Positions 1-64,000 are shown, numbered from the stretch's first letter. The stretch: 64,000 bases of DNA from Candidatus Rifleibacteriota bacterium (GCA_012517355.1 JAAYVD010000172.1:1-64000), one strand, 5' to 3'. The notes: generated from the letters alone by a model not told the origin. A program made the numbers and translations.

Positions 1-333
1 CCCGCGCCCGCCGAGAAGGTCGATTTCGAACGGGAGGTGACCGCCCTGCAGCGCCGGCATCCCGACGCCGACCTCGAGTTCTACCGGGCCTTCTTCGACC
101 TGTTCCGCCGCGCCGCCCTCGGCCGCAGTTCCCGCCTCGACCACAACATGACCCCCGACGAGCTGGTCCGGGCCCTGGTGACCCTGCTGCCCGGCCCCCT
201 CGGCCCCCGCCTGCGCGCCCTGGCCGACGACTGGGAGTGCGTGAGCTTCGCCAACTCCCGGCCCGGACGACCGTGGAGCCCCATCCTCGAAGATGCCCTG
301 GTCGTCCTGGCCGCCATCCCCTCCCAGGAGTGA
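1..333 (+). CDS. C-terminal part of an unidentified protein heading the Bat/MoxR operon
   Basis: The reading frame is open from the first base of the window, so the start lies upstream and only about 110 C-terminal residues are seen. The visible part is predicted helical and soluble, with a TPDEL stretch and a C-terminal WSPILEDAL segment. It resembles in style the cytoplasmic helical tail of the DUF4381-like protein encoded further down this operon, which also contains a T-D-E-L segment, but I cannot assign a family. Position directly before MoxR and DUF58 genes on the same strand suggests a Bat-type operon member, possibly a DUF4129 or BatD-like tail. A GTG at 37 could be read as a start, but nothing favours it over continuation from upstream. 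Confidence 0.55.
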   Translation, partial: PAPAEKVDFEREVTALQRRHPDADLEFYRAFFDLFRRAALGRSSRLDHNMTPDELVRALVTLLPGPLGPRLRALADDWECVSFANSRPGRPWSPILEDALVVLAAIPSQE

Positions 334-510
334 TCCCGTGAGTGCCGTCGCTGCCTTTCGCGGTTCCCCGGCCCCCTACCCCGTCTGCACCCTGGTCACG
401 CCTCGCGATTGCCGTGCCCCCTGCGTCCCCGGCGCCCCCCGCGCCGGCCCCCGCCGCCCCGCCAGCCCGCGGGAAGGCCCGGGCCGCCATCCCACCCCAG
501 GAGTGATGCC

Positions 511-1512
511 ATGAGCCCCGTTGCCGACTCCACCCTCCGCCCCGCCATCGAACGGGCCGGTGCCCAGATCGCCGCCGTCCGCGCCGAAGTCGGACGCGTC
601 CTGGTGGGACAGTCCCACCTGGTCGACCGCCTGATCATCGCCCTCATCACCAACGGCCACATCCTCCTGGAAGGGGTTCCGGGTCTCGCCAAGACCCTGG
701 CCATCAAGGCCCTGGCCCGCACCGTCGACACCACCTTCTCCCGCATCCAGTTCACCCCCGACCTGCTGCCGGCCGACCTCGTGGGCACCCGCATCTACGA
801 CCCCCAGAAGACCGCCTTCTTCACGCACAAGGGGCCGATCTTCGCCAACTTCGTCCTCGCCGACGAGATCAACCGGGCCCCGGCCAAGGTCCAGAGCGCC
901 CTGCTCGAGGCCATGGAGGAACGCCAGGTCACCATCGAGCATGAGACCTTCAAACTGACCGAGCCGTTCCTGGTGCTGGCCACCCAGAACCCCATCGAGA
1001 CCGAGGGCACCTACCAGCTGTCCGAGGCCCAGGTCGACCGGTTCCTGTTCAAGGTCATCGTCGGCTACCCCTCCTTCGAGGAGGAGCGCCAGATCGTCAA
1101 CCGCATGGGCCTGGCCGACGAGAAGCACACCCTCGACGTCATCGGCCGCGTCCTCGACGGGCCCGGGGTCATGGCCCTGCGCGACCTGTCGCGGCAGGTC
1201 TACGTCGACGAGAAGATCGTCGAGTACATCCTGCGGCTGGTCGATGCCACCCGCCGTCCCGAGGTCTATTCCCTCGACCTGAAACAGTACATCCGCTACG
1301 GGGCCTCCCCCCGCGCCGCCATCTACCTCGCCCGCGCCGCCCGCAGCTTCGCCCTCGTCCAGGGCCGGCACTACGTCAAGCCCGACGACGTCAAGGCCAT
1401 CCTGCCCGACATCCTGCGCCACCGCATCATCGTCTCCTACGAGGCCGAGGCCGACGACATCACCAGCGCCGAGCTGGTCCGCCGACTCGCCGAAGGGGTG
1501 CCCGTCCCCTGA
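511..1512 (+). CDS. MoxR-family AAA+ ATPase
   Basis: A 333-residue cytoplasmic AAA+ ATPase of the MoxR family, which acts as a chaperone-like ATPase for VWA-domain partners. Walker A is GVPGLAKT at residues 55-62, Walker B with its D-E pair lies at about 114-120, followed by the MoxR hallmark NRAP segment, and sensor 1 is LATQNP at about 156-161. Length is normal for the family. The ATG at 511 is preceded by AGGAG at 499-503; an upstream in-frame ATG at 409 lies in a Pro/Arg-rich stretch without ribosome binding site and is rejected. The gene is followed after 13 nt by the DUF58 gene, the usual partner, and then by two VWA proteins. Family and fold are certain; the specific client is not known. 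Confidence 0.95.
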
Positions 1513-1525
1513 GGAGGGGGCCGCC

Positions 1526-2425
1526 ATGCTGCCGAAAGACCTGCTGGCCGAAGTCCGCAAGATCGAGATCAAGACGAGACATCTCGTCGATTCGGTCTAC
1601 GCCGGCGGCTACCGGTCGGTGTTCAAGGGCCGCGGCATCGAGTTCGCGGGCATCCGCGAGTACTACCGCGGCGACGAGTTCCGGTCGATCGACTGGAAGG
1701 TGACCGCCCGCACCGGTGACCTGCACGTGCGGGAGCACATCGAGGAGCGCGAGCTGCAGGTGGTCGTCGCGCTCGACCTGTCGGCCTCGATGGCCTTCGG
1801 TTCCGGCTCGCGCGAGAAACGCGAGACCGCCGTCGAGTTCGGCGCCGCCATGACCATGGCCGCGGCCCGCAACAACGACCGGGTCGGCGTCTGTCTGTTC
1901 ACCGACACCGTCGAGAAGTTCGTCCCCCCCGCCAAGGGTCCCACCCACAACCTGCGCCTGATCCGCGAACTCCTCTACTTCCTGCCCTCCCGCAAGCAGT
2001 CGGACGTGCGGCCGGTGCTGGCTTTCCTCAACCGCTCCCTCGGCCGCCGGTCGGTCGTCTTCCTGGTGACCGACGCGGTCGACCTGCCGCCCATGGAGCA
2101 CGAACTGCGCCTCGCCGCCGCGCGCCACGACCTCATCATGGTCACCGTCCGCGACCGCCGCGAAGAGGAGATCCCCGACGTCGGCCTGCTCGAGATCGAG
2201 GACCCGGAGACGGGCGAGGAGTTCGTCTGGGACACCGGCGACCCTGCGGTGCGGGAACGGTTCGCCGGCGCGGGCCGCGAGGGCAGGCGGCAGCTGACCT
2301 CTCTGTGCCACCGCCTCGGCATCGACGTCATCCCGTTGGTGGCGGGCGAATCCGTCATCAATCCCATCTGCCGGTTGTTCGCCGAGCGGGAACGCCGCCT
2401 GGCGGGCGCCGGCGCCGCCAAGTGA
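1526..2425 (+). CDS. DUF58 domain protein (Bat operon)
   Basis: A 299-residue DUF58 protein, the usual companion of MoxR. The DUF58 signature is clear around residues 35-60 ([16 protein letters not shown]), followed by the VWA-like strand ALDLSASM with a D-x-S-x-S metal-site motif at about 82-86. The core of the protein is therefore a VWA-like fold without membrane segments. A strong GAGGAGGGG Shine-Dalgarno precedes the ATG at 1526. It sits 13 nt after the MoxR stop and 8 nt before the next start, so the genes are co-transcribed. By family precedent it probably recruits the MoxR ATPase to envelope-associated VWA proteins; that role is inferred, not visible. Confidence 0.93.
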
Positions 2426-2433
2426 GGTAGCCC

Positions 2434-3675
2434 ATGAACGCCCTGCGCACCGTGCTCAACCGCGTGAACACCCTGCTGCTGCTCGTCCTGGCCGGTCTGG
2501 CCGTCGGCCTGACCCTGGCCTGGGACTACTACACCCACCGCCGCGTCCCCGCCCGCGCCGGCGAGGAGTATGCCGCCGAGCTGCTCGCCTACGGCCTGAA
2601 CCAGGAGGCCCTCCAGGTGCTGCAGGAGGCGGTCGCCGCCGACCCCCGCTCGCCGCGCGGGTTGCGGTTGCGTCGCACGATGGCCGATCTCTACCTCGAC
2701 CGCCTGGGCGACCATGAAAAAGCCCTCGCCGAGCTGGTCTACATCCGCACCGTCGATCCGGCGCAGGCCAGCGCCACCGAGGAGCGGGTGCGGCAGTGCC
2801 TCGACCGCCTCGGCCGGGTCTACGACGTGCAGCGCCGCCTGATGCTCGAGGAGGGGAAGAACCCCGTCGTCAACACGGTCTCCAGCGCCACCGCCATCCG
2901 CCTCGGAAACCAGCAGGCCGTCCCGGTCGCCGAGGTGGAACGCCGGCTCGCCCAGATGGGGCTGCCCCTGCAGAATCCGCCACGGGAAGCGCTCGACAAG
3001 CTCGTCCAGGGCATGGCGGGGGAACTGCTCCTCAAACGCGCCGCCGAGCGCGCCGGGGTGCGGCGCGAGCCGCGGTTCCTCGAGCAGGTGCGCCTGTTCG
3101 AGGAAAACCTCGCCCTGCAGCGGTACCTCGAGGGCCACGTGCTGAAGGACGTGCAGGTCGACGACCAGGCCCTCGACCTCTACCTGCAGCAGCACCGCGC
3201 CGAGTTCGAGTCGCCGCTGCGGGTGGTCTATTCCACCCTCGCCTTCGCCGACGAGGCGTCGGCCCGCGAGTTCACGGCCGGCCGCCCGCCCGCCACCGCC
3301 CCCGAAAAGCTGGCCGACCGGGTGAACGCCCTGCCCGCCGACCTGCCGCCGGTGCTGAAGGGCATCCGCTGGGAGGCCGACCCCCCGCAGGGAACCCTCG
3401 GCCCCGTCGAGCAGGAGGGGAAGTGGCTGGTCTACCAGATCCACGAGGTGGTGCCCCCGCGGCAGGTGCCGCCCGACCTGGCCCGGCAGCAGGCGCGCCT
3501 CCGGCTCCTCGAGCAGAAGCAGAGCGGCAGGCTGACCGAAGCGATCGCCGACCTCGCCCGCCAGGAGGAACTGCAGATCCTCGACGACGTGCTCGCCAGG
3601 ACGTTCTACCCCGGCGCCTCGGGCACCGCCCAGCCCGCCCCTGACGCCCCGGCTGGTCAGCCGGGCACCCGCTGA
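2434..3675 (+). CDS. Membrane-anchored TPR / SurA-PpiC-like chaperone
   Basis: A 413-residue protein with one N-terminal membrane anchor (about residues 10-30), then TPR-like helices (about 40-120), then a SurA-N-like helical region (about 155-265), and a C-terminal parvulin-like region (about 270-365) containing the typical G-x-L-G and wYvi-x-V pattern (TLGPV, WLVYQIHEV). The catalytic parvulin site is poorly conserved, so chaperone activity is more likely than prolyl isomerase activity. The tail after about 385 is Ala/Pro-rich. GAGGTAG precedes the ATG. A SurA/PpiC protein between DUF58 and BatA is not part of the textbook Bat operon, and suggests that the operon handles folding of exported proteins. 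The assignment to the SurA/PpiC superfamily is fairly secure, the function is inferred. Confidence 0.75.
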   Translation: MNALRTVLNRVNTLLLLVLAGLAVGLTLAWDYYTHRRVPARAGEEYAAELLAYGLNQEALQVLQEAVAADPRSPRGLRLRRTMADLYLDRLGDHEKALAELVYIRTVDPAQASATEERVRQCLDRLGRVYDVQRRLMLEEGKNPVVNTVSSATAIRLGNQQAVPVAEVERRLAQMGLPLQNPPREALDKLVQGMAGELLLKRAAERAGVRREPRFLEQVRLFEENLALQRYLEGHVLKDVQVDDQALDLYLQQHRAEFESPLRVVYSTLAFADEASAREFTAGRPPATAPEKLADRVNALPADLPPVLKGIRWEADPPQGTLGPVEQEGKWLVYQIHEVVPPRQVPPDLARQQARLRLLEQKQSGRLTEAIADLARQEELQILDDVLARTFYPGASGTAQPAPDAPAGQPGTR

Positions 3676-3777
3676 CCAGACCACAGGATGGTGGCGGGGA
3701 ACCGCCATGGACGAACGACGATGATGCACCGGTTGCCCGGGGTCCGGGCGAATAGCGGAAGGGACCAGGAGCCACCG

Positions 3778-4719
3778 ATGCCGCCAGCCACCTGCCTGGC
3801 GGCTGGATGCCTCCTGCCGTCCACTTTTCCCCCCGGCGGCCGAACCAGGCGCATGCCCGCTGACCTGGCCCACCAGGCCCCCCGGGGGGACCCCCTTGGC
3901 CTGCCGCGAAACGCGCTGTTGGCTGCCCCGGCCGTGTCACCCGGGGGGGCCTGCCGACCTCCGGCCGGTCGGAATCTGCCTCAGATCGTGCTGGTCGTGC
4001 CGCTCCTGCTGGCCATGATGGCCGCACCTCTCCCCGCGACCGAGGGGAACCCGGCCGCTTCGCCGGCCGGCTCTCCGCCGCCCGCCGCCACCTCCGCTCC
4101 CGGAGCAGGGACGCCGCCCCCGGCCGCCGCCCCCGTCCGCCCGGCCGGTTCCCCGACCAGCGCCGCCAACCCGGCCCCCACCGCCGCCCCCGCCCTGCCC
4201 CCGCTGCCCCCCGGCGAGGAGATCTACGACCTGCGCCCGCCCGTGCCCGTGCCGTACCCCTGGCTGCAGACGATCGGCGAGACCGCGCTCTGGCTGGCCC
4301 TGGCCTGGGTGGCCTGGCGGCTGCTCGCCTGGCTGCTGGCCCCCGCCGTTCGTGTGCCCCGGCCGCCCAGGCCGGTCGACCACCGGCAGGAGGCCCTCAA
4401 GGCCCTCGACCGCCTGCGCTCCTCCCCGGTCTGGGATCCCACCCGCCTGAAGGACGTCTGTGAGCGGGTTTCGCTGATCCTGAAGGTGTTTTTGCACGAC
4501 CAGTTCGGGCTCGGGTTGGGCGGGGCGGCGACCACCGACGAACTGCTCGGCGACCTGCGGCGGAACCGCGTTCCCGTCTCACTGGTGACCCGGTCCGACG
4601 AACTGCTCGGAGTGTGCGACGAGGTGCGGTACGCCCGGGGTTCGCTCGCCGGCCAGCCGCTCGACGAGCTGTACCGGCGCGTCCGCGAACTCCTGCTGCG
4701 GGGGGACTGGCGCGTATGA
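3778..4719 (+). CDS. Membrane protein with DUF4381-like cytoplasmic tail
   Basis: About 313 residues. A hydrophobic segment near residues 68-85 looks like a signal sequence or first membrane helix. It is followed by a Pro/Ala-rich linker (about 90-150), a second membrane helix at about 165-190, and a soluble helical C-terminus of the kind found in DUF4381 and BatD-type proteins. The ATG at 3778 is preceded by AGGAG at 3767-3771 with 6 nt spacing, which decides the start over the other in-frame ATGs at 3688 and 3853. However, the first 65 residues are low in recognisable structure, so a downstream start is possible. The stop overlaps the BatA start in ATGA. Its place before BatA and BatB matches DUF4381 genes in other Bat operons. 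Confidence 0.7.
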   Translation: MPPATCLAAGCLLPSTFPPGGRTRRMPADLAHQAPRGDPLGLPRNALLAAPAVSPGGACRPPAGRNLPQIVLVVPLLLAMMAAPLPATEGNPAASPAGSPPPAATSAPGAGTPPPAAAPVRPAGSPTSAANPAPTAAPALPPLPPGEEIYDLRPPVPVPYPWLQTIGETALWLALAWVAWRLLAWLLAPAVRVPRPPRPVDHRQEALKALDRLRSSPVWDPTRLKDVCERVSLILKVFLHDQFGLGLGGAATTDELLGDLRRNRVPVSLVTRSDELLGVCDEVRYARGSLAGQPLDELYRRVRELLLRGDWRV

Positions 4720-5729
4720 GATGGTACAGCCCCGAGTTCCTGCTGTTGTTCGCCCTCGTCCCGCTGGTGCTGGCCTACAAGACGGTGGTGCTGGGGTCGC
4801 TGAAGAAGGGCGGCGTTCGGTTCCCGTTGGCCAAGCAGGCCATCGAGGCCGGCACCACCTGGCGGGCTCGGCTGCTGTTCGTGCCCGACCTGCTGCGGGC
4901 GGTGGTGCTGGTGCTGGTCATCCTGGCCCTGATGCGGCCCCAATGGGGCATCGAGCGCGAGGAGGTCAACCGGCAGGGCATCGACATCATGCTGGTCATC
5001 GACGTGTCGGGCAGCATGGCCGCCGAGGATTTCAAACCCACCCGCCTGCAGGCGGCCAAGGCGATCACCGAGAAGTTCATCAACGGCCTGCAGGACCACC
5101 GCATCGGCCTGGTCGTCTTCGCCGGCCTGTCGCTGACGCAGTGTCCCCTCACCATGGACTACGGCGTGGTCACCGAGCTGCTGCGCCGCTCCGACCTGCG
5201 CATGCTGAAGGCCGACGGCACCGCCATCGGCGACGCGCTGATCAACGCCGTCTACAAGTTCAAGAAGGCCCCGGGCGAGAAACGGGACCAGATCATCATC
5301 CTGCTCACCGACGGCGAGAACAACGCCGGCGTGGTCGACCCGCTGGAGGCGGCCAAGATTGCCGGCGACCGCGGCCTGCGGGTCTACACGATCGGCGTCG
5401 GCAGCCTCGAGGGGGCACCCATCCCGATGGACACCCCGATGGGCCGCCAGTTCGCCCGCAACCCCGACGGCAGCCTCTACATCCCGAAGATCGACGAACA
5501 ACTGCTGAAGGACATGGCCTACGTCACCCACGGCCAGTATTTCCGCGCCACCGACAACCAGGCCCTGGAAAAGATCTACGAGACCATCGGCAAACTCGAA
5601 AAGGGGAAGATCGACGTCAGCCGCACCGTCCAGTATTCCGAGCGCTTCCCGCTCTTCCTGTTGCCCGCCTTCGCCCTCCTGTTGTGCGAGATGTACCTGC
5701 GCGGGCGCGTCTTCGCGAGGGTCTTCTGA
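4716..5729 (+). CDS. batA: BatA-like VWA-domain membrane protein
   Basis: A 337-residue inner-membrane VWA protein. Two N-terminal membrane helices (about 5-25 and 58-75) are followed by a VWA domain whose metal-ion site starts with DVSGS at residues 96-100; a second MIDAS element is the T-D-G-E-N segment. A C-terminal membrane helix lies at about 315-335. This three-helix plus VWA layout is that of BatA. The start is the ATGA overlap with the preceding stop; no upstream alternative is plausible because that region encodes the previous gene. The stop overlaps the BatB start in TGATG, implying translational coupling. Bat proteins were named for aerotolerance in Bacteroides; here a role in envelope protein handling is inferred. 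Confidence 0.92.
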   Translation: MRWYSPEFLLLFALVPLVLAYKTVVLGSLKKGGVRFPLAKQAIEAGTTWRARLLFVPDLLRAVVLVLVILALMRPQWGIEREEVNRQGIDIMLVIDVSGSMAAEDFKPTRLQAAKAITEKFINGLQDHRIGLVVFAGLSLTQCPLTMDYGVVTELLRRSDLRMLKADGTAIGDALINAVYKFKKAPGEKRDQIIILLTDGENNAGVVDPLEAAKIAGDRGLRVYTIGVGSLEGAPIPMDTPMGRQFARNPDGSLYIPKIDEQLLKDMAYVTHGQYFRATDNQALEKIYETIGKLEKGKIDVSRTVQYSERFPLFLLPAFALLLCEMYLRGRVFARVF

Positions 5730-6763
5730 TGTTCCGCGAACCCCACACCCTCTGGCTGCTCGTCCTGGCGCTGGGCTGGGCCGTCCTCCTGATCGGCGTC
5801 CTGGTCTCCGACCTGCGCCGCCGGCGGGCCGCCTTCGCCAGCGCCCCGATGCTGGGCCGCATCGCCGGCCACCAGCCGACCCGCCGCCCGTTGATCAAGT
5901 GGGTGCTGATCGTCACCGCCCTGCTGCTGTTCGGCCTCGCCCTGGCCCGCCCCCAGGGCGACGTCGTCGAGGAGGCGGTGCTCGGCCAGGCTCTCGACCT
6001 GGTGGTGGCCCTCGACGTCTCGCAATCGATGCTGGCCCCAGACGTCGAGGGGAACAACCGCCTCCACGTGGCGCGCTTTTTGGTCGCCAAGATGCTCGAA
6101 GGGCTGCGCCAGGACCGCCTGGGCCTGATCGCCTTTGCCGGCGACACCATGGTCCAGTGCCCGCTGACCCTCGACAAGAACGCCTTCCTGACCTTTCTCG
6201 AACGGGTCGACCCGTCGCTGCTGACGAAACAGGGCACCAACCTGGCCGGCGCCATCGAGACGGCCCTCGACCGGTTCGATTTCACCGCCTCGCAGTCCCG
6301 CGTCATCGTGCTCATCTCCGACGGCGAAGACCAGGACAAGGCGCGGCTGGACCGTGCCGTGGCCGAGGCAAAGCGCAAGCAGGTGCCCGTCTTCACCGTC
6401 GGCATCGGCAGCAAGGAAGGGTCCTACCTGCCGGTCGGCCGCGACGTCTGGGGCACCATCCAGTACAAGACCTGGCGCGGGGAGCGCGTGGTCACCAGGC
6501 TCGACGACACCCTGCTGAAGAAGATCGCCAGGGAGACCGGCGCGAAGTATTTCCGGGCCTCCGACGTCAGCACCGCCAACGAGGTGGCCGCCGGCCTCGG
6601 GGGCATCAAGCGCATCGCCATCGCCGGCGGCACCCGCCTGACCACGCGCGAACTGTATGCCATGCCGCTGCTCGCCGGCTTCCTGCTCCTGCTCCTCGAA
6701 TGGATGATCTCGGAACGCATCCCCTACGCCCGGGAGAAGGACCATTGGCTGAAACGCATCTGA
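5729..6763 (+). CDS. batB: BatB-like VWA-domain membrane protein
   Basis: A 344-residue paralogue of the preceding BatA with the same layout: membrane helices at about 8-28 and 57-74, VWA domain starting with DVSQS at 96-100 (intact D-x-S-x-S), and a C-terminal membrane helix near 318-334. It differs from BatA mainly in the loop around the second metal-site element (S-D-G-E-D). The start overlaps the BatA stop by one base. Two tandem VWA proteins with two helices before and one after the domain are diagnostic of the BatA/BatB pair. The final 19 nt overlap the probable start of the next gene. Confidence 0.92.
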   Translation: MFREPHTLWLLVLALGWAVLLIGVLVSDLRRRRAAFASAPMLGRIAGHQPTRRPLIKWVLIVTALLLFGLALARPQGDVVEEAVLGQALDLVVALDVSQSMLAPDVEGNNRLHVARFLVAKMLEGLRQDRLGLIAFAGDTMVQCPLTLDKNAFLTFLERVDPSLLTKQGTNLAGAIETALDRFDFTASQSRVIVLISDGEDQDKARLDRAVAEAKRKQVPVFTVGIGSKEGSYLPVGRDVWGTIQYKTWRGERVVTRLDDTLLKKIARETGAKYFRASDVSTANEVAAGLGGIKRIAIAGGTRLTTRELYAMPLLAGFLLLLLEWMISERIPYAREKDHWLKRI

Positions 6764-8073
6764 AAAACCGCCCGACCGCCCTTCCGAACTTCCCCGCCGC
6801 CGCGGGTGGCGCCGGCAGCGGGTTGCCCGGCGGAAGCGGCAGGCCCCCGGGTCCCGGAGGGGCCGGCTTCCCCTCGGCCGAAACGGGAGGCTGGCGTTCT
6901 GCGCCCGCTCCGTCGTCGCGGGTCGGAACCCCGGGGGCGGAACGGCGGTGGGACAACCGCCGGAACCTGCCCCTGGGGCTCGGTCTGGCCCTGTTCGCCT
7001 GCCTGGTTCTGACGGCCGGGCCGGCGGGGGCCGCCCACCCGGCCGACGAGGTGGCCCGCGGTCTCGACCGTCTGGCCCGGGGCGACCTGGAGGCCGCCGA
7101 GGCCGCCCTGCACCGGGCCCGGTTCGATGACCCCGACGATCCCCGCATCGCCTACGACCTCGGAACGGTCTTGTACAGAAAACGCAGCTATGGTGAGGCC
7201 GCCCGCGCCTTCGCGGAAGGGGCGGCCCGGGCCGGTGACGACGGCTTGCGGGCCGATTCCCTGCACAACCTGGGCAACGCCGCCTACCGGGGCGCCCGCT
7301 TCCAGGATGCCGTGGGGGCGTACGAGGCCGCCCTGGCCATCCGCGAGGACCCCCACACCCGGTTCAATCTGGAACAGGCGAAGAAGCGGCTGCAGGAGCA
7401 ACTCGAGCGCCAGGCCCAGCAGGGACAACAACCCCCGCAGGGGCAACCGGGGCAGCAGGGGAAGCAGGACCAGCCGGGACAACCGCAGCAGCAGGGCCAG
7501 TCCGGCCAGCCGGGCGGCGACAGCCGGCAGCAGGGCCAGGATGGACAGCAGGCCCAGAAGCCCGACGGACAGCAAGGTCAGGACGGCCAGCAAGGAAAGG
7601 ACGGTCAGGACGGCCAACCGAAGGGCGACCAGCAGGCCGGCCAGCCCGACGGCAAAGACGGCAAGGAGGGGCAGCCGGGCGACCAGTCACAGGCCAAAAG
7701 CGACCCGGCCGGGAAGAACGCCAGCGGCACCCCCCAGATGGGGAACGCCTCCGACACCGCCGAACCCCAGGAACCGGAGCGGCAGGACACCGCCATGGCC
7801 CGTCCCGACCAGGAGAAGCAGCCCCCCGCCGACGTTTCCCAGCGGGCCCGCGCGATGAAGAACATCAAGCTGAACCCGTATGCCGTCGAGAAGCTGCTCC
7901 GCGACCTCGAAGCCCGCGAGCGCGAGGTGCAGCAGCACTACCGCAACGACCCGCGGCGCGACGGCGACGAGGAGTTCGACCCCTTCTTCATGACCCCAGA
8001 CCAGCTTCGCGCCTTCATGGACCGCCGCACCGGCCGCCGCGCCCAGCCGAAATCCGATACCCCCGACTGGTGA
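6745..8073 (+). CDS. BatC-like TPR protein with Gly/Gln-rich collagen-like stretch
   Basis: About 442 residues if translation begins at the TTG at 6745, which has GAGAAGG 5 nt upstream; no ATG or GTG gives a comparable start, so the N-terminus is uncertain. A hydrophobic signal or anchor lies at about 75-96, followed by TPR repeats (about 100-215) with recognisable A-x-x-D-L-G and L-G-N-A-A-Y-x-x-x-x-x-x-x-A segments. Residues about 222-345 are a Gly/Gln/Lys/Asp-rich, collagen-like region full of G-x-x triplets. The C-terminal 75 residues are helical and charged, with a D-P-F-F-M motif near the end. TPR proteins of this kind (BatC/BatE) follow batB in classic operons. The long low-complexity region is unusual. 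Confidence 0.8.
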   Translation: MAETHLKNRPTALPNFPAAAGGAGSGLPGGSGRPPGPGGAGFPSAETGGWRSAPAPSSRVGTPGAERRWDNRRNLPLGLGLALFACLVLTAGPAGAAHPADEVARGLDRLARGDLEAAEAALHRARFDDPDDPRIAYDLGTVLYRKRSYGEAARAFAEGAARAGDDGLRADSLHNLGNAAYRGARFQDAVGAYEAALAIREDPHTRFNLEQAKKRLQEQLERQAQQGQQPPQGQPGQQGKQDQPGQPQQQGQSGQPGGDSRQQGQDGQQAQKPDGQQGQDGQQGKDGQDGQPKGDQQAGQPDGKDGKEGQPGDQSQAKSDPAGKNASGTPQMGNASDTAEPQEPERQDTAMARPDQEKQPPADVSQRARAMKNIKLNPYAVEKLLRDLEAREREVQQHYRNDPRRDGDEEFDPFFMTPDQLRAFMDRRTGRRAQPKSDTPDW

Positions 8074-8121
8074 ATCCTGCCGCCCCGACTGGCAGAAGGG
8101 CCGCGGGGCGGGCCCGAAGAC

Positions 8122-8287
8122 GGCCCCTTGGCGAGGCGCGAAACTGCCGCTTGGCGCCGCCATCCGTGGCGGCAAAGGGGTATGGCCGACCTCGTGTCGG
8201 TCGGCCCCTTTGCGATGCGCGAAACGGGCGTTTCGCGCCGCCGTCCATGGCGGCAAAGGGGCACTTCCGACCTCGTGTCGGTCGGCT
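8122..8287. repeat. Family A palindromic repeat, two 81-bp units
   Basis: Two tandem units with 81-bp period (8122 and 8203). Each unit holds a palindrome GCGCGAAAC/GTTTCGCGC, a second GCCGCC(A/G)TCC(A/G)TGGCGGC, an AAAGGGG tract that pairs with CCCCTTT at the unit edge, and a third palindrome CCGAC-N5-GTCGG. It lies 49 bp after the BatC-like stop. Similar units occur at seven other places in the window. Confidence 0.9.
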
Positions 8288-8350
8288 CCCGGCCGCGGTG
8301 GCCGGCCCGTTGCATCCTCTTCACGGTCGCGGGTCACCAGCGATTCGAAA

Positions 8351-8416
8351 CGGGGGCCGCCCTGGCCATCAACGGGGGCCGCCCTGGCCATCAACGGGGG
8401 CCGCCCTGGCCATCAG
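8351..8416. repeat. 22-bp tandem repeat, three copies
   Basis: The unit CGGGGGCCGCCCTGGCCATCAA occurs three times without spacers between the family A repeat and the promoter of the next gene. The last copy differs only at its end. No coding frame is supported across it. Confidence 0.85.
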
Positions 8417-8438
8417 TGGTTCCTGCCCCTGGAAAGGA

Positions 8439-8467
8439 TTGCCAAAAAGGCCCGGGAAGGGTAAGCT
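8439..8467 (+). promoter_or_regulatory. Possible sigma70 promoter for the secreted two-repeat protein
   Basis: TTGCCA at 8439-8444, a 17-bp spacer and TAAGCT at 8462-8467. The -35 is good, the -10 is weak (three of six). It would give a leader of about 34 nt before the ATG at 8508. Confidence 0.4.
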
Positions 8468-8507
8468 CCGACAAGTCCCCCATCCAAATGACCCTTAGAG
8501 GAATGTC

Positions 8508-9395
8508 ATGATTCGTTTCGCCCGTTCCGGCCGTCTCCATTTCCTGCTGATGGTCCTCGGCCTCCTGGCCGCAGCCCCCGCCGCGGTCGCCCAGGATGCC
8601 CCACCGGCCCCCGCCGCCGCGGAACCGGCCCCCGGCCCCGCCGACCCGACCCCCGCCGTCGTCCCCGCTCCCTCGATGCCTACCCAGCCGCCGGCCAACG
8701 ACCCTGACCTCGATCAGATCATGCTGCTGCGGGACAACGGCTCCGGGGAGCCCGGCGAACAGACCTCCTCATTCCGGCCGGCCGACCGGTCGATGCATTT
8801 CAAGGTCACCTGCAAGAGCATGAAGTGGGGAAGCACCAAGGCCCGCTGGGTCTTCACCGCCCTCCAGACCACCTCAGGCGACACCGGCCAGGTGGCCGAG
8901 GCGGAAGCCACCACCCTGGTGGCCAACGAGTTCACCGGCAAGCTGACCCTGCCCCGGGACTGGCCGGTCGGCCGGTACCAGGCCGAGCTGTTCGTCGATG
9001 ACAAGCTGGTTTGCACCATCCCCTACCTGGTCACCCCTCCCCTCGGGGAGATGAAGATCACCGAACACACCCTGTTCCGGGACGACGGCAAGGGCCGGGA
9101 AGGGGAGGTGGTCACGGCCTTCCGCCCGACCGACCGCAACAAGCATTTCCGTGTGCGGGCCAACGGCCTGTTCCCGGCGGGAACCCAGGTCAAGTGGGTG
9201 TACACCGCCGTCGAAACCGACCAGGGCAGGAACCAGGCGATCACCGAGGTGGTGTTCGACCTGGACAGCGATTACGACGTGCTGAACTCCAACCTGGAAC
9301 TGCCCACCGACTGGCCGGTCGGCACCTACAAGGTCGAGATCCTCGTCGGGGAGAAACTCTGGTACACCATCGATTACGAGGTGAAGCCGGCCTGA
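8508..9395 (+). CDS. Secreted protein of two tandem beta-rich repeats
   Basis: A 295-residue protein not assigned to a family. It starts with a clear signal peptide (hydrophobic core LLMVLGLLAAAPAAVA, cleavage near AVAQ), then a Pro/Ala-rich linker to about residue 65. Two homologous repeats of about 105 residues follow. Each opens with L/F-R-D-N/D-G, has a F-R-P-(A/T)-D-R segment, a K-(A/V)-x-W-V-(F/Y)-T-A strand and ends with D-W-P-V-G-x-Y and an I-x-Y-x-V strand. The pattern suggests an immunoglobulin-like or similar beta-sandwich. AGAGGA precedes the ATG at 8508. It is a single-gene unit ending at the strong hairpin at 9420. Function unknown; extracytoplasmic location is well supported. 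Confidence 0.8.
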   Translation: MIRFARSGRLHFLLMVLGLLAAAPAAVAQDAPPAPAAAEPAPGPADPTPAVVPAPSMPTQPPANDPDLDQIMLLRDNGSGEPGEQTSSFRPADRSMHFKVTCKSMKWGSTKARWVFTALQTTSGDTGQVAEAEATTLVANEFTGKLTLPRDWPVGRYQAELFVDDKLVCTIPYLVTPPLGEMKITEHTLFRDDGKGREGEVVTAFRPTDRNKHFRVRANGLFPAGTQVKWVYTAVETDQGRNQAITEVVFDLDSDYDVLNSNLELPTDWPVGTYKVEILVGEKLWYTIDYEVKPA

Positions 9396-9419
9396 GCCCA
9401 ATCCTTCGCGTCTGACACA

Positions 9420-9449
9420 GGCCCCGGAACCGCCCGTGGTTCCGGGGCC
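9420..9449. terminator. Bidirectional terminator hairpin
   Basis: A perfect 12-bp stem (GGCCCCGGAACC / GGTTCCGGGGCC) with a 6-nt loop lies between two convergent genes, 24 bp after the plus-strand stop and 9 bp after the minus-strand stop. There is no long T-run, but position and strength fit a shared terminator. Confidence 0.8.
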
Positions 9450-9458
9450 TCGGCCGTC

Positions 9459-11477
9459 TCAGGCCTTCCCGCCCTTTCCTTCGTCGAGCACCTGGCGGAC
9501 GAGGGTGGCCAGTTCCTGCCGGGAGAACGGTTTGTGGAGGAAGTGGACGAACCCCAGGTCGCGCGCCTTCTGGGCGTGGGTGGTGGTGCCCGAGCCCGAG
9601 CACAGCAGGACGGGCAGGTCGGCCCGGAGCCGGCGCACCTCCTGGGCCAGTTCCAGGCCGGTCATGCGCGGCATGAGGTAGTCGGTGACCACCAGGTCGA
9701 TCGCGGCCGGGTCGCGGCGGAGAAGGTCGAGGGCGGCGGCCGGGGTGGTGGTGGCGGTGACGCGGTAGCCGAGACTTTCGAGCATCTTCTGGCCGAGGGA
9801 GGCCAGTTCCGGCTCGTCGTCGAGGAACAGGACCCGCTCACGGCCCAGCGGCACCGGCGGCCGCTCCGCCTGGGAATGGGCTTCCGGGGCCTGTTCCAGG
9901 CAGGGCAGGTAGACCCGGAAGGTCGATCCCTGGCCCAGGACGCTGGTCACGTCGATGGCGCCCTGGTGCGCCCGCACGATGCCGTGGGTGACCGACAGGC
10001 CGAGGCCGGTTCCCTCGCCCTCGGTCTTGGTGGTGAAATACGGGTCGAAGATGCGCGGCAGGACTTCCGGGGGCATTCCGCAGCCGCTGTCGCTGACGCT
10101 CAATTGGAGGTAGGGTCCGGGTTTGAGGCCGGGCAACGCTTCGGCCTGGGCGGGGGTCAACGAGACCCGCTTGAGGCCGACCTGCAACTGGCCGCCCTTC
10201 TCGCCCATGGCGTGGAAGGCGTTCGTGCAGAGGTTCATCACGACCTGGTGCATCTGCGAGCCCACGGCGAGCACCACGCCCCCCCGGTCGAGGTGTTCGC
10301 GGATCTCGATGTTGGGGGGAAGGGTCGAGCGCAGGAGGGTCAGCGCCTCCTTCACGACCAGGTGGAGGGCGATGGGGGCGAGGTCCTGCTCGGTGCGGCG
10401 GCTGAACGCCAGGATGTTGGACACCAGGTCCTTGGCCCGCCGGGTGGCCTGCAGCACGCCGGCCAGGTGGTGGGCGGCGTTCGATTCGGCCGGGATCTCG
10501 CGGGCGGCCAGCTCCGCGAACCCCATGACCCCGGCCAGGATGTTGTTGAAATCGTGGGCGATCCCGCCGGCCAGGGTGGCCAGGGCTTCCATCTTCTGCG
10601 CCTGCCGGAGCTTGTTCTCGAGGTCGACCTGCTCGGTGACGTCCTCGAAGATCACCAGCCGCTCACCCGAGGCCAGGCGCGAGGGGTGGACCCGCACCTG
10701 CCGGTCGGTTCCGCACCGGCACCGGATCTGGGTGGTCAGGGCCCGCGACAGCGGCAGGGCGCCGGGACTCTTCGTGACCCGCAGCAGGGCGGACGCCTCC
10801 TCCCGCCGGCGGGGGTCGGGGTGGGCCTTCTCCAACCAGGCGTCGAGCGTGGGGAGGTCGGCGAGGACGTACCCGAACAGCTCGGTGAACCGCGGGTTCA
10901 CGTAACGGAACGCCTCGTTGGCGTCGATCAGGGCGACCCCGAGAGGAAGCTCCTCGACCAGGGTCTGGAACTTCTGCTTCTCGTCGGCCAGGGCGTGCGC
11001 GTCGCGTTCGGCCTCGAGCATCTTCTGCTCCAGTTTCCGCACCAGGCGCTCGCTGTACAGGCGCAGGACCTCTTCCTCGGGAACCGTGGCCCGGGCCGCG
11101 CCCTGCCGTCCTTTCCCGTCCACCACGTCCTTGATCGTGGCCATCAGCTCCTGGGGTTCGCAGGGTTTCCGCAGGAACCGGTCGGCGCCGATCCGGTGGG
11201 CGAATTCTTCGTCCTGGGGCCCGGTGTAGGTGGCGGTGTAGAAGATGAACGGGATCCCGCGCAGGGCCTCGTCGGTCTTCACCTTCTGACAGAACTGGAA
11301 GCCGTCCATCACCGGCATCAGGATGTCGCTGATGATCAGGTCGAACCGGCCGGCCTGCATCTTCTCGAGGGCGGCGGCCCCGTTGCTGACGCTCACCACC
11401 TCGTGGCCGTTGGCGCGCAACAGGGTCTCGAGCAGGTAGCGGCCGTCTTCGCGGTCGTCGAGGATCAGGATCTTCAT
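9459..11477 (-). CDS. Hybrid sensor histidine kinase (REC-PAS-HisKA-HATPase-REC)
   Basis: A 672-residue cytoplasmic hybrid kinase. The N-terminal receiver (residues 1-120) has phosphoacceptor D51 in SDILMP and the K-P switch. A coiled coil and PAS domain (about 165-285) follow. The HisKA box is [13 protein letters not shown] at about 303-315, of the NtrB-like HDFNN type. The HATPase domain has its N, G1 (DSGCGMP) and G2 (GTGLGLS) boxes, and a C-terminal receiver (about 552-670) has D in VTDYLMP. No membrane helices are present, so input comes through the first receiver or PAS. AAGGAGGG precedes the ATG. It overlaps the upstream regulator gene by 4 nt and is the last gene of a five-gene operon. 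Probable phosphorelay integrator. Confidence 0.93.
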
Positions 11478-11869
11478 GGGGTCCCTCCTTGGCCGGAACC
11501 GCCCGCGGGCAGGAAGCTCCGGATCTCGGCCACGAACGTTTCCGGGTTGATCGGTTTTTCGATGTATCCGGTGGCCCCGGCGGCCAGAACCCGCTCCCGG
11601 TCGCCCACCATGGCATACGAAGTCACCGCGATGATCGGGATCGCCCGCAGGGCCGGGTCCTTCTGCAGTTCCGCGGCCACCGCGTACCCGTCCATCTCGG
11701 GCAGTTGGATGTCGAGCAGGATGGCCTGCGGACGCAGTTTCCCGGCCATCTCCACCCCGGTCCGCCCGTCCTGCGCCCAGGCGACGGTGAACCCGTTCTT
11801 CTCGAGCAGGAACCGCATCAGGTACAGGTTCTGTTCGTTGTCCTCGATGATCAGCAGCTGGTTGGTCAC
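11474..11869 (-). CDS. Single-domain response regulator (DivK/CheY-like)
   Basis: A 131-residue stand-alone receiver. The acidic pair ED (9-10), phosphoacceptor D53 in [11 protein letters not shown], the T/S at VTSY and the K-P pair (EKPI) are all intact, so it should be phosphorylatable. There is no output domain. Translation begins at a GTG (11869) preceded by GGAGGAG, and overlaps the upstream kinase gene by 4 nt and the downstream hybrid kinase by 4 nt. It probably shuttles phosphate between the membrane kinase upstream and the hybrid kinase downstream; this is inferred from order only. Confidence 0.93.
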
Positions 11870-13371
11870 GCTTCTCCTCCGGATGGGAGAGGCAGGCGCA
11901 CCGTGAAGGTGCTGCCCCGCCCCGGTTCGCTGGCCACGGCGATGGTGCCGCCCATCAGCTCGACGAGCCGGCGGCAGATCGACAGGCCCAGGCCGGTGCC
12001 TTCATACTTGCGCGCCAGGCCGGTGTCGACCTGGTGGAACGGTTGGAACAGGTGGGGCAGGTCCTCGGCCCGGATGCCGATGCCGGTGTCGGCCACGGCC
12101 ACCGTCAGCCAGGAGTCTTCCCCGCGCCAGGCCCTGACGACGACCTGGCCCCGCTCGGAGTATTTGACCGCGTTGTTGACGAGGTTGAGCAGGATCTGCT
12201 CGAACCGGACCTGGTCGCTGACGAGGTGGGGAAGGCCGTCGGCCGCCTCGAGGCGCAGGTCGAGCCCCTTCTTCTCGGCCAGGGGGGCGACCAGGCGGAC
12301 CGTCTTCTCGAGCGAGGGGCGGGGGTCGAACCGGGCGGGGGCCAGCTTCAGTTGCCCCGCCTCGATCTTGGAGATGTCGAGCACGTCGTTGATGAGGGTC
12401 AGCAGGTGGCGGGCGCTGGTCTGGACCATGCCCATCTGCTTCGCCTGCTCCTCGTTCAGCGGTCCGGCGAGCCCCTGCAGAAGAATGCCGGTGAACCCGA
12501 TGATGGAGTTGAGCGGGGTGCGCAGTTCGTGGGACATGGTGGCGAGGAAGGCCGACTTCACCCGGTCGGCCTGTTCGGCCACCTCCTTGGCCATCTGCAG
12601 CTCGGCGGTGCGCTCGGCCACCCGGGCTTCCAGCGACCGGTTGCTGTCGCGCAGCTCACGGTCCTGCTCCTCGATCATCCCGAGCATCCCGTTGAAGGCA
12701 TCGACCAGCACCCCCAGCTCGTCATTGGTGGTACGGGGGGCCCGCACCGTGAAGTCCTGGTGGTGGGTCACCTGTTCGGCGGTTTTCGTCAGGTCGGTCA
12801 GCGGGCCGGAAATGACCCGCTGCAGGGCGGAGGCCAGCACGTAGGCCACCAGGGCCCCGACCAGCAGGATGAGGAGCGACGACAGGAAATGGCGGTTCAG
12901 GAGTTGCTGCACCTCTCCCAGGCTGACCCGGATCGCCACGCAGCCCAGGAACCGCTCCTGGTGGATGATCGGTTCGACGAGGTGCAGGTACCCCGGCCCG
13001 AATCCGTGCCAGGCGTCCTGCCGGAAGGGGGGGAGGTCGGCCGGCCCGCCGATGGCGGCGGTGTAGGAGGCGACCAGGATCCCCTTCGCGTCGAAGATGC
13101 CGGCGGCGGTGACCGCCCCCTTCACCCGCAGGGCGGCAAGGTTTTCGGCCGCCAGGACGGGATCCTCGAACAGCAGCGCGGCCGTGCTGCGGTCGGCCAC
13201 CAGTTTGCCCAGGACCGAGACGTCCTGCACCAGGGCCTCGCGCACGTAGTTCCGCTCCAGGGCCAGGAAGGCAGCGACCGCCAGCAGGAGGCCGATGAGG
13301 CTGGTCACCATGCAGATCCAGATCAGCTTGCTCCGGATCGGGAGGCTCTGGAACAGCCCCAGCATGTTCAT
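11866..13371 (-). CDS. CHASE8-HAMP sensor histidine kinase
   Basis: A 501-residue inner-membrane kinase. Membrane helices lie at about 15-37 and 161-185. The periplasmic loop between them carries the [19 protein letters not shown] motif typical of CHASE8, the sensor of YfiN-type proteins. A HAMP domain (about 183-236), coiled coil, HisKA with H281 in [11 protein letters not shown], and a HATPase domain with DTGIG and GTGLGLS boxes follow. The ATG at 13371 overlaps the stop of the YfiR-like gene in ATGA; a second ATG two codons on is a less coupled choice. In Pseudomonas, YfiR restrains a CHASE8 diguanylate cyclase; here the same sensor type is fused to a kinase, so YfiR-controlled phosphorylation is the inferred function. 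Confidence 0.9.
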
Positions 13372-13922
13372 GGGCGTTCTTCCCTGATCACCCGGGCGAC
13401 CTCCAGGAGCTTGGCCTGGATCTTCCACCCGAGCCGCTTCACCGTGCCGAGGTTGATCTCGAGGCGGATCCGGCCGCCCTCCTTCAGGAACCCGATGGCC
13501 CCGCCCCGCCGGGCGAACTGCGGAATGTCGCTGATGGTCAGGACGTTCCTCCCCTCCAGGTTCTGCAGGAGGTCGGACAGGTGCTTCTCGGCCGACCGGC
13601 TGATGAACAGCAGGTGGACGCCGGGGTCGGGGGGCGCCGCGTCGGGGAGTCGTTCGACCTTCAGGCCGCGGCCCTCCATCGGAGCGTTTGCCAGTTCCTC
13701 GAGGAGGTCGCCGACCGGGTCTGCCCCCGCCACCGCGATCCGGATGGGGAGCTGGCGGTTTTCCGCCGGTTCCGCCGTCCATTCGGCGAACGGCAGGAGA
13801 TTGAAGATGTAGGCCGTCTTCACCTTGGCCTCGAGGAGGTCGTCGGCCGCCCGGCCCGGCCCGGCCAGGGCCAGGGCCAGCCAGAGGCCGGAAAGGAGGA
13901 TGCCCAGACGGCGCGTGCTCAT
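13368..13922 (-). CDS. YfiR-like periplasmic regulator (DUF4154)
   Basis: A 184-residue exported protein of the YfiR/DUF4154 family. A signal peptide spans about residues 1-25 (cleavage near GRAADD). The family signature follows: K-x-A-Y-I-F-N-L-L-x-F-x-E-W near residues 34-50, an L-L-F-I-S-R-S segment, the N-V-L-T-I-S-D strand, and the I-x-L-E-I-N-L-x-x-x-K-x-x-G segment near the end. The mature region contains no cysteine, whereas P. aeruginosa YfiR uses disulfides for redox control, so that mode is absent here. It lies between the TonB receptor (2 nt gap) and the CHASE8 kinase (ATGA overlap). It probably binds the kinase's periplasmic sensor. Confidence 0.9.
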
Positions 13923-13924
13923 CG

Positions 13925-16093
13925 TCAGAAGGTCATCTCCAGGCTGCCCTGCACGTGGAAGCCGGGGTCGCGGAACTGCCAGGGCAGGGCGTATCGGCGG
14001 TTGCCGAGGTTGATCAGGTCGAGGATGCCGGTCACCGTGCGGGCGTCCCCTTCCCGGAACTCTTTGCGCAGGCGCAGGTTGAGGACCTGGACGGGGCGGA
14101 ACCGGGTGCGGTTCCGGCGGGAGATGCTGTCGAAATACTCGCCGGTCGCCTGCAGGTAGGGGGAGACCGTGATGGCGCCCGGAAACTCGCGGGTCAGGCC
14201 GAGGTTGCCCACGTAGGCGGGGACGAAGGGGATCGCGAGGCCGTCCTGGTCGGGGTCGAGGTCGTTCCCCACGCGCGTGGAGGTCTGCGTCCAGTTGGCG
14301 AACCAGCGCAGCCGGTCGCGCACCTTTCCCTGCAGGTCGAGTTCCACCCCGCGGGACACGGCTTCCCCCGCGTTGACCGACCGGGTCTGCGAAGGGTTGG
14401 TGAACACGATGTTCTCGACGATGGCGTCCTGGACCCGGTGGTGGAACCCGCGCAGGCCGAGGGAATGCCGGTCGTCGAGCCGGAGGTCGAGGCCGAGGTC
14501 GGCCCCGGTCCCCATTTCGGGCGACAGGCCGAAACTGGGCAACTGGCCGTTGCGGCCGGCCACCCCGGCGTCGGCGGACTTGATCGTGCCTCCGAGCTGC
14601 TTGGCGGTCGGGGCGACGAAACTGGTGCCCAGATTGGCGAACCACGAGACCCGGGGCGTCGCGTTGAACCGGCTGCCGACGCTCCAGACCGTTTTCCGCC
14701 AGGAGTTGGAGGGCTTTTCGGGCACGTTCCCGCTCAGGCGGTCATAGGAATGCCGCAGGTCGTCGACCCGGCCCCCCGCCCGCCACACCCACTTGCCGGC
14801 GATGAGCTTCTCCTGCAGGTAGAACCCGGTGGCGCGGCAGGAGACGTCGTTGCCCGTGGCGCGCACCCCGCCGGCCTCGGCGAAGGTCTCGTAGGTGGCC
14901 TGCTGCGTGTCGGCGCCGAAGGAAAGCAGCCCGTGCCGCCCGTGCGCGAGGGTGAAGGCGATCTCGGAGGGGCGGATGACCTGGGCCACGCCGTCGTTTT
15001 CGCGGAGGCTCAGATCGGCCGGGAACACCCCGGCGCGGAAGTTGTCTTCGTCCCAGGTCCGGTCGTAGGACCGCCAGCCGGTCTTCAGCTGGAGGGTGAG
15101 CCGGCGGCCGCAGGTCCGCGACCAGACGGCGTTCACCGTGTCGTACCGGTTGGCGAACCGCCGGTTCGGCCGCCCGACATCGCCCTCGTGCCGGGCCTGG
15201 TGGAGGAAGACGGAGAGCTGCTGGTCGGTTTCCTCGTCGAACCGGTAGATCAGCTTGACGTAGGCTTTCGATTTCCGGTATCCGGGGTCGGCCAGGATGT
15301 TCAGCCAGGAACCGGCCGTGCCGTAATCGGTGTAGTCGGAACGCTCGTGCCCGCCGCCGAGGAAAAACCCGAGTCTGCCGTGGCGGTCCTGGTGGTAGAG
15401 GCGGCCCTCGGTGGTGTGCCAGGCCCCCGCCCCCAGCGCCAGCCGGGTCTGGCGGGTCTCGATGCGGTCTTTCAGGAGAAAATTGGTGATTCCCGCCAGC
15501 GGGGTCTCGTTCCCCGCGAAGTCCATGGTCAGGTAGTTGGAATACATGACCGAGGCGGGACCTTTGTGCAGTTCCACCCGTTCGAGCGCCCAGGGATCGA
15601 GGCTCATCGCGTCGGCGAACGAGTCGATGGGCAGCCCGTCGAGGAGGTAGCCGTTGTATTTCGGCCCCAGGCCACCGAACGAACCCCAGTTGGCGTCGTT
15701 GCGCGACAGCGGGTTGACGAACTGCCCGGAAGAATACCGGACCAGGTCGGCGAGGTTGCGGTGGGGAAGGGGTTGCCGGGCCAGGTCGGCGAGGTCGAGG
15801 ACCTCCAGTTTCTGGGTCACCGTCTCGCGGGCCTGGGGGATCTTGGTCTCGGTCACCACGAGATTCTGGAGCTGGTCGAGGGTCATGCTGGCCACGAACA
15901 GCCGGATGGGGAGGTCCCGGAGGTGCCTGGCGGCCGCCCCGGCGTTTCCGGTGCCGGTTGCGCCGGGGGTGAGGATCCCGGCCCGGCCGGCCGGGGTTGC
16001 CAACAGGGAACCGGCCACCAGGACCAGGCCGAACAGGAACCGCCGGCACCGTCTTTTCAGGGTCTCTCCCGCCTCTTTCATGTGGGTCGACAT
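13925..16093 (-). CDS. TonB-dependent outer-membrane receptor
   Basis: About 722 residues. A signal peptide is visible around residues 15-40 ([21 protein letters not shown]), a TonB-box-like VVTET segment lies near residue 77, then a plug domain with L-L-D-G-L-P-I-D and V-E-L-x-K-G-P-A-S-V-M-Y elements, and a long beta-barrel of alternating strands ending in a terminal phenylalanine (EMTF), as required for barrel insertion. Barrel length is normal. Start chosen at ATG 16093; the ATG at 16081 is also possible, and neither has a strong Shine-Dalgarno. It is the first gene of the operon with YfiR-like, CHASE8 kinase and regulators, suggesting that substrate uptake and signalling are linked. The substrate cannot be read from the sequence. 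Confidence 0.92.
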
Positions 16094-16262
16094 CTCTTGT
16101 CTTAGCCCATGATACACCCGGCAGGACCCGGCCCGCATCAATTTTGCGCCACCCGGCCTGTTCCGGCCGGGGCCGTGCGAGGGGCAAGGGATTCCTGGCC
16201 CCGCCCCCGAACGATCGGCTCGGGAAGGGGCCCCCCCGAGGGGTGAATGGCTGGTCTCCGCC

Positions 16263-16393
16263 AGGAATTCTCACCCAGCAATCCGAAGCTTTTCTGATGA
16301 ACAGGGATTTCCGAAGGCCTTGCCCCCATCGACAAGCCAGAGCAAAGCAGCCCGTAGAACCGCTTCAGCGGCCATGGTGAGAATTGCCGGGCC
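16263..16393 (+). repeat. Family B dispersed repeat, copy 1
   Basis: Shares ATCCGAAGCTTTTCTGATGA, then GGGATTTCC, CCCCCATCGACA and GAACCGCTTCAG...GGCCATGG with copies at 40.8, 42.4 and 51.7 kb. It lies in the divergent region between the TonB receptor and the response-regulator gene. Confidence 0.85.
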
Positions 16394-16405
16394 TCCGCCG
16401 GAGGG

Positions 16406-16436
16406 TTGGACCGGGGTCCGGCGCCGGTGGTATCAT
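16406..16436 (+). promoter_or_regulatory. Weak promoter candidate before the REC-ATPase gene
   Basis: TTGGAC at 16406-16411 and TATCAT at 16431-16436, with a long 19-bp spacer. The start codon follows about 45 nt later. Only the -10 is convincing. Confidence 0.3.
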
Positions 16437-16481
16437 GAAGGCAGCACCCGCCCCCCGTGGCGGCATGAGAGGTCGGCCCGG

Positions 16482-17387
16482 ATGAAAGTCCTGATCGTCG
16501 AAGACGACGAGCCCTCCCGTCTGTTCCTGGCCACCGTGACGCGTCACCTGGGCCACGAGGTGAGCGAGGCGGCCGACGGGGCCGCGGGTTTGCGGCAGTT
16601 CGAGGCGGTGGGGCCCGATCTGGTCTTCTCGGACATCGCCATGCCGGTCATGGACGGCCTGCAGATGCTGGAACGGATCCGGGAGAGGAGCGCGGAGGCC
16701 ATCGTCATCATGACCACCGCCTTCGGCTCTCCCGAGCACACCTTGCGGGCGCTGCGGCTGCGCGCCAACGACTTCCTGGTCAAGCCCCTCCAGATCCAGG
16801 ACATTGCGGCCAACCTGCGCAAATACGCCGACGTTCTCGGCACGCGGTCGACCGAGCGGGAGGTGGTCGGCTTCATCCTCCTGCGGCACCTCGTGATGCG
16901 CCTCGGGAACCGGCCCGAACTGGTGGGGAAGGTGGCCGACCGGCTGATGCAGGAGACGGACGGCCGGATCCCCCGACCGGAGCGGTTGGCCGTCCGGCTC
17001 GGCCTGGTGGAGATCCTCCTCAACGCCATCGAGCACGGCAACCTGGGCATCACCTACGAGGAGAAGACGGCCGCCCTGGGCGGCGATCCTCTCGCCTGGC
17101 AGAACCTCGTCGCGGCGCGCGCCGCCGATCCCCGCTACCGCGACCGCCAGGTGACGGTCGAATACCGCCTGGAAGGGGACAGCTGCTGCTGGACCATCAC
17201 CGACGAAGGGGTGGGGTTCGACTGGCGGGGGGTGCCCGACCCCAACACTCCCGGCAACCTTCTGGCCGCGCACGGGCGGGGAATCATGCTGTCCCGCCTG
17301 ACCTTCGACGAGGTGGTTTTCGAGGGCTGCGGGAACCGGGTGGCCTTGCGCAAGAAGGTGCCCGCCAGCGCTGGGGTTGCCGGGTGA
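16482..17387 (+). CDS. Response regulator fused to an anti-sigma-type ATPase domain
   Basis: A 301-residue protein. Residues 1-120 are an intact receiver (acidic pair at 8-9, D51 in FSDIAMPVMDG, K-P switch). Residues about 135-300 are a HATPase_c_2-type domain related to RsbW/SpoIIAB anti-sigma kinases: an E-I-L-L-N-A-I-E-H-G-N N-box, a TDEGVGFDW G1-box and a GRGIML G2-box are present. GAGAGG precedes the ATG at 16482. Such fusions couple a two-component input to partner-switching output. No STAS or sigma-factor gene is visible nearby, but SpoIIE-type phosphatases lie 3-10 kb away and could belong to the same network; that link is inferred. Confidence 0.9.
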   Translation: MKVLIVEDDEPSRLFLATVTRHLGHEVSEAADGAAGLRQFEAVGPDLVFSDIAMPVMDGLQMLERIRERSAEAIVIMTTAFGSPEHTLRALRLRANDFLVKPLQIQDIAANLRKYADVLGTRSTEREVVGFILLRHLVMRLGNRPELVGKVADRLMQETDGRIPRPERLAVRLGLVEILLNAIEHGNLGITYEEKTAALGGDPLAWQNLVAARAADPRYRDRQVTVEYRLEGDSCCWTITDEGVGFDWRGVPDPNTPGNLLAAHGRGIMLSRLTFDEVVFEGCGNRVALRKKVPASAGVAG

Positions 17388-17390
17388 AGC

Positions 17391-17475
17391 CCCCGACCGG
17401 TTCGATGTCGGAAGGGCTTCCCCCTTGCCGCCACGGATGGCGGCGCGGAACGTGGGTTTCGCGCATCGCCATGGC
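17391..17475. repeat. Family A palindromic repeat, one unit
   Basis: One unit in the opposite orientation to the copy at 8.1 kb, beginning 4 bp after the preceding stop codon. The CCGCCACGGATGGCGG and CGCGGAACGTGGGTTTCGCG palindromes are recognisable with a few mismatches. Confidence 0.85.
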
Positions 17476-17562
17476 GCCGAGCGGCGGCTGGCCGCCGGGC
17501 CCGCGGCCTCCCGCCAACCGGGTCGGCGGAGGGCGTCCCCGGTCCGGACCGGAGGCCTTCAC

Positions 17563-18021
17563 ATGAGCCTGGGCAGCTGGTGTCGGCAGGTGCTGGGGTT
17601 CCTGGCCGCGCCGTACTGGAGGAGGACCACGATGTTCACCGATCCCGCGGGCCCGATCGAGTCGTTCACCTGGGCACGGTTCGTCATCGCCGGGCAGGTG
17701 CACGGCGGGCCTCCTCCCGGCACCGGCGCCGGCAAGGACATCCGGCTGGTCGGCACCGAAGTGACCGCCTGGACCGATCGCGTCGGGCACCGCCTGGACA
17801 TCGCGATGATCACCGGCGTTTTCGACCGGGGGCTGGAGGCGCTGATCCTCGGCCTGGGCGCCAACCGCGCCATCGACTGCCCGCCCGAGGTGGTGGCGGA
17901 GATCCGGCGCCGGGGCATTCCGCAGGTCGAGCTGGCCGACACGGTCGCTGCCTGCCGGCGGTACAACGAGTTGTTCCGCCAGGGACGGAAGGTGGGGCTG
18001 CTGGCGCATGGCACCTGCTGA
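17563..18021 (+). CDS. Mth938-like domain protein (DUF498 family)
   Basis: A 152-residue protein with the Mth938-like fold (DUF498/DUF598, related to mitochondrial NDUFAF3). The family pattern is visible from about residue 24: P-I-x-S-F-x-W, a strand before LILGLGANRAI, then I-R-R-R-G-I-P-Q-V-E-L-A-D-T-x-x-A-x-x-x-Y-N and the terminal G-x-x-V-x-L-L-A-H-G-T-C. GGAGG at 17551-17555 supports the ATG at 17563. A later ATG at 17632 would still include the whole domain, so the first 23 residues (with W-C-R-Q) are less certain. Bacterial members have no settled function. The stop overlaps the next gene. Confidence 0.88.
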   Translation: MSLGSWCRQVLGFLAAPYWRRTTMFTDPAGPIESFTWARFVIAGQVHGGPPPGTGAGKDIRLVGTEVTAWTDRVGHRLDIAMITGVFDRGLEALILGLGANRAIDCPPEVVAEIRRRGIPQVELADTVAACRRYNELFRQGRKVGLLAHGTC

Positions 18022-18622
18022 CCCCCGCTCCGGCATGGAACCCCGGTCCCCGCCTCCCCGGATCCCCACCTGGGTCGTCCTGGCGGCGATCCCGGCCCTG
18101 TTCCTGGGCATGTTCCTGATCCGGGCCTGCGCGGGGGTCATCCCCTGGACTTCCCTCGCCGGCTATCTTCCCGCCCTGCCGCGATGGGAACGGGAGACCC
18201 CGCCGGTGGACGGGGCGGTCTACCAGTTCAACCCCTATGCGTTCCGTTCGCGGGTCGTGATCACCGAACGAGGCGGGCGCCGGGTCGAGGACCGGGTCAT
18301 GCCCTGGGACGAAGGGGCGCTGGCGGCCGTGGCCAGTGAGATGCCAGGGTTCCTGCGGGCTCCCGAGGACGCTTGGGTGTTCGTCGGCGCGTCTCATGGC
18401 ACCACCACGGCCGACGGCCACCGGGAAATCCCCGCCCTGATGAGCCTGCCCCGGGCCCTCGCCTCGGCCACCGACGAGGCCGGCCGCCAGCGGTGCCGGC
18501 AGTCCCTCCGCGACTGGTACCATCTCCTCGACGAGCGCCAACCGCTCGATCCCGACCGGGTGATGGAGGGGATCCGGCGGTTCGTGGCCAGTTATCCCGA
18601 ATTCCGGCGGGAAGGGTTGTGA
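18008..18622 (+). CDS. Single-pass membrane protein of unknown function
   Basis: A 204-residue protein that I do not recognise. One membrane helix lies at about residues 20-42, preceded by a Pro/Arg-rich N-terminus. The remaining 160 residues are probably periplasmic, with a V-Y-Q-F-N-P-Y-A-F-R-S-R-V-V-I strand pattern and a helical C-terminal third rich in D/E/R. The ATG at 18008 overlaps the Mth938-like stop by 14 nt; an ATG at 18035 would also keep the helix. A strong hairpin follows the stop directly, so this gene ends the transcript begun upstream. Confidence 0.7.
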   Translation: MAPADPRSGMEPRSPPPRIPTWVVLAAIPALFLGMFLIRACAGVIPWTSLAGYLPALPRWERETPPVDGAVYQFNPYAFRSRVVITERGGRRVEDRVMPWDEGALAAVASEMPGFLRAPEDAWVFVGASHGTTTADGHREIPALMSLPRALASATDEAGRQRCRQSLRDWYHLLDERQPLDPDRVMEGIRRFVASYPEFRREGL

Positions 18623-18650
18623 CCCCCGCCTGACATCCTGGCGGGGGTTT
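18623..18650 (+). terminator. Rho-independent terminator
   Basis: Stem CCCCCGCC / GGCGGGGG (8 bp, 9-nt loop) directly after the stop codon and followed by TTT. Confidence 0.8.
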
Positions 18651-18710
18651 GCACGAAACCCCTCCCGCTCCGGGGCGTTCCACGGTATCATCAGAGGAGG
18701 AGAGACGGCG

Positions 18711-19781
18711 ATGAGGAAATGCCCCAAGTGCGGGAAAGGCTTTCCGGACGGCGTGGTGATGTGCCCGTTCGACCGGGTGCCCCTGCCCGCTTCCGGCGCG
18801 GGTTCGGCCGGTGGCGAGGCTGGCGGGGGCCCGGGCGGGCCTCCCGCCGGGGCGATGATGCCGCCAGGCGGCCCTTCGATGGCCCGTCCCGGCCCGGGCG
18901 CCGGCATGCCGCCCCGCCCCGGGATGCCCGGCCTCACGCCGCGCCCTGGCGCCCCCGGGATGCCCCCGCGCCCGGCCGCCTATTCCCCAGCCATGCCGGT
19001 GTCGACGGGCTCGGCCCACAATACCGCCTTCTTCGCGCGCAACGGGTGCTTCACCTTCCTGATGGCGTTCGCGGCGGTGACCGCCTTCAACATGGCCCTG
19101 CCGGGCAAGGCCGTGCTCGGGATGGGGGTGTGGGTGGTCGCGCTGGTGACGGCGGGCCAGATCATCGGACGCTCGCAGGGGCTTTCGAGCGAGGACATCT
19201 CCAAGGTCACCAACTGGGGTGCCGGGTTCTTCTTCCTGATGATCATCATCGGCTTCACCATCGGCGTGGTGATCGGGTTCAACGAGGCCCGGACGAAATC
19301 GACCCTGACGCGGGAGATCGAACGGCAGGTGAAAGCGGCCAAGGCTGAGGGAGGTCCTGCCACCAAGGGCTCGACCGACGGGAAGACGGACGTGACCCTC
19401 TACTTCGACCTCGTTTCCGACCTCAGCTCCCTCGAGAAGGAGGCGGCGAAGAAGTTCACCGCGCAAACGCGCGACGACGAGATCGTCCGCTATCTCGAGT
19501 CGTCGATGCCCCGCTGGGAGAAGCTGCGTGGGCGGTTCGAACGGCACTCCCCGGGCACCTCTGACGTGCAGCGCATCAACCGGGACGTCACCCGGCTGAT
19601 CGGGCAGCGCATCGGCATCCACCGTGACCTGATCAACGCGGTCAAGGCCCAGGACAGCCGGCGGGTCAAGACCGTCCTCGAGGAATTCAAGACGGTCCAG
19701 AACAAGATGACCAAGTCCGGCGAGGACCTGGGACGCCTGGCGGTCAAATACCAGATCGACATCCGCAAATACGACTTCTGA
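18711..19781 (+). CDS. Zinc-ribbon membrane protein with cytoplasmic helical tail
   Basis: A 356-residue protein without a known family name. It begins with a zinc-ribbon-like element (C4-x2-C7 ... C18-x2-D21), followed by a Gly/Pro/Met-rich linker to about residue 95. Membrane helices lie at about 108-125, 133-150 and 172-192. The C-terminal 160 residues are soluble and helical, rich in charged residues, with L-V-S-D-L-S-S-L-E-K-E and a coiled-coil-like stretch near the end. GGAGAG precedes the ATG. N-terminal zinc ribbon plus membrane domain is a common layout for sensory or scaffolding proteins in large-genome bacteria. Function unknown; single-gene unit. Confidence 0.8.
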   Translation: MRKCPKCGKGFPDGVVMCPFDRVPLPASGAGSAGGEAGGGPGGPPAGAMMPPGGPSMARPGPGAGMPPRPGMPGLTPRPGAPGMPPRPAAYSPAMPVSTGSAHNTAFFARNGCFTFLMAFAAVTAFNMALPGKAVLGMGVWVVALVTAGQIIGRSQGLSSEDISKVTNWGAGFFFLMIIIGFTIGVVIGFNEARTKSTLTREIERQVKAAKAEGGPATKGSTDGKTDVTLYFDLVSDLSSLEKEAAKKFTAQTRDDEIVRYLESSMPRWEKLRGRFERHSPGTSDVQRINRDVTRLIGQRIGIHRDLINAVKAQDSRRVKTVLEEFKTVQNKMTKSGEDLGRLAVKYQIDIRKYDF

Positions 19782-19909
19782 CCGCTCTCTGGCGCCCTGC
19801 CCCGGTGTGAGCCTCCCACCCGTCTTTCCTCGCCTCCCGATCCCCCGGCGGGGCGACGGGCCGGCCGCCTTCCCCCCCCCGGCTCTGCTTTCCCGCCTCA
19901 TCGGCATCC

Positions 19910-19924
19910 CGCCTTTGGCGGGTT
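19910..19924. terminator. Weak hairpin between convergent genes
   Basis: CCCGCC-TTT-GGCGGG, a 6-bp stem with 3-nt loop, lies between the plus-strand stop at 19781 and the minus-strand stop at 19994. The rest of this 212-bp gap shows no other structure. Confidence 0.35.
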
Positions 19925-19993
19925 GAGGCCGAGCGACGGGAGTCGCCTGGGGGCGGCCCTGTGCCGGCCGGCCATGCCGTCACCCGCGCGGGT

Positions 19994-22900
19994 TCAAGGT
20001 GGGGCGGGGAGGGTCCTCCGGTCCGTCCGGACCAGCACCAGGGTGGCGTCGTCGTCCCAGGGGACCGGGCGGGTGATCGCCTCGACGCGTTCGAGAACGG
20101 CGGGCAACGGGTCGGCAGGGCGATCCCGCAGGGCTTGGCACAGGACCCCGACCAGCCGGTCGAAGCCGACCATGGTGCCGGTGGGGTCCCGTGACTCGAC
20201 CAGGCAGTCGGAATACACGAATACGCTGCGGCCGGCCAGATCGACGATCCGGGTGGGGTAGGGGGCTTTGCGGCCGATGCCGAGAGGGGTGCTGGGCATG
20301 GCCAGTTCCTCGACCGTGCCGTCGGACCCCACCAGCACCGGGTAGGTCTGGCCGGCGTTGGCACAGCGCAGGACCGCCCCGGTGGGGTCGAAACAGCCCA
20401 GCCAGCAGGTCATCATCTTCCGCTTGCCCAGGAGGGTGAGGAAGGCCTGGTGCATCTCGCGGAGCACGGCGCCCGGGTCGTCGGGGTGCCGCGGGCAGAG
20501 AAGGGTGAAGCCGGCCTTGGCCATGGCGGTGACGAGAGCGGCCGAAATGCCGTGGCCCGAGACGTCCCCCATCACCACCGCCAGCGCGCCCCCGGGCAAC
20601 GGGAGGAAATCGTAGAAATCGCCCCCGACCGCCTGGGTCATGCGGTTGAGCCCGCACGCGGTGACCCGGCCGGCGGTGACGGCGGCGGGGGGGAGCAGGT
20701 GCCGCTGCACCATCGCCGCGACCTCCATTTCGCGCAGCAGTTCGACGGTCTTGTTGAACTCCCCGCACAGCACGCCGAGTTCGTCGGTGGCGTGGGCCGT
20801 CAGCGCCTGCACCGGCCGGCGTTCCCGGAGGGCGCGGATCCCGGCGGCCACTGCCTCCAGGGGCATGAGCACCCGGCCGAGGAACAGCACGGCCAGCAGC
20901 ATGCCGAACAGGCTGGCGCCGGCCAGGGTTCCCCAGATCCGGCGGCGGTGGGCCGCCAGCCGCCGGTCGACGACCCGGCGGGGGGTGAGATGGACGAGCA
21001 GGTAGTCGCGCACCCGTGTTCCCGGTCTCAGCGTGACCAAAAACTCCCGGCCCCGGAAAGCGCGTTGGAAGGTGCGGGTGGAAGCCCCCGTCCCCTGCAC
21101 TTCCCGTCGGAAAACCTCGGTCATGGCCGGATCGTCGATTTCGGGGAAGGAGGGTTCCTCGTGGCTGGGCAGGTACAGCGCCTTCCAGGAGGTTTCGCCC
21201 CGGTGGGCGGGGAACCGGCGGAAGACGAGACGGAGGTAGGTCGCCTGGAAGGAGTCGAGGTCGTGGCTCAGGACGGCCAGATACTGGCCCCGGCCGAGTT
21301 CGTCGGTGAGGACGGTGCTGTAGAGCATGCCGGCCCCGAGCGGGGTCTCCATGATACGGCACCGGAACAGGTAGGAGCGCATGCCGCGCAGGATACGGAC
21401 GAACTCCTCGCCCAGCAGGCCGTCGAGGCTGGCCTGGGGTGGGGCGGCGGGGGGCGGCCCCCCCTGGGCGCCGGCCAGGGAGTCGGCGTATTCGATCATG
21501 TTCCGGGTCGCCGCCTGGAAGGTCCGGACCAGGCGAACGTAGTAATCCCAGGTGGAACGGCGTGGCTGCCGGCGATAGTCCTGGGGATCGGGGCCGAACA
21601 GGTCCCATTCGTGAGGGGCGGGGGACCAGCCCCGACGCATCCATTCCTGCAGAACGAGCGGGCGCCTTGCCGGACCCGCCCGCGCGGCCCGTTGCTGGGT
21701 GCGATTCCAGGGCTCGGTGTCGGCCAGCAGGACCTTCGAGGTCGACCCGATCAGGTAGGCCTCCAGCACCACGAACCGGTCCAGCATGTCCCGCATGCCG
21801 GCCAATGTGCGGGCGATGGGCGGGCGGGGCCGCCGTCTCTCGCCCAGCCGGCGCCCATACACGAGTCCGCGACGGGCAGCGAACGATTCGAACCCTGCAT
21901 CCACCTGTTCCAGGAAGGACAAGCCCTCGCGGTGGGCCTCCTCGACGAGGGAGGCCTCCGCCCCGGCCAGCCAGGCCTGGCCCACCACCCCGGCCAGCCC
22001 CAGGGGGAACCCGACCCCGAGAGCCAGCAGGACGACCAGCTTCCCCCCCAACGGCAGCGGCAAAGAACTGCCATGAATGAACAACATGTACAACCTGTAC
22101 AAAATGTACAGGCTGGCCGCGGCGAACAGGGCGGCGATCGCCAGACGCACCCCCGCCGGCTCTGGCGGCGGAGGCACGAGGGCGGCCAGCAGGTCCCCGT
22201 CGGGGGTCTCCTGCACGACCAGGCTGCCTTCGGGCAGCGGAAAGACCTGGCCGGGTTCCCGCCGGTACCGCTCCACCCCAGCCAGGAAGGCCCCGCTGGC
22301 CAGACCCGGCGGCGCCTGGAACCGGCCGTCGGGAAGGTGGAAGCCCAGGCCGCGGCCCATCCGGCGGGCGGCGGCGGCCACCCGCTTCCAGGCCCGGCCG
22401 GCATCGGGACGGCCAGCGTGCTGGATGACCACCAGGCCGGCCCGGTCCCCCGGGGGCGCGGCGGACCACCAGAAGCCCACCTGCCGTCGTTCCTCCGGCC
22501 GGGCCAGACCCTGCCGGGTGTTCCACAGGCGGCCCCCGCCGTGGGTGCGCATCACCAGGGCCGTATCGCGCGGATTGAAGACGAGCGCCCCCGCCTCCCC
22601 GAAAAGGTCGGCGGGGAGAGGCTGGTAGGGCAGGAGGGGGGACCGGGCCCAGGCGAACCAGCGCTCGATCCCGGCCGTGACGGCCGGGGAGGAACCCGGC
22701 CACCGCAGCCGGCCCGCTCCATCGAACAGCAGCACGGTACAGGGCGGGGACCCGGGAGAGGGCCGTGGGGGCCGGCCGGTCCGCCGCCAGCGCCGGAAAG
22801 CCCGTGACCAGTCCGCCGATCGTTGGCGCAGCGGGTCCCCCGCCGCGATGGCCCGTTCCAGGAAGGCGGTGGCCTCGCCCACCCGGGCGAGGCGGGCGGT

Positions 22901-23005
22901 CTCCCGGGTCGACCGCTCCCAGCCGAAGTACCCGGCCCAGAAGACCAGGCCCGGTACCACCCAGAGGGCGAAGCTCACCAGCAGCCATTTCTGCCGTGGA
23001 GTCAT
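19994..23005 (-). CDS. Membrane sensor with HAMP and SpoIIE-type PP2C phosphatase
   Basis: A 1003-residue protein. A first membrane helix lies at about 8-28, an extracytoplasmic domain follows to about 300, a middle cluster of helices is at about 305-370, a second large domain extends to about 690, a helix lies near 695-715, then HAMP (about 715-770). The C-terminal SpoIIE phosphatase starts near 775: GGDFYDF at 794-800, GDVSGHG at 814-820, YSDCLVES near 931 (glycine of the usual SDG replaced by cysteine) and WDDDAT at 983-988. Metal-binding aspartates are all present, so it should be active on a phosphoserine/threonine substrate. Good GGGGGAGG ribosome binding site; ATGA overlap with the upstream paralogue. 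Probably part of a partner-switching pathway. Confidence 0.9.
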   Translation of the reverse strand: MTPRQKWLLVSFALWVVPGLVFWAGYFGWERSTRETARLARVGEATAFLERAIAAGDPLRQRSADWSRAFRRWRRTGRPPRPSPGSPPCTVLLFDGAGRLRWPGSSPAVTAGIERWFAWARSPLLPYQPLPADLFGEAGALVFNPRDTALVMRTHGGGRLWNTRQGLARPEERRQVGFWWSAAPPGDRAGLVVIQHAGRPDAGRAWKRVAAAARRMGRGLGFHLPDGRFQAPPGLASGAFLAGVERYRREPGQVFPLPEGSLVVQETPDGDLLAALVPPPPEPAGVRLAIAALFAAASLYILYRLYMLFIHGSSLPLPLGGKLVVLLALGVGFPLGLAGVVGQAWLAGAEASLVEEAHREGLSFLEQVDAGFESFAARRGLVYGRRLGERRRPRPPIARTLAGMRDMLDRFVVLEAYLIGSTSKVLLADTEPWNRTQQRAARAGPARRPLVLQEWMRRGWSPAPHEWDLFGPDPQDYRRQPRRSTWDYYVRLVRTFQAATRNMIEYADSLAGAQGGPPPAAPPQASLDGLLGEEFVRILRGMRSYLFRCRIMETPLGAGMLYSTVLTDELGRGQYLAVLSHDLDSFQATYLRLVFRRFPAHRGETSWKALYLPSHEEPSFPEIDDPAMTEVFRREVQGTGASTRTFQRAFRGREFLVTLRPGTRVRDYLLVHLTPRRVVDRRLAAHRRRIWGTLAGASLFGMLLAVLFLGRVLMPLEAVAAGIRALRERRPVQALTAHATDELGVLCGEFNKTVELLREMEVAAMVQRHLLPPAAVTAGRVTACGLNRMTQAVGGDFYDFLPLPGGALAVVMGDVSGHGISAALVTAMAKAGFTLLCPRHPDDPGAVLREMHQAFLTLLGKRKMMTCWLGCFDPTGAVLRCANAGQTYPVLVGSDGTVEELAMPSTPLGIGRKAPYPTRIVDLAGRSVFVYSDCLVESRDPTGTMVGFDRLVGVLCQALRDRPADPLPAVLERVEAITRPVPWDDDATLVLVRTDRRTLPAPP

Positions 23006-26000
23006 GCGCCTCCCCCTCGGTGGACCAGGGCCAGGATGGTCCGGCTCCGGTGGCGGGCGCCCGAAGGCGCGGAGGTGGTCTCCAGGAGTCGATCCAGCCA
23101 TTCCTCCTCGGGAACCTCCCCGGACGGAACCGTCCCGACGGTCGGGTTGGGATCCGTCCCGGCCCGGCGCGGGGGCCTGGAACCCGGATCGGGTGGGGAA
23201 GGATGAAGCTGGGGAACGTTCGGGGAGGCTGGGCGGGCGGGTGCCCCCGCGCGGGGTTCCGCTTTTCGGGATGCCGTCTCTCCAACTGCCGCATGGGTGC
23301 CGGGAGACCCGCTGGGGAAGGCGCCCGTGACCGGTGGCCACGCCGGACCGGCCTGGCCAGCGCGCGTGGCCAGCCAGCCAGGGGAGGTGACCAGGCACCA
23401 GTGGCCGGGCGGCACGATCAGCGATGCCTCGGCGACGGCCGCCTGGGAGGCCTCCCTGGATGGCCCCGTGGCGGCCCCGCTGGTCGACCCGGGTGCCACC
23501 CGGTCTGGCGCGACCCGGTCTGGCGCGACCCGGTCTGGCGCGACCCGGTCTGGCGCGACCCGGTCTGGCGCGACCCGGTCTGGCGCGACCCGGTCTGGCG
23601 CGACCCGACCGGTTGGGTCCCCGGCCGGTTCCGACGGGGGGCCGGGGAGCCTTCCCCTCGAGTCGATGTCAGCAAGGCCAGGAATCGGTTCGCCGATCGG
23701 GCACAGGTCCCAACGGAAGGCCCCGCGGGCAGCCAGGGCGATCCGGCCGGAGGTCGGGTCGAGGAAGCCGAGGAGCACCCCCGCCCCCTCCAGGCCTGGG
23801 TTGCGGTCGAGGAACTCCCCGACCAGCCGTCGCACCACCACCGCCGGGGAGCCCGCCTCGGGGCCGGTCGACAGGCGGAAGGCCATCTTCGTCATGGCCA
23901 GCCCGAGCGCGGATCCCAGCATGGTGCCGGGCAGGCTGGCCATCCAGAAGACCACCCGTCCCGGCCCCGCCTCCCCGTAATCGAAGATCTCGTCACCGAT
24001 GGCCGACGAGGACCGGGTTCGCCCGACGAGGCGGAACGGGCCCTCTGGACCCGCTCCGCCAGTGGTCAGCGGACCGGGCGGGAACAGCTGCCCGTGGATG
24101 GCCTGGGCGGTGGCCAGATTGTGCAGCTCCTCCATGATGGACTGGATGCCCTGGCCGATCTCTTCGAGCACGTCGCCGGTGGCAGGCATTGGAAAGCCGA
24201 CGAACCGGCCCTCCTGCAGGTGCCGGATCCCGACACTCAGCGCTTCGACCGGCTCCAGCAGCAGTTCCGAGAAGATGAGCCCCACCCCGAGGGCGAACCC
24301 CAGAAACAGGGCTGCGATCACCTGGAAGGCCCGCCAAAGGCGCCCCGCCTCGGCCCGGATCGGCTCGAGCGGCGCGGCCAAAACCAGAACGTAGTCACGC
24401 AGCTGTCGGCCGGGCACCGCCACCAGGATCGAGGACCGCCCCCGATACCATCCCATGGCCGACTGCGCCGAGTTGGTTCGGGCCGCGACCCCCACCACGT
24501 CCAACAGGTCACGCTCATCGGCCGCCACCCGGAAGGCGGCGTAGGTTCCCGGCACTCCGGCCCGCAACACCGAGGTGAACCGCAGGTCCCTTCCCCCGGG
24601 GAGGGCGCGGATCCGCCGCCGGGCCTCCCGCTGGAAACTCCGCTCCAGGGCGTTGTTCTCGTGCGTGATGAGCAGGGTGGCGAACGCGAGGTTGCCCCCG
24701 TCGCGGGCCAGATCGACATACAGCCGCATGGTCTGGTGGCCGAGGGTGAACCGGCCGATGCGCCCGGCGATGGCCGAAAATTCCCCCGCCAGTCCGATGG
24801 TGATGCCCTTCTGGATGTCATACTGGACGCTTCGGGACCGCTCCTTCAGCCCCGCGGGGTCGTTCCAGTGCTGGACGGTGTTGGCGCCGATCTCGTCGAG
24901 CAGACGCTCGGTGTTGGCCCCCCAGTATTCCCGGAAGGAATACCAGGAACCCGGTTGCTGCCGGAACAACACCGTCCCGTCACCGGCGATGGCATGGACC
25001 GAGACCGCCCGCGCCGCGCGCCGGAACCACGGGGTCCACCGCTCCAGGCCGCGCCGGGCCCCCGTCCGGTCGTGGGTGCCGGCCCAGATCGCCCGATACC
25101 GGGTGGCCATCCGGACCAGATACGGGGAAAAACTCTGGTCGAGCTTTTCCAAAACCTGCCGGGTTTCGGCGATCCGGTCGCGGATCAGCCCTTCCTCCCG
25201 GGTCTGGGCGGCCAGGCGGCCGAACCCCAGGAGGGTGACCAGGCTGCCGCCGGCGGCCAGGCCGAACAGGATCAGGATCTGCAACCGCAGGGGAACGAAC
25301 CGTCCGGCCAGGACCCGCGAGACCCCTGACAGGAGCAGGAGGGCGGCCAACAGGAGCCCCGCGCGGGCCGGCCGGCCGTCCCAGAACCCCGGCGGCGGGG
25401 CGGGCAGGGCGGCCGCGGCGGCGACGAGGAACCGCTCGCCGGCCAGGGCGGTGGCTTCCGCCTGGTCGGCCGTCCGCCGTTCGGTTACCGGCATGAGTCG
25501 CAACAGGTCGTCGAGGCGGGAGGTGTCCAGGGGGTCGGAGCCGGGGGCGGGGAGCGCCTTCCGGGACTCCAGGTCGGCCAGGCCCCACCGGAAGCGCGGG
25601 CCGGCCAGGCGGGCCTGACGGTCGAGGGCGGTGCGCACCAGGGCCGCGAGGTCGAGGCGGCCCTGGTCGACGATGGCCAGGACGAACCCCTTCCGGCGGT
25701 GGCGGTCGCGGAAGGGAAATACCCCAGCCAGCCGCGGCTGCCCGAGTTCGGAGAGGTCGTGGAGCCGGTGGGGCTGTCGGGCCAGGCGGGTCAGGCCATC
25801 AATGGGACCCAGGAACGATTCGGCGAGCCGCCGGCTGCTTCGCCCGGCTTCGTCGTCGGGTGCCGCGGCCAGCCGCCGGATCAGGGCGAGGGTCTTCTCG
25901 GACGCGTTGACCATGCCGGTCTCGGTCCAGGGGGCCAGCCGGCGGCGGCCGTCCCCGTCGAACAGGAACAGCCGCCAGGCGCCCTGACCAGTTCCCGGGC

Positions 26001-26286
26001 CGACCCCGCGGCCCCGGACCACCGGGGTCGGGTCCTCGCCCCACCGCAACGCGGTCACCACCCGCCGGGTCAGGTCTTCGAACCGTTGCAGCGGATCGAC
26101 CTGCCGCGTCAGGGCGGCCAGGATCGCGCGCAGGTCATCCTGGACGGCCCGGGCCGCGGTCTCACGGTCGGCGGCCCGCCGGCGGTCTCCCAGGTCGAAC
26201 CAGGCGGCCAGCGGCAGGGCGACCAGAACGGCGAGCACCAGCCACCGGAGGGCGGGCGGCCCGGCGGGTGGGGAAGGGGGGGGCAT
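23002..26286 (-). CDS. Membrane sensor with degenerate SpoIIE phosphatase domain
   Basis: A 1094-residue paralogue of the downstream sensor: helix at about 14-32, extracytoplasmic domain, helices near 320-375, second domain, helix near 680-700, HAMP, and a SpoIIE-like C-terminus. The phosphatase motifs are eroded. IGDEIFDYG keeps an aspartate, but the GDVSGHG motif is replaced by ASLPGTM, and the C-terminal SDG motif by TSPGW. It is therefore probably catalytically inactive. Seven perfect VAPDR pentapeptides (residues about 895-929) interrupt the domain, and a Pro-rich tail of over 100 residues follows. The frame is intact throughout, arguing against a simple pseudogene. It may act as a receptor subunit controlling the active paralogue; that is inference. 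Confidence 0.85.
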   Translation of the reverse strand: MPPPSPPAGPPALRWLVLAVLVALPLAAWFDLGDRRRAADRETAARAVQDDLRAILAALTRQVDPLQRFEDLTRRVVTALRWGEDPTPVVRGRGVGPGTGQGAWRLFLFDGDGRRRLAPWTETGMVNASEKTLALIRRLAAAPDDEAGRSSRRLAESFLGPIDGLTRLARQPHRLHDLSELGQPRLAGVFPFRDRHRRKGFVLAIVDQGRLDLAALVRTALDRQARLAGPRFRWGLADLESRKALPAPGSDPLDTSRLDDLLRLMPVTERRTADQAEATALAGERFLVAAAAALPAPPPGFWDGRPARAGLLLAALLLLSGVSRVLAGRFVPLRLQILILFGLAAGGSLVTLLGFGRLAAQTREEGLIRDRIAETRQVLEKLDQSFSPYLVRMATRYRAIWAGTHDRTGARRGLERWTPWFRRAARAVSVHAIAGDGTVLFRQQPGSWYSFREYWGANTERLLDEIGANTVQHWNDPAGLKERSRSVQYDIQKGITIGLAGEFSAIAGRIGRFTLGHQTMRLYVDLARDGGNLAFATLLITHENNALERSFQREARRRIRALPGGRDLRFTSVLRAGVPGTYAAFRVAADERDLLDVVGVAARTNSAQSAMGWYRGRSSILVAVPGRQLRDYVLVLAAPLEPIRAEAGRLWRAFQVIAALFLGFALGVGLIFSELLLEPVEALSVGIRHLQEGRFVGFPMPATGDVLEEIGQGIQSIMEELHNLATAQAIHGQLFPPGPLTTGGAGPEGPFRLVGRTRSSSAIGDEIFDYGEAGPGRVVFWMASLPGTMLGSALGLAMTKMAFRLSTGPEAGSPAVVVRRLVGEFLDRNPGLEGAGVLLGFLDPTSGRIALAARGAFRWDLCPIGEPIPGLADIDSRGRLPGPPSEPAGDPTGRVAPDRVAPDRVAPDRVAPDRVAPDRVAPDRVAPDRVAPGSTSGAATGPSREASQAAVAEASLIVPPGHWCLVTSPGWLATRAGQAGPAWPPVTGAFPSGSPGTHAAVGETASRKAEPRAGAPARPASPNVPQLHPSPPDPGSRPPRRAGTDPNPTVGTVPSGEVPEEEWLDRLLETTSAPSGARHRSRTILALVHRGGGA
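23501..23605 (-). repeat. Seven perfect 15-bp tandem repeats encoding VAPDR
   Basis: The unit CGGTCTGGCGCGACC (plus strand) is repeated seven times without a mismatch. The 15-bp length keeps the minus-strand gene in frame and encodes VAPDR. Perfect identity implies recent expansion, and copy number is likely to vary between strains. Confidence 0.97.
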
Positions 26287-26322
26287 GCGGCGGGGGAGGT
26301 GGCGTGGGGGGCAGCCGGGGGG

Positions 26323-26715
26323 TCAGCCCCGGCGGCGGCGGTCCAGTTCCTCGCGGGCGAAACGCAGGCCCACCGGGGTGAGCGCGGCCGGTTTCTCCTC
26401 GAGGATCCGGCGCAGTTCGGGTTCGCTCAGGCTGGCGAAATGCTGCTGCAGGAAATCCTCCTCGGTCAGGTCCGCCTCTTCGAGGCTGGTGGACCCGCAG
26501 GCTGGACAGGCACGGGTTCCCGACCCGCCGTTCCCCGCCACCAACGCGGCCAGCAGGGAAAGAAACCCGCGGGCCCGCGGGGCCAGCCGGCCGTGGAAGT
26601 GACAGTGCCGGCAGCGGATCTCGGGCGGGGTCAGGTACTCGCGGGCGAGATGGTAGGCGGCCAGGTAGACGATTCCCACACATCCGGCGACCAGGGCCAG
26701 GAGCAACAACGGCAT
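26323..26715 (-). CDS. Small membrane protein with zinc ribbon
   Basis: A 130-residue protein. A membrane helix lies at about residues 2-22, then a zinc-binding pattern C35-x2-C38 ... C70-x2-C73 with a hydrophobic loop (residues 51-61) between the knuckles. A helical C-terminal half contains S-E-P-E-L-R-R-I-L-E-E-K and ends in RRRRG. AAGAGAGG precedes the ATG at 26715; longer frames run into the repeat region upstream and are not coding. It lies 36 nt before the inactive phosphatase gene on the same strand, so it probably begins that transcript. Function unknown. Confidence 0.75.
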   Translation of the reverse strand: MPLLLLALVAGCVGIVYLAAYHLAREYLTPPEIRCRHCHFHGRLAPRARGFLSLLAALVAGNGGSGTRACPACGSTSLEEADLTEEDFLQQHFASLSEPELRRILEEKPAALTPVGLRFAREELDRRRRG

Positions 26716-26750
26716 CGCGCGCCTCTCTTTCTCAGGGCTGGCCCGGGCGG

Positions 26751-27080
26751 TCGGCCCCCTGGCAAAGCGCGAAACGGGTGCTTCGCGCCGTCCTCCGTGA
26801 CGGGAAGGGGGAAACCCTTCCAGCCTCGTGTCGGTCGGCTTCCCGGGGGAGCGCGAAACCGGCGTCTCGCCCCGCTCTCCGCGGCTGCAAGGGGGCATAT
26901 CCGAGTTCGTGCCGGTCAGCCCCTGTGCCACGCGCCAAACGCACGGTTCGCGCCGCTCTCCGAGGGGGCAAAGGGGATACCCTCCCGGCCTCGTGCCGGT
27001 CGCCCCCCTGGCGCTGCGCGAAACCGGCGCCCAGCGCTGCCCTCTGTGGCGGCAGGGGGAAAGCCCTTCCCCCCTCCTGG
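26751..27080. repeat. Family A palindromic repeat, four diverged units
   Basis: Four head-to-tail units start near 26751, 26835, 26916 and 27000 (periods 84, 81 and 84 bp). Each keeps the (C)GCGAAAC...TTCGCGC-like arm, a Cys/Trp-free GC-rich centre and the CTCGTGTCGGTCGG-like end, but with many substitutions, so this array is older than the one at 41.1 kb. It fills the gap between the double-kinase stop and the zinc-ribbon gene. Confidence 0.85.
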
Positions 27081-27093
27081 CCGCCGGGCCGGG

Positions 27094-30000
27094 TCATTGC
27101 TTGCCCTTGACCAGCTCGAGGCCCTTGAGTGCCTCGGGATGGTTCGGGATGATCTGGAGAGCCTGCTGGTAGGTCCGGGCAGCGGCCGCGAAATCCGAAT
27201 AGGAGCCGTGCTCCTCGGCCACATCGAGCAGGGCCCGCACCGCCTTCTGCCGGAACTCCTTCGCCTTCGGCCCGGCGCCCATCTTTTCGAGTTTTTTCGT
27301 CATTTCCACGATCGCGCCGACGTTGGCAGCCGCCGCCTCTGGCTCGACCATGGCCTCCAGGGCGGCGATCATGCCCGCCTTGTCGGTGGGAAGCGGCTTG
27401 CCCTCGCCGCCGGAGGGGGAGGCAGGGGCGGGAGTCGCGGGCTTGTCGGCGGCCGGGGCGGGCGTGGGGGCCGGCTCCTTGGCGGGGGGAGCGGGCTTGG
27501 GCGGTTCCCCGGCGGGCGGGGCGGCGGGGGTGGTGGGGCCGGAGCCGGCGCCGCCGGGCAGCAGTTGCAATACCCGCGCCACCTGGGGGTGCTTGGGGGA
27601 GAGCAGCCGCGCCTGGTCGATGGCCTGGCGCGCGAGGTCCCAGGACTGGTAGGAGGTGTGTTCCTCGGCGATGTCGACCAGGGCCTTGACCGCGCGTTCG
27701 CGGAAGTCGGCGGCGGCGGCCTTCCCCTTTTTCTTCTCGAGGGCCTTCAGCAGCCCGGCGATCGCGTCGGCCTTGCCGGCCACGTTTTCGGGGGCGGTCA
27801 GGGTCTCGAGTTGCGTGGTGATCTCCTCGGCCGACAGCTTGGGATCGGCCGCCACCACGGCGATGTCGGGCGGGGGCGGCGGGGGAACGGCCTCGCTGCC
27901 CGGCTGGTCGGTCGCGGCCGGCGGCGGTTCGGGCGCGGGCGTCGTGGGGACGCGGTCGGCGAGACGACCGGCCAGCCCCTTGGCTTCGCCCTCCGGGTCG
28001 CCGAGGGAAAGGCTCTGCAGACCCTTGACCAGGCCCAGGGCCTTGGCCGGCTGGTCCGCTTCGAGGCGCCGCGCCTCGGCCAGGTAGCGGGCCCGCACCA
28101 GCGGGGCGACCTGCTGCAGCACGTCCTTCCCTTCCGCCGCCCCGAGGGCCTTGAGTTTGGCGGCCAGGCTCTTGGGGGCCGGTTCGGGGTTGTGCCGGGC
28201 GATCAGGTCCTGCCAGCGGGCGAGGAGACCGGCCTGCCGGGCGGCCCGCCGGGCGGCGAAGGCCTGCTCGGCCTCGGCCCGGCGGGGGTCCTTCGCGGGG
28301 AACAGGCCCAGCGCCCGTTTCTGCAGGGTGGCGAACTCGGCGGCCGACCCGGCCTGGAGGGCCTTGTCCTGCAGCCCTTCCAGGGCCTGGCCGCGGAGCC
28401 GGTCGGCCGCCGCGGGGTCGGCGGCGGCCAGCTTGGCGAGGCGGCCGGCCAGTTCGGGGACGTCACGGGTCAGGATCTCCCCCGCCAGGCGCTCGGTCTC
28501 CAGGCGGTCGCGGGTGGCCGCGTCGGCCCCCGTTGCCAGCCTGGCCAGGCGGGTCTGCAGGTCCTGGCGGTCGGCGTCCAGGTCGTGGTTGTCGGGCGCG
28601 ATGACCTGGATCTCGTCGAGGATGGCCAGGGCCTGGGCCGGCGACGGATCGCGCGTGGCCCGGAAGGCGGCGACGTACCGTTCGCGCAGGGTCTCGAGCC
28701 GCCGGAGTGCCTCCTCCTCACGCTTGAACTCGAAGGCCAGCCGCCGCAGGTCGCCCACCGCCTCGGACACCGAGGCCGGGGGCTCCAGCCGGGCGAGCCG
28801 ACCGTCGAGGCCGGCCTGGAACTCGTCGGCCGCCTGGGCCTGGCGGGCCGTGGCCTCCTCGGCCTGCACCAGTTGTTCGGTCAGCAGCAACTTCTCGGCC
28901 AGTCCGGGCACCCCGCTGGCCATCTGGTCGGCGGCGCGGTAGTGCAAGAGCGCCAGGGTTTTGCTTCCCTTCAGGGCCAGGTCGCCCTCCTGGCTGAACC
29001 GGGCGGCCAGCCGCCCGCGAAGGGAGCGGGCCTGGGTGGCCGCCCCCTGGGCTTCGAGAAGGCGCAGGTTGTCGGCGATCCCGTTGACCGTGAAGGGGCC
29101 GGGAAAGGATGCCAGTCCGGGGTCGAGGGCGGCTTCGAGCATCGCCACCAGGGGGGCGGTGGAAACGGCCGCCCCCTCGGGGCCTGAGCTGGGTGGGACG
29201 ACCGGCGGGGTGGGGGAGGCGACGATCGTGGTCGCCTCGCCGGCCCCGGTGGCGGGAAGGGCAGGCGCGGGGCTGGCGGCAATGGGTTCCGGGCCGGGGC
29301 CGGTGGCGGGCAGCCCGGTCGGCACGGAGATGGACGGAACGGCGGGGGGCAGCCCCGTCAGGGTGGGGGGTGCGGAGGCGGCGGGGAAGGCCGGCCCAGA
29401 CACCAGCCCCGGGGCTGGTTCTCCCGTCGTCTCTGGTCCGGTCTGGGCGGTCGGCGTGGGTTGACCGGTGAGGCCCGTCTGCCCGGGCCCGCCGGCCTGA
29501 CTGGCCTGACCAGTCTGAACCGCCTGACCGGCCGGAGCCGACGCCACCGGGACCGGGCCGCCCCCTGGCTGGGGCCCGGGGCCCGCAGGGCCCAGTCCGG
29601 GCCGGCCCGCCAGGAACCAGATGCCCCCCGCCGCCAGCACGGCGACGGCCGCTCCCAGCCAGGGCTTCCACCCTCCCGTCTGCCGTTCGCGCTCGGCCGT
29701 GTCGAACAGGCTCTTGACGCTCGACTGCCGCTGGCTCAGCCGCCGCCGGCGGGAGCTGGTCGCGGCGTTGCTCTCGTGCTCCCCGGGGCTGGCGAACCCT
29801 TCCAGGGCGGTGAGGATCTCCTCGATCTCCGGCCGGGAAGCCGGCTCCTTGTCGAGCATCCGCTTGACCATGGGCAGGAAGGGCAAAAACAGGCTGCCTT
29901 CGGGCAGCGCGGTCATCGGCAGCGTTGCCTGGATGTGCTGCAGCGCCACGGCCAGGTCGGGGTTGCTGGTGGTGTCGGCCCGGAACGGCGGCTCGCCGAA

Positions 30001-31470
30001 GATGAGTTCCCAGAAGATGATGCCGATCGAGTAGACGTCGGACTTGGCGGTGATCTCCCGCTTGCCGGTGCACTGTTCCGGCGACATGTACTGCGGGGTG
30101 CCGACCGTGGTGCCGGTGCGGGTGAGATGGGCATGCGCCTTGGCGATGCCGAAATCGAAGATCTTCAGCAGCCCTTCCCGGGTCACCATGATGTTGCTCG
30201 GCTTGAGGTCGCGGTGGATGATGTTCTTGCGGTGGCAGGCCTGCAGGCCTTCCAGGAGCTGGATCATCAGGGGCGCCAGGCGGGCGCCGTCCTTGCGCAG
30301 GGCCGCTTTCAGGTCGGACAGCAGCGCCCCGTCGATGTATTCCATGACCAGGAAGGGCCGCTTCGTGGCGCGGTCGGTGCCCGAGGCGTAGATGTTCAGC
30401 ACGTTGGGATGGCCGACCGTGGCCAGCAGCTGGCCCTCCTGCAGGAACCGCTCGACGACGCCGGGAATGGCCATCGTCTCCTCGTTCATCACCTTGATGG
30501 CCACCGTGCGGTTGAGCGTGGTGTCGAGGGCCTTGTAGACCTTGCCCATGCCGCCCGCCCCGACCTCGGCGATGATGCGGTAGATCTCGCCGATCGTCTG
30601 CCCGTCGCCGGTCACCGGGACGTCGCCGGGGCGCAGCCGGTTCAGCTCGCGCTTCAGGTGCTCGATGATGTCGGGGATGGCTGGCCGCTGGTCCGGCTTC
30701 TTGGCCAGGACCCGCCGCAGCAGGTCGAGGAAGGGCCGCCCGGCCGGGGCCGCTTCCAGCTCCTGCCAGGGCGGTTCCTGGTTGAGGTGCTGCAGCGCCA
30801 CCGACAGGCCGGGGTCGGTCGCATCCTTTTCCGCCTCGAAGGGAAGGCGGCCCACCAGGAACTCCCAGAGCATGACCCCCATGGCGTAGATGTCGGAGGC
30901 GGCCGTGATCTCGGTCTTGCCGAGGCACTGCTCGGGCGACATGTAGTGCGGGGTGCCGATCGCCACCCCGGTGCGGGTCATCTTCTGCGAGGTCTTGGCG
31001 ATCCCGAAGTCGACCAGTTTGAGTTGGCCATTCTTGTTGATGAGCACGTTGGCCGGCTTCAGGTCGCGATGGATGACGCCTTTCTGGTGGCAGGCATGGA
31101 TGCCCCCCAGCAACTCGATGCAGTACTGCAGCAGCCGGGCGGGGTCCTTGTGCAGTTCGTCGCGGTGCTCCTCGAGGGTCTGACCCTCGACGAACTCCAT
31201 GACCAGGAAGGGGATGTTGGTCGCGTCATCCACCCCGGCCGCGTAGACCTCGATGATGACCGGGTGCCGGACCATGGCCAGGATGCGGCCCTCGTTGAGG
31301 AACCGCTGGACGACCGACTGGTCCTTGGCGGCGTCGGGGTGCATGATCTTGATCGCCACCTCCCGATGGAGGTTGACGTCGGTGGCCCGGAACACCATGC
31401 CCATCCCGCCCGCCCCCAGGCGGCCGATGATGCGGTAGTTCCTCCCCAGCACCTGATCTTTCTGGAGCAT
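27094..31470 (-). CDS. Receptor Ser/Thr protein kinase with two kinase domains and TPR-like C-terminus
   Basis: A 1458-residue protein. Kinase 1 (about 10-275) has GAGGMG at 19-24, catalytic K41, HRDLKPAN at 133-140 and DFG at 153-155. Kinase 2 (about 295-560) has GAGGMG at 303-308, K325, HRDLKPSN at 418-425 and DFG at 438-440. Both keep the GTPxYMSPEQ activation segment, so both look active. A single membrane helix lies at about 603-620. The extracytoplasmic half starts with a Pro/Ala/Gly-rich linker (about 620-790), then helical repeats; the last two are homologous units of about 80 residues (K-A-L-V-D-I-A-E-E-H and R-A-L-L-D-V-A-E-E-H cores) of TPR type. The ATG at 31470 lies 7 nt after a good -10 box, implying a leaderless message. 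Confidence 0.93.
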   Translation of the reverse strand: MLQKDQVLGRNYRIIGRLGAGGMGMVFRATDVNLHREVAIKIMHPDAAKDQSVVQRFLNEGRILAMVRHPVIIEVYAAGVDDATNIPFLVMEFVEGQTLEEHRDELHKDPARLLQYCIELLGGIHACHQKGVIHRDLKPANVLINKNGQLKLVDFGIAKTSQKMTRTGVAIGTPHYMSPEQCLGKTEITAASDIYAMGVMLWEFLVGRLPFEAEKDATDPGLSVALQHLNQEPPWQELEAAPAGRPFLDLLRRVLAKKPDQRPAIPDIIEHLKRELNRLRPGDVPVTGDGQTIGEIYRIIAEVGAGGMGKVYKALDTTLNRTVAIKVMNEETMAIPGVVERFLQEGQLLATVGHPNVLNIYASGTDRATKRPFLVMEYIDGALLSDLKAALRKDGARLAPLMIQLLEGLQACHRKNIIHRDLKPSNIMVTREGLLKIFDFGIAKAHAHLTRTGTTVGTPQYMSPEQCTGKREITAKSDVYSIGIIFWELIFGEPPFRADTTSNPDLAVALQHIQATLPMTALPEGSLFLPFLPMVKRMLDKEPASRPEIEEILTALEGFASPGEHESNAATSSRRRRLSQRQSSVKSLFDTAERERQTGGWKPWLGAAVAVLAAGGIWFLAGRPGLGPAGPGPQPGGGPVPVASAPAGQAVQTGQASQAGGPGQTGLTGQPTPTAQTGPETTGEPAPGLVSGPAFPAASAPPTLTGLPPAVPSISVPTGLPATGPGPEPIAASPAPALPATGAGEATTIVASPTPPVVPPSSGPEGAAVSTAPLVAMLEAALDPGLASFPGPFTVNGIADNLRLLEAQGAATQARSLRGRLAARFSQEGDLALKGSKTLALLHYRAADQMASGVPGLAEKLLLTEQLVQAEEATARQAQAADEFQAGLDGRLARLEPPASVSEAVGDLRRLAFEFKREEEALRRLETLRERYVAAFRATRDPSPAQALAILDEIQVIAPDNHDLDADRQDLQTRLARLATGADAATRDRLETERLAGEILTRDVPELAGRLAKLAAADPAAADRLRGQALEGLQDKALQAGSAAEFATLQKRALGLFPAKDPRRAEAEQAFAARRAARQAGLLARWQDLIARHNPEPAPKSLAAKLKALGAAEGKDVLQQVAPLVRARYLAEARRLEADQPAKALGLVKGLQSLSLGDPEGEAKGLAGRLADRVPTTPAPEPPPAATDQPGSEAVPPPPPPDIAVVAADPKLSAEEITTQLETLTAPENVAGKADAIAGLLKALEKKKGKAAAADFRERAVKALVDIAEEHTSYQSWDLARQAIDQARLLSPKHPQVARVLQLLPGGAGSGPTTPAAPPAGEPPKPAPPAKEPAPTPAPAADKPATPAPASPSGGEGKPLPTDKAGMIAALEAMVEPEAAAANVGAIVEMTKKLEKMGAGPKAKEFRQKAVRALLDVAEEHGSYSDFAAAARTYQQALQIIPNHPEALKGLELVKGKQ

Positions 31471-31477
31471 GGTTGCT

Positions 31478-31506
31478 ACTGTACCCATTCCCCTGGAGGC
31501 CGTCAA
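31478..31506 (-). promoter_or_regulatory. Sigma70 promoter giving a leaderless kinase mRNA
   Basis: On the minus strand TTGACG (31506-31501), a 17-bp spacer and TACAGT (31483-31478). Only 7 nt separate the -10 from the ATG at 31470, so the predicted transcription start is at or next to the A of the ATG. No Shine-Dalgarno is present, which fits. Confidence 0.7.
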
Positions 31507-31750
31507 GATTCCCGATGGTGGGGGGTCACGCGGGAGGGTTCGTGAAGAAAGGTGACGCAGAAGGCTGAGAGGATGGCCCTCTGTTCCGGAGAGGCGCCCA
31601 GGCGGCCCATTCCCCCCGCTGGATGGTGACGGGGGAACAAACGGTCAGATCCGAGAAGCCCGCGCCCTCGGCATTGAAAGCATTTGCCCTGGCCCGTTCC
31701 GCCATGCCTCGGGAGAAGCCGGGCCTTCCGGTTCTCGTCGTGCCCCCTTC
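31507..31750. other. Intergenic region without recognised features
   Basis: The 360 bp between the divergent kinase and M30-like genes carry the two promoters annotated at its ends. The middle holds no supported gene, RNA or repeat; open frames through it have no ribosome binding site and no recognisable product. Confidence 0.5.
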
Positions 31751-31779
31751 TGGCCATCCTGGGTCGTGGGTGTTATACT
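31751..31779 (+). promoter_or_regulatory. Promoter for the M30-like lipoprotein gene
   Basis: TGGCCA at 31751-31756 and TATACT at 31774-31779 with a 17-bp spacer. The leader of about 45 nt contains a hairpin (ACCGGCC/GGCCGGT with a 7-nt loop) before the AAAGGA ribosome binding site. Confidence 0.55.
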
Positions 31780-31832
31780 GGCACCGGCCGGCTGCAGGCC
31801 GGTCCAACTGAACTTCGAAAGGAAACTCCTGC

Positions 31833-33386
31833 ATGCCGCGAACCTCGCGTGCCGTCCTCCTCATGTCACTCCTCGCCCTGGTAACCCTGACCACCCTCGG
31901 TTGCGGGGGCGGCGGCGGCGGCGGTGGTGGAACCACCGCCATCGTCGAGGCCCCCATCGACCTGAGCGGCCTCGCCCAGCCGTCATCCTTCTCCTCTTCG
32001 GGATTTCCCGTGACCCAGAGCACGGTCACCATTCCTTCGTTTCCGAACACCGCCCGGTCGGCGACCGTCTTCGTCAACCCCCGCACCAGCGGGTCGGCCG
32101 GCCAGTTGGGCGCGACGCTCGGCACGGTGGCCAGCCTGCGGGCGGCCGCCCGCCCGTCGGCGAACGGGCCCGGCCTCCAGGAGGCCCCTGGCGCCGCCGT
32201 CCAGCGGTGGCTGCGCGCCCAGGAGGCGGCCATGCCGCCCGTCACCGCCGGCCGACCCCGCGGGAGCCTCGCCGCCGCCCCCCGGGCCGTCGTCGTCGGG
32301 GAGCAGACCACCTTCCAACTGCCTGCCACCAAGACCCCCACCACGGTCACCGCCGTCTGCCGCAAGATCACTCCCCTGCCCGGCGGGACGGGCAACGTCT
32401 GCTTCTTCCTCGACACTTCCGATTCCTACAACACCACCACCCAGAATCTGATCAACACGCTTTCCACCTATTGGACCGACCAGATCTACGGCAAGGTGCG
32501 GTCGGTGTTCGGGGCCGAACCCGGCGCCGAGTTCAACGGGGTGGCGCTGGGCAACGACATCACCGTCCTGATCACCTCGAAGCTCCTGGCCATCGATCCC
32601 ACCCTCGCCGGCTTTTTCTATTCGGGCGACTTGTACCAGGCCTCGTCCGTCCAGGGCGGCGTCTCCAACGAGCGGAAGATGTTCTACATCACCCGCAACG
32701 CCGAACTGACCGACATCACCATCGCCAGCACCATGGCCCACGAGTTCCAGCACATGGTCAACTTCTACCAGCGCAAACTGAACGGCCTGGAGGAGGCGGT
32801 CTGGCTGAACGAGGCCATGTCGGGTTACTCCGAGCACGTCTGCGGCTTCAGCGCCGCGGTCAACAACCAGTCAAAGGCCCTGCAGATCAACATGTATTTC
32901 GAGGCCACGACCATGCCGGCCACCTCGTTGACCGAGTGGGCCGAGACCCACGCCCAGTACGGTCTCGTCTACATGTTTGGCACCTGGCTCGGCTCGCGGT
33001 TTTCCCCCAACAAGGACGGCACCGTCTCCTCGTTGCTCGCTTCCCGGGCGGTCGGGGAGAACGCCGTCGCCGCCTTCACCGGAACCTCTTTCGAGAAGGC
33101 CATCTCCCAGTTCTTCGTGGCCCTCTACGTGAACAACCAGAGTGACGCGGTATACGGCATCCCGGGCCTCGACCTGAAGGGAACCTTCGTCTATGGCTCC
33201 GGCCTGGCGGACGTGACCCTCACCGGCCCGCAACCCCCGGTCGTCCAGAGCGGGTTCCCCTACAACACCGGGTCGGTCTCGCTCGCCCCGCGGGCCGCCT
33301 TCGCCGTCGAACTCTCGCAAGGGAACGGCTCGGCCCTGACCCTGAACTTCGCGGGTGGGGCCTCGGCCTTCGAAATGCACAAGTAG
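31833..33386 (+). CDS. M30-like zinc metallopeptidase lipoprotein
   Basis: A 517-residue exported protein. The N-terminus is a lipoprotein signal (LLALVTLTTLGC lipobox) followed by a Gly-run (GGGGGGGGG) as a flexible tether. The catalytic motif HEFQH has H303, E304 and H307, with a downstream W-L-N-E-A-M-S-G-Y-S-E segment whose E327 is the likely third zinc ligand, the arrangement of the M30 (hyicolysin) type. A D-T-S-D-S-Y-N segment near residue 195 also resembles that family. The C-terminal 90 residues are beta-rich. AAAGGA precedes the ATG. It is a monocistronic unit with its own promoter and terminator. Substrate unknown. Confidence 0.8.
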   Translation: MPRTSRAVLLMSLLALVTLTTLGCGGGGGGGGGTTAIVEAPIDLSGLAQPSSFSSSGFPVTQSTVTIPSFPNTARSATVFVNPRTSGSAGQLGATLGTVASLRAAARPSANGPGLQEAPGAAVQRWLRAQEAAMPPVTAGRPRGSLAAAPRAVVVGEQTTFQLPATKTPTTVTAVCRKITPLPGGTGNVCFFLDTSDSYNTTTQNLINTLSTYWTDQIYGKVRSVFGAEPGAEFNGVALGNDITVLITSKLLAIDPTLAGFFYSGDLYQASSVQGGVSNERKMFYITRNAELTDITIASTMAHEFQHMVNFYQRKLNGLEEAVWLNEAMSGYSEHVCGFSAAVNNQSKALQINMYFEATTMPATSLTEWAETHAQYGLVYMFGTWLGSRFSPNKDGTVSSLLASRAVGENAVAAFTGTSFEKAISQFFVALYVNNQSDAVYGIPGLDLKGTFVYGSGLADVTLTGPQPPVVQSGFPYNTGSVSLAPRAAFAVELSQGNGSALTLNFAGGASAFEMHK

Positions 33387-33420
33387 AAGGCGAACCACCC
33401 CGTCTTTCCCTGCCCATTCC

Positions 33421-33460
33421 CCGCCCGGCCGGCTCCCAAAGCCCGCCGGGCGGTCCTTTT
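33421..33460 (+). terminator. Rho-independent terminator
   Basis: Perfect 9-bp stem CCGCCCGGC / GCCGGGCGG with a 15-nt loop, followed by TCCTTTTC, 34 bp after the metallopeptidase stop. Confidence 0.85.
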
Positions 33461-33544
33461 CTCGGGCGAATGCCACCGGAAGGGGAAATGGTGAAGCCAG
33501 AGGGGAAAAGGCCCTATTTCCTTCTTTTTCTTTGTTTTTTCTCA

Positions 33545-33670
33545 ATCTTACAATGGCGCAGCCAGCCTTCGACCCGGTGGTCCGATCGGTGCAATCCGTT
33601 CGCCCCTTCTCCCCCTTCTCCCGTTCCCCTTTTGCCTTTGCCCTCTCCCTTTTCTTCCTTGAAGTTCCGT
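33545..33670. repeat. Possible diverged family C pyrimidine-rich element
   Basis: A locally AT-richer, pyrimidine-rich stretch (runs of CTTCTCCC, TTTTGCC) with a GATCGGTGCAATCCGTTCGCC segment reminiscent of the copies at 51.5 and 55.1 kb. The match is weak and could be chance. It fills the gap between two convergent genes. Confidence 0.35.
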
Positions 33671-33703
33671 CCCGTACGGCCCTCCAGAAATCACCGCTCG
33701 CCG

Positions 33704-34690
33704 TCAGGGCAGGGTCACCACCATTCCCGGACCCTTCTTGCGCGCCTCGAAGAGGGCGGACTGCACCCGCCAGACGAGATCGTCGATGTGCTCCTGTGGA
33801 TGCATCGGGGTCACGCCGATCGCGCACGAGGTGACGATGCGACGGTCGGTGAAGTCCTTTGCCGCCAGGGTCTTGCGGAACCGCTTCATGACCGTCTCGG
33901 CGTCATGGACCGGGGTGTTGGGCATGTAGGCGATGAACTCGTCGGTGCCAGCCACCCCCACCACATCGATTCCACGCAGGCACGCCTTGAGTTCCTCGGC
34001 CACCCCCACCAGCACATCCTGGGCCCGTTCGGTCCCGTGCAGGTTGAGGATCTGCTTGAAATTGTCCATGTCGAGCAGGATCACCGTGAGGGGCCAGTCG
34101 AACCGCTGGCACTTCCCCATCTCCTCGCTCAGCTTGTGCAAGAAGAAGGTGTTGCACAGCAGTCCGGTGACGGGGTCGAACCGGCGCAGTTCGGCCAGGG
34201 CCTTGAGATGGTCCTCGCGTTCCAGCACCATCGCCACCGCCCCGCCCACCGCCAGGAAGAAGTTCTTGACGTTGACGTCCACCGGGAAGGCCTCGTCGAA
34301 ATAGCTGGCCAGGAAGCCCACGGTGCGGCCACCATGCGCCACGCGGGTGGCCAGCGCCAGGGCGTAGTCCTTCTCCAGGAACAGTTCCCGGTAATCTTCG
34401 GCCGGGGAGTCCTTGGAAACCACCACCAGAGGGTCGGCATAGAACAGCCGCCCGATCAGATTGTTGCCGACGCTGCGCCGGAACTCGCAGCTGGACTGGC
34501 GGAAAACGTCCTTGCAGTGGACCGCCTCGAGATAGTCGGTGGCCGGATTCTTCAAGGCGATCATCGAATGCCGGGCGTGCAGGTGGGTCTTGAGGCACTC
34601 GAAGATCTTCTGGATGATCCGGGTGGCTGACTGTTCGGTGGTGATTCCGTCCAGGGCGTGGCACAACGCGGTCAGCAGGCGCTCTTTCAT
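33704..34690 (-). CDS. GAF-like protein with degenerate GGDEF domain
   Basis: A 328-residue soluble protein. Residues about 15-165 resemble a GAF-type sensor domain (A-V-H-C-K-D-V-F, then V-G-F-L-A-S-Y-F). Residues about 170-325 are a GGDEF domain: D-P-V-T-G-L-L-C-N near its start, L-L-D-M-D-N-F-K-Q and H-G-T-E-R as in active enzymes, but the signature reads GTDEF, with the second glycine replaced by threonine. No I-site RxxD is evident. It may be a weak or inactive cyclase, or a GTP-binding receptor. The ATG at 34690 follows GGAGGGAG. It is transcribed alone from the promoter at 34758. Confidence 0.85.
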   Translation of the reverse strand: MKERLLTALCHALDGITTEQSATRIIQKIFECLKTHLHARHSMIALKNPATDYLEAVHCKDVFRQSSCEFRRSVGNNLIGRLFYADPLVVVSKDSPAEDYRELFLEKDYALALATRVAHGGRTVGFLASYFDEAFPVDVNVKNFFLAVGGAVAMVLEREDHLKALAELRRFDPVTGLLCNTFFLHKLSEEMGKCQRFDWPLTVILLDMDNFKQILNLHGTERAQDVLVGVAEELKACLRGIDVVGVAGTDEFIAYMPNTPVHDAETVMKRFRKTLAAKDFTDRRIVTSCAIGVTPMHPQEHIDDLVWRVQSALFEARKKGPGMVVTLP

Positions 34691-34757
34691 GGGGTCTCCC
34701 TCCTTTTTGGCGGGTCGCGCCGCCGGTTCCCGTCGGCGCCCAGATCCTCTCACCATG

Positions 34758-34786
34758 AATATAGCCCGTTCCCGCACCCCCGGCAA
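34758..34786 (-). promoter_or_regulatory. Promoter for the GAF-GGDEF gene
   Basis: Minus strand TTGCCG (34786-34781), 17-bp spacer, TATATT (34763-34758). The start codon lies about 68 nt downstream. Confidence 0.65.
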
Positions 34787-35091
34787 GCCGCGGAGTTGCC
34801 GCGGAGGTGCGGTGGGGTTTCCGGTGGTCCCGGCGAAGGGCTCCCGTCCCCGCACCAGCGAGGGAGGGCCTTCCATCCCGACCTCCAAAGAGGGCCGGAT
34901 GGGGTCCTTCCTGCAGGCCGGGGCCCCTTTTTTTGGGGGGGGAAAGGAGCCTTCCTCAGCCGCCGCGTGCCTCAGCCGAGGAGAGACAATCCTTCCCCCA
35001 CCACCGCCCAGCCCGGGAATGGCATTCCAGCCGACCTCCACGGAACGCCTGCGCGGACCTTACTGCCCGCGGGCACCCCCGCCCGGCCTGG
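34787..35091. other. Intergenic region with C4-T7-G8 homopolymer run
   Basis: Downstream of the CvpA-like gene. The only notable structure is CCCC-TTTTTTT-GGGGGGGG at about 34924-34942, a hairpin-capable homopolymer cluster that may help end minus-strand transcription. No gene is supported. Confidence 0.45.
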
Positions 35092-36033
35092 TCAGCGAAC
35101 GGGTGGAACCGCCCCCGGGCCGGTTCCGGCCCCGGGAACCAGCCCCTGCCGCAGCAGGCGCGCCACCTCGTGCAAGTCGATGCCGCCGGCCAGCCGCACG
35201 AGTTCGCCGTCTGAAAGGAGGGCCCGGACCTTGGGGTGCTGCAGCAGGGCCAGGGGATCGCCCTTTTCGGCCAGGGCCCGCAATTCGGGGTCGTTGGCCG
35301 CTTCCTGCAGTCTCGGATGCCCCGTCACCGGTGCGAACTGGCGGGTCAAGGCCTCCCGGTCGACGCGGGAGGGATCGAATCCGCGCCGCATCTCCTGGGC
35401 CACCCTGGCCAGCTCGATCGCCCCCGAAGCCGAGGGGGGAACCAGCGGCCCGATCACCTGCCCGACCAGCAGAGGGGCGAGCGGCCGGGGCCCGCCCGGG
35501 CCGCCCGCTCCGGCCGATGTATCAAGCAGGGCCAGGGCGAACCCGACGATGCCGACCAGGAGCACCCCCTCGGCCGCGCCCAGGACCAACCCCAACGCGC
35601 GCATGGCCGGGCCCGGCAGGCGGCTCCGGTCTCGGCACAGGTATTTCAGGAGGGCCAACCCCAGGTAGGTGAACAAAAAGCCCGCGTAGAAGCCGAAAAC
35701 GCCTCCCAGCAGTCCCGGGAACCCGAACAGGCCCGCGAAGAAGTCCTTTCCGAGGTAGCCCACCGCCACCCCGCCGGCCAGCTGGGCGATCGACAGCAGC
35801 TCCCACAGGCCGCCGTCCAGCGAGGCCTTCCAGCCGAAATACAGGGCGGTGGCCATCGTGGCGAGGTTCAGCGGCTCCGTCACCGAGGGGAACTCTGACC
35901 AGCGGGCGGCGATCAACCCGAGGGTGGCCAGCCAGGCGAACGTGACGACCGGCTCGAACCGCGACTGCCTGACCTCGGAGGGGTCGATGGCGGGCGGCGG
36001 GGCAGAGGGGCGGGGATCGGTGGCCGACGTCAT
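35092..36033 (-). CDS. CvpA-like integral membrane protein
   Basis: A 313-residue protein with about five membrane helices in residues 28-190: F-A-W-L-A-T-L-G-L, S-I-A-Q-L-A-G-G-V-A-V-G-Y, G-F-Y-A-G-F-L-F-T-Y, and L-G-L-V-L-G-A-A-E-G-V-L-L. The last, a Gly-rich helix after a short basic loop, is the part most like CvpA (colicin V production) proteins. The C-terminal 110 residues are soluble and helical. GGAGGG precedes the ATG at 36033. The gene follows rseP after 187 bp containing a family A repeat, so co-transcription with the rseP operon is doubtful. CvpA relation is plausible, not certain. Confidence 0.6.
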   Translation of the reverse strand: MTSATDPRPSAPPPAIDPSEVRQSRFEPVVTFAWLATLGLIAARWSEFPSVTEPLNLATMATALYFGWKASLDGGLWELLSIAQLAGGVAVGYLGKDFFAGLFGFPGLLGGVFGFYAGFLFTYLGLALLKYLCRDRSRLPGPAMRALGLVLGAAEGVLLVGIVGFALALLDTSAGAGGPGGPRPLAPLLVGQVIGPLVPPSASGAIELARVAQEMRRGFDPSRVDREALTRQFAPVTGHPRLQEAANDPELRALAEKGDPLALLQHPKVRALLSDGELVRLAGGIDLHEVARLLRQGLVPGAGTGPGAVPPVR

Positions 36034-36087
36034 GTCATCCCTCCGCGGTGGCCGACCTGGTCTCTGCAGCGGCGGGACATGGGTCGG

Positions 36088-36172
36088 GAACCGACCGGCA
36101 CGAGGTCGGCCATACCCCTTTGCCGCCACGGATGGCGGCGCGAAACGCCCGTTTCGCGCGAAGCGAAGGGGT
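36088..36172. repeat. Family A palindromic repeat, one unit
   Basis: One well-conserved unit (CCGACCGGCACGAGGTCGG, GCCGCCACGGATGGCGGC, GCGCGAAACGCCCGTTTCGCGC) 48 bp after the rseP stop codon. Confidence 0.9.
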
Positions 36173-36219
36173 CGTCCCGGGGCCGGGCCGGGGAAGCGGG
36201 GCGCGGGCGGCCATGCCGG

Positions 36220-37485
36220 TCACAGCAGACTGCGGATGTCCTGGTAGGTGACGAGCAGCAGCAGGGCCAACAGGAACAGGAAGCCAAGGAAGTGGACCCG
36301 TTCCTCCCATTTGGGCGTGATCGCCAGCTTCAACCCGGTCAGGAAGTTGATGAAGGCGAAGACCGTCTCGAGCAGGACGAACACGATGCGCCCGCCGTCG
36401 AGCACGGGGAGCGGCATCAGGTTGATCAGGCCGATGTTCACCGACAGCAGGGCGGTCAGGTAGAGCAGCTCGAAGACGCCCTTGGTCGACTGCTCCTTGA
36501 TCATCTGCATGATCTTGACCGGGCCCGCCACGTCGGCCTGGGTCTGCCGGGTGATGATCTTCACCAGGCCGGCGAAGGTCTGGATGATGATGCCGGTGGC
36601 CGACTCCCAGCCTTTCTCGATGGCCTTGCCGATCGGCAGCACGCGGAAATCGTAGTTGTTCGGCGCCAGGCCGATGCCGATCCGCCCCGAGCCGGGCTCG
36701 CCGGTGGGAACCACGGAGATCTTCATCACCTCGCGGTTGTGGATCTCGTATTCCCCGCGGTCGTAGCTGTAGTCGTCCTGCAGGAGCCCGCCGCCGAACC
36801 CGGCCTTGGCCACGGGGTGGTCGCGGGCCACGTCGAGGACGATCGCCCTTCCCCCGGCCTGTTGGATGGTGCGGATGGCGTCGCTCCAGTCCTCGATGGG
36901 CACCCCGTCGATCGCCGTGATGGTGTCCCCGGCCCGGATGCCGGCCTGGTAGGCGGGCATGTCCCTGGTCGCGTCGAGGACGAAGACGTTGCTCAGGGGA
37001 CCCCCGGCCACCCCGTAGATGACGACGAACAGGACCACCGCCCAGACCAGGTTCATGATCGAACCTGCGCTCAGTACCAGGGTGCGAACGAACCGCGACT
37101 TCGCCGGAAAGCCTCGTGGATCGTCGGGGTCGACCTGGATCAGGTCGTCCGGGTCGACGGGGGCGGGCGGCCCGGCCTCGGCCTGGCCGCCGTTCTGTCC
37201 TTCCGTGCCGTCCGCGCCGGCCGCTGGGGCTTCCTCCTCCTCCGGGGGGTCCATGCCGGCGAGGCGGACGAACCCTCCCAGCGGGAAGGGCCGCAACGAG
37301 TAGATGGTTTCCCCGAACTTCAGCTTGAGCAGCCGGTTGCCGAAGCCGATGGCGAACTCGATGACCCAGATGCCGCTCAGCTTGGCCGTGATGTAGTGGC
37401 CGAACTCGTGGACCAGGGCGATGCTGCCCAGGACGAAACAGACCGACAGGAAGGTTTGGACGACCATCAGGAGGATATCGAGCAT
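36220..37485 (-). CDS. rseP: RseP-like site-2 intramembrane metalloprotease
   Basis: A 421-residue M50 family protease that cleaves membrane-embedded substrates such as anti-sigma factors. The zinc motif HEFGH (H26, E27, H30) lies in the first membrane helix. A GGFVRLAGM element follows near residue 70, then an acidic linker, a membrane helix near 135-155, a PDZ domain (about 160-240, G-D-T-I-T-A-I-D-G-V-P), and the N-L-M-P-L-P-V-L-D-G-G-R motif near 365 carrying the third ligand. All catalytic parts are present. It is the last gene of the pyrH-frr-uppS-cdsA block, starting 21 nt after cdsA. The usual dxr gene between cdsA and rseP is missing. Confidence 0.96.
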   Translation of the reverse strand: MLDILLMVVQTFLSVCFVLGSIALVHEFGHYITAKLSGIWVIEFAIGFGNRLLKLKFGETIYSLRPFPLGGFVRLAGMDPPEEEEAPAAGADGTEGQNGGQAEAGPPAPVDPDDLIQVDPDDPRGFPAKSRFVRTLVLSAGSIMNLVWAVVLFVVIYGVAGGPLSNVFVLDATRDMPAYQAGIRAGDTITAIDGVPIEDWSDAIRTIQQAGGRAIVLDVARDHPVAKAGFGGGLLQDDYSYDRGEYEIHNREVMKISVVPTGEPGSGRIGIGLAPNNYDFRVLPIGKAIEKGWESATGIIIQTFAGLVKIITRQTQADVAGPVKIMQMIKEQSTKGVFELLYLTALLSVNIGLINLMPLPVLDGGRIVFVLLETVFAFINFLTGLKLAITPKWEERVHFLGFLFLLALLLLVTYQDIRSLL

Positions 37486-37506
37486 GGACAGCCTTTCAGT
37501 GCACGT

Positions 37507-38280
37507 TTACAGCGTCAACAGGAGGAAGGCGACAGGCCCGACCAGCAACAGGCTGTCGACCCGGTCGAGGATCCCCCCGTGGGCCCCCAGCAGGGAACCC
37601 GAATCCTTCTGGCGGGCTTCCCGCTTCAGGACCGATTCGAACAGGTCGGCGACCTGGCCGATCACCCCGATGCCGGCGGCCAGGGCGGCCAGGCGCCAGG
37701 GCGGCAGGACGAAAACGCCGGCCGCCCCCAGGCCCCACACCGTGGCGGCGGTGGCGGCCAGCCCACCCACCGCGCCGGACACCGTCTTTTTCGGGCTGAT
37801 GCGGGGGGCGAGGGCGGGCCCGCGCAGGGACATGCCCACGGCGTAGGCGCCGATGTCGAGGGCCCAGACGGTCACCAGGAGGGCAAACAGGGTGGTGGGC
37901 CCGTGGCTGCGGGCCAGCAGCAGGAAGAACCCCAGGCAGAACGGCAGGTAGGCCAGGCTGACGGTGCCGAGGGCGAACCGCTGGTAGCCCCGGCCGTCGA
38001 GCCCCCGCAAGACGATGAGGCAGCCGAGGCCGACCAGGGCGAGGGCGAACCCCAGCAGCAGCCCGCGTTCACCCGCCAGCGAGGTGGCGAACAGGATGGC
38101 CAGGCCGCCGGCCGCCTCGAGCCGGGGGAGCTCCTGGTCGGGGGACAGGAGGCGGAACAGCTCGGCCTGCCCGAGCACGCTCACCAGGCCGAACAGGATG
38201 AACCGGGAGACCTCCCCGGCGGTCAGGGCCAGCCAGACGAGCGGGATGCCCAGGACGACGATCAGCAGACGTGAGGCCAT
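37507..38280 (-). CDS. cdsA: Phosphatidate cytidylyltransferase
   Basis: A 257-residue integral membrane enzyme that makes CDP-diacylglycerol from CTP and phosphatidic acid. About seven membrane helices are visible. The C-terminal signature is complete: S-V-L-K-R-E-A-R-Q-K-D-S-G-x-x-L-G-A-H-G-G-I-L-D-R near residues 215-243, with the two metal-binding aspartates. The ATG overlaps the uppS stop by one base (TGATG), so the pair is translationally coupled. Length and position after uppS are those of most bacteria. Confidence 0.96.
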   Translation of the reverse strand: MASRLLIVVLGIPLVWLALTAGEVSRFILFGLVSVLGQAELFRLLSPDQELPRLEAAGGLAILFATSLAGERGLLLGFALALVGLGCLIVLRGLDGRGYQRFALGTVSLAYLPFCLGFFLLLARSHGPTTLFALLVTVWALDIGAYAVGMSLRGPALAPRISPKKTVSGAVGGLAATAATVWGLGAAGVFVLPPWRLAALAAGIGVIGQVADLFESVLKREARQKDSGSLLGAHGGILDRVDSLLLVGPVAFLLLTL

Positions 38281-39059
38281 CAGCGTTTCCCGCCGATCTG
38301 GTCGCCGGTCTTGCCGAACCGGCGTTCCCGGCCCTGGTAGGCCTGGATGGCCCGCAGCAGCTCGACCTCGTCGAAGTCGGGCCACAGCACGTCGGTCACG
38401 TAGAGTTCGGAATAGGCGCACTCCCAGAGCAGGAAGTTGCTGATCCGCATCTCGCCGCTGGTGCGCACGATGAGGTCGGGGTCCGGCAGGTCGGGGGCAT
38501 ACAGCCGCCGGGCGATCGCCTCCTCGGTCACCTGCTCGGGCCGCAGGCCCTCGGCGACCAGCTTCTTCACCGCATCGACGATCTCGGCCCGCCCGCCGTA
38601 ATTGATGCACAGGTTGAGGGTCAGGCCGGTGTTGTTCTTCATCAGCTCGGTCGACTGGCGGGCCTCCTCGATGATCTCGGGGGCCAGCTCGGCGACCCGG
38701 CCGATGATGCGGAACCGCGCGTTCTCGGCGTGCAGGTCGTTGCGCTCCCGGACGATATAGGCCCGGATCAGGCGCATCAGCGCCGACACCTCGAAGCTGG
38801 GCCGGGCCCAGTTCTCGACCGAAAAGGCATACAGCGAGATGTGCCGCACCCCCAGCTTGTCGGCGAACCGCACGACCGTCTTGACCCGGCGCGCCCCCAC
38901 CTGGTGGCCGCGGATGCGGGTCAGGCCCCGCTGTTTCGCCCACCGGCCGTTCCCGTCCATGATGATGCCGATGTGGGTGGGAACGGGTTTCGCCCGGACG
39001 GCGACGGCCAGCTCCTGACGGAGCCGTTCGCGCTCGGGGGTGAGGGTGAGGTCGGTCAT
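38280..39059 (-). CDS. uppS: Undecaprenyl (isoprenyl) diphosphate synthase
   Basis: A 259-residue cis-prenyltransferase that makes the lipid carrier for peptidoglycan. The catalytic IMDGNGRWA with D35 is near the N-terminus. Further family motifs are present: S-x-Y-A-F-S-x-E-N-W near residues 95-104, L-N-L-C-I-N-Y-G-G-R-x-E-I near 153-165, and the R-T-S-G-E-x-R-I-S-N-F-L-L-W-E pattern near 205-220. The N-terminal 25 residues are an extension with no visible role. It lies 55 nt downstream of the ferredoxin gene and directly before cdsA. Confidence 0.97.
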   Translation of the reverse strand: MTDLTLTPERERLRQELAVAVRAKPVPTHIGIIMDGNGRWAKQRGLTRIRGHQVGARRVKTVVRFADKLGVRHISLYAFSVENWARPSFEVSALMRLIRAYIVRERNDLHAENARFRIIGRVAELAPEIIEEARQSTELMKNNTGLTLNLCINYGGRAEIVDAVKKLVAEGLRPEQVTEEAIARRLYAPDLPDPDLIVRTSGEMRISNFLLWECAYSELYVTDVLWPDFDEVELLRAIQAYQGRERRFGKTGDQIGGKR

Positions 39060-39114
39060 GGCGGGGCGGTTCCTCGGCCGGCCGGGAGGTGAGGGCCCGG
39101 CCGGCGGTCAGCAT

Positions 39115-39291
39115 TCAGTGGCTGTCGGGGGTGGCGGGGGCGATCGCCTCGACGGGGCAGACCTCGGCACACTTGCCGCAATCGGTGCACTTGGGGGTGA
39201 TGACGTAGGGTTCCCCCTCCTTGATCGCCTTCACCGGGCAGACCTGCAGGCAGGTGCCGCAGGCGACGCAGTCTTCGCTGATCCGGTACAT
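39115..39291 (-). CDS. Small 2[4Fe-4S] ferredoxin inside the frr-uppS block
   Basis: A 58-residue protein with two complete C-x2-C-x2-C-x3-C-P motifs (C8, C11, C14, C18 and C35, C38, C41, C45), each followed by V-x-A-I, the hallmark of clostridial-type 2[4Fe-4S] ferredoxins. It is a low-potential electron carrier. The ATG at 39291 is preceded by GGGGAAG, lies one base after the frr stop, and the gene ends 55 nt before uppS. It is therefore part of the operon. A ferredoxin is not a usual member of the pyrH-frr-uppS-cdsA cluster. The electron partner cannot be told from this window. Confidence 0.95.
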   Translation of the reverse strand: MYRISEDCVACGTCLQVCPVKAIKEGEPYVITPKCTDCGKCAEVCPVEAIAPATPDSH

Positions 39292-39292
39292 G

Positions 39293-39853
39293 TCACTTCC
39301 CCAGGATCTCTTTTTCCTTGGCCTCGTAGACCTGGTTGATCTTGAGGATGTACTCGTCGGTCAGCTTCTGGATGCGTTCGACGGTTTTCTTGCTCTGGTC
39401 CTGGGTGATCTCGCTCTTCTTTTCCAGGGCTTTGATCGCTTCGTTGGCGTCGCGGCGGACGTTGCGGATGGCGATGCGGAAATCCTCGGATTTCTTCTTG
39501 GCGGTCTTCACCAGGTCGTTGCGGCGCTCCTCGGTGAGCGGGGGGATGGGCAGGCGGATGAAGTTGCCGTCGTTGAGCGGGTTCAGATTCAGGTCGGATT
39601 TCTGGATCGCCTTCTCGATCTCGCCCAGCAGGGTCTTCTCGTGGGGCTTGATGAGAATCGTCTTGGCGTCGGGAGCCGAGATGGAGGCCACGTGGTGCAA
39701 CGAGGTCTCGGAACCGTAGTAGTTGACGGTGATGCGGTCGAGGATGGAGGGGGTGGCGCGGGAGGTGCGCATGGTGGAGAATTCCTTCTTCAGCACCTCG
39801 ACCGACTGGGCCATTTTCTCGGTGGATTCCTTGATGATGGTATCGACGGACAT
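39293..39853 (-). CDS. frr: Ribosome recycling factor
   Basis: A 186-residue protein matching the full length of ribosome recycling factor, which with EF-G splits post-termination ribosomes. Conserved parts include M-R-T-S-R-A-T-P-S-I-L-D near residue 28, the Y-Y-G-S-E-T-S-L hinge region, I-x-I-P-P-L-T-E-E-R-R near 103 and the long helices V-R-R-D-A-N-E-A-I-K-A-L. GAGGAGGAA precedes the ATG. It lies 37 nt after pyrH and one base before the ferredoxin start. Confidence 0.98.
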   Translation of the reverse strand: MSVDTIIKESTEKMAQSVEVLKKEFSTMRTSRATPSILDRITVNYYGSETSLHHVASISAPDAKTILIKPHEKTLLGEIEKAIQKSDLNLNPLNDGNFIRLPIPPLTEERRNDLVKTAKKKSEDFRIAIRNVRRDANEAIKALEKKSEITQDQSKKTVERIQKLTDEYILKINQVYEAKEKEILGK

Positions 39854-39890
39854 GGGGTTCCTCCTCTGGTACGTTTGGTTTGTCTCTGGG

Positions 39891-40634
39891 TCAGACGGGG
39901 TCGTCGGCGATGACGCGGGTGCCGATGCTTTTTCCCTGGCACGCGCGCCGGATGCTGCCGGCGGCCGCCATCGACAGGACGATGAGCGGCATGCGGTTCT
40001 CGCGGCAGAGCGTGATGGCGACGAGGTCCATGACCCCCAGCCCGCGCCGCAGGACCTCGGAATAGGAAATCTCGTCGAACTTCCTGGCCTTCGGGTTCTT
40101 CATCGGGTCGGCGTCGTAGACCCCGTCGACCTTGGTCGCCTTGATCAGCACGTCGCACCCCACCTCGATGGCGCGCAGGGCCGAGGCGGAATCGGTGCTG
40201 AAATACGGCGCCCCGGTGCCGGCCGCGAACAGGCAGACCGTGCCGGCCTCGAGCGCGGCGCGGGCCCGGTCGATCCGGTAGAAGGTGGCCAGGGAATCCA
40301 TCTGCACGGCCGAGAACACCTCGGCCGGCACCCCGCGGTCAGCCAGGTGTTCGGCGAAGCAGACCGCGTTCATCACGGTGGCCAGCATGCCGATGGCGTC
40401 GGCCCGGTGCCGGCGCACGGCCGGCAAGTGGCCGCGGGCGCCGCGGAAGAAGTTGCCGCCGCCGAGGACGAGCGATGGGGTGATGCCGTGCCCGACGAGG
40501 TCGGCCACCTCGCCGGCGTAGGTCTCCAGGGCTTTCCGGTCGAACCCGAAACCGCCCGGCCCGCCGAGCATTTCACCGCTCAACTTGAGAAGGGGATGCC
40601 GGTATCGCAGGGCCGGTCGTGTGGTGCGCGCCAT
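39891..40634 (-). CDS. pyrH: Uridylate kinase
   Basis: A 247-residue bacterial-type UMP kinase of the amino-acid kinase fold, phosphorylating UMP to UDP. Motifs are K-L-S-G-E near residue 17, G-G-G-N-F-F-R-G near 60, the G-T-G-A-P-Y-F-S-T-D-S-A-S-A-L-R-A loop near 137-155, and A-T-K-V-D-G-V-Y-D-A-D-P near 167. The ATG at 40634 has AAAGGAAG about 15 nt upstream, rather far; no nearer in-frame start is better. It is the first gene of its transcript and is separated from tsf by about 2 kb, whereas pyrH usually follows tsf directly. Confidence 0.97.
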   Translation of the reverse strand: MARTTRPALRYRHPLLKLSGEMLGGPGGFGFDRKALETYAGEVADLVGHGITPSLVLGGGNFFRGARGHLPAVRRHRADAIGMLATVMNAVCFAEHLADRGVPAEVFSAVQMDSLATFYRIDRARAALEAGTVCLFAAGTGAPYFSTDSASALRAIEVGCDVLIKATKVDGVYDADPMKNPKARKFDEISYSEVLRRGLGVMDLVAITLCRENRMPLIVLSMAAAGSIRRACQGKSIGTRVIADDPV

Positions 40635-40711
40635 GGGCGGGTGCCGACTTCCTTTCCGTTCGGGGTCTGCCCGGCGCCAACAGGGGGACGCCTGCCGCCG
40701 GCGGGTCTCCA

Positions 40712-40740
40712 GAATTACCACATTCCCTCAGATTGTGCAA
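40712..40740 (-). promoter_or_regulatory. Promoter candidate for pyrH-frr-fdx-uppS-cdsA-rseP
   Basis: Minus strand TTGCAC (40740-40735), 17-bp spacer, TAATTC (40717-40712). The -35 is good and the -10 poor. The leader would be about 70 nt. Confidence 0.45.
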
Positions 40741-40754
40741 GGGCGCGCCCGCCC

Positions 40755-40887
40755 GGGCAGGTATTCTCGCCATGGCCACTGAAGCGGGTCTCCGGGATGC
40801 TTCAGCCTGTCCTGCCGATGGAAACGAGGCCTGCCGAAATCCCTGTTCATCAGAAAAGCCTCGGATCGCTGAGGGAGAATTCCTGCC
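40755..40887 (-). repeat. Family B dispersed repeat, copy 2 (inverted)
   Basis: Read on the minus strand it matches copy 1: ATCCGAGGCTTTTCTGATGA, ACAGGGATTTC, CCATCGGCA and CGCTTCAGTGGCCATGGCGAGAAT. It lies between the pyrH promoter and the family A array. Confidence 0.85.
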
Positions 40888-41110
40888 GCCGGGCAACCCT
40901 CCAGGAGGAGGCCGGTCGCCGGGAAAGAACCGGTGGCGACCGCCCCTGCCCAGGCCCTTCGCCGGCTGGCCCCGGGGGCGGTCGGCCGTCAAGCCATCGC
41001 CGCAGGCCTCGGCCCGGGAACCGGCCCCGGCCCGTGGCAGGCCTTCCTCGAGCCGGGAAAACCGCCCCATCGGGCCTTTCACGGATGCCGCCAGGCTTCC
41101 CGGCACAACC

Positions 41111-41322
41111 GGGGCCGACCAACACGATGTCGGAAGTGCCCCTTTGCCGCCACGGATGGCGGCGCGAAACGTGCGTTTCGCGCATCGCAAAGGGGCCGAC
41201 CGACACGATGTCGGAAGTGCCCCTTTGCCGCCACGGATGGCGGCGCGAAACGTGCGTTTCGCGCATCGCAAAGGGGCCGACCGACACGATGTCGGAAGTG
41301 CCCCTTTGCCGCCACGGATGGC
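41111..41322. repeat. Family A palindromic repeat, 2.6 perfect 81-bp units
   Basis: Tandem units start at 41124, 41205 and 41286 (reference ACGATGTCGG), exactly 81 bp apart. The two full units are identical except for one base at the left edge, and the third is cut after GGATGGC. Lack of divergence shows recent duplication. The array lies about 60 bp beyond the stop codon of the minus-strand gene that ends at 41383. Confidence 0.97.
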
Positions 41323-41382
41323 AGGCGCACCGCCCGGGGGCCATCCTGGGAAGCCGAAGGCGGAACGGGGGACCGGGGGGGG

Positions 41383-42279
41383 TCAGTACCCGGCGGGTTC
41401 CCCCTGGCCGGCTGGCGGCCCCGGAGTGATACCGCGCCGGGGCGACGGGTCTTCCTCCAGAGCGGCGGCTGGGGGGGGGGGCTGGTGGGCATGCCCGCAA
41501 TTGGGGCCATGCACATGGACAGGGGGGGAAGCGGGAAGGTCTTTCAGGAGGGGGATGGTCTGCTGGCGGATCTGTTCCAGCACCTTCACGGCGTTGCGAT
41601 AATGGGCATGCTGGGAGAGATTGTAGAGAACCTCGGTGTTCTGGCGGTTCTTCTCCACCAATTGCTTGTTGATCTGGTCGATCTGGGCCCAACGATCTTC
41701 GACATACCCCCGGAAGATCTTGCTGCGTGCCCCCATCAGCCCCAGACAGGCTTCGTCCACCAGCCGTTCGAGGGTGGCGTCCTCGGCGATGGCGGGCTGA
41801 TCGACGCGGCGGGCGAACCAGAGGCCGGTGACCCCCAATCGCCGCTTGCCTTCCTCGATCTGGCGGGCGGCGTCGGTGATATTGGGGTCGCCAGCTTCCC
41901 AGCCGGCCTTGACGGCCCGATCATAGGCCTCGGTCACCCGCATGACCGCCTCGCGCGTCTCCTGGAGGTGCTTCATCCAGGGATAATTGCCCAGGGCGGG
42001 CCGGGGGTGTCCCTTGGTTGTCTCTGGCAGGGAGTAGAACTGGTTGTTCTTGACCCAGGTCTGGTATCTGAACACCAGCTCGTCGACGGTGGTTCGGAAC
42101 TCCTCGAGAGCTTTCACCAGGTTGGCCAGGGGTTTGTCGGGAGGGGCGACGTCGGTGGGTGGAGGGGCGGGGGGGAGGGAAAACCCGGCTGATTCATAGG
42201 CATCCTGTCCGAAGGCGGCAGGAAGCCCGGTCAGCACCAAAAACACCAGCAGGGAAAGGGTCACGGCGCGCATGTGCAT
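41383..42279 (-). CDS. Exported helical protein with His/Cys metal-binding tail
   Basis: A 298-residue protein that I do not recognise. A signal peptide covers about residues 1-25 (LSLLVFLVLTGLPAAFGQ). The mature part is mainly helical (about 50-250), with repeated charged and aromatic helices such as E-F-R-T-T-V-D-E-L-V-F-R-Y. Near residue 260 lies VHVHGPNCGHAH, with four histidines and a cysteine in 12 residues, a likely metal site of the kind seen in nickel or zinc chaperones. The last 30 residues are Pro/Gly-rich. AGGAGG 4 nt before ATG 42279 fixes the start. It sits between tsf and pyrH, which are normally adjacent. Transcribed alone. Confidence 0.75.
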   Translation of the reverse strand: MHMRAVTLSLLVFLVLTGLPAAFGQDAYESAGFSLPPAPPPTDVAPPDKPLANLVKALEEFRTTVDELVFRYQTWVKNNQFYSLPETTKGHPRPALGNYPWMKHLQETREAVMRVTEAYDRAVKAGWEAGDPNITDAARQIEEGKRRLGVTGLWFARRVDQPAIAEDATLERLVDEACLGLMGARSKIFRGYVEDRWAQIDQINKQLVEKNRQNTEVLYNLSQHAHYRNAVKVLEQIRQQTIPLLKDLPASPPVHVHGPNCGHAHQPPPPAAALEEDPSPRRGITPGPPAGQGEPAGY

Positions 42280-42346
42280 GTTTCCTCCTGAAGGGGGATG
42301 GCCTGTTCCACAGCGGGGTGGATTCCTGCCGCGGATCGCTCAGGGG

Positions 42347-42375
42347 ATTCTACCGCAATTCCCCCGGCACGGAAA
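42347..42375 (-). promoter_or_regulatory. Weak promoter for the His-tail exported protein
   Basis: Minus strand TTTCCG (42375-42370), 17-bp spacer, TAGAAT (42352-42347). The -10 is good, the -35 poor. Confidence 0.4.
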
Positions 42376-42390
42376 GCCATGGCGCGGGCA

Positions 42391-42508
42391 GGCTGCAATT
42401 GCCACTCGGCGATCCGAAGCTTTTCTGATGAACAAAGATTTCCGCAGGCATCATCCCCATCGACACGTCGGACCGAAGTCGCCCGGAGAACCGCGTCGGG
42501 GCCCAAGG
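42391..42508 (+). repeat. Family B dispersed repeat, copy 3
   Basis: GATCCGAAGCTTTTCTGATGA, AGATTTCCGCAGGC, CCCCATCGACA and CGGAGAACCGC are shared with copy 1 in the same orientation. It lies in the 338-bp gap between tsf and the His-tail gene. Confidence 0.85.
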
Positions 42509-42559
42509 TGGGAAGGGCTGGCCGGCCGGTGGGTGGCGCGGGAAGGCCGTGGGAAAGGA

Positions 42560-42590
42560 GCAGGGGCGGCGATCGGATCGCCGCCCCTGC
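42560..42590 (-). terminator. Terminator of the rpsB-tsf operon
   Basis: GCAGGGGCGGCGATC and its reverse complement are separated by a single base, giving a stem of about 12 bp with a small loop. Read on the minus strand it is followed by TCCTTTCCC. It starts 28 bp after the tsf stop. Confidence 0.85.
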
Positions 42591-42617
42591 GGGGGTCGTG
42601 GTCGGGAGAGGAGGGGG

Positions 42618-43550
42618 TCAGCCGCAGCAGCCGGAGGCGCAGCAGGCGGCGGTGGTTTCGGCCGGTCGGTCGCCGATGGCCCACCGCCAGAAGGCGGCGA
42701 CGGTCACGGTGGTGCCGTGCTGCTTGCCGAACTCGTTCAGGAGGTCCTGGACGGTCTTGCTGTCGTCTTTGACGTAGAGCTGCTCGACCAGGCAGCGCTC
42801 CTTGAAGAACTTGTCCATGCGGCCTTCGACGATCTTGGCCAGGATGTTCTGGGGCTTGTTGGCGTTCTTGGGGTCGTTCTGCAGCTGGCCGAGCACGATC
42901 TCCTTCTCTTTCGCCAGGATCGGGGCGGGGACCTCGTTCCGGGTGGGGAAGAAGGGGTTCATGGCGGCGACCTGCAGGGCGATCTCGTGGGCGAGACCGA
43001 GGGTCTCGGGCTTGCGGGCGAGGTCGGCCGTGCCGCAGTTCAGCTGGACGACGACGCCGAGCTTGCCTTCGCCGTGGATATAGGTGTCGAACACGCCGGT
43101 CTCGGGGGCGGTCACGCGCTGGACACGGCCGAGCTGGATGTTCTCGCCGATCTTGGCGACGAGGGCCTTGCGGGTGTCCTCGACCTTCTGGCCATCGATG
43201 GTATGGGCGGTCAGGGCAGGCAGGGTGCCGAGGGCTTCGCTGCCGAGGACGGCGTCGGCGAGTTTGCCGGTGAAGGACACGAACTCGGCGTTGCGGGCGA
43301 CGAAGTCGGTTTCGCAGTTGGTCTCGAGGAGAACGGCGGTGCGGCGGTTGGGGGTGGTCTTGGCGGTGATGAGGCCCTGGGAGGCGGCGCGGCCGGCCTT
43401 GTTGTCGGCGGAGGCGAGGCCCTTCTTGCGCAGGTAGTCGACGGCCTCGTCGAAGTTCCCCTTGCACTCGATGAGGGCTTCCTTGCACTTCATCATGCCG
43501 GCGCCGGTCTTCTCCCGGAGTTCACTGACCATTTTTGCGGTGATTTCCAT
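42618..43550 (-). CDS. tsf: Elongation factor Ts with Cys-rich C-terminal tail
   Basis: A 310-residue guanine nucleotide exchange factor for EF-Tu. The N-terminal UBA-like part has V-S-E-L-R-E-K-T-G-A-G-M-M-K-C-K-E-A-L, and the EF-Tu-contacting T-D-F-V-A-R-N is near residue 82. The core and coiled-coil regions are complete. After the normal end (D-L-L-N-E-F-G-K-Q-H, about residue 280) a further 30 residues lead to a terminal TTAACCASGCCG with four cysteines in two adjacent pairs. Such a tail is unusual for EF-Ts. AGAGAAGG precedes the ATG. It follows rpsB by 36 nt, as in most bacteria, and ends at a strong hairpin. Confidence 0.97.
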   Translation of the reverse strand: MEITAKMVSELREKTGAGMMKCKEALIECKGNFDEAVDYLRKKGLASADNKAGRAASQGLITAKTTPNRRTAVLLETNCETDFVARNAEFVSFTGKLADAVLGSEALGTLPALTAHTIDGQKVEDTRKALVAKIGENIQLGRVQRVTAPETGVFDTYIHGEGKLGVVVQLNCGTADLARKPETLGLAHEIALQVAAMNPFFPTRNEVPAPILAKEKEIVLGQLQNDPKNANKPQNILAKIVEGRMDKFFKERCLVEQLYVKDDSKTVQDLLNEFGKQHGTTVTVAAFWRWAIGDRPAETTAACCASGCCG

Positions 43551-43586
43551 GTTCTACCTTCTCTCTGGTTGGGTTGCGAGGTCGGG

Positions 43587-44414
<828 letters not shown>

Positions 44415-44436
44415 GGGGTACCTCCGATGAAATTCC

Positions 44437-44454
44437 CTCCCCGGACACGGGGAG
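44437..44454 (-). promoter_or_regulatory. Hairpin in the rpsB leader
   Basis: CTCCCCG-4nt-CGGGGAG, a perfect 7-bp stem at about +6 to +23 of the predicted transcript, upstream of the GGAGG ribosome binding site. S2-binding leaders exist in several phyla; whether this hairpin plays that role is not shown. Confidence 0.5.
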
Positions 44455-44466
44455 TGTAGTCTGGCT

Positions 44467-44495
44467 ATGATAGCGCAGGATGGCCGCCCGGTCAA
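44467..44495 (-). promoter_or_regulatory. Strong promoter for rpsB-tsf
   Basis: Minus strand TTGACC (44495-44490), 17-bp spacer, TATCAT (44472-44467). Ten of twelve consensus bases match, the best promoter in the window. The predicted start is near 44460. Confidence 0.8.
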
Positions 44496-44710
44496 GGGGT
44501 TTCCGTACGAAACAGGCCCCGGCCGCGCGGTAACGAGCCGCCTTCCCTTTCGAAGCCCGGGGGAAAACCCATCGGCGCCCTGGCCGGACGGGCCGGATCC
44601 ATCCTCTGCATCTCCCCGGGGATTCTTCGCCGCTTCCGCCCCCGCATCGATGGAAACCTCCTGTCCCGAGGCGGAGATCAAGACCCCTGTCCAGTCTTCC
44701 TCAAGAAAAC
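44496..44710. other. Divergent intergenic region without recognised features
   Basis: Lies between the rpsB promoter and the HEAT-PilT promoter. No gene, RNA or family A/B/C repeat was found in it. Confidence 0.5.
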
Positions 44711-44739
44711 TTGGGAAAATACCGATTCCCTGGTATACT
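44711..44739 (+). promoter_or_regulatory. Promoter for the HEAT-PilT gene
   Basis: TTGGGA at 44711-44716, 17-bp spacer, TATACT at 44734-44739. The leader is about 30 nt and holds GAGAGGG before the ATG at 44776. Confidence 0.65.
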
Positions 44740-44775
44740 TTTCCCACCCACCTGCCGAGAGGGCGCCCGTCCACC

Positions 44776-47586
44776 ATGATCGAAGAAATCCTCATCAGTC
44801 TCCAGGACAAGCTGCGCAGTTCCGACTTCCTCGACAACGAGACGGCGATCGACAAGTTCGGATCCCTGCTGCAGTCGCAGAATACCGAGAAGCAGCGCAA
44901 GATCATCTCCACCATCCTGCCGCTCGCCCTCTCCAGCAAGTTCGAGACGATCCAGAAAAAGGTCGTCCAGGTCGTCAGCAACTATCCGACCGTCCTGAAG
45001 GACGTCCTGCCCGCCCTCAAGCTGTCGAGCGACCCCACCGTGCGGTTCTGGGCGCACTACATCATGATCCAGCTCGACTTCTTCGCCCGCGAGGAACTGC
45101 TCGAGATCGTCAAGAGCCGCGAGAGCGACGAGATCCGCATGCTGGCCATGGAGCAGTTGGGCAAGAAACCCGACAAGCAGGTCATCCTGGCCTTCCTCGA
45201 GCGGGTCTCCGACCCCAGCTGGATCATCCGCCGGCTCGCCAAGAAGCTGCTGATCGACCAGGGCGACGGCATCTACCAGATCATCCAGGAGTACTTCATG
45301 ACCTGCCCGAGCCGGCAGAAGTACGACTGCATCAAGATCATCCCCCTGATCCTGAAGGACAAGGCGTTCAGCCTGTTCCAGCGCATGCTGGAGGCCGACG
45401 CCAAGGGCGTGGTGCGCCCCTACATCTGCGCCGGCCTGGGCGAGATCAAGACCGAGGCCTCGCTGCAGACCCTGTTCGGCATGCTCCAGGACCCCTCGAT
45501 GCTGGTGCGCGAGGAGGCGATCAAGGCCCTCACCAACTGGGGCCGGGAGGTCGTCCACCCGCTGCTGGCCATCTTCCCGAGCGCCTCGCTGGAGACCCGC
45601 ACCTGCATCATGGTCCTGTTGGGCCGCATCATGGGCCTCGACGTGGTCAAGGAACTGAACGACTTCTTCGGCCCCCCGACCTTGGAATCGAAGTATTTCG
45701 TCATGACCGCCCTGTCCCAGGTGCGCGACTCGCTCGTGGTCCAGGACCTGCTGCCCTACCTGCGCGACGACTCGGTCTTCATCCAGGAGCACGCCGGCCG
45801 AATCCTGGCCAGCCTGGGGGTGCACGCCCTCGACCCGCTGCTGGCCTGCCTCGACAGCGACGACGACCGCCTCCTGCTCCCGGTCCTGCGGGTCATCGGC
45901 GACATCGGCTCCAAGGATGCCCTCCGCCCCCTGCTCTTCCTGATCGACAACTCCCGCAACACCCTGGTGCGCACCTGCGCCACCGAAGCCATCGTCAAGC
46001 TGCAGAAGTTCGAGACGATCGCCGGCCTGCTCCTGCTCAAGCTCGACGACAAGGACCACGCGATCCGGCACACCATCATCGAGAACCTGTCGAAGCACCC
46101 GAGGTCGGCCTTCCTCAAAGACCTGGTGCTGGCCACCCTCGACCGCAACGCCGACGTGTCGCGCGGCGCCCGCGAGATCCTGTCGCGGCGCGATTACCCC
46201 GGCGTCCCCTCCTTCTTCGCCATGTACGAGACCGCCACCGACTTTGAAAAGGACAAGATCATCTCCCTCGCGTCGAAATTGTCGACCGACCAGTTCGACG
46301 CGGTCCTGAAAAAAGAGAAGATCACCATCGAGTCGCTGCAGCCCGAAAACGTCGAGACGCGCGTCCATCGCCGGAAGTACACCAAGGAGAACATCACCGA
46401 CATCAAGGAGCTGCTGTACTTCCTGCACGAGGAACGCGGCTCCGACATGCACATCAACATCGGCCTGCCCCCCAGCATCCGCATCCACGGCGACCTGGTG
46501 CGCACCACCTTCGAGACGATCACTCCCGAAAAGAGCCGCTACCTGCTGTTCTCGCTGATGAACGAGGCGCAGAAGAAGACCTTCGCCGAGCGCATGGAGA
46601 TCGACTTCTCGTTCGAGATCGCCGACTGCGCGCGTTTCCGCGCCAACATCTTCATGCAGAAGAACGGCATGTCGGCCGTCTTCCGCATCATTCCCAACGT
46701 CGTCCCCACCTTCGAGGAGCTGTCTCTCGACAAGGAAGCCATGATCAGGGTCTGCAACCACAAGACCGGACTGATCCTGGTCACCGGCGCCACCGGGTCA
46801 GGCAAATCGACCACCCTGGCCGCCATGATCGACCAGATCAACCGGTCGCGCTACGACCACATCATCACCATCGAGGACCCCATCGAGTTCGTCCACCCGC
46901 ACAAACGCTGCGTCGTCACCCAGCGCGAACTCGGCACCAACACTCTCAGTTTCGGCAACGCCCTGCGCAGCGCCCTCCGCGAAGACCCCGACGTCATCCT
47001 GGTCGGCGAAATGCGCGACTACGAAACCATGCACCTGGCCATCACCGCCGCCGAAACGGGCCACCTCGTCTTCTCGACCCTGCACACGATCAACGCCTAC
47101 GAGTCGATCCACCGCATCATCGGCTCCTTCCCCGGCGACGTCCAACACACGGTCCGCATGCAGCTCGCCGGCAGCCTGCGCGGCATCGTGTCGCAGCGGC
47201 TCATTCCCGCCTACCTGTCCTCCGGGCGCGTCCTGGCCTACGAGGTGCTGGTCGCCAGCACCCCGATCCGCCGCTGCATCAAGGAGGACAAGATCGACCA
47301 GATCATCTCCATCATGCAGACCAGCCGCAACGACGGCATGATCACCATGGACATGTGCCTCGAGGACCTGGTCATCCGCAAGAAGATCACCTACGAGGAC
47401 GGCCTCAAGAACTCCGAAGACAAGAAGGAATTCGAAAAGCGCATGTCCGAGCGGATCGGCGGCAAGACCCCGGCCGGGCCCGGCGCCGTGGCCAACCAGG
47501 GCGGGACCCCCCCCACGCATCCGCCCCCAGGGGTCGGCAAGCCGGCCATCTCCACCACCCCGCAGGTCAAGGGCCCCCCGCGGTGA
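44776..47586 (+). CDS. HEAT-repeat protein fused to a PilT-type retraction ATPase
   Basis: A 936-residue fusion. Residues about 1-560 are helical HEAT repeats, with recurring patterns such as [22 protein letters not shown] and V-R-T-C-A-T-E-A-I. Residues about 585-890 are a PilT ATPase: N-terminal PAS-like lobe (G-S-D-M-H-I-N-I-G), Walker [10 protein letters not shown] at 671-679, Asp box T-I-E-D-P-I-E-F, Walker [13 protein letters not shown] and His box [11 protein letters not shown]. The C-terminal 50 residues are Pro/Gly-rich. PilT proteins are normally about 350 residues. The HEAT part probably docks the ATPase to a partner. No pilin or platform genes are in the window. Confidence 0.93.
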
Positions 47587-47600
47587 CCCTGCCCCGCCAC

Positions 47601-47688
47601 CCGACCGGCACGAGGTCGGCCATCCCCCTCTGCCTTCGTGGATGTCGTCGCGAAGCACCCGGTGCGCGCCCGGCCAGGGGGCCGACCG
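47601..47688. repeat. Family A palindromic repeat, one diverged unit
   Basis: Begins 15 bp after the HEAT-PilT stop with CCGACCGGCACGAGGTCGG; the middle palindromes are eroded (TGCCTTCGTGGATGTCGTCG). Confidence 0.8.
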
Positions 47689-47723
47689 CCGCCCCACCGG
47701 CCTGAACGGAGGGACTTTCGCCC

Positions 47724-48026
47724 ATGGCCTCTCTGCAACCCCTGCTGGCCAAGCTGCTGGTCTATTACGAGCACCCCGGTTGGCGGCTCGGTATCGGCGT
47801 CCTCCTCCTCGCCCTGGGTATCATCTACCTCCAGCTGCCTGAGGCCAAGGCCGGTCTGGGCCTGGTGGTCACCGTCATCGGCCTGGCCCTGCTCCTCGAC
47901 GGGGCCGCCGGCGGCCGCGGGGTTCTGGCCCCGCCTCCTCCGCCCAAGGCGCCGAAGGTCGAGAAGCCGGTTCGGGCCCCGTCCCATCTCCGCATCGAGG
48001 TCGGACCCCCCGCCGCCGGCAGCTAG
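47724..48026 (+). CDS. Small two-helix membrane protein
   Basis: A 100-residue protein of unknown function. Two membrane helices lie at about 21-37 and 43-60, separated by a short L-P-E-A-K-A loop; a Pro/Lys-rich tail (residues 66-100) follows. GGAGGG lies 11 nt upstream of the ATG, a little far. Its stop is 3 nt from the convergent PilZ gene's stop. It could be co-transcribed with the HEAT-PilT gene 137 bp upstream, although a family A repeat lies between them. Confidence 0.6.
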   Translation: MASLQPLLAKLLVYYEHPGWRLGIGVLLLALGIIYLQLPEAKAGLGLVVTVIGLALLLDGAAGGRGVLAPPPPPKAPKVEKPVRAPSHLRIEVGPPAAGS

Positions 48027-49498
48027 TCCTTTGTCGGCGTTGACTCCGCGGGCACTGGAACCGTTGGCAGCGCCGTTGTCCAACTCAAACGGACCTCTTC
48101 GGGCAGCCGGGCGCTCTGCAGGACCTCGTGGATGGCGGCCAGGAGGGCCGGGTCGTCGTGGGGAATCCGCTCCAGGCTTCCTGTGGCGATATCCCACTCG
48201 GTGGGGAAGATGAAACCCCGCGGACAGGCGTAGGCCGTGAGGGCATTGCGGTCGAAGACGATCGCCCGGTCGCCCAAGACCAGCCGGCCGTACACCAGCC
48301 GGTCGGGCGGCACCACCAGGGACAGCAGGTGGGTGTTGTGGATGCCCACGAACAGGGAGGCCCGTGATCCCTGTGGGGCGAAGGGCCTGGTCTCGGCAGG
48401 GGGCGGGAGGGTCTCCAGCGATTTGCCTAGGAGTCGAGGGGCGAGAAAGGCTGACAGGGCTTCCACATCGCAGGGCCGGATGAGCTTCAGGCCACCGCCG
48501 AGAAGGTAGTCCTGCCGAAAGAGCACCTTGAAGGTCAGGGCGAGCTTCCGGTCGGGAAGCCGCAGCATGCCCTGGTAGACGTCACCTTCGGCAATATCCT
48601 TCAGGGGAAGGGACTCCGGGGGCAGGAGCGTCATGGAGTTGGAGGAAAGGCTGACGACGGGCAGGGCCAGGCTGCCCGAGCGCGCCTCCATCTCGAAGAC
48701 GACGTTCCGGTCCCGGTCGGCCATCACCACGCGGCTGAACGAACATTTTTCCTCCCGGAACAGGAGGTCTTCCAGCAGGTTTTTGATGGGGGCCGGCAGG
48801 GGGGAATGCTCGACGATGGTCCGGCCCAGGCGGAGGACCCGGTAGGAAGGCGCCGGGTGGTAGGCGATGGCGGCCCGGTCGGCCGGGCCGACGGGGCCCA
48901 GGGCCTGGGTGCGCACGTAGGCGGTCTGCAGGTTCCTTCCCCGCTTTTCGCAGGAGACGAGGGAATCGAGAAAGTAGAACTCCATCCTCTCCGGACCTTC
49001 GTCGCCGTCCGTCCAGCAGAACAACTGGGTGCCCTCGTCCCCCTGGAACCAGCGCAGCCGGAGAGCCGGGTCGGTGGCCTTCAGCGCGGTGGCGTCGATC
49101 TCGCGCAACGACCGGCCGAGGATCCGTGGCTTGAGGAAATCGGCGAGGGCCCGGGAATGGGCGGGTGGCAGGGTGCCGAAGGCGCAGCCGACGTCCCCAC
49201 CCTCGAGGGCGACGACCTTCAGGTCGGTCTCGAAGAAGACGCTCCCCAGCCGGATCTTCGCCGGCAGGACCATGCCTGCCGGCGCCCGGGCCAGGATCGG
49301 ATGGTCACGGGTGTGCAGCGCCAGCCCTCCCTGGCTGAGGTTCACCAGGGGGAAATCGCCGACCCCCTGAACCTGGACGACCCCCTGGGAGAAATTGAGG
49401 CGCGGCGAGGCGCGGTGTTCCTTTGGGGAAGCCGCCGCCGGGGTCTCGGGTTCCTGCTCCCGGCCAAGAATCCAGCGGAGAAGATCGGTGAAACTCAT
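48023..49498 (-). CDS. PilZ-domain protein with two PilZ-like modules
   Basis: A 491-residue soluble protein. The first module (about 27-125) has the c-di-GMP-binding pattern: H-R-A-S-P-R (RxxxR) followed by V-N-L-S-Q-G-G-L (N-x-S-x-x-G). A linker region of about 130 residues follows, then a second, weaker PilZ-like module (about 245-355) with V-S-L-S-S-N-S-M and D-V-Y-Q-G-M-L-R-L. In both, an S-A/R-x-L-A-x-F-L-x-P-R-I/L-L-G-(R/K)-S-L segment closes the module, indicating an internal duplication. A final 130-residue region is unassigned. Start chosen at ATG 49498, because the promoter at 49532 would exclude the TTG at 49543. It may serve as a c-di-GMP receptor. Confidence 0.75.
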   Translation of the reverse strand: MSFTDLLRWILGREQEPETPAAASPKEHRASPRLNFSQGVVQVQGVGDFPLVNLSQGGLALHTRDHPILARAPAGMVLPAKIRLGSVFFETDLKVVALEGGDVGCAFGTLPPAHSRALADFLKPRILGRSLREIDATALKATDPALRLRWFQGDEGTQLFCWTDGDEGPERMEFYFLDSLVSCEKRGRNLQTAYVRTQALGPVGPADRAAIAYHPAPSYRVLRLGRTIVEHSPLPAPIKNLLEDLLFREEKCSFSRVVMADRDRNVVFEMEARSGSLALPVVSLSSNSMTLLPPESLPLKDIAEGDVYQGMLRLPDRKLALTFKVLFRQDYLLGGGLKLIRPCDVEALSAFLAPRLLGKSLETLPPPAETRPFAPQGSRASLFVGIHNTHLLSLVVPPDRLVYGRLVLGDRAIVFDRNALTAYACPRGFIFPTEWDIATGSLERIPHDDPALLAAIHEVLQSARLPEEVRLSWTTALPTVPVPAESTPTKD

Positions 49499-49531
49499 CC
49501 TCTTTCCATCCCTGTCGTGTGGGTTGCCCTC

Positions 49532-49560
49532 ATCATGCCACAAACCGGGCAGGGCGACAA
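49532..49560 (-). promoter_or_regulatory. Promoter for the PilZ gene
   Basis: Minus strand TTGTCG (49560-49555), 17-bp spacer, CATGAT (49537-49532), four of six matches in each box. Predicted start near 49525. Confidence 0.5.
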
Positions 49561-49750
49561 TCTCCCCGGCGGATCCTTCAGCCGGATGCGGGAAACCGAA
49601 CCCCTCCCGGCCCGGGGCCTGTCCCGAGCCCTCGCCAGGGATTTGCCCTGCCGCCCCTCTTGAACCTGCCCGAACCCTGCCGGCGAACCTGGGGCAGGTC
49701 CGGGAGTTCCTTGCCGGGGCGGCAATGAGAAGGCCATGCCCCGGGGCGGG

Positions 49751-51211
49751 TCACCGCCAGCGGCGCAGGATCTCCAGGCAGCGGCGGTTCATGGCCGCCG
49801 CCCGTTCCGGGGTGGCCGCCTCGTTGTAGCAGCGCAGCTCCGGGGCGTTGCCGGACGGCCGCAAGTGGACGATCTCGCCGCTGGCGAAGGTGAGGCGCAG
49901 GCCGTCCGTCTCATCGAGGGCGGTGACCTCACCGAACTCCGGGCCGAACACCCGGTCCGCCCCCCCGTCGTGGGCGAGCTCTGCGATGCGGGCCTGGGCG
50001 ATCGCGGTCGGAAAATCCTTCAGCCGGTCGCTCGCCGTGAAGCGGGGCGGCAACATGCCCGCGAGGCCGGAGAGGGGAAGGCCCCGCCCGCGGGCCAACC
50101 CGAGCAAAGCGAGGATCACGATCACGGCATCACGGGTCGGCAGCGCCGCGAGCCGGCGCCCGTCGCGCCCGATCGGGTTCTGGATCAAAAACCCGCCGTT
50201 CGCCTCGTAGCCGACGACCACCCCCTCGCCGGCCGCCTGCATGGCGGCGACCACGTACGGCGATCCGATGCGGGTGCGGACCACCCGGCGGAACCAGCCG
50301 CACTTCTCGACGGCGGTGTTGCTCGAAACCGGCGTCACCACGGTGTCGGCCCCGAGCCAGCGCGCCGTCAGGATACCCGCCACGTCGCCCCGGAACCACT
50401 CCCCGCGCTCGTCGCCGACAAGCGGCCGGTCGGCGTCACCGTCGGTCGAGCAGAGGGCGTCGAAGCGTTCGCGGCCGGCCCAGCCCCGTGCCAGTTCGAC
50501 ATCCTCCGGTCGTACCGCCTCGGTGTCGACCGGCAGGAAAACCTCGGACCGGGCCAACCGCACCACCTCGGCTCCGAGGCTCCCGAGCAGTTCGCCAAGC
50601 AGGTCGCGCCCCACACTCGAATGCTCGTAGACGCCGAGACGCATCCCCGCAAGAAAGCCCGGGGGCAGGAAATCAAGATACCGCGCCAGATACGAGGTCC
50701 GGACCGCGTCCTCGACCGGGGGGGCCTCTTCGGGCACGCGCAGGGCCCCGGCCGCGTCGAAGAGGTCGGGCAGGTCGACGACCTGGTCGCGGATCCCTGG
50801 CTCGTCGGCCTTCAGGATCTCGCCGGCCGGGCGGTTGAACTTGATGCCGTTGCGGTCGTCGGGGATGTGGCTGCCGGTGACCATCGCGCTGGCGATGCCC
50901 TGGCCGATCGCCCAGGCGGCCAGGGCGGGCGACGGCACGAACCCGCCGTTCACCGGGCGGCAGCCGGCATCGCGCACGGCCTGGGCACAGGCCCGCAGGA
51001 TGCGCGGGGTCGAGGGCCTCAGGTCGCCCGCGAGGGCGACCCGGTCACCGGCCGCGATCTCGCCACGCCCCCGCAGGTAGCGCAGAAACCCCGCGGTGTA
51101 GGCGTAGCAGACCCGGTCGGTCATCGCCGAGACCAGTCCCCGGGCCCCGCTGGTACCGAACCCGACCCCGCTCTGATCCATCAGGTCCGCGATGCGCACG
51201 TGTTCCGCCAT
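49751..51211 (-). CDS. Phosphomannomutase/phosphoglucomutase
   Basis: A 486-residue alpha-D-phosphohexomutase that interconverts hexose 1- and 6-phosphates for cell-surface sugar synthesis. All four active-site loops are present: phosphoserine S114 in TGSHIPDDRNG, metal loop D-G-D-A-D-R, sugar-specificity loop Y-E-A-N-G-G (the GEANGG type of PMM/PGM) and phosphate loop R-P-S-G-N-A-P-E-L-R. AAGGAG 5 nt before the ATG at 51211 fixes the start. The N-terminal F-G-T-S-G-A-R-G-L and D-L-R-P-S fit the phosphomannomutase branch, but substrate choice cannot be settled by eye. Monocistronic. Confidence 0.92.
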   Translation of the reverse strand: MAEHVRIADLMDQSGVGFGTSGARGLVSAMTDRVCYAYTAGFLRYLRGRGEIAAGDRVALAGDLRPSTPRILRACAQAVRDAGCRPVNGGFVPSPALAAWAIGQGIASAMVTGSHIPDDRNGIKFNRPAGEILKADEPGIRDQVVDLPDLFDAAGALRVPEEAPPVEDAVRTSYLARYLDFLPPGFLAGMRLGVYEHSSVGRDLLGELLGSLGAEVVRLARSEVFLPVDTEAVRPEDVELARGWAGRERFDALCSTDGDADRPLVGDERGEWFRGDVAGILTARWLGADTVVTPVSSNTAVEKCGWFRRVVRTRIGSPYVVAAMQAAGEGVVVGYEANGGFLIQNPIGRDGRRLAALPTRDAVIVILALLGLARGRGLPLSGLAGMLPPRFTASDRLKDFPTAIAQARIAELAHDGGADRVFGPEFGEVTALDETDGLRLTFASGEIVHLRPSGNAPELRCYNEAATPERAAAMNRRCLEILRRWR

Positions 51212-51520
51212 TTCGACTCCTTGTCCATGGTTGGGACCCCGCGTCGGGGTGCCCGCGGCGGTCGTCCTCGCCGTTTCTCGTGGGGTCCACGAGCCTGTCC
51301 GGTTCACCCCGCCGGGCGGGACCGATGCGGTCGGGTTCTCCTGGCTTCGCCCCATTCCCGGAGGGCCGATGCCCTTCCCACTCGCCGTATTCCCATCCGG
51401 GAAACCGTGTGGACGGCCTTGTCCAACGGGAAGATACCTTCCCCCCCACCGGGTGTCAAACCTCTGCCTTCCCCACCTGCGATTCGACACTCCAGCATTT
51501 CGACTGATGTATCACACCAC

Positions 51521-51643
51521 GTTCATCGTCCACCCATCGATGCAGATTGCGCAGATCGTGCTGGCGACTCCTTTCGCCATTTCCCCCCTTTCTCCCCTTC
51601 CCCTGCCGCCCTCCAGGTTTCTGCCGAAATGCTGAAGTCTCAG
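51521..51643 (+). repeat. Family C pyrimidine-rich repeat, copy 1
   Basis: GTTCATCGTCCACCCATCG, GCAGATCGTGCTGGCGACTC, TTCGCCATTTCCCCC and TTCTGCCGAAATGC match the copy at 55.1 kb closely. It is followed 18 bp later by a family B element, as at 55.1 kb. The remaining 300 bp upstream to the mutase start show nothing recognisable. Confidence 0.8.
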
Positions 51644-51661
51644 CAATTCACACTATAAGCT

Positions 51662-51764
51662 TTGAAGCGGTTTTCCGGGCAACTTCGGTCTGATGTACTG
51701 ATGGGGGAGGGGCCTGCGCAAATCCCTGCTCATGAAAAAGCTTCGGATCGCTGAGCGGGCATCG
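51662..51764 (-). repeat. Family B dispersed repeat, copy 4 (inverted)
   Basis: Minus-strand ATCCGAAGCTTTTTCATGA, GCAGGGATTTGCGCAGGC, CCCCCATCAG and CAGACCGAAG match copies 1-3. Confidence 0.85.
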
Positions 51765-51823
51765 CGTCTCTCCCAACCGCCGATTTCGACCTTCCCCAAG
51801 CCGGAATACGGGATCCGGAGGGC

Positions 51824-51853
51824 TTGGGTACCCCCCCTTCCAGCGGGTAGAAT
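51824..51853 (+). promoter_or_regulatory. Promoter for the exported pair at 51.9-53.8 kb
   Basis: TTGGGT at 51824-51829, 18-bp spacer, TAGAAT at 51848-51853. The leader is about 53 nt. Confidence 0.55.
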
Positions 51854-51912
51854 ATGTGGGTAGGGTCGATCCCCCCACAGGGGAACCCCGAACATCTTGC
51901 GAGGTGACCACG

Positions 51913-52446
51913 ATGCGATCGGGTCCTGGGTCGATGGGCCGAAGGTTGCTCCTGGCCGGTTTCCTCCTTCTCCTCCTCGCCGGGACAGCCGGCCTGGCCG
52001 GAGCCGACCAGTTCCGCTACGAGTTCCCGCGCTCTCTGGTCATGGCTTTGCATGTTGGCCCGGCCAGTGGAACCATGGATCTGGAGGCCGTCCTCGAAAG
52101 CCGCCTGGGAACCCTGAGCGGCCTGGAACTGTCCATCGAAACATCCCCCGACTGGCGCTGCGATCCCCCCTCGGCCCGGATTCCCACCCTTACGGAAGGG
52201 CGGATCCAACGCTTCCCCCTCACGCTTGCCCCCACCGGCGCTCGACCCGATGAGCTCGGGTCGTGGGTCCGGCTGGGGGTGAAATTCTCCCCGGACTACC
52301 CCCGGATGCTCGCGACGGTCTCCGACCCGGTCGCTTTTCCCGACGAAAACGAGAGGCGGCGCCTCGTGGAAACGGCCACCCTGAACCAGAAATCCAGGGT
52401 GCGTTTCACCGATGCCACTCGCCTGTTCCTCCCGGCTCCCCGATAG
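51913..52446 (+). CDS. Exported beta-rich protein of unknown function
   Basis: A 177-residue protein. A signal peptide with a strong leucine core (LLLAGFLLLLLAGTAGLAGA) spans about residues 10-30. The mature part has alternating hydrophobic strands (L-E-A-V-L-E-S-R, L-E-L-S-I-E-T-S-P-D-W, F-P-L-T-L-A-P-T-G) consistent with an immunoglobulin-like domain; C in D-W-R-C-D is the only cysteine. GAGGTG 6 nt upstream supports the ATG at 51913. It lies 12 nt before the HExxH peptidase gene, so the two are co-transcribed and may act together. No family assigned. Confidence 0.75.
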   Translation: MRSGPGSMGRRLLLAGFLLLLLAGTAGLAGADQFRYEFPRSLVMALHVGPASGTMDLEAVLESRLGTLSGLELSIETSPDWRCDPPSARIPTLTEGRIQRFPLTLAPTGARPDELGSWVRLGVKFSPDYPRMLATVSDPVAFPDENERRRLVETATLNQKSRVRFTDATRLFLPAPR

Positions 52447-52458
52447 CGAGGTGATGAC

Positions 52459-53811
52459 ATGAACCGACGCCTGACCCTGGCCCTGACCCTGTTCGGCCTG
52501 TTGCTGTGGAATGGAGCTCCCGTCTGGAGTGAAGAGCCCGCCATGGTCTACGTGTACAAGGCGGTCAAGGACTACGGGCGCCAGGCCGATCTGAAGAAGA
52601 CCCTGGGCAGCGGTGACGCCATCGAGGAAGCCGAGGACGGCAGGAACGGCTACGTCATCCGCCGGGTGGAGATCCGCAGCGAGGGCCACCTGTTGAGCCT
52701 GATGGGGGTTGGCAGCGAGGCCGAACTGTCCGATACCCAAAAGGGTTTGCTCGAAGTCTACCGGATGGGAACGTCGGGAACCCTTGCTGACCTCAACCGG
52801 TTCGGCCCCTCCAACGGACGATCGATCACCGTCAACCTCGTCGATGTCACCGGGTGCGACGACCGGCAGAAGTTCCCCGCCGTGCGCGAGGACTACTGGC
52901 CCAAGGCCTCCAAATCGACCACCACGAAGGGGAACAAGACAACCACAGCCATCGACATCACCATCAGCGGCGTCGATTCCCAAGGCTACGGCGCCCGCAC
53001 CGCCCGCGAAATGAAGGCCACCTTCGCCCACGAGTTCGGCCACACGCTCGACCAGGCCCAGATGGAGTGGGGTGCCTATGGCCCGGACGGGCATCACTGG
53101 CAGAACGAGGTCATCGGGGAACGGGCGGCGTTCAAGGAGGGGTTTGCCAACTTCGTCCAGCTTCTCGCCTTCCCGGAACGGGCCCGCGATTACCGGGCGT
53201 CCCTGTTCCATGTGCAATACGAGACCGCCTCGCGGACCTACAACCGGTTCCCCCCGGACGACGCCCAGGTCAAGCCCACCGACCTGCTCCGCGTCGAGGC
53301 CGTCACCACCCTCCTGCTGTGGCGGTTCGCCCAGGAGTTGGGCGACGGCCGCGAAAAGGTCATGCGGGCTTTCCAGGAAAGCAATTCCTACAACAACAGC
53401 CTTGGCCGCTTCCTGCAGACCCTGGTCCGGCAGAACCCGGGTGATGCCGCGGCCATCGCGAAGATCCTCGACGAGGAAACCCGGAAGCGGATGTCGAACG
53501 AGGAGATCCGGACGCTGTTCGGCAATGATCCGGGAATCGAGTCCTTCCTGTCGGGACGGACCGACCCGGGAGCCCGGCGCGTGGTGAGCCCGCCTCCGGC
53601 CGACCCTGCCGCCGTGATCCGCGCCGACCAGCCCCCCGTCAGCCAACCGCCTCCCACGGCAAAGGTCCGCATCTACAAGTGGAAGGACAAGGACGGCCGC
53701 CTCCATTTCACCGACGTGCCGCCGCCACCCGATGTGCCCTACACCATGATGGCCCCGCAACCCGTTCCCACCGTGCGATCGTCGGGTGACAACCCCTTCG
53801 CCGACGAGTAA
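52459..53811 (+). CDS. Exported HExxH zinc metallopeptidase with DUF4124 tail
   Basis: A 450-residue exported protein. A signal peptide covers residues 1-24 (cleavage near VWSEE). The catalytic helix T-F-A-H-E-F-G-H-T-L-D has H191, E192 and H195, and the G-E-R-A-A-F-K-E-G-F-A-N segment offers E221 or E227 as third zinc ligand, a gluzincin-type layout. A Pro-rich linker (about 375-400) leads to a C-terminal DUF4124 element (Y-K-W-K-D-K-D-G-R-L-H-F-T-D-V-P-P). DUF4124 occurs in many exported proteins. I cannot name the peptidase family. GAGGTG precedes the ATG. It resembles the M30-like lipoprotein at 31.8 kb only around the zinc motif. Confidence 0.8.
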   Translation: MNRRLTLALTLFGLLLWNGAPVWSEEPAMVYVYKAVKDYGRQADLKKTLGSGDAIEEAEDGRNGYVIRRVEIRSEGHLLSLMGVGSEAELSDTQKGLLEVYRMGTSGTLADLNRFGPSNGRSITVNLVDVTGCDDRQKFPAVREDYWPKASKSTTTKGNKTTTAIDITISGVDSQGYGARTAREMKATFAHEFGHTLDQAQMEWGAYGPDGHHWQNEVIGERAAFKEGFANFVQLLAFPERARDYRASLFHVQYETASRTYNRFPPDDAQVKPTDLLRVEAVTTLLLWRFAQELGDGREKVMRAFQESNSYNNSLGRFLQTLVRQNPGDAAAIAKILDEETRKRMSNEEIRTLFGNDPGIESFLSGRTDPGARRVVSPPPADPAAVIRADQPPVSQPPPTAKVRIYKWKDKDGRLHFTDVPPPPDVPYTMMAPQPVPTVRSSGDNPFADE

Positions 53812-53823
53812 CCCCCGCCCTGC

Positions 53824-53913
53824 GGGTCGGCCCCCTTTGGATCATGAGAGCAAGGGCTTCGCGCCGGCCTCCGCCGGGCCATGGGGGGTGTGACCGGCAT
53901 CGTGTCGGTCGGT
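53824..53913. repeat. Family A palindromic repeat, one diverged unit
   Basis: Starts 13 bp after the metallopeptidase stop; GGGTCGGCCCCCTTTGG at one end and GGCATCGTGTCGGTCGG at the other frame an eroded centre. Confidence 0.8.
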
Positions 53914-53952
53914 CCCCCTGCCAATCGAGGTGAGGGCGGGCCCTGCGACCGT

Positions 53953-54792
53953 TCAGAGGGGGGCGCCGCAGTATTTGCAGAACCTGGCGTCGGCGTCGTG
54001 GCCGCCCGCGCTGCAGGCCATGCAACACTGGGTGCTGACCGGTTCCTCGCGGTCGGGGGTCCGGCGGGTCATCTCGGCGGTGACGATCCCGGTGGGGACC
54101 GCGATGATCGCGTAGCCGAGGATCATGACGAGGCTGGCGAACAGTTGGCCGGGCAAGGTCTTGGGGGTGATGTCGCCGAAGCCCACGGTCGTCAGGGTGA
54201 CGATGGCCCAGTAGATGCCGACGGGGATGTTGGTGAACCCGTTCTCGGGGCCCTCGATGACGTACATCAGGGAACCGATGACCGTGACGAGGGCGGCGAT
54301 CGCCAGCAGGAAGACGGTGATCTTGGGCTGGCTGGCCACCAGGGCCCGGCGCAGCACCTCGGCCTCCTTCAGGTAGTTGGCCAGCTTGAGGATGCGGAAG
54401 ATCCGCAGCAGGCGCAGGGTGCGCAGCGAGATCAGGACGTGGGCCCCCGGCAGCAGCACCCCCAGGTAGGTCGGGACGATGGCCAGCAGGTCGATCATGC
54501 CGAGCCAGCTGAAGACGTATTTCCAGGGCCGCACCACGCACAGCAGGCGCATGGCGTACTCGACGGTGAACAGGATGGTGAAGAACCACTCCCCGACCCG
54601 GAGGGCCGCCCCGTATCCGGCTTCCAGCCCGTCCACGCTTTCCAGCATCACCAGGCCGACGCTGGCCAGGATGCTGGCGATCAGGGCCAGGTCGAAGGCC
54701 CGCCCCGCCGGAGTGTCGCTCTCGAAGATGATCTCGTGCCACCGGCGGCGCCAGCCTGACAGGGATTCCCGTTCGGGGGTGGTCGGTTCCAT
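53953..54792 (-). CDS. Voltage-gated-type potassium channel with C-terminal zinc ribbon
   Basis: A 279-residue six-helix Kv-type channel. S1-S3 lie in residues about 33-110, S4 carries regularly spaced arginines (L-R-T-L-R-L-L-R-I-F-R-I-L-K, about 123-136), and S5-pore-S6 follow with the selectivity filter TTVGFGD at 201-207. The cytoplasmic tail ends in a zinc-ribbon-like C-C-M-A-C ... F-C-K-Y-C-G-A motif, unusual for this family and a possible regulatory or metal-sensing module. AAAGGAGGAAC precedes the ATG. It is co-transcribed with the small membrane protein gene 25 nt upstream. Confidence 0.93.
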   Translation of the reverse strand: MEPTTPERESLSGWRRRWHEIIFESDTPAGRAFDLALIASILASVGLVMLESVDGLEAGYGAALRVGEWFFTILFTVEYAMRLLCVVRPWKYVFSWLGMIDLLAIVPTYLGVLLPGAHVLISLRTLRLLRIFRILKLANYLKEAEVLRRALVASQPKITVFLLAIAALVTVIGSLMYVIEGPENGFTNIPVGIYWAIVTLTTVGFGDITPKTLPGQLFASLVMILGYAIIAVPTGIVTAEMTRRTPDREEPVSTQCCMACSAGGHDADARFCKYCGAPL

Positions 54793-54817
54793 GTTCCTCC
54801 TTTGCCCGCGGGGCAGG

Positions 54818-54979
54818 TCAACGGTTCCCCGCGCCGCCCCGCTTCATCTGCCAGACACCGTAACCCAGCAGCAGGAAGCCGACCACGACGAGGGCGCCCG
54901 AACTGTCGGTGCCGCGCAGGGCCAGGTGGCCCGAGGCCCCGCCCACGATCATGATGATCCCGAAGATGACATTGCCCAT
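54818..54979 (-). CDS. Small membrane protein upstream of the K+ channel
   Basis: A 53-residue protein. Two hydrophobic helices (about 2-20, with Gly/Ser/His in the middle, and 28-44) flank an R-G-T-D-S-S turn; the C-terminus is basic (M-K-R-G-G-A-G-N-R). AGGAGG 5 nt before the ATG and the own promoter upstream make it a real gene in spite of its size. It ends 25 nt before the channel start, so it could be an accessory subunit; that is inference. Confidence 0.75.
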   Translation of the reverse strand: MGNVIFGIIMIVGGASGHLALRGTDSSGALVVVGFLLLGYGVWQMKRGGAGNR

Positions 54980-55032
54980 GCGATCCTCCTGCCCGGACGG
55001 AATTGGCTGCGGGGCGGTCCGGGCGCGGTTCC

Positions 55033-55061
55033 ATGATGCCGAGGGCGCCGGGAAAATGCAA
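55033..55061 (-). promoter_or_regulatory. Promoter for the small membrane protein and K+ channel
   Basis: Minus strand TTGCAT (55061-55056), 17-bp spacer, CATCAT (55038-55033). The leader is about 47 nt. Confidence 0.55.
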
Positions 55062-55100
55062 GTCGGAGGGACGTTCGAACGGCACGTCGGAGGAAACCCC

Positions 55101-55222
55101 GTTCTTCATCCACCCATCGTTGCTGATGGAGCAGATCGTGCCGGCGACCCCCTTCGCCATTTCCCCCGCCTTCTCCCTTTCCCCTGCCTCCCTCGCTTTT
55201 CTGCCGAAATGCGGAAGTCTCT
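55101..55222 (+). repeat. Family C pyrimidine-rich repeat, copy 2
   Basis: GTTCTTCATCCACCCATCG, GCAGATCGTGCCGGCGACCC, TTCGCCATTTCCCCC and TTCTGCCGAAATGC correspond to copy 1 at 51.5 kb, in the same orientation. Confidence 0.8.
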
Positions 55223-55225
55223 TTC

Positions 55226-55331
55226 TGGAGCGGATTTTCGGTCCGTTTCGGTCTGCCTTGCCGATGGGGAGAGAGTCTGACGGAATCAACATCCATGAGG
55301 GAAGTCACGATTGCCGAGGAGGAACTGCCAG
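55226..55331 (-). repeat. Family B dispersed repeat, copy 5 (inverted, diverged)
   Basis: CCCCATCGGCAAGGCAGACCGAA (read on the minus strand) and a CGGCAATCG end correspond to family B; the centre is eroded. It follows directly on family C, as at 51.6 kb. Confidence 0.6.
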
Positions 55332-55347
55332 GGGGGAAGCCTGCCGC

Positions 55348-55376
55348 TTGCCAACCTCCCGTTCCATCCCTATGAT
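55348..55376 (+). promoter_or_regulatory. Promoter for the Ala/Pro-rich exported protein
   Basis: TTGCCA at 55348-55353, 17-bp spacer, TATGAT at 55371-55376. The leader is about 55 nt and ends with GGAGG before ATG 55439. Confidence 0.65.
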
Positions 55377-55438
55377 GGTAAGAGGTGGCCGGGAACGGGA
55401 AGACACATGCCCCCGCGGCCGCCCCGGAGGCACCCGCC

Positions 55439-56695
55439 ATGATGTCCACACGCGCCCGCCCCTGGACCCGCCGGGTCCCGGTGGCCCTGCTCTTGTTGTC
55501 CTTCCTGGCCGCCCAGGTCGTCGGTGCCCAGGTCGGGGCCGGCCGGCCCCTGCCCACCGCCCCCGCCGCGGTCGAACCGGACGTCGTGGCCGCCTCGCCG
55601 GATGACGACGACCTCCGGCGGCCGGTGTCCTCCCCCGTGGACCCGGACCTCCTGCCGGCCGCCGCGCGCACCCCCGCCGTGCCGGCGGACGACGAACCGG
55701 TGGGCGACGCCCCCGAGCAGTTGTCCCCCATCCCCGTCGGATCGGAGCCGATTCCCGCCACCCCCGGCCCCGCCTCGCCGCCCCGCCAGATGAGCACCGC
55801 CGAGACCGCCGCCTGGACCGCGGCGCGCGCCGCCGCCTCGGCTGCCGGTTCCACCCTGGGCGCGGCCGCCGGGGCCGTCGCCCTGCCCGCCGTCGTCACC
55901 GCCATCGTGGGGGCGCTCGGCATCTCCACCGCCGGCACCGGGTTCGTCGGGGCGGTGCTGATTCCGGCCATGCCCGTGGTGGGTAAGATCCTCGGTTCCG
56001 CCCTCGGGTCGGCCCTCTTCTCCAGCGTCGTGGCCGTGGCCTACGAGGTGCGCATGAACCGGTTCCGGCCCGTGCCCAAGACCGCCCAGGAGATCGCCCG
56101 CGAGGTGGCAAAGTCGGCCGCCCTCGAGGCCGTCGCCGGGGCCCTCACCGGCGGCCTGGGAGGCGGGGCGGCCACCGCTGCCGGCCAGAGCCTGAAAACG
56201 ACCCTTACCGAGATCCTGAAGAAGGCCGCCATCCGGTTCGCCGGCCAGACCGCCATCCAGGTCCTGGTCAAGAGGTTGCCGGGAATGCCCGCCCCGGGCG
56301 GCGGCGGCATGGACCCGCTGCCCCCCATGGAAGCAGCCCCGCCTGACGAACCGGCCATCGCCCCGCCCGCCAGTTCCCCGGCCACCGCCACCCCCGTGGT
56401 CAGCGGCCCGCAAGGGTACAACCCCCTGGCCAACTCCCGCCCCCAGGCCCTGGTGGGCGAGTACGGCGCGGGCGCGGCCGACGAGGGGATGCAGGAGGAA
56501 GGCGCCTCCTACGCCGATTCCGGGCCGGGCGACACCGAACCGGCCCGCGGGTTCTCGGCCCACGTCGAAAAGACCGCCCGCACCGGGATGATCATCGAAC
56601 CCCTGGCCGCGGCCGCCGCCTGCCTGCCCCGCCACCTCGGGGCCGCCCTCGGCCTGCGGATGACCATTTCCGTCTGTTTGTACAAGATGCTCTGA
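55439..56695 (+). CDS. Exported Ala/Pro-rich protein with glycine-zipper segments
   Basis: A 418-residue protein of unknown function. A signal peptide spans about residues 8-32 (VALLLLSFLAAQVVGAQ). An acidic, Pro-rich region follows to about 115. Residues about 120-200 are Ala/Gly-rich and hydrophobic (A-A-S-A-A-G-S-T-L-G-A-A-A-G-A, then G-K-I-L-G-S-A-L-G-S-A-L-F), the look of a glycine zipper that can enter membranes. A second Ala/Gly block lies near 225-255. The C-terminal 14 residues, including I-S-V-C-L-Y-K-M-L, come from the first unit of a 113-bp duplication, so the original C-terminus may have been changed. GGAGG precedes the ATG. Confidence 0.7.
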   Translation: MMSTRARPWTRRVPVALLLLSFLAAQVVGAQVGAGRPLPTAPAAVEPDVVAASPDDDDLRRPVSSPVDPDLLPAAARTPAVPADDEPVGDAPEQLSPIPVGSEPIPATPGPASPPRQMSTAETAAWTAARAAASAAGSTLGAAAGAVALPAVVTAIVGALGISTAGTGFVGAVLIPAMPVVGKILGSALGSALFSSVVAVAYEVRMNRFRPVPKTAQEIAREVAKSAALEAVAGALTGGLGGGAATAAGQSLKTTLTEILKKAAIRFAGQTAIQVLVKRLPGMPAPGGGGMDPLPPMEAAPPDEPAIAPPASSPATATPVVSGPQGYNPLANSRPQALVGEYGAGAADEGMQEEGASYADSGPGDTEPARGFSAHVEKTARTGMIIEPLAAAAACLPRHLGAALGLRMTISVCLYKML

Positions 56696-56866
56696 GACAG
56701 CCCCCGCGGGTGTTTCCCGGCGCGGAATGGAGCCCCGCCTCCCACCGCCTGGGCGCCGCCATCGGCCTGCGGATGACCGTCCCCGCCTGTTTGTACAACA
56801 TGAACTGAGGCTTGGCCCACGGCCGTTTCCCAGCGCAGATCGAAATCCCCACGCCCGGCCGTCTGG
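56640..56866. repeat. 113-bp imperfect tandem duplication
   Basis: Two units, with GGCCTGCGGATGACC at 56651 and 56764, share CTGTTTGTACAA(G/C)ATG, CTGAG and GTTTCCC(G/A)GCGC(G/A)GA. The first unit overlaps the 3' end of the preceding gene, the second is non-coding. Between-unit divergence is about one base in four in the tail, so the event is not recent. Confidence 0.8.
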
Positions 56867-56922
56867 AGGGGGGCAGAGGGGGAGGCCCGTTTCGTGTCGG
56901 CCTCGGGCCGGTCGGGATCGGC

Positions 56923-57753
56923 CTACCGCTGCGGAGGTAGAGGGTTCTCTTGGTGCAGGGCGTCGAAACGGCCCTGCCGGACGAACAGGCGGCGGACGAC
57001 GTCCGGCAGTTCACCGGCGTCGAGCCCGGGGGGGAGCGACCCGGCGAGGGCGACGGCGACGGCCATGGCGCGGGCGGGGGAGACCGTCTCGAGGCGGCGC
57101 ACGAGTTCGAGCCACCGGCGGGCGGTCGCCGGGTCGAGGGTCTCGCCGGTGTTGACCATGATGATCAGTTCGTCGTGCGGGTCGTCGAGCACGGCCCGGT
57201 CGATCAGCATGCGGACCTTGAAGAACTCGTGGAAACTGCTGATCTCGGTCGAGTTCTGGATCGGCCACCCGTAGCCGGGCTGGTTGACCAGGATGCCCGC
57301 GGGGTTGGGGTGCGGCCAGGTGTTTTTCGGGATGAACATGGTGATCGCGTACTGGTCGGGCGCGGTGCCGCCCTGGTGGCGGTCGAAGAAGCACGAGGCG
57401 ATCGGTTTGTGTTCGAAGGTGAAGACGTCGAACCGCTTCGGCACGTCCTCGAGCTGCAGCACCGCCGAATAGCTCAGGACCCCAGGCCTGACCGGGATCT
57501 CCTTCTGCGCCCGCTGGTAGCCAGGGGCCCAGGCATTGACCCGGATGCGGGTTCCCGCCAGCTTCGCCTCGATGGTGGCGTGGGGAATGAGCACGTAGAG
57601 GCTGGTGCGCACCTCGACGTCGACCGCGAAGGGCCCCACCACCTGGGTGGCCGCCCCGGCCGGGGTCATGCCCCCGCCGAGGAACATGAGGACAAGCAGG
57701 GAAATCCCTGCCATCAACTTCTCAACGGTCTGGCGCCCCTGTACTCCGTGCAT
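56923..57753 (-). CDS. Exported protein of the murein-peptide cassette
   Basis: A 276-residue protein without recognised family. A signal peptide lies at about 13-35 (LMAGISLLVLMFLGGGMTPAGAA). The mature N-terminal half is beta-rich (V-D-V-E-V-R-T-S-L-Y-V, I-R-V-N-A-W-A-P-G-Y) and could be a carbohydrate- or peptide-binding domain; a single cysteine sits in A-S-C-F-F-D. The C-terminal half contains a long F-H-E-F-F-K-V-R-M-L-I segment and a helical end. GGGGGA precedes ATG 57753. It is on the same strand as the epimerase gene, 260 bp downstream and beyond a family A repeat, so it may be a separate transcript. Confidence 0.7.
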   Translation of the reverse strand: MHGVQGRQTVEKLMAGISLLVLMFLGGGMTPAGAATQVVGPFAVDVEVRTSLYVLIPHATIEAKLAGTRIRVNAWAPGYQRAQKEIPVRPGVLSYSAVLQLEDVPKRFDVFTFEHKPIASCFFDRHQGGTAPDQYAITMFIPKNTWPHPNPAGILVNQPGYGWPIQNSTEISSFHEFFKVRMLIDRAVLDDPHDELIIMVNTGETLDPATARRWLELVRRLETVSPARAMAVAVALAGSLPPGLDAGELPDVVRRLFVRQGRFDALHQENPLPPQR

Positions 57754-57905
57754 GCCTTTCCCCCTGTACCGCGTTTCGAGGAATGGTGTTGGCTTCATCC
57801 TACCACAGGTTCCGTTCCCTGGGCAGCAGCGGTCAGCTCGCGCCGGGCCAGGCGGGCGGTCCGGCACGGGACCACCGGCGCCGTCCCGGTGGGGCCGGCA
57901 GGGGA

Positions 57906-57990
57906 GGGCCCCTTTGGGGTGCGCGAAACTCGCGTTTCGCGCCGCCTTCCGTGGCGGCAAAGGGGCACTTCCGACATCGTGTCGGTTGGG
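57906..57990. repeat. Family A palindromic repeat, one unit
   Basis: A well-conserved unit (GCGCGAAACTCGCGTTTCGCGC, GCCGCCTTCCGTGGCGGC, CCGACATCGTGTCGG) 23 bp beyond the epimerase stop codon. Confidence 0.9.
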
Positions 57991-58012
57991 ACCCGGTCAC
58001 CCGGCGACCCGG

Positions 58013-59101
58013 TCAGTCCCATTCGACGCCGTCGATGCCCTCGACGCCGAGGCCCGGGACCTCGGGAAGGGACAGCCAGGCACCGTCGAGAACGGCCCCG
58101 CCCCGCACCGGGTCGGCGGCGCACAGCGAGGGGCTGTCCAGGTCGTAGCGGGTGATGATGGCCCGGCCGCAGGCCAGGTGGGCGGCGGCGGTGACGCTCA
58201 GCTTGCTTTCCATCATGCAGCCCATGAAACAGGGGACGGCATGCAGCTCGGCGAGGGCGGCCAGCCGCCGGGCCCCGCGCAGGCCGCCGGTCTTCATCAG
58301 CTTGATGTTCAAAAAGTCGGCGGCGCGCAGGGCGATCAGCCGCTCCGCGTCGAGCCCCGAGAACACGCTCTCGTCGGCCAGCACGGGGGTGTCGATCCCA
58401 TCGCGCACCTCCTTGAGGCCTTCGAAATCGTGGGCCGGCACCGGTTGTTCGACCAGCTCGATGCCCAGGTCGGCGGCCTCGAGTGTGCGCATGATGCGGA
58501 CGGCCTCGCGCGGAGTCCAGCCCTGGTTGGCGTCGAGCCGGATCACGACGTCGGGGCCGACCGCCTCGCGCACGGCCCGGATGCGGGCCAGGTCGAGGGT
58601 CGGCTCCTTCCCCACCTTCGTCTTCAGGATGCGGAACCCGCGGCCGACGGCCTCGCGGGCGTCGCGGGCCATCTCCTCGGGGCTGTTGACGCTGATCGTC
58701 AGGTCGGTCTCGATCCGGTTCCGGAACCCGCCGAACAGCCGGAAGAGCGGGATGCCGTAGAGCTTCCCGAACAGGTCGTGCACGGCGATGTCGACGGCCG
58801 CCTTGGCGCTGGTGTTCTTCAGGCAGGCCGCATCGAGCGTGTTGAGGGTGTCGTCGAGGTTGGCGATGTCCTTCCCCACCAGGCGCGGGGCGATGAACTC
58901 GTGGATCGCGCCCCGGATGCCGCCCAGCGAGTCGCCGGTGACCGCCCCGGTCGGGGGGGCCTCGCCCAGCCCGGTCGTCCCGGTGTCGGTGTCGACGGCC
59001 ACCACCACCGAGCGGAGGTGCTCGAGGGTGCGCAGCGCGGTCTTGAACGGCTTGCGCAAGGGAATGGACACGATGCCGGTGCGAATGGCCTTGATGATCA
59101 T
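58013..59101 (-). CDS. Dipeptide epimerase (L-Ala-D/L-Glu epimerase type)
   Basis: A 362-residue enolase-superfamily enzyme of the muconate-lactonising subgroup. Catalytic lysines are in L-K160-T-K162-V-G and N-I-K267; metal ligands are D190 (R-L-D-A-N-Q), E218 (V-E-Q-P) and D243 (L-A-D-E-S). The C-terminal R-Y-D-L-D-S-P holds D320 and D322, the DxD that binds the substrate amino group in dipeptide epimerases. It converts murein-derived L-Ala-D-Glu to L-Ala-L-Glu for breakdown. Neighbouring NlpC/P60 peptidase and membrane permease genes on the same strand support this role. Substrate could also be another dipeptide. Confidence 0.92.
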   Translation of the reverse strand: MIIKAIRTGIVSIPLRKPFKTALRTLEHLRSVVVAVDTDTGTTGLGEAPPTGAVTGDSLGGIRGAIHEFIAPRLVGKDIANLDDTLNTLDAACLKNTSAKAAVDIAVHDLFGKLYGIPLFRLFGGFRNRIETDLTISVNSPEEMARDAREAVGRGFRILKTKVGKEPTLDLARIRAVREAVGPDVVIRLDANQGWTPREAVRIMRTLEAADLGIELVEQPVPAHDFEGLKEVRDGIDTPVLADESVFSGLDAERLIALRAADFLNIKLMKTGGLRGARRLAALAELHAVPCFMGCMMESKLSVTAAAHLACGRAIITRYDLDSPSLCAADPVRGGAVLDGAWLSLPEVPGLGVEGIDGVEWD

Positions 59102-59225
59102 GGGTTCCTCCGTGGGTGGCTTCGGAATGGGCGGGTGGGGTCGAGGGAGGGTCGGGAGGGTCTTCCCGGCCGCGTCCGACCTCTCGCCCGCGCCTGCAGG
59201 TATGCCAACACACGCAGGCTCGTCC

Positions 59226-59279
59226 GCGTTTGTCGGTTCGCCCGCGTTTGTCGGTTCGTCCGCGTCTGTCGCCTTGCCG
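59226..59279. repeat. 18-bp tandem repeat, three copies
   Basis: GCGTTTGTCGGTTCGCCC and two variants follow each other in the gap between the peptidase stop and the epimerase start. The region is non-coding. Confidence 0.8.
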
Positions 59280-59339
59280 TGCCGTTTCGCCCGCCGTCTC
59301 GAGCCCCGCCGCGCTTCGGGTCGGCTGCCAGGGTCCGGC

Positions 59340-60809
59340 TCACCGGCGGGACGCCTCCAGCCGGAACTCGCGGGCGGCGTAGAGGCCTTCCATCCAGGGT
59401 TTGCCGCTCGACAGGAAGGTGGCCAGCAGGGGCGTGACGAAGACCAGCCGGGCCGTCGAGCGCTTCATCTTCCCGTCGGCGTCGGGCACGCTGAAGCCGG
59501 CGAAATCGTGGATGATGTAGTAGTCGTCGGCCTCCCGGCCGACGTAGAGCATGGCGTGGCCATCCATGTAGACGGGCGTCGGGGCGGGCAGGCGGTCGAA
59601 CAGGGCACGCCGCTCGGCCAGGGGCATGCCTTTCGGCATGGCGTGGGTGATTCCCAGCGCCTTTTTCCCCTGTTCCCCGGCGTTGCGGGGCAGCCAGACG
59701 CCCATGCTGCGGAAATTGTCCATGATGAAGGCGCTGCAGTCGCGGGTGTTGAACATGCCGCCCCAGCCGTAGCGCTGGCCGAGGAACTTGAACGCCTGCC
59801 CCAGGATGTGGCGCGGCGTCAGCGGCAGGTAGCCGATGCGCACGTCGTCGGCGCGGGCGACCAACGCGAGGCGCCATTCGAGGTTCCCCTCGGCGTCGCG
59901 CGCCGGCAGCTTCAGGACCCAGCTGCCCGCCGGGTGCTGCCCGTCGATCACCATCGGGATCTCGTCGCGTTTCGCCAGGGGGGCCCGCACCCCCATGTCG
60001 AGCTGCAATTCCGAGATCTCGGGCCGCTTGGGGTTGTAGGTGGTGAACACCTGCTTGCCGGTGACCACCAGGAAAGGCTCGGTGTCGAGCACGCGGAACA
60101 TGGCGCGCCGCTCCCCGAGCGCGACGGCAGCCTTGGGCACCCAGGCCAGGTAGTGGTAGGCCTGGGCCAGGAACCACTGCCCGTCGGCGCTCTCGTGCAG
60201 CACCGCCAACGGTTCGAGCGGGTAGAGGGCGGTCTCCATGAACTTGTCGAACTCGTAATCGTCCGGTTCCCCGAAGACCTGGTCGGTGGTGGGGAAGGTG
60301 CGCATCTCGGTCCGCTTGACGGTCACCCCGAACCGCACCCGCACCAGGTCGGGAACGCCGGCGACGTTCAGCGTCTCCTCGAGCCGGTCGAAATACCCGT
60401 CGTCGACCGGCTGGCCGGCCAGATACACGGTCTTCGACGGGCGGCTGCTCAGCTTCGCGATCAGCTTCCGCACCTCGTCACCCGGCATCACGGTCGGGAA
60501 GATGCGCAGGTCCTTCAGCACCTCGCACTCCCGCAGGTTGCGGCGATTGTAGCGGCCGATCTCGGCGGGGGTCATGATCACCCGGTCGGGGTCGGGCAGC
60601 CGGCTGGCCCAGAACTCGCTGTCGAGCATGGCGTCCGACACGCCGGGGATCTGCGGGTCGAACTGGATGAACCGTGAGGTCGCCGTGGCCACCGCCTGCC
60701 GCATGGCGGACCGCCCGGCGGCCGCGGCCGGGGCGGCGGCGCCCAGGACGAGGGCGAGGGCGAGCAGGACGGGGATCAGCCCGGAGGTCGGGGGAAAGGC
60801 GTGGTGCAT
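59340..60809 (-). CDS. Exported SH3-NlpC/P60 murein peptidase
   Basis: A 489-residue exported cysteine peptidase of the YkfC type (gamma-D-Glu-diamino acid endopeptidase). A signal peptide covers about 1-32. An N-terminal helical region and two SH3-like modules (about 160-320: F-G-V-T-V-K-R-T-E-M-R-T-F-P, then V-F-T-T-Y-N) precede the NlpC/P60 domain. Catalytic residues are C358 in T-R-D-C-S-A-F-I, H418 in D-G-H-A-M-L-Y-V and probably H433 in I-I-H-D-F. GAGAGGA precedes the ATG at 60809. It probably releases L-Ala-D-Glu from murein peptides for the epimerase encoded next. Confidence 0.9.
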   Translation of the reverse strand: MHHAFPPTSGLIPVLLALALVLGAAAPAAAAGRSAMRQAVATATSRFIQFDPQIPGVSDAMLDSEFWASRLPDPDRVIMTPAEIGRYNRRNLRECEVLKDLRIFPTVMPGDEVRKLIAKLSSRPSKTVYLAGQPVDDGYFDRLEETLNVAGVPDLVRVRFGVTVKRTEMRTFPTTDQVFGEPDDYEFDKFMETALYPLEPLAVLHESADGQWFLAQAYHYLAWVPKAAVALGERRAMFRVLDTEPFLVVTGKQVFTTYNPKRPEISELQLDMGVRAPLAKRDEIPMVIDGQHPAGSWVLKLPARDAEGNLEWRLALVARADDVRIGYLPLTPRHILGQAFKFLGQRYGWGGMFNTRDCSAFIMDNFRSMGVWLPRNAGEQGKKALGITHAMPKGMPLAERRALFDRLPAPTPVYMDGHAMLYVGREADDYYIIHDFAGFSVPDADGKMKRSTARLVFVTPLLATFLSSGKPWMEGLYAAREFRLEASRR

Positions 60810-61054
60810 GGGTGAATCCTCTCTTGTTCCTCGGGAATGGGGGCGCGCCGCCGTGGCCCGGGGGGCTGGGTCGTCACGGACCGGGCGGGCAGGGCGGGCG
60901 GGGTGGCAGGCGGCGCCGGTGACGAGGGTGCTCCCGCCCCGGCGGGGATGGGGGGCGGCCGCATCCCAGGCTGCGCGGGGGTCGGGGGCGCTTCGGCCCC
61001 GGGGGGCCGGTGGGGCGGCGGGACTGGACGGACGCATGGCGGGCGGCCTTCCCA

Positions 61055-62212
61055 TCACAGGAGGGACAGGATCTGGCCCACCAGCAGGCCGACACCGGTG
61101 CCGACGATGTAGCCCATCATCGCCATCAGGACGCCGACGGGGATGAGCACCTCGCTGTAGGCGGCGGCCAGGATTGGGGCCGAGGCCACGCCGCCGATGT
61201 GGGCCAGGCTGGCCACCCCGCAGGTGAACAGGTCGAGCCGCAGCAGTTTGGCGATCAGCGCCAGCGACACGGCGTGGATGCCGATGATCAGCGTGCCGCA
61301 GAAGATGTAGAAGGGGGCCTGGGTCAGCTCCGAGAAGTTGGCGCGCGAGCCCATCAGGGCCACCATCAGGTACAGGATCAGGTTGGACAGCATCGAGATG
61401 CCGGGGGTCTTGCCGAGGGGCGTCAGGCCGCCCGCCACGCCGGCGACGGTGGCCAGCATGACGACCCAGGTCGAGGTCGACAGGAACGACCAGGTGGGCA
61501 GATACCCGGCCGTGGCTTTGCACAGAGCGGCGATCAAAAACCCCACCCCCAGCAGCAGGACGAGGTGGTGGAATTCCATTTCGGCGTGGGCGGTGGTCTG
61601 TTCGCGGGCGAGCTGCGCCCCGACCTCGTCGATCTGGCTGGTATCGGCGCCGGTCCAGCGGTTGAACCGGTGGGCGGCCGGCACGCAGGCGAGCAGGACC
61701 ATCACCCAGACCGCGTAGTTCACCGAATCCATCAGGAGGGTGTACCCCATCTGCGAGTCGGGCACCTCGAGAGCCTTCTGCACGGCAACCATGTTCCCGG
61801 TGCCGCCGATCCAGGAGCCGCACAGGGCGGCGAAGGTCTTCCAGGTGTGGGGCTCCCAGTGGCTGCGGAAGGCGGCGAAGACGACGATGAAACCCAGGCA
61901 GATGGTCGCCGTGGCCGAGAAGAAGCCCAGCAGCATGCGCGGCCCCAGCTTGAACACCTCGCGGATGTTGCAGCGAAGCAGCATCAAAAAGATCATCACC
62001 TGCAGCAGGTTGTCCTTCAGCTGCCCATAGTAGAGGTTGACCTCGTCGCTCTTCTGCCACAACCCGGCCGTCGACAGCGTCATGACCAGGAAATACAGCA
62101 CGACGATCCCCGGCACGTATTCGAAGAAGGCCTTGTACCGGCGGTCGAGCTGCACGATCACCGCCGTGATGAAGAGAAGCACCGCCAGATACGTAAAGCC
62201 GCTCGTGATCAT
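61055..62212 (-). CDS. DUF819 family membrane transporter
   Basis: A 385-residue integral membrane protein with about ten helices, matching the DUF819 (YjcL-like) family. Typical elements are G-S-W-I-G-G-T-G-N-M-V-A-V near residue 130, G-G-L-T-P near 265 and the C-terminal A-H-I-G-G-V-A-S-A-P-I-L-A-A-A-Y motif near 345. Two inverted halves are likely. Family members are proposed permeases of unknown substrate. Here the gene precedes the murein peptidase and epimerase genes on the same strand, which suggests dipeptide or muropeptide uptake. ATG 62212 lies 7 nt after a -10 box; ATG 62221 is the alternative but lies within that box. Confidence 0.85.
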   Translation of the reverse strand: MITSGFTYLAVLLFITAVIVQLDRRYKAFFEYVPGIVVLYFLVMTLSTAGLWQKSDEVNLYYGQLKDNLLQVMIFLMLLRCNIREVFKLGPRMLLGFFSATATICLGFIVVFAAFRSHWEPHTWKTFAALCGSWIGGTGNMVAVQKALEVPDSQMGYTLLMDSVNYAVWVMVLLACVPAAHRFNRWTGADTSQIDEVGAQLAREQTTAHAEMEFHHLVLLLGVGFLIAALCKATAGYLPTWSFLSTSTWVVMLATVAGVAGGLTPLGKTPGISMLSNLILYLMVALMGSRANFSELTQAPFYIFCGTLIIGIHAVSLALIAKLLRLDLFTCGVASLAHIGGVASAPILAAAYSEVLIPVGVLMAMMGYIVGTGVGLLVGQILSLL

Positions 62213-62219
62213 GGCAGGC

Positions 62220-62225
62220 ATTCTA
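62220..62225 (-). promoter_or_regulatory. Extended -10 promoter of the DUF819 cassette
   Basis: Minus strand TGG-TAGAAT, an extended -10 element without a good -35. Only 7 nt separate it from ATG 62212, suggesting a leaderless transcript as for the double kinase. Confidence 0.5.
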
Positions 62226-62573
62226 CCAAAGGGAAAATGGCGCCACCACCCTATTTTTGCGGGTTCCGCCGGATGACGGTCATGAGGGGGGGCGAACCAT
62301 GGCCTGACACTGATGACCACCCTGAACACGAGGAGTGAGGAGAGCCTGGAAAGTTGCCGTGTTCCTCAGAACCGCAGGGGAAGCGGGGAAGGTGGGGAAG
62401 GGGCGACCGGGGTCGAAACCTCCCGGCGGGGCAAGAGGGTTCGGGTTTTGGGGTGGCAGCGAAAGAAATCAGGCCTCGGCCATCTGGAATGGCGGAGATC
62501 CATGGAATCAGGGGGATTCCCGGCAATGAACTGACGGACCAGCGGGGCCGAACGGTGATCCGGCCAGCCTTCT
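62226..62573. other. Intergenic region, possible remnant of family C
   Basis: The gap between the DUF819 promoter and the acetyltransferase stop contains a purine-rich stretch (GGGGAAGCGGGGAAGGTGGG at about 62382) that resembles family C read on the opposite strand. No gene or RNA is supported. Confidence 0.35.
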
Positions 62574-63470
62574 TTACGTCTGGGCCGTCGGCGGGAAGGC
62601 GAAGGCGAGCGGTGCCAGTGGGAGGGCGCCGCGGACGAACAGGTGGGTTTCGGGGTCGGGCAGGATGCGGGCGCAGTCGAAAGTGAACTGATCGGGGGGA
62701 AAATGGTGAACCGCGCCGGCCAGTTCCCGGCCGGCCGAGAGGCTGGCCAAGACCGCTTTCCACGCGAACCTTCGGGTGGAGACCACGTCCCAGACGTGTA
62801 ACCAGCCGTTCTCTTCGGTGGCCACGACCATGACGCCGGGGTCGGGAAAATGGACGACGTGGCGCGGGAAGACGTTCAGCAGGTGCCACCAGGTGATGAA
62901 CGCGTGATCGATCGCCCCGAACATCTTCGTCAGGGGAAGCCGGTTGCCGAGGTGCGCGCTGACGAGGTCACGATCGGCGGGACTTTCCAGGTCGAGCGGC
63001 CGGCTCCGCAAGGGGGGGGTGCCGGCACGGCCGGTGGCCGGGAGGGGGCCCCGGAAGAGGGCCGTCGACACCGGCCGGAAGCCGAACTTCGGGTAGAAAT
63101 CCAGGACCCGTTCGTTCGCGAACAGGAAGACCAGGGCTGACCCGGCGTCGAACCGGTCGAGCACGTGTTCCATGAGAAACCTCGCCAACCCCTTTCCGCG
63201 CAGCTCCGGCAGGGTTCCCACGGTGCCGATCTGGACCCCGGCCGTCTCGGTGCCGTTGACGAGCAGGCGCATCGGGGTGGCCGACACGTTCGCCACCATC
63301 CTGCCGTCCTCGAAGATCGAGAACGGCTGATACGGGCCGTTCCAGCACCCCAAGCGGTGCCAGGCGGCGAAATCGAGGCCGGGGAAGACGTCCCGGATGA
63401 AGGCGAAAAAGGCCTCCCGCCAGGCGGGGTCGTCCCGATCGCCGGCAACCACGGCCCATGGTCCGGTCAT
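62574..63470 (-). CDS. GNAT family N-acetyltransferase, two-domain
   Basis: A 298-residue protein. The N-terminal GNAT domain (about 10-150) has the acetyl-CoA-binding pattern Q-I-G-T-V-G-T-L-P-E-L-R-G-K-G-L-A-R-F-L-M near residues 80-100, preceded by a strand with V-A-N-V-S-A-T-P and followed by F-Y-P-K-F-G-F-R-P. The C-terminal half (about 155-298) is a separate domain, beta-rich, seen in Eis-like or enhanced-survival acetyltransferases, but I cannot confirm that relation. The ATG at 63470 is the only good start. It is transcribed after or with the HD-domain gene upstream (84 bp gap). Substrate unknown. Confidence 0.85.
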   Translation of the reverse strand: MTGPWAVVAGDRDDPAWREAFFAFIRDVFPGLDFAAWHRLGCWNGPYQPFSIFEDGRMVANVSATPMRLLVNGTETAGVQIGTVGTLPELRGKGLARFLMEHVLDRFDAGSALVFLFANERVLDFYPKFGFRPVSTALFRGPLPATGRAGTPPLRSRPLDLESPADRDLVSAHLGNRLPLTKMFGAIDHAFITWWHLLNVFPRHVVHFPDPGVMVVATEENGWLHVWDVVSTRRFAWKAVLASLSAGRELAGAVHHFPPDQFTFDCARILPDPETHLFVRGALPLAPLAFAFPPTAQT

Positions 63471-63554
63471 GGGTTTCCGGATGCCGGGGAACCCTCGAAC
63501 GGAAAACCCCGCACCCGGATAGGACGGGGCGGAGGGGCCGGGGTCACGGGTTTT

Positions 63555-64000
63555 TCAGCCGAAGGTGCCCGTCAGGCTGGAACAGCCGACGTCGAAAGGG
63601 ACGAGGATCACCTGCCGCCCGGTCAGGTTCTGGAGGCCGTCCGACTTGCGTTCGGCGGCCTCGATCTCGGCGGTCCCGTCGACCAGGAACTGGACCGACA
63701 CCTGCAGGTGGCGCGGGGTGAACCGCAGGGAGACGTCGCGGGTGAGAGCCCGGTGCGTGCGGTCGAGCCCGTCGGCGAGGCGGAGGCAGGCCAGGCCTGT
63801 CCAGACCGCCTTTTTCTGGGCAACGTCGAGGGCCTGGAACTCGGCGTGGGTCTCCTTGGGCAGGGCCTTTCGGTGGTAGCGGGCCATCAGGGCGACACGG
63901 GTACGGGTGGCCTGGTCGACGATCCAGAACTTCTCCATGATCAGGGCGAAACTCCACTTGTGATGCTGTTCCTCGCGGATGCTCACCCCGATGTCGTGCA
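63555..64000 (-). CDS. C-terminal HD domain of a Ppx/GppA-type phosphatase (partial)
   Basis: About 148 C-terminal residues; the gene continues past the window edge. The visible sequence matches the HD-type C-terminal domain of exopolyphosphatase/guanosine pentaphosphatase: L-H-D-I-G near the edge, then H-H-K-W-S-F-A-L-I, V-A-L-M-A-R-Y-H-R-K, and L-R-L-A-D-G-L-D-R-T-H. HD-pair residues are present. The last 45 residues form the C-terminal beta unit. Ppx/GppA proteins hydrolyse polyphosphate or pppGpp; the N-terminal ASKHA domain is outside the window, so this could also be a stand-alone HD protein. Confidence 0.85.
   Translation of the reverse strand, partial: HDIGVSIREEQHHKWSFALIMEKFWIVDQATRTRVALMARYHRKALPKETHAEFQALDVAQKKAVWTGLACLRLADGLDRTHRALTRDVSLRFTPRHLQVSVQFLVDGTAEIEAAERKSDGLQNLTGRQVILVPFDVGCSSLTGTFG

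Follow-up and report, generated by a model that had tools for sequence, protein, structure and literature searches.

Pairs made up of an active and a dead enzyme are well known among kinases. In the open-access papers, the bacterial PPM pseudoenzymes that we found described were lone ones such as RssB, and neither paired active and dead SpoIIE proteins nor Riflebacteria signalling were found there. Among the closest described systems are the phosphatases SpoIIE and RsbU, which are activated when dimerisation via the regulatory helix or linker, alpha0, alpha1 and alpha2 moves a switch so that the metal site becomes complete (PMC5468089; PMC12143880). In B. subtilis SpoIIE the core metal ligands have been identified as D628 (together with the G629 carbonyl), D746 and D795 (PMC5468089). 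AlphaFold models extend the switch mechanism to HAMP-linked phosphatases (PMC12143880), and the PP2C domain of SiaA is dimeric, via helices (PMC7647112).

The DNA analysed here (the window) is a stretch of 64,000 nucleotides from a Candidatus Rifleibacteriota bacterium (GCA_012517355.1, JAAYVD010000172.1:1-64000). It carries on its minus strand two overlapping genes, A (upstream) followed by B (downstream):

23002..26286, minus strand: gene A, pseudophosphatase receptor paralogue, 1094 aa
19994..23005, minus strand: gene B, predicted receptor-type SpoIIE/PP2C phosphatase, 1003 aa, catalytic residues intact
23002..23005, minus strand: ATGA overlap of the A stop and the B start (translational coupling)

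The lengths, coordinates and ATGA overlap given in a preliminary description of this locus were exact, and the paralogy proposed there extends over the full length of the proteins: profile-profile comparison aligned A and B end to end over 834 columns (E 6e-50), direct BLASTP aligning only the last third, at 26% identity. A multi-helix/HAMP layout had also been assigned to both proteins. Its multi-helix part held, with four predicted transmembrane segments in each protein at matching positions; Pfam gave a weak HAMP match for B (E 0.069) and none for A, and a HAMP-like two-helix layout was visible in the structural model of A.

Analysis of B revealed the following catalytic features:

20024..20653, minus strand: PP2C catalytic domain of B (res. 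785-994)
20606..20626, minus strand: GGDFYDF
20549..20569, minus strand: GDVSGHG (the D628 equivalent is D814)
20204..20215, minus strand: YSDC (the D746 equivalent is D933; Gly is changed to Cys, likewise in both orthologues)
20042..20056, minus strand: DDDAT (D795 equivalent)

B matched the Pfam SpoIIE family (PF07228) with 127 bits (cut-off 25, E 1.1e-36), and every core metal Asp is kept (D, D and D at the columns of D628, D746 and D795). GGDFYDF, GDVSGHG and WDDDAT, which B had been said to keep, were all present, the third motif being YSDC. B is therefore an intact-looking protein in its motifs, and it would be a SpoIIE/RsbU-type serine phosphatase acting as the catalytic subunit of the pair. 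It probably acts on the phosphorylated form of an anti-anti-sigma protein of the STAS type, the gene for which lies elsewhere.

The equivalent domain of A has a different character:

23005..24024, minus strand: pseudo-PP2C domain of A (res. 755-1094), core strands, alpha1 and alpha2 kept, metal Asp lost, disordered insert
23920..23940, minus strand: ASLPGTM replacing GDVSGHG (res. 783-789; the D628 equivalent is S784)
23498..23607, minus strand: 15-bp tandem repeat, 7.3 copies, coding for (RVAPD)n, in the insert of the dead domain

With respect to the active form, GGDFYD is changed to IGDEIFD, GDVSGHG to ASLPGTM, TDG to TSPG and DDxT to RSRT in A. These changes leave A with none of the three core metal ligands (S, P and S at the D628, D746 and D795 columns); E is found at the GGD Asp, and the second Asp of GGDxxD is retained. 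This agrees with the loss of GDVSGHG and of the SDG motif, in a frame that stays open, reported for A before. PF07228 did not match A at its curated score. A profile made from this genome's own SpoIIE domains matched the N-half of the A domain (E 4.8e-21), and the top sequence match of the domain profile was RssB. An AlphaFold2 model of the C-terminal part of A (28 aligned sequences) contained a PP2C domain with alpha1, alpha2 and core strands. These elements, together with the HAMP-like helices and a long linker helix, were modelled mostly at pLDDT >90; the inserts, in one of which the 15-bp repeat has perfect copies, were disordered. Fold matches of this model at E <= 0.001 were PP2C-fold proteins, the first of them being RssB of P. 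aeruginosa. Conserved elements of A include the linker AxxIxxQLxPxGPL and alpha1, SALxLAMxKMALRL. As judged by sequence and model, A is a pseudophosphatase in which the fold is retained and the metal site is gone, and the conserved elements support the view that it keeps the linker, alpha1 and alpha2, which are dimer interface elements in RsbU, SpoIIE and SiaA.

The remaining parts of both proteins are predicted to be periplasmic or to connect sensors and output:

25378..26199, minus strand: first periplasmic sensor module of A (res. about 30-303), dCache-like in the model
24367..25206, minus strand: second periplasmic sensor module of A (res. about 361-640), dCache-like in the model
24025..24354, minus strand: TM4, HAMP-like helices and alpha0 linker of A (res. 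645-754), AxxIxxQLxPxGPL kept
20936..22933, minus strand: two periplasmic sensor regions of B (res. about 25-283 and 345-690), with TM2-TM3 between them

The first 690 residues of A were modelled (pLDDT 82) as two alpha/beta modules after long helices. Most of the better PDB matches of this model were ligand-binding domains of the dCache type from chemoreceptors and histidine kinases (E 1e-4 to 1e-3, with low TM scores), so each subunit may carry two dCache-like sensors; Pfam gave one weak dCache_1 match among 16 relatives.

We consider that the pair is probably a two-subunit heteromeric membrane receptor with A as the regulatory pseudophosphatase subunit. Such an A-B heteromer appears the most likely arrangement because A keeps the interface elements and has lost the chemistry, the genes overlap, and the two are co-inherited and constantly adjacent, as described below. 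Both subunits would be built on the same plan, with two dCache-like sensors, four transmembrane segments, a HAMP-like relay, an alpha0 linker and a C-terminal PP2C domain, and they would be co-produced by translational coupling and then assemble. Signals at the sensors of A (and at those of B) would set the conformation of the dead switch helices of A, which would position the switch of B so that the metal site of B is completed or not; A would thus either activate or restrain B, and the output would probably be partner switching. Heterodimerisation of A and B, the direction of regulation, the ligand and the substrate are what we infer. The gene overlap and the co-inheritance fit two co-expressed homodimers as well, and the Cys after the Asp in the third motif of B (YSDC) would count against the proposal. 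The heteromeric receptor suggested in the preliminary description, in which the dead member senses or restrains, is thus partly supported.

The 7.1-Mb host genome, placed by named relatives in Candidatus Ozemobacteraceae (Riflebacteria), contains 76 matches to PF07228, 70 of them at E <= 1e-10, compared with 57 and 34 at that threshold in two genomes of the same genus. About 20 intact SpoIIE receptors stand single, and 22 tandem same-strand A/B pairs of large receptors were found. Their junctions are 4-nt overlaps in 17 cases, 8-nt overlaps in three, and gaps of 4 and 15 in one case each. All three core Asp are lost in eight of the 22 upstream members (that of the window, L026, L033, L036, L039, L042, L043 and L049), each of which retains the second Asp of GGDxxD; the upstream member of L023a has lost one core Asp, and the set is complete in the other 13, including L024 after refined alignment. 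No downstream member has lost a core Asp (0/22). Fisher's exact test for 9/22 A against 0/22 B gave about 0.001, with losses that are not independent. In a tree of the sensor-HAMP region, from which the PP2C columns were excluded, the window, L036, L042, L043 and L049 formed one clade and L026, L023a, L033 and L039 were placed elsewhere. Since dead A thus partly share a clade, about five loss events, all upstream, are to be counted and not nine, and the bias toward the upstream position, taken alone, is only suggestive. Together with the repetition of the lost motifs in orthologues, it indicates that loss in A is more than chance. Both members look intact in 13/22 pairs, so the architecture does not demand a dead partner; the original pairing of an active with a dead enzyme therefore stands for this locus, where an intact-looking B adjoins a true pseudophosphatase, and does not describe every pair of the genome. 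Over cut-off, the host genome also gave 24 matches to STAS and about 14 to HATPase_c_2, none of them tied to the window pair. With 76 SpoIIE matches to 24 STAS matches, most of its phosphatases are without an obvious private substrate.

In the same sensor-HAMP tree upstream members grouped with upstream members and downstream with downstream, with matching sub-clades for most pair lineages. Since the A and B trees match, the pairs have been inherited and duplicated as units. Distance matrices of A and B from the 22 host-genome pairs were correlated (Spearman 0.54; 0/2000 permutations as high, p <= 5e-4). A profile of five dead A found relatives in all 24 family genomes at E <= 1e-10 and in 22/24 at E <= 1e-60, the latter threshold giving no match in other families of the phylum; a back-translated search with an alignment yielded no conserved stretch. 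In a tree of 41 A the intact-motif sequences fell on one side (100*) and all non-intact ones of the window's lineage in a sister clade (100*) that is spread across Candidatus Ozemobacteraceae, and the B tree repeated the shape of the A tree at supported forks. The non-intact clade contains L092 and L098/L099, which have GGE and otherwise nearly intact motifs; the simplest reading is that GGD changed to GGE first and that complete loss then occurred in parallel.

Direct orthologues of the window pair were found in two genomes of the same genus, G012 and G013. Their A members show the same lost motifs, DEI(F/Y)DY and ASLPGTL, and their B members keep GDVSGHG, YSDC and DDATV, so that the loss is conserved in orthologues. 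ASLPGT and LGSALGLAMTKMA are nearly invariant in A of the three species. These results confirmed the original observation, and the pattern is larger than first noted. Comparison of the genes flanking the orthologous pairs revealed nothing in common besides the pair, and named no substrate. Since no other neighbouring gene is shared, the pair itself is the unit. At non-intact A loci with visible downstream sequence, B adjoined in 29/29; among these B the copy of G014 has an in-frame stop. This TAA lies at about 5530 of L111, where both pair members are altered, and represents decay or a sequencing error. Two further genes are located near the pair in the window: one for a response regulator with a fused HATPase_c_2 domain of the RsbW-like kind (16320-17387, plus strand), which lies on the opposite strand at a distance of 2.6 kb and is not conserved beside orthologous pairs, and one for a protein of 1470 aa in which two Ser/Thr kinase domains stand in tandem (27094-31506, minus strand), upstream of the pair on the same strand.

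A is under purifying selection. Between G012 and G013 the dN/dS of A was 0.22 in each of sensors 1 and 2, 0.13 in the HAMP region, and 0.21 in the N-half and 0.44 in the C-terminal part of the dead domain, the N-half of the live domain of B giving 0.13. Among the three species, invariant positions made up 57% of sensor 1 in A versus 40% in B, and 8% of the low-complexity insert of A. Open frames are retained in the 27 dead A of the tree, from many genera. The possibility that A is a pseudogene was ruled out by dN/dS, the open frames and orthologues with the same motifs, and that of a loss unique to this locus, or of an assembly error, by its presence in G012, G013 and other paralogues. An extra A/B copy in G013:C13 (L124 / L137) is broken by stops, a decaying pair unlike the conserved ones.

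The alternative that survives best, though we regard it as unlikely, is that A works on its own as an RssB-like adaptor whose dead PP2C domain holds or delivers a partner (e.g. a sigma factor, or the STAS protein that is also the substrate of B), with B as a homodimer and the genes coupled since both outputs share a regulon. RssB is both the closest solved structure to the A model and the top match of the domain profile, E. coli RssB works as an adaptor without active-site residues (PMC7226468, PMC5468089), and pairs altered in both members in four genera indicate that a non-catalytic pair can be conserved. However, A was never found without B, as an independent adaptor could be, the sensor-to-HAMP regions of A and B have one common history, and the C-terminal half of the A module, with its variable insert, is the least conserved part. 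The latter also speaks against A being a decoy that binds the phosphorylated substrate of B without turnover and competes with B: this would agree with a retained fold lacking metal ligands, but PP2C substrate contacts lie around the active site and in the C-terminal half, precisely the poorly conserved part with the low-complexity insert, and a decoy has no need for two sensor domains under purifying selection, so we hold it to be very improbable. That the former active site of A has a new or rearranged activity, either catalytic or in ligand binding, has a slimmer chance still; several A paralogues share the motif E-x-F/Y-D ... A-x-L/V/I-P-G and none of the eight dead A has lost the second Asp of GGDxxD, but the motif is absent from the independently lost lineages L026, L033 and L039 and from distant orthologues (MRTD type). 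Least credible of all is functionless loss in a decaying gene carried along by B, which the drift of the active-site region and C-terminal half, the 15-bp repeat expanded in that half and the stop-broken copy of G013:C13 could suggest, but which is opposed by the open frames of the 27 dead A, a dN/dS of about 0.2 in the sensors and N-half, the near invariance of ASLPGT and LGSALGLAMTKMA, and losses that are old and common to a clade.

Returning to the heteromeric receptor, related genera contain pairs in which B is altered too:

Genomes G002, G010, G014 and G016-G022 (loci L101, L103-L108, L110, L111, L113 and L121): altered B orthologues

B is visible in 10 genomes of genera g3, g9, g10 and g11, and its D628-equivalent Asp is lost there, GDVSGHG being replaced by AEVSGND (or a close variant), AKVTGND, ATVSGND or ANISGND; these B, of pattern A(E/K/T/N)(V/I)(S/T)GND, are partnered with dead A. 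In g9 and g10 the SDG and DD motifs are altered as well. Since B has also lost the D628 equivalent, the pair must work without normal catalysis in the four genera, and both subunits may be non-catalytic there, as the altered pairs are conserved and constrained; in the g11 comparison dS was near saturation, so that dN/dS is indicative only. The change of D to E in g3 and g11 could still permit metal binding, and K, T or N in g9 and g10 would be harder to reconcile with activity. An active and a dead member are therefore one of three pair states, given the 13/22 pairs with two intact-looking members and the four genera with altered B. We tentatively propose, at somewhat less than even chance, that Ozemobacteraceae possess a large co-duplicated family of phosphatase receptors that are heterodimers and whose upstream subunit has turned into a pseudophosphatase repeatedly, and that in some genera (g3, g9, g10 and g11) both subunits lost the key metal Asp, the conserved pair signalling via its PP2C switch helices while phosphatase chemistry plays little or no part.

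In G012 (Ca. Ozemobacter sibiricus) two tandem giant HAMP receptors (L134:15883-18954 and L134:18954-22355) adjoin a SpoIIE pair and have class III guanylate/adenylate cyclase domains as outputs. By eye the first cyclase keeps both metal Asp (CDLRGF, GDAIVAVF) and the second seems to be without them (SSLTGF, GEKILVLF), which would make this a seemingly similar active/dead pairing with a different output.

The larger pattern is that receptor phosphatases of the SpoIIE/RsbU type occur in pairs that were duplicated together and in which one subunit is a pseudophosphatase. One genome offers 22 natural pairs in several states (both members intact, partner partly lost, partner dead), to which related genomes add pairs with both members altered. 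This series suits the study of the PP2C switch across a dimer, of whether one active site per dimer suffices, and of how pseudoenzymes originate after gene duplication, and it defines a class of receptor in an uncultured phylum whose genomes contain as many as 76 such phosphatase-domain matches.

Among known systems, two are parallels by analogy only. In GacS/RetS-type sensor kinases a membrane sensor controls its paralogue by associating with it; these are histidine kinases, whereas A and B are phosphatases with overlapping genes and many co-duplicated pairs. In the proteasome the switch helices of the inactive paralogue (alpha) reposition those of the catalytic one (beta), in an assembly and chemistry unrelated to A/B; the parallel between PP2C phosphatases and the proteasome has been drawn in PMC5468089. 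RssB resembles A in having lost active-site residues and kept the PP2C fold and the switch and linker, but it is a soluble ClpXP adaptor of sigma-S without an active paired paralogue, and a receiver domain of the RssB type was not found at the N-terminus of A, where transmembrane and sensor modules are located. SiaA of P. aeruginosa (PDB 6K4E), matched in both profile and fold searches, is a membrane receptor with HAMP and PP2C output; unlike the proposed A/B receptor, it is a homodimer with two transmembrane segments, encoded with its kinase and substrate and without a dead paralogue. SpoIIE and RsbU, the B. subtilis PPM phosphatases with the alpha-helical switch, have the same fold and all the metal Asp of B, and in them, as proposed here, the linker and switch helices that precede the domain form the regulatory interface; they work as homodimers or together with RsbT, to which they are not related, whereas the partner proposed here is a dead paralogue.
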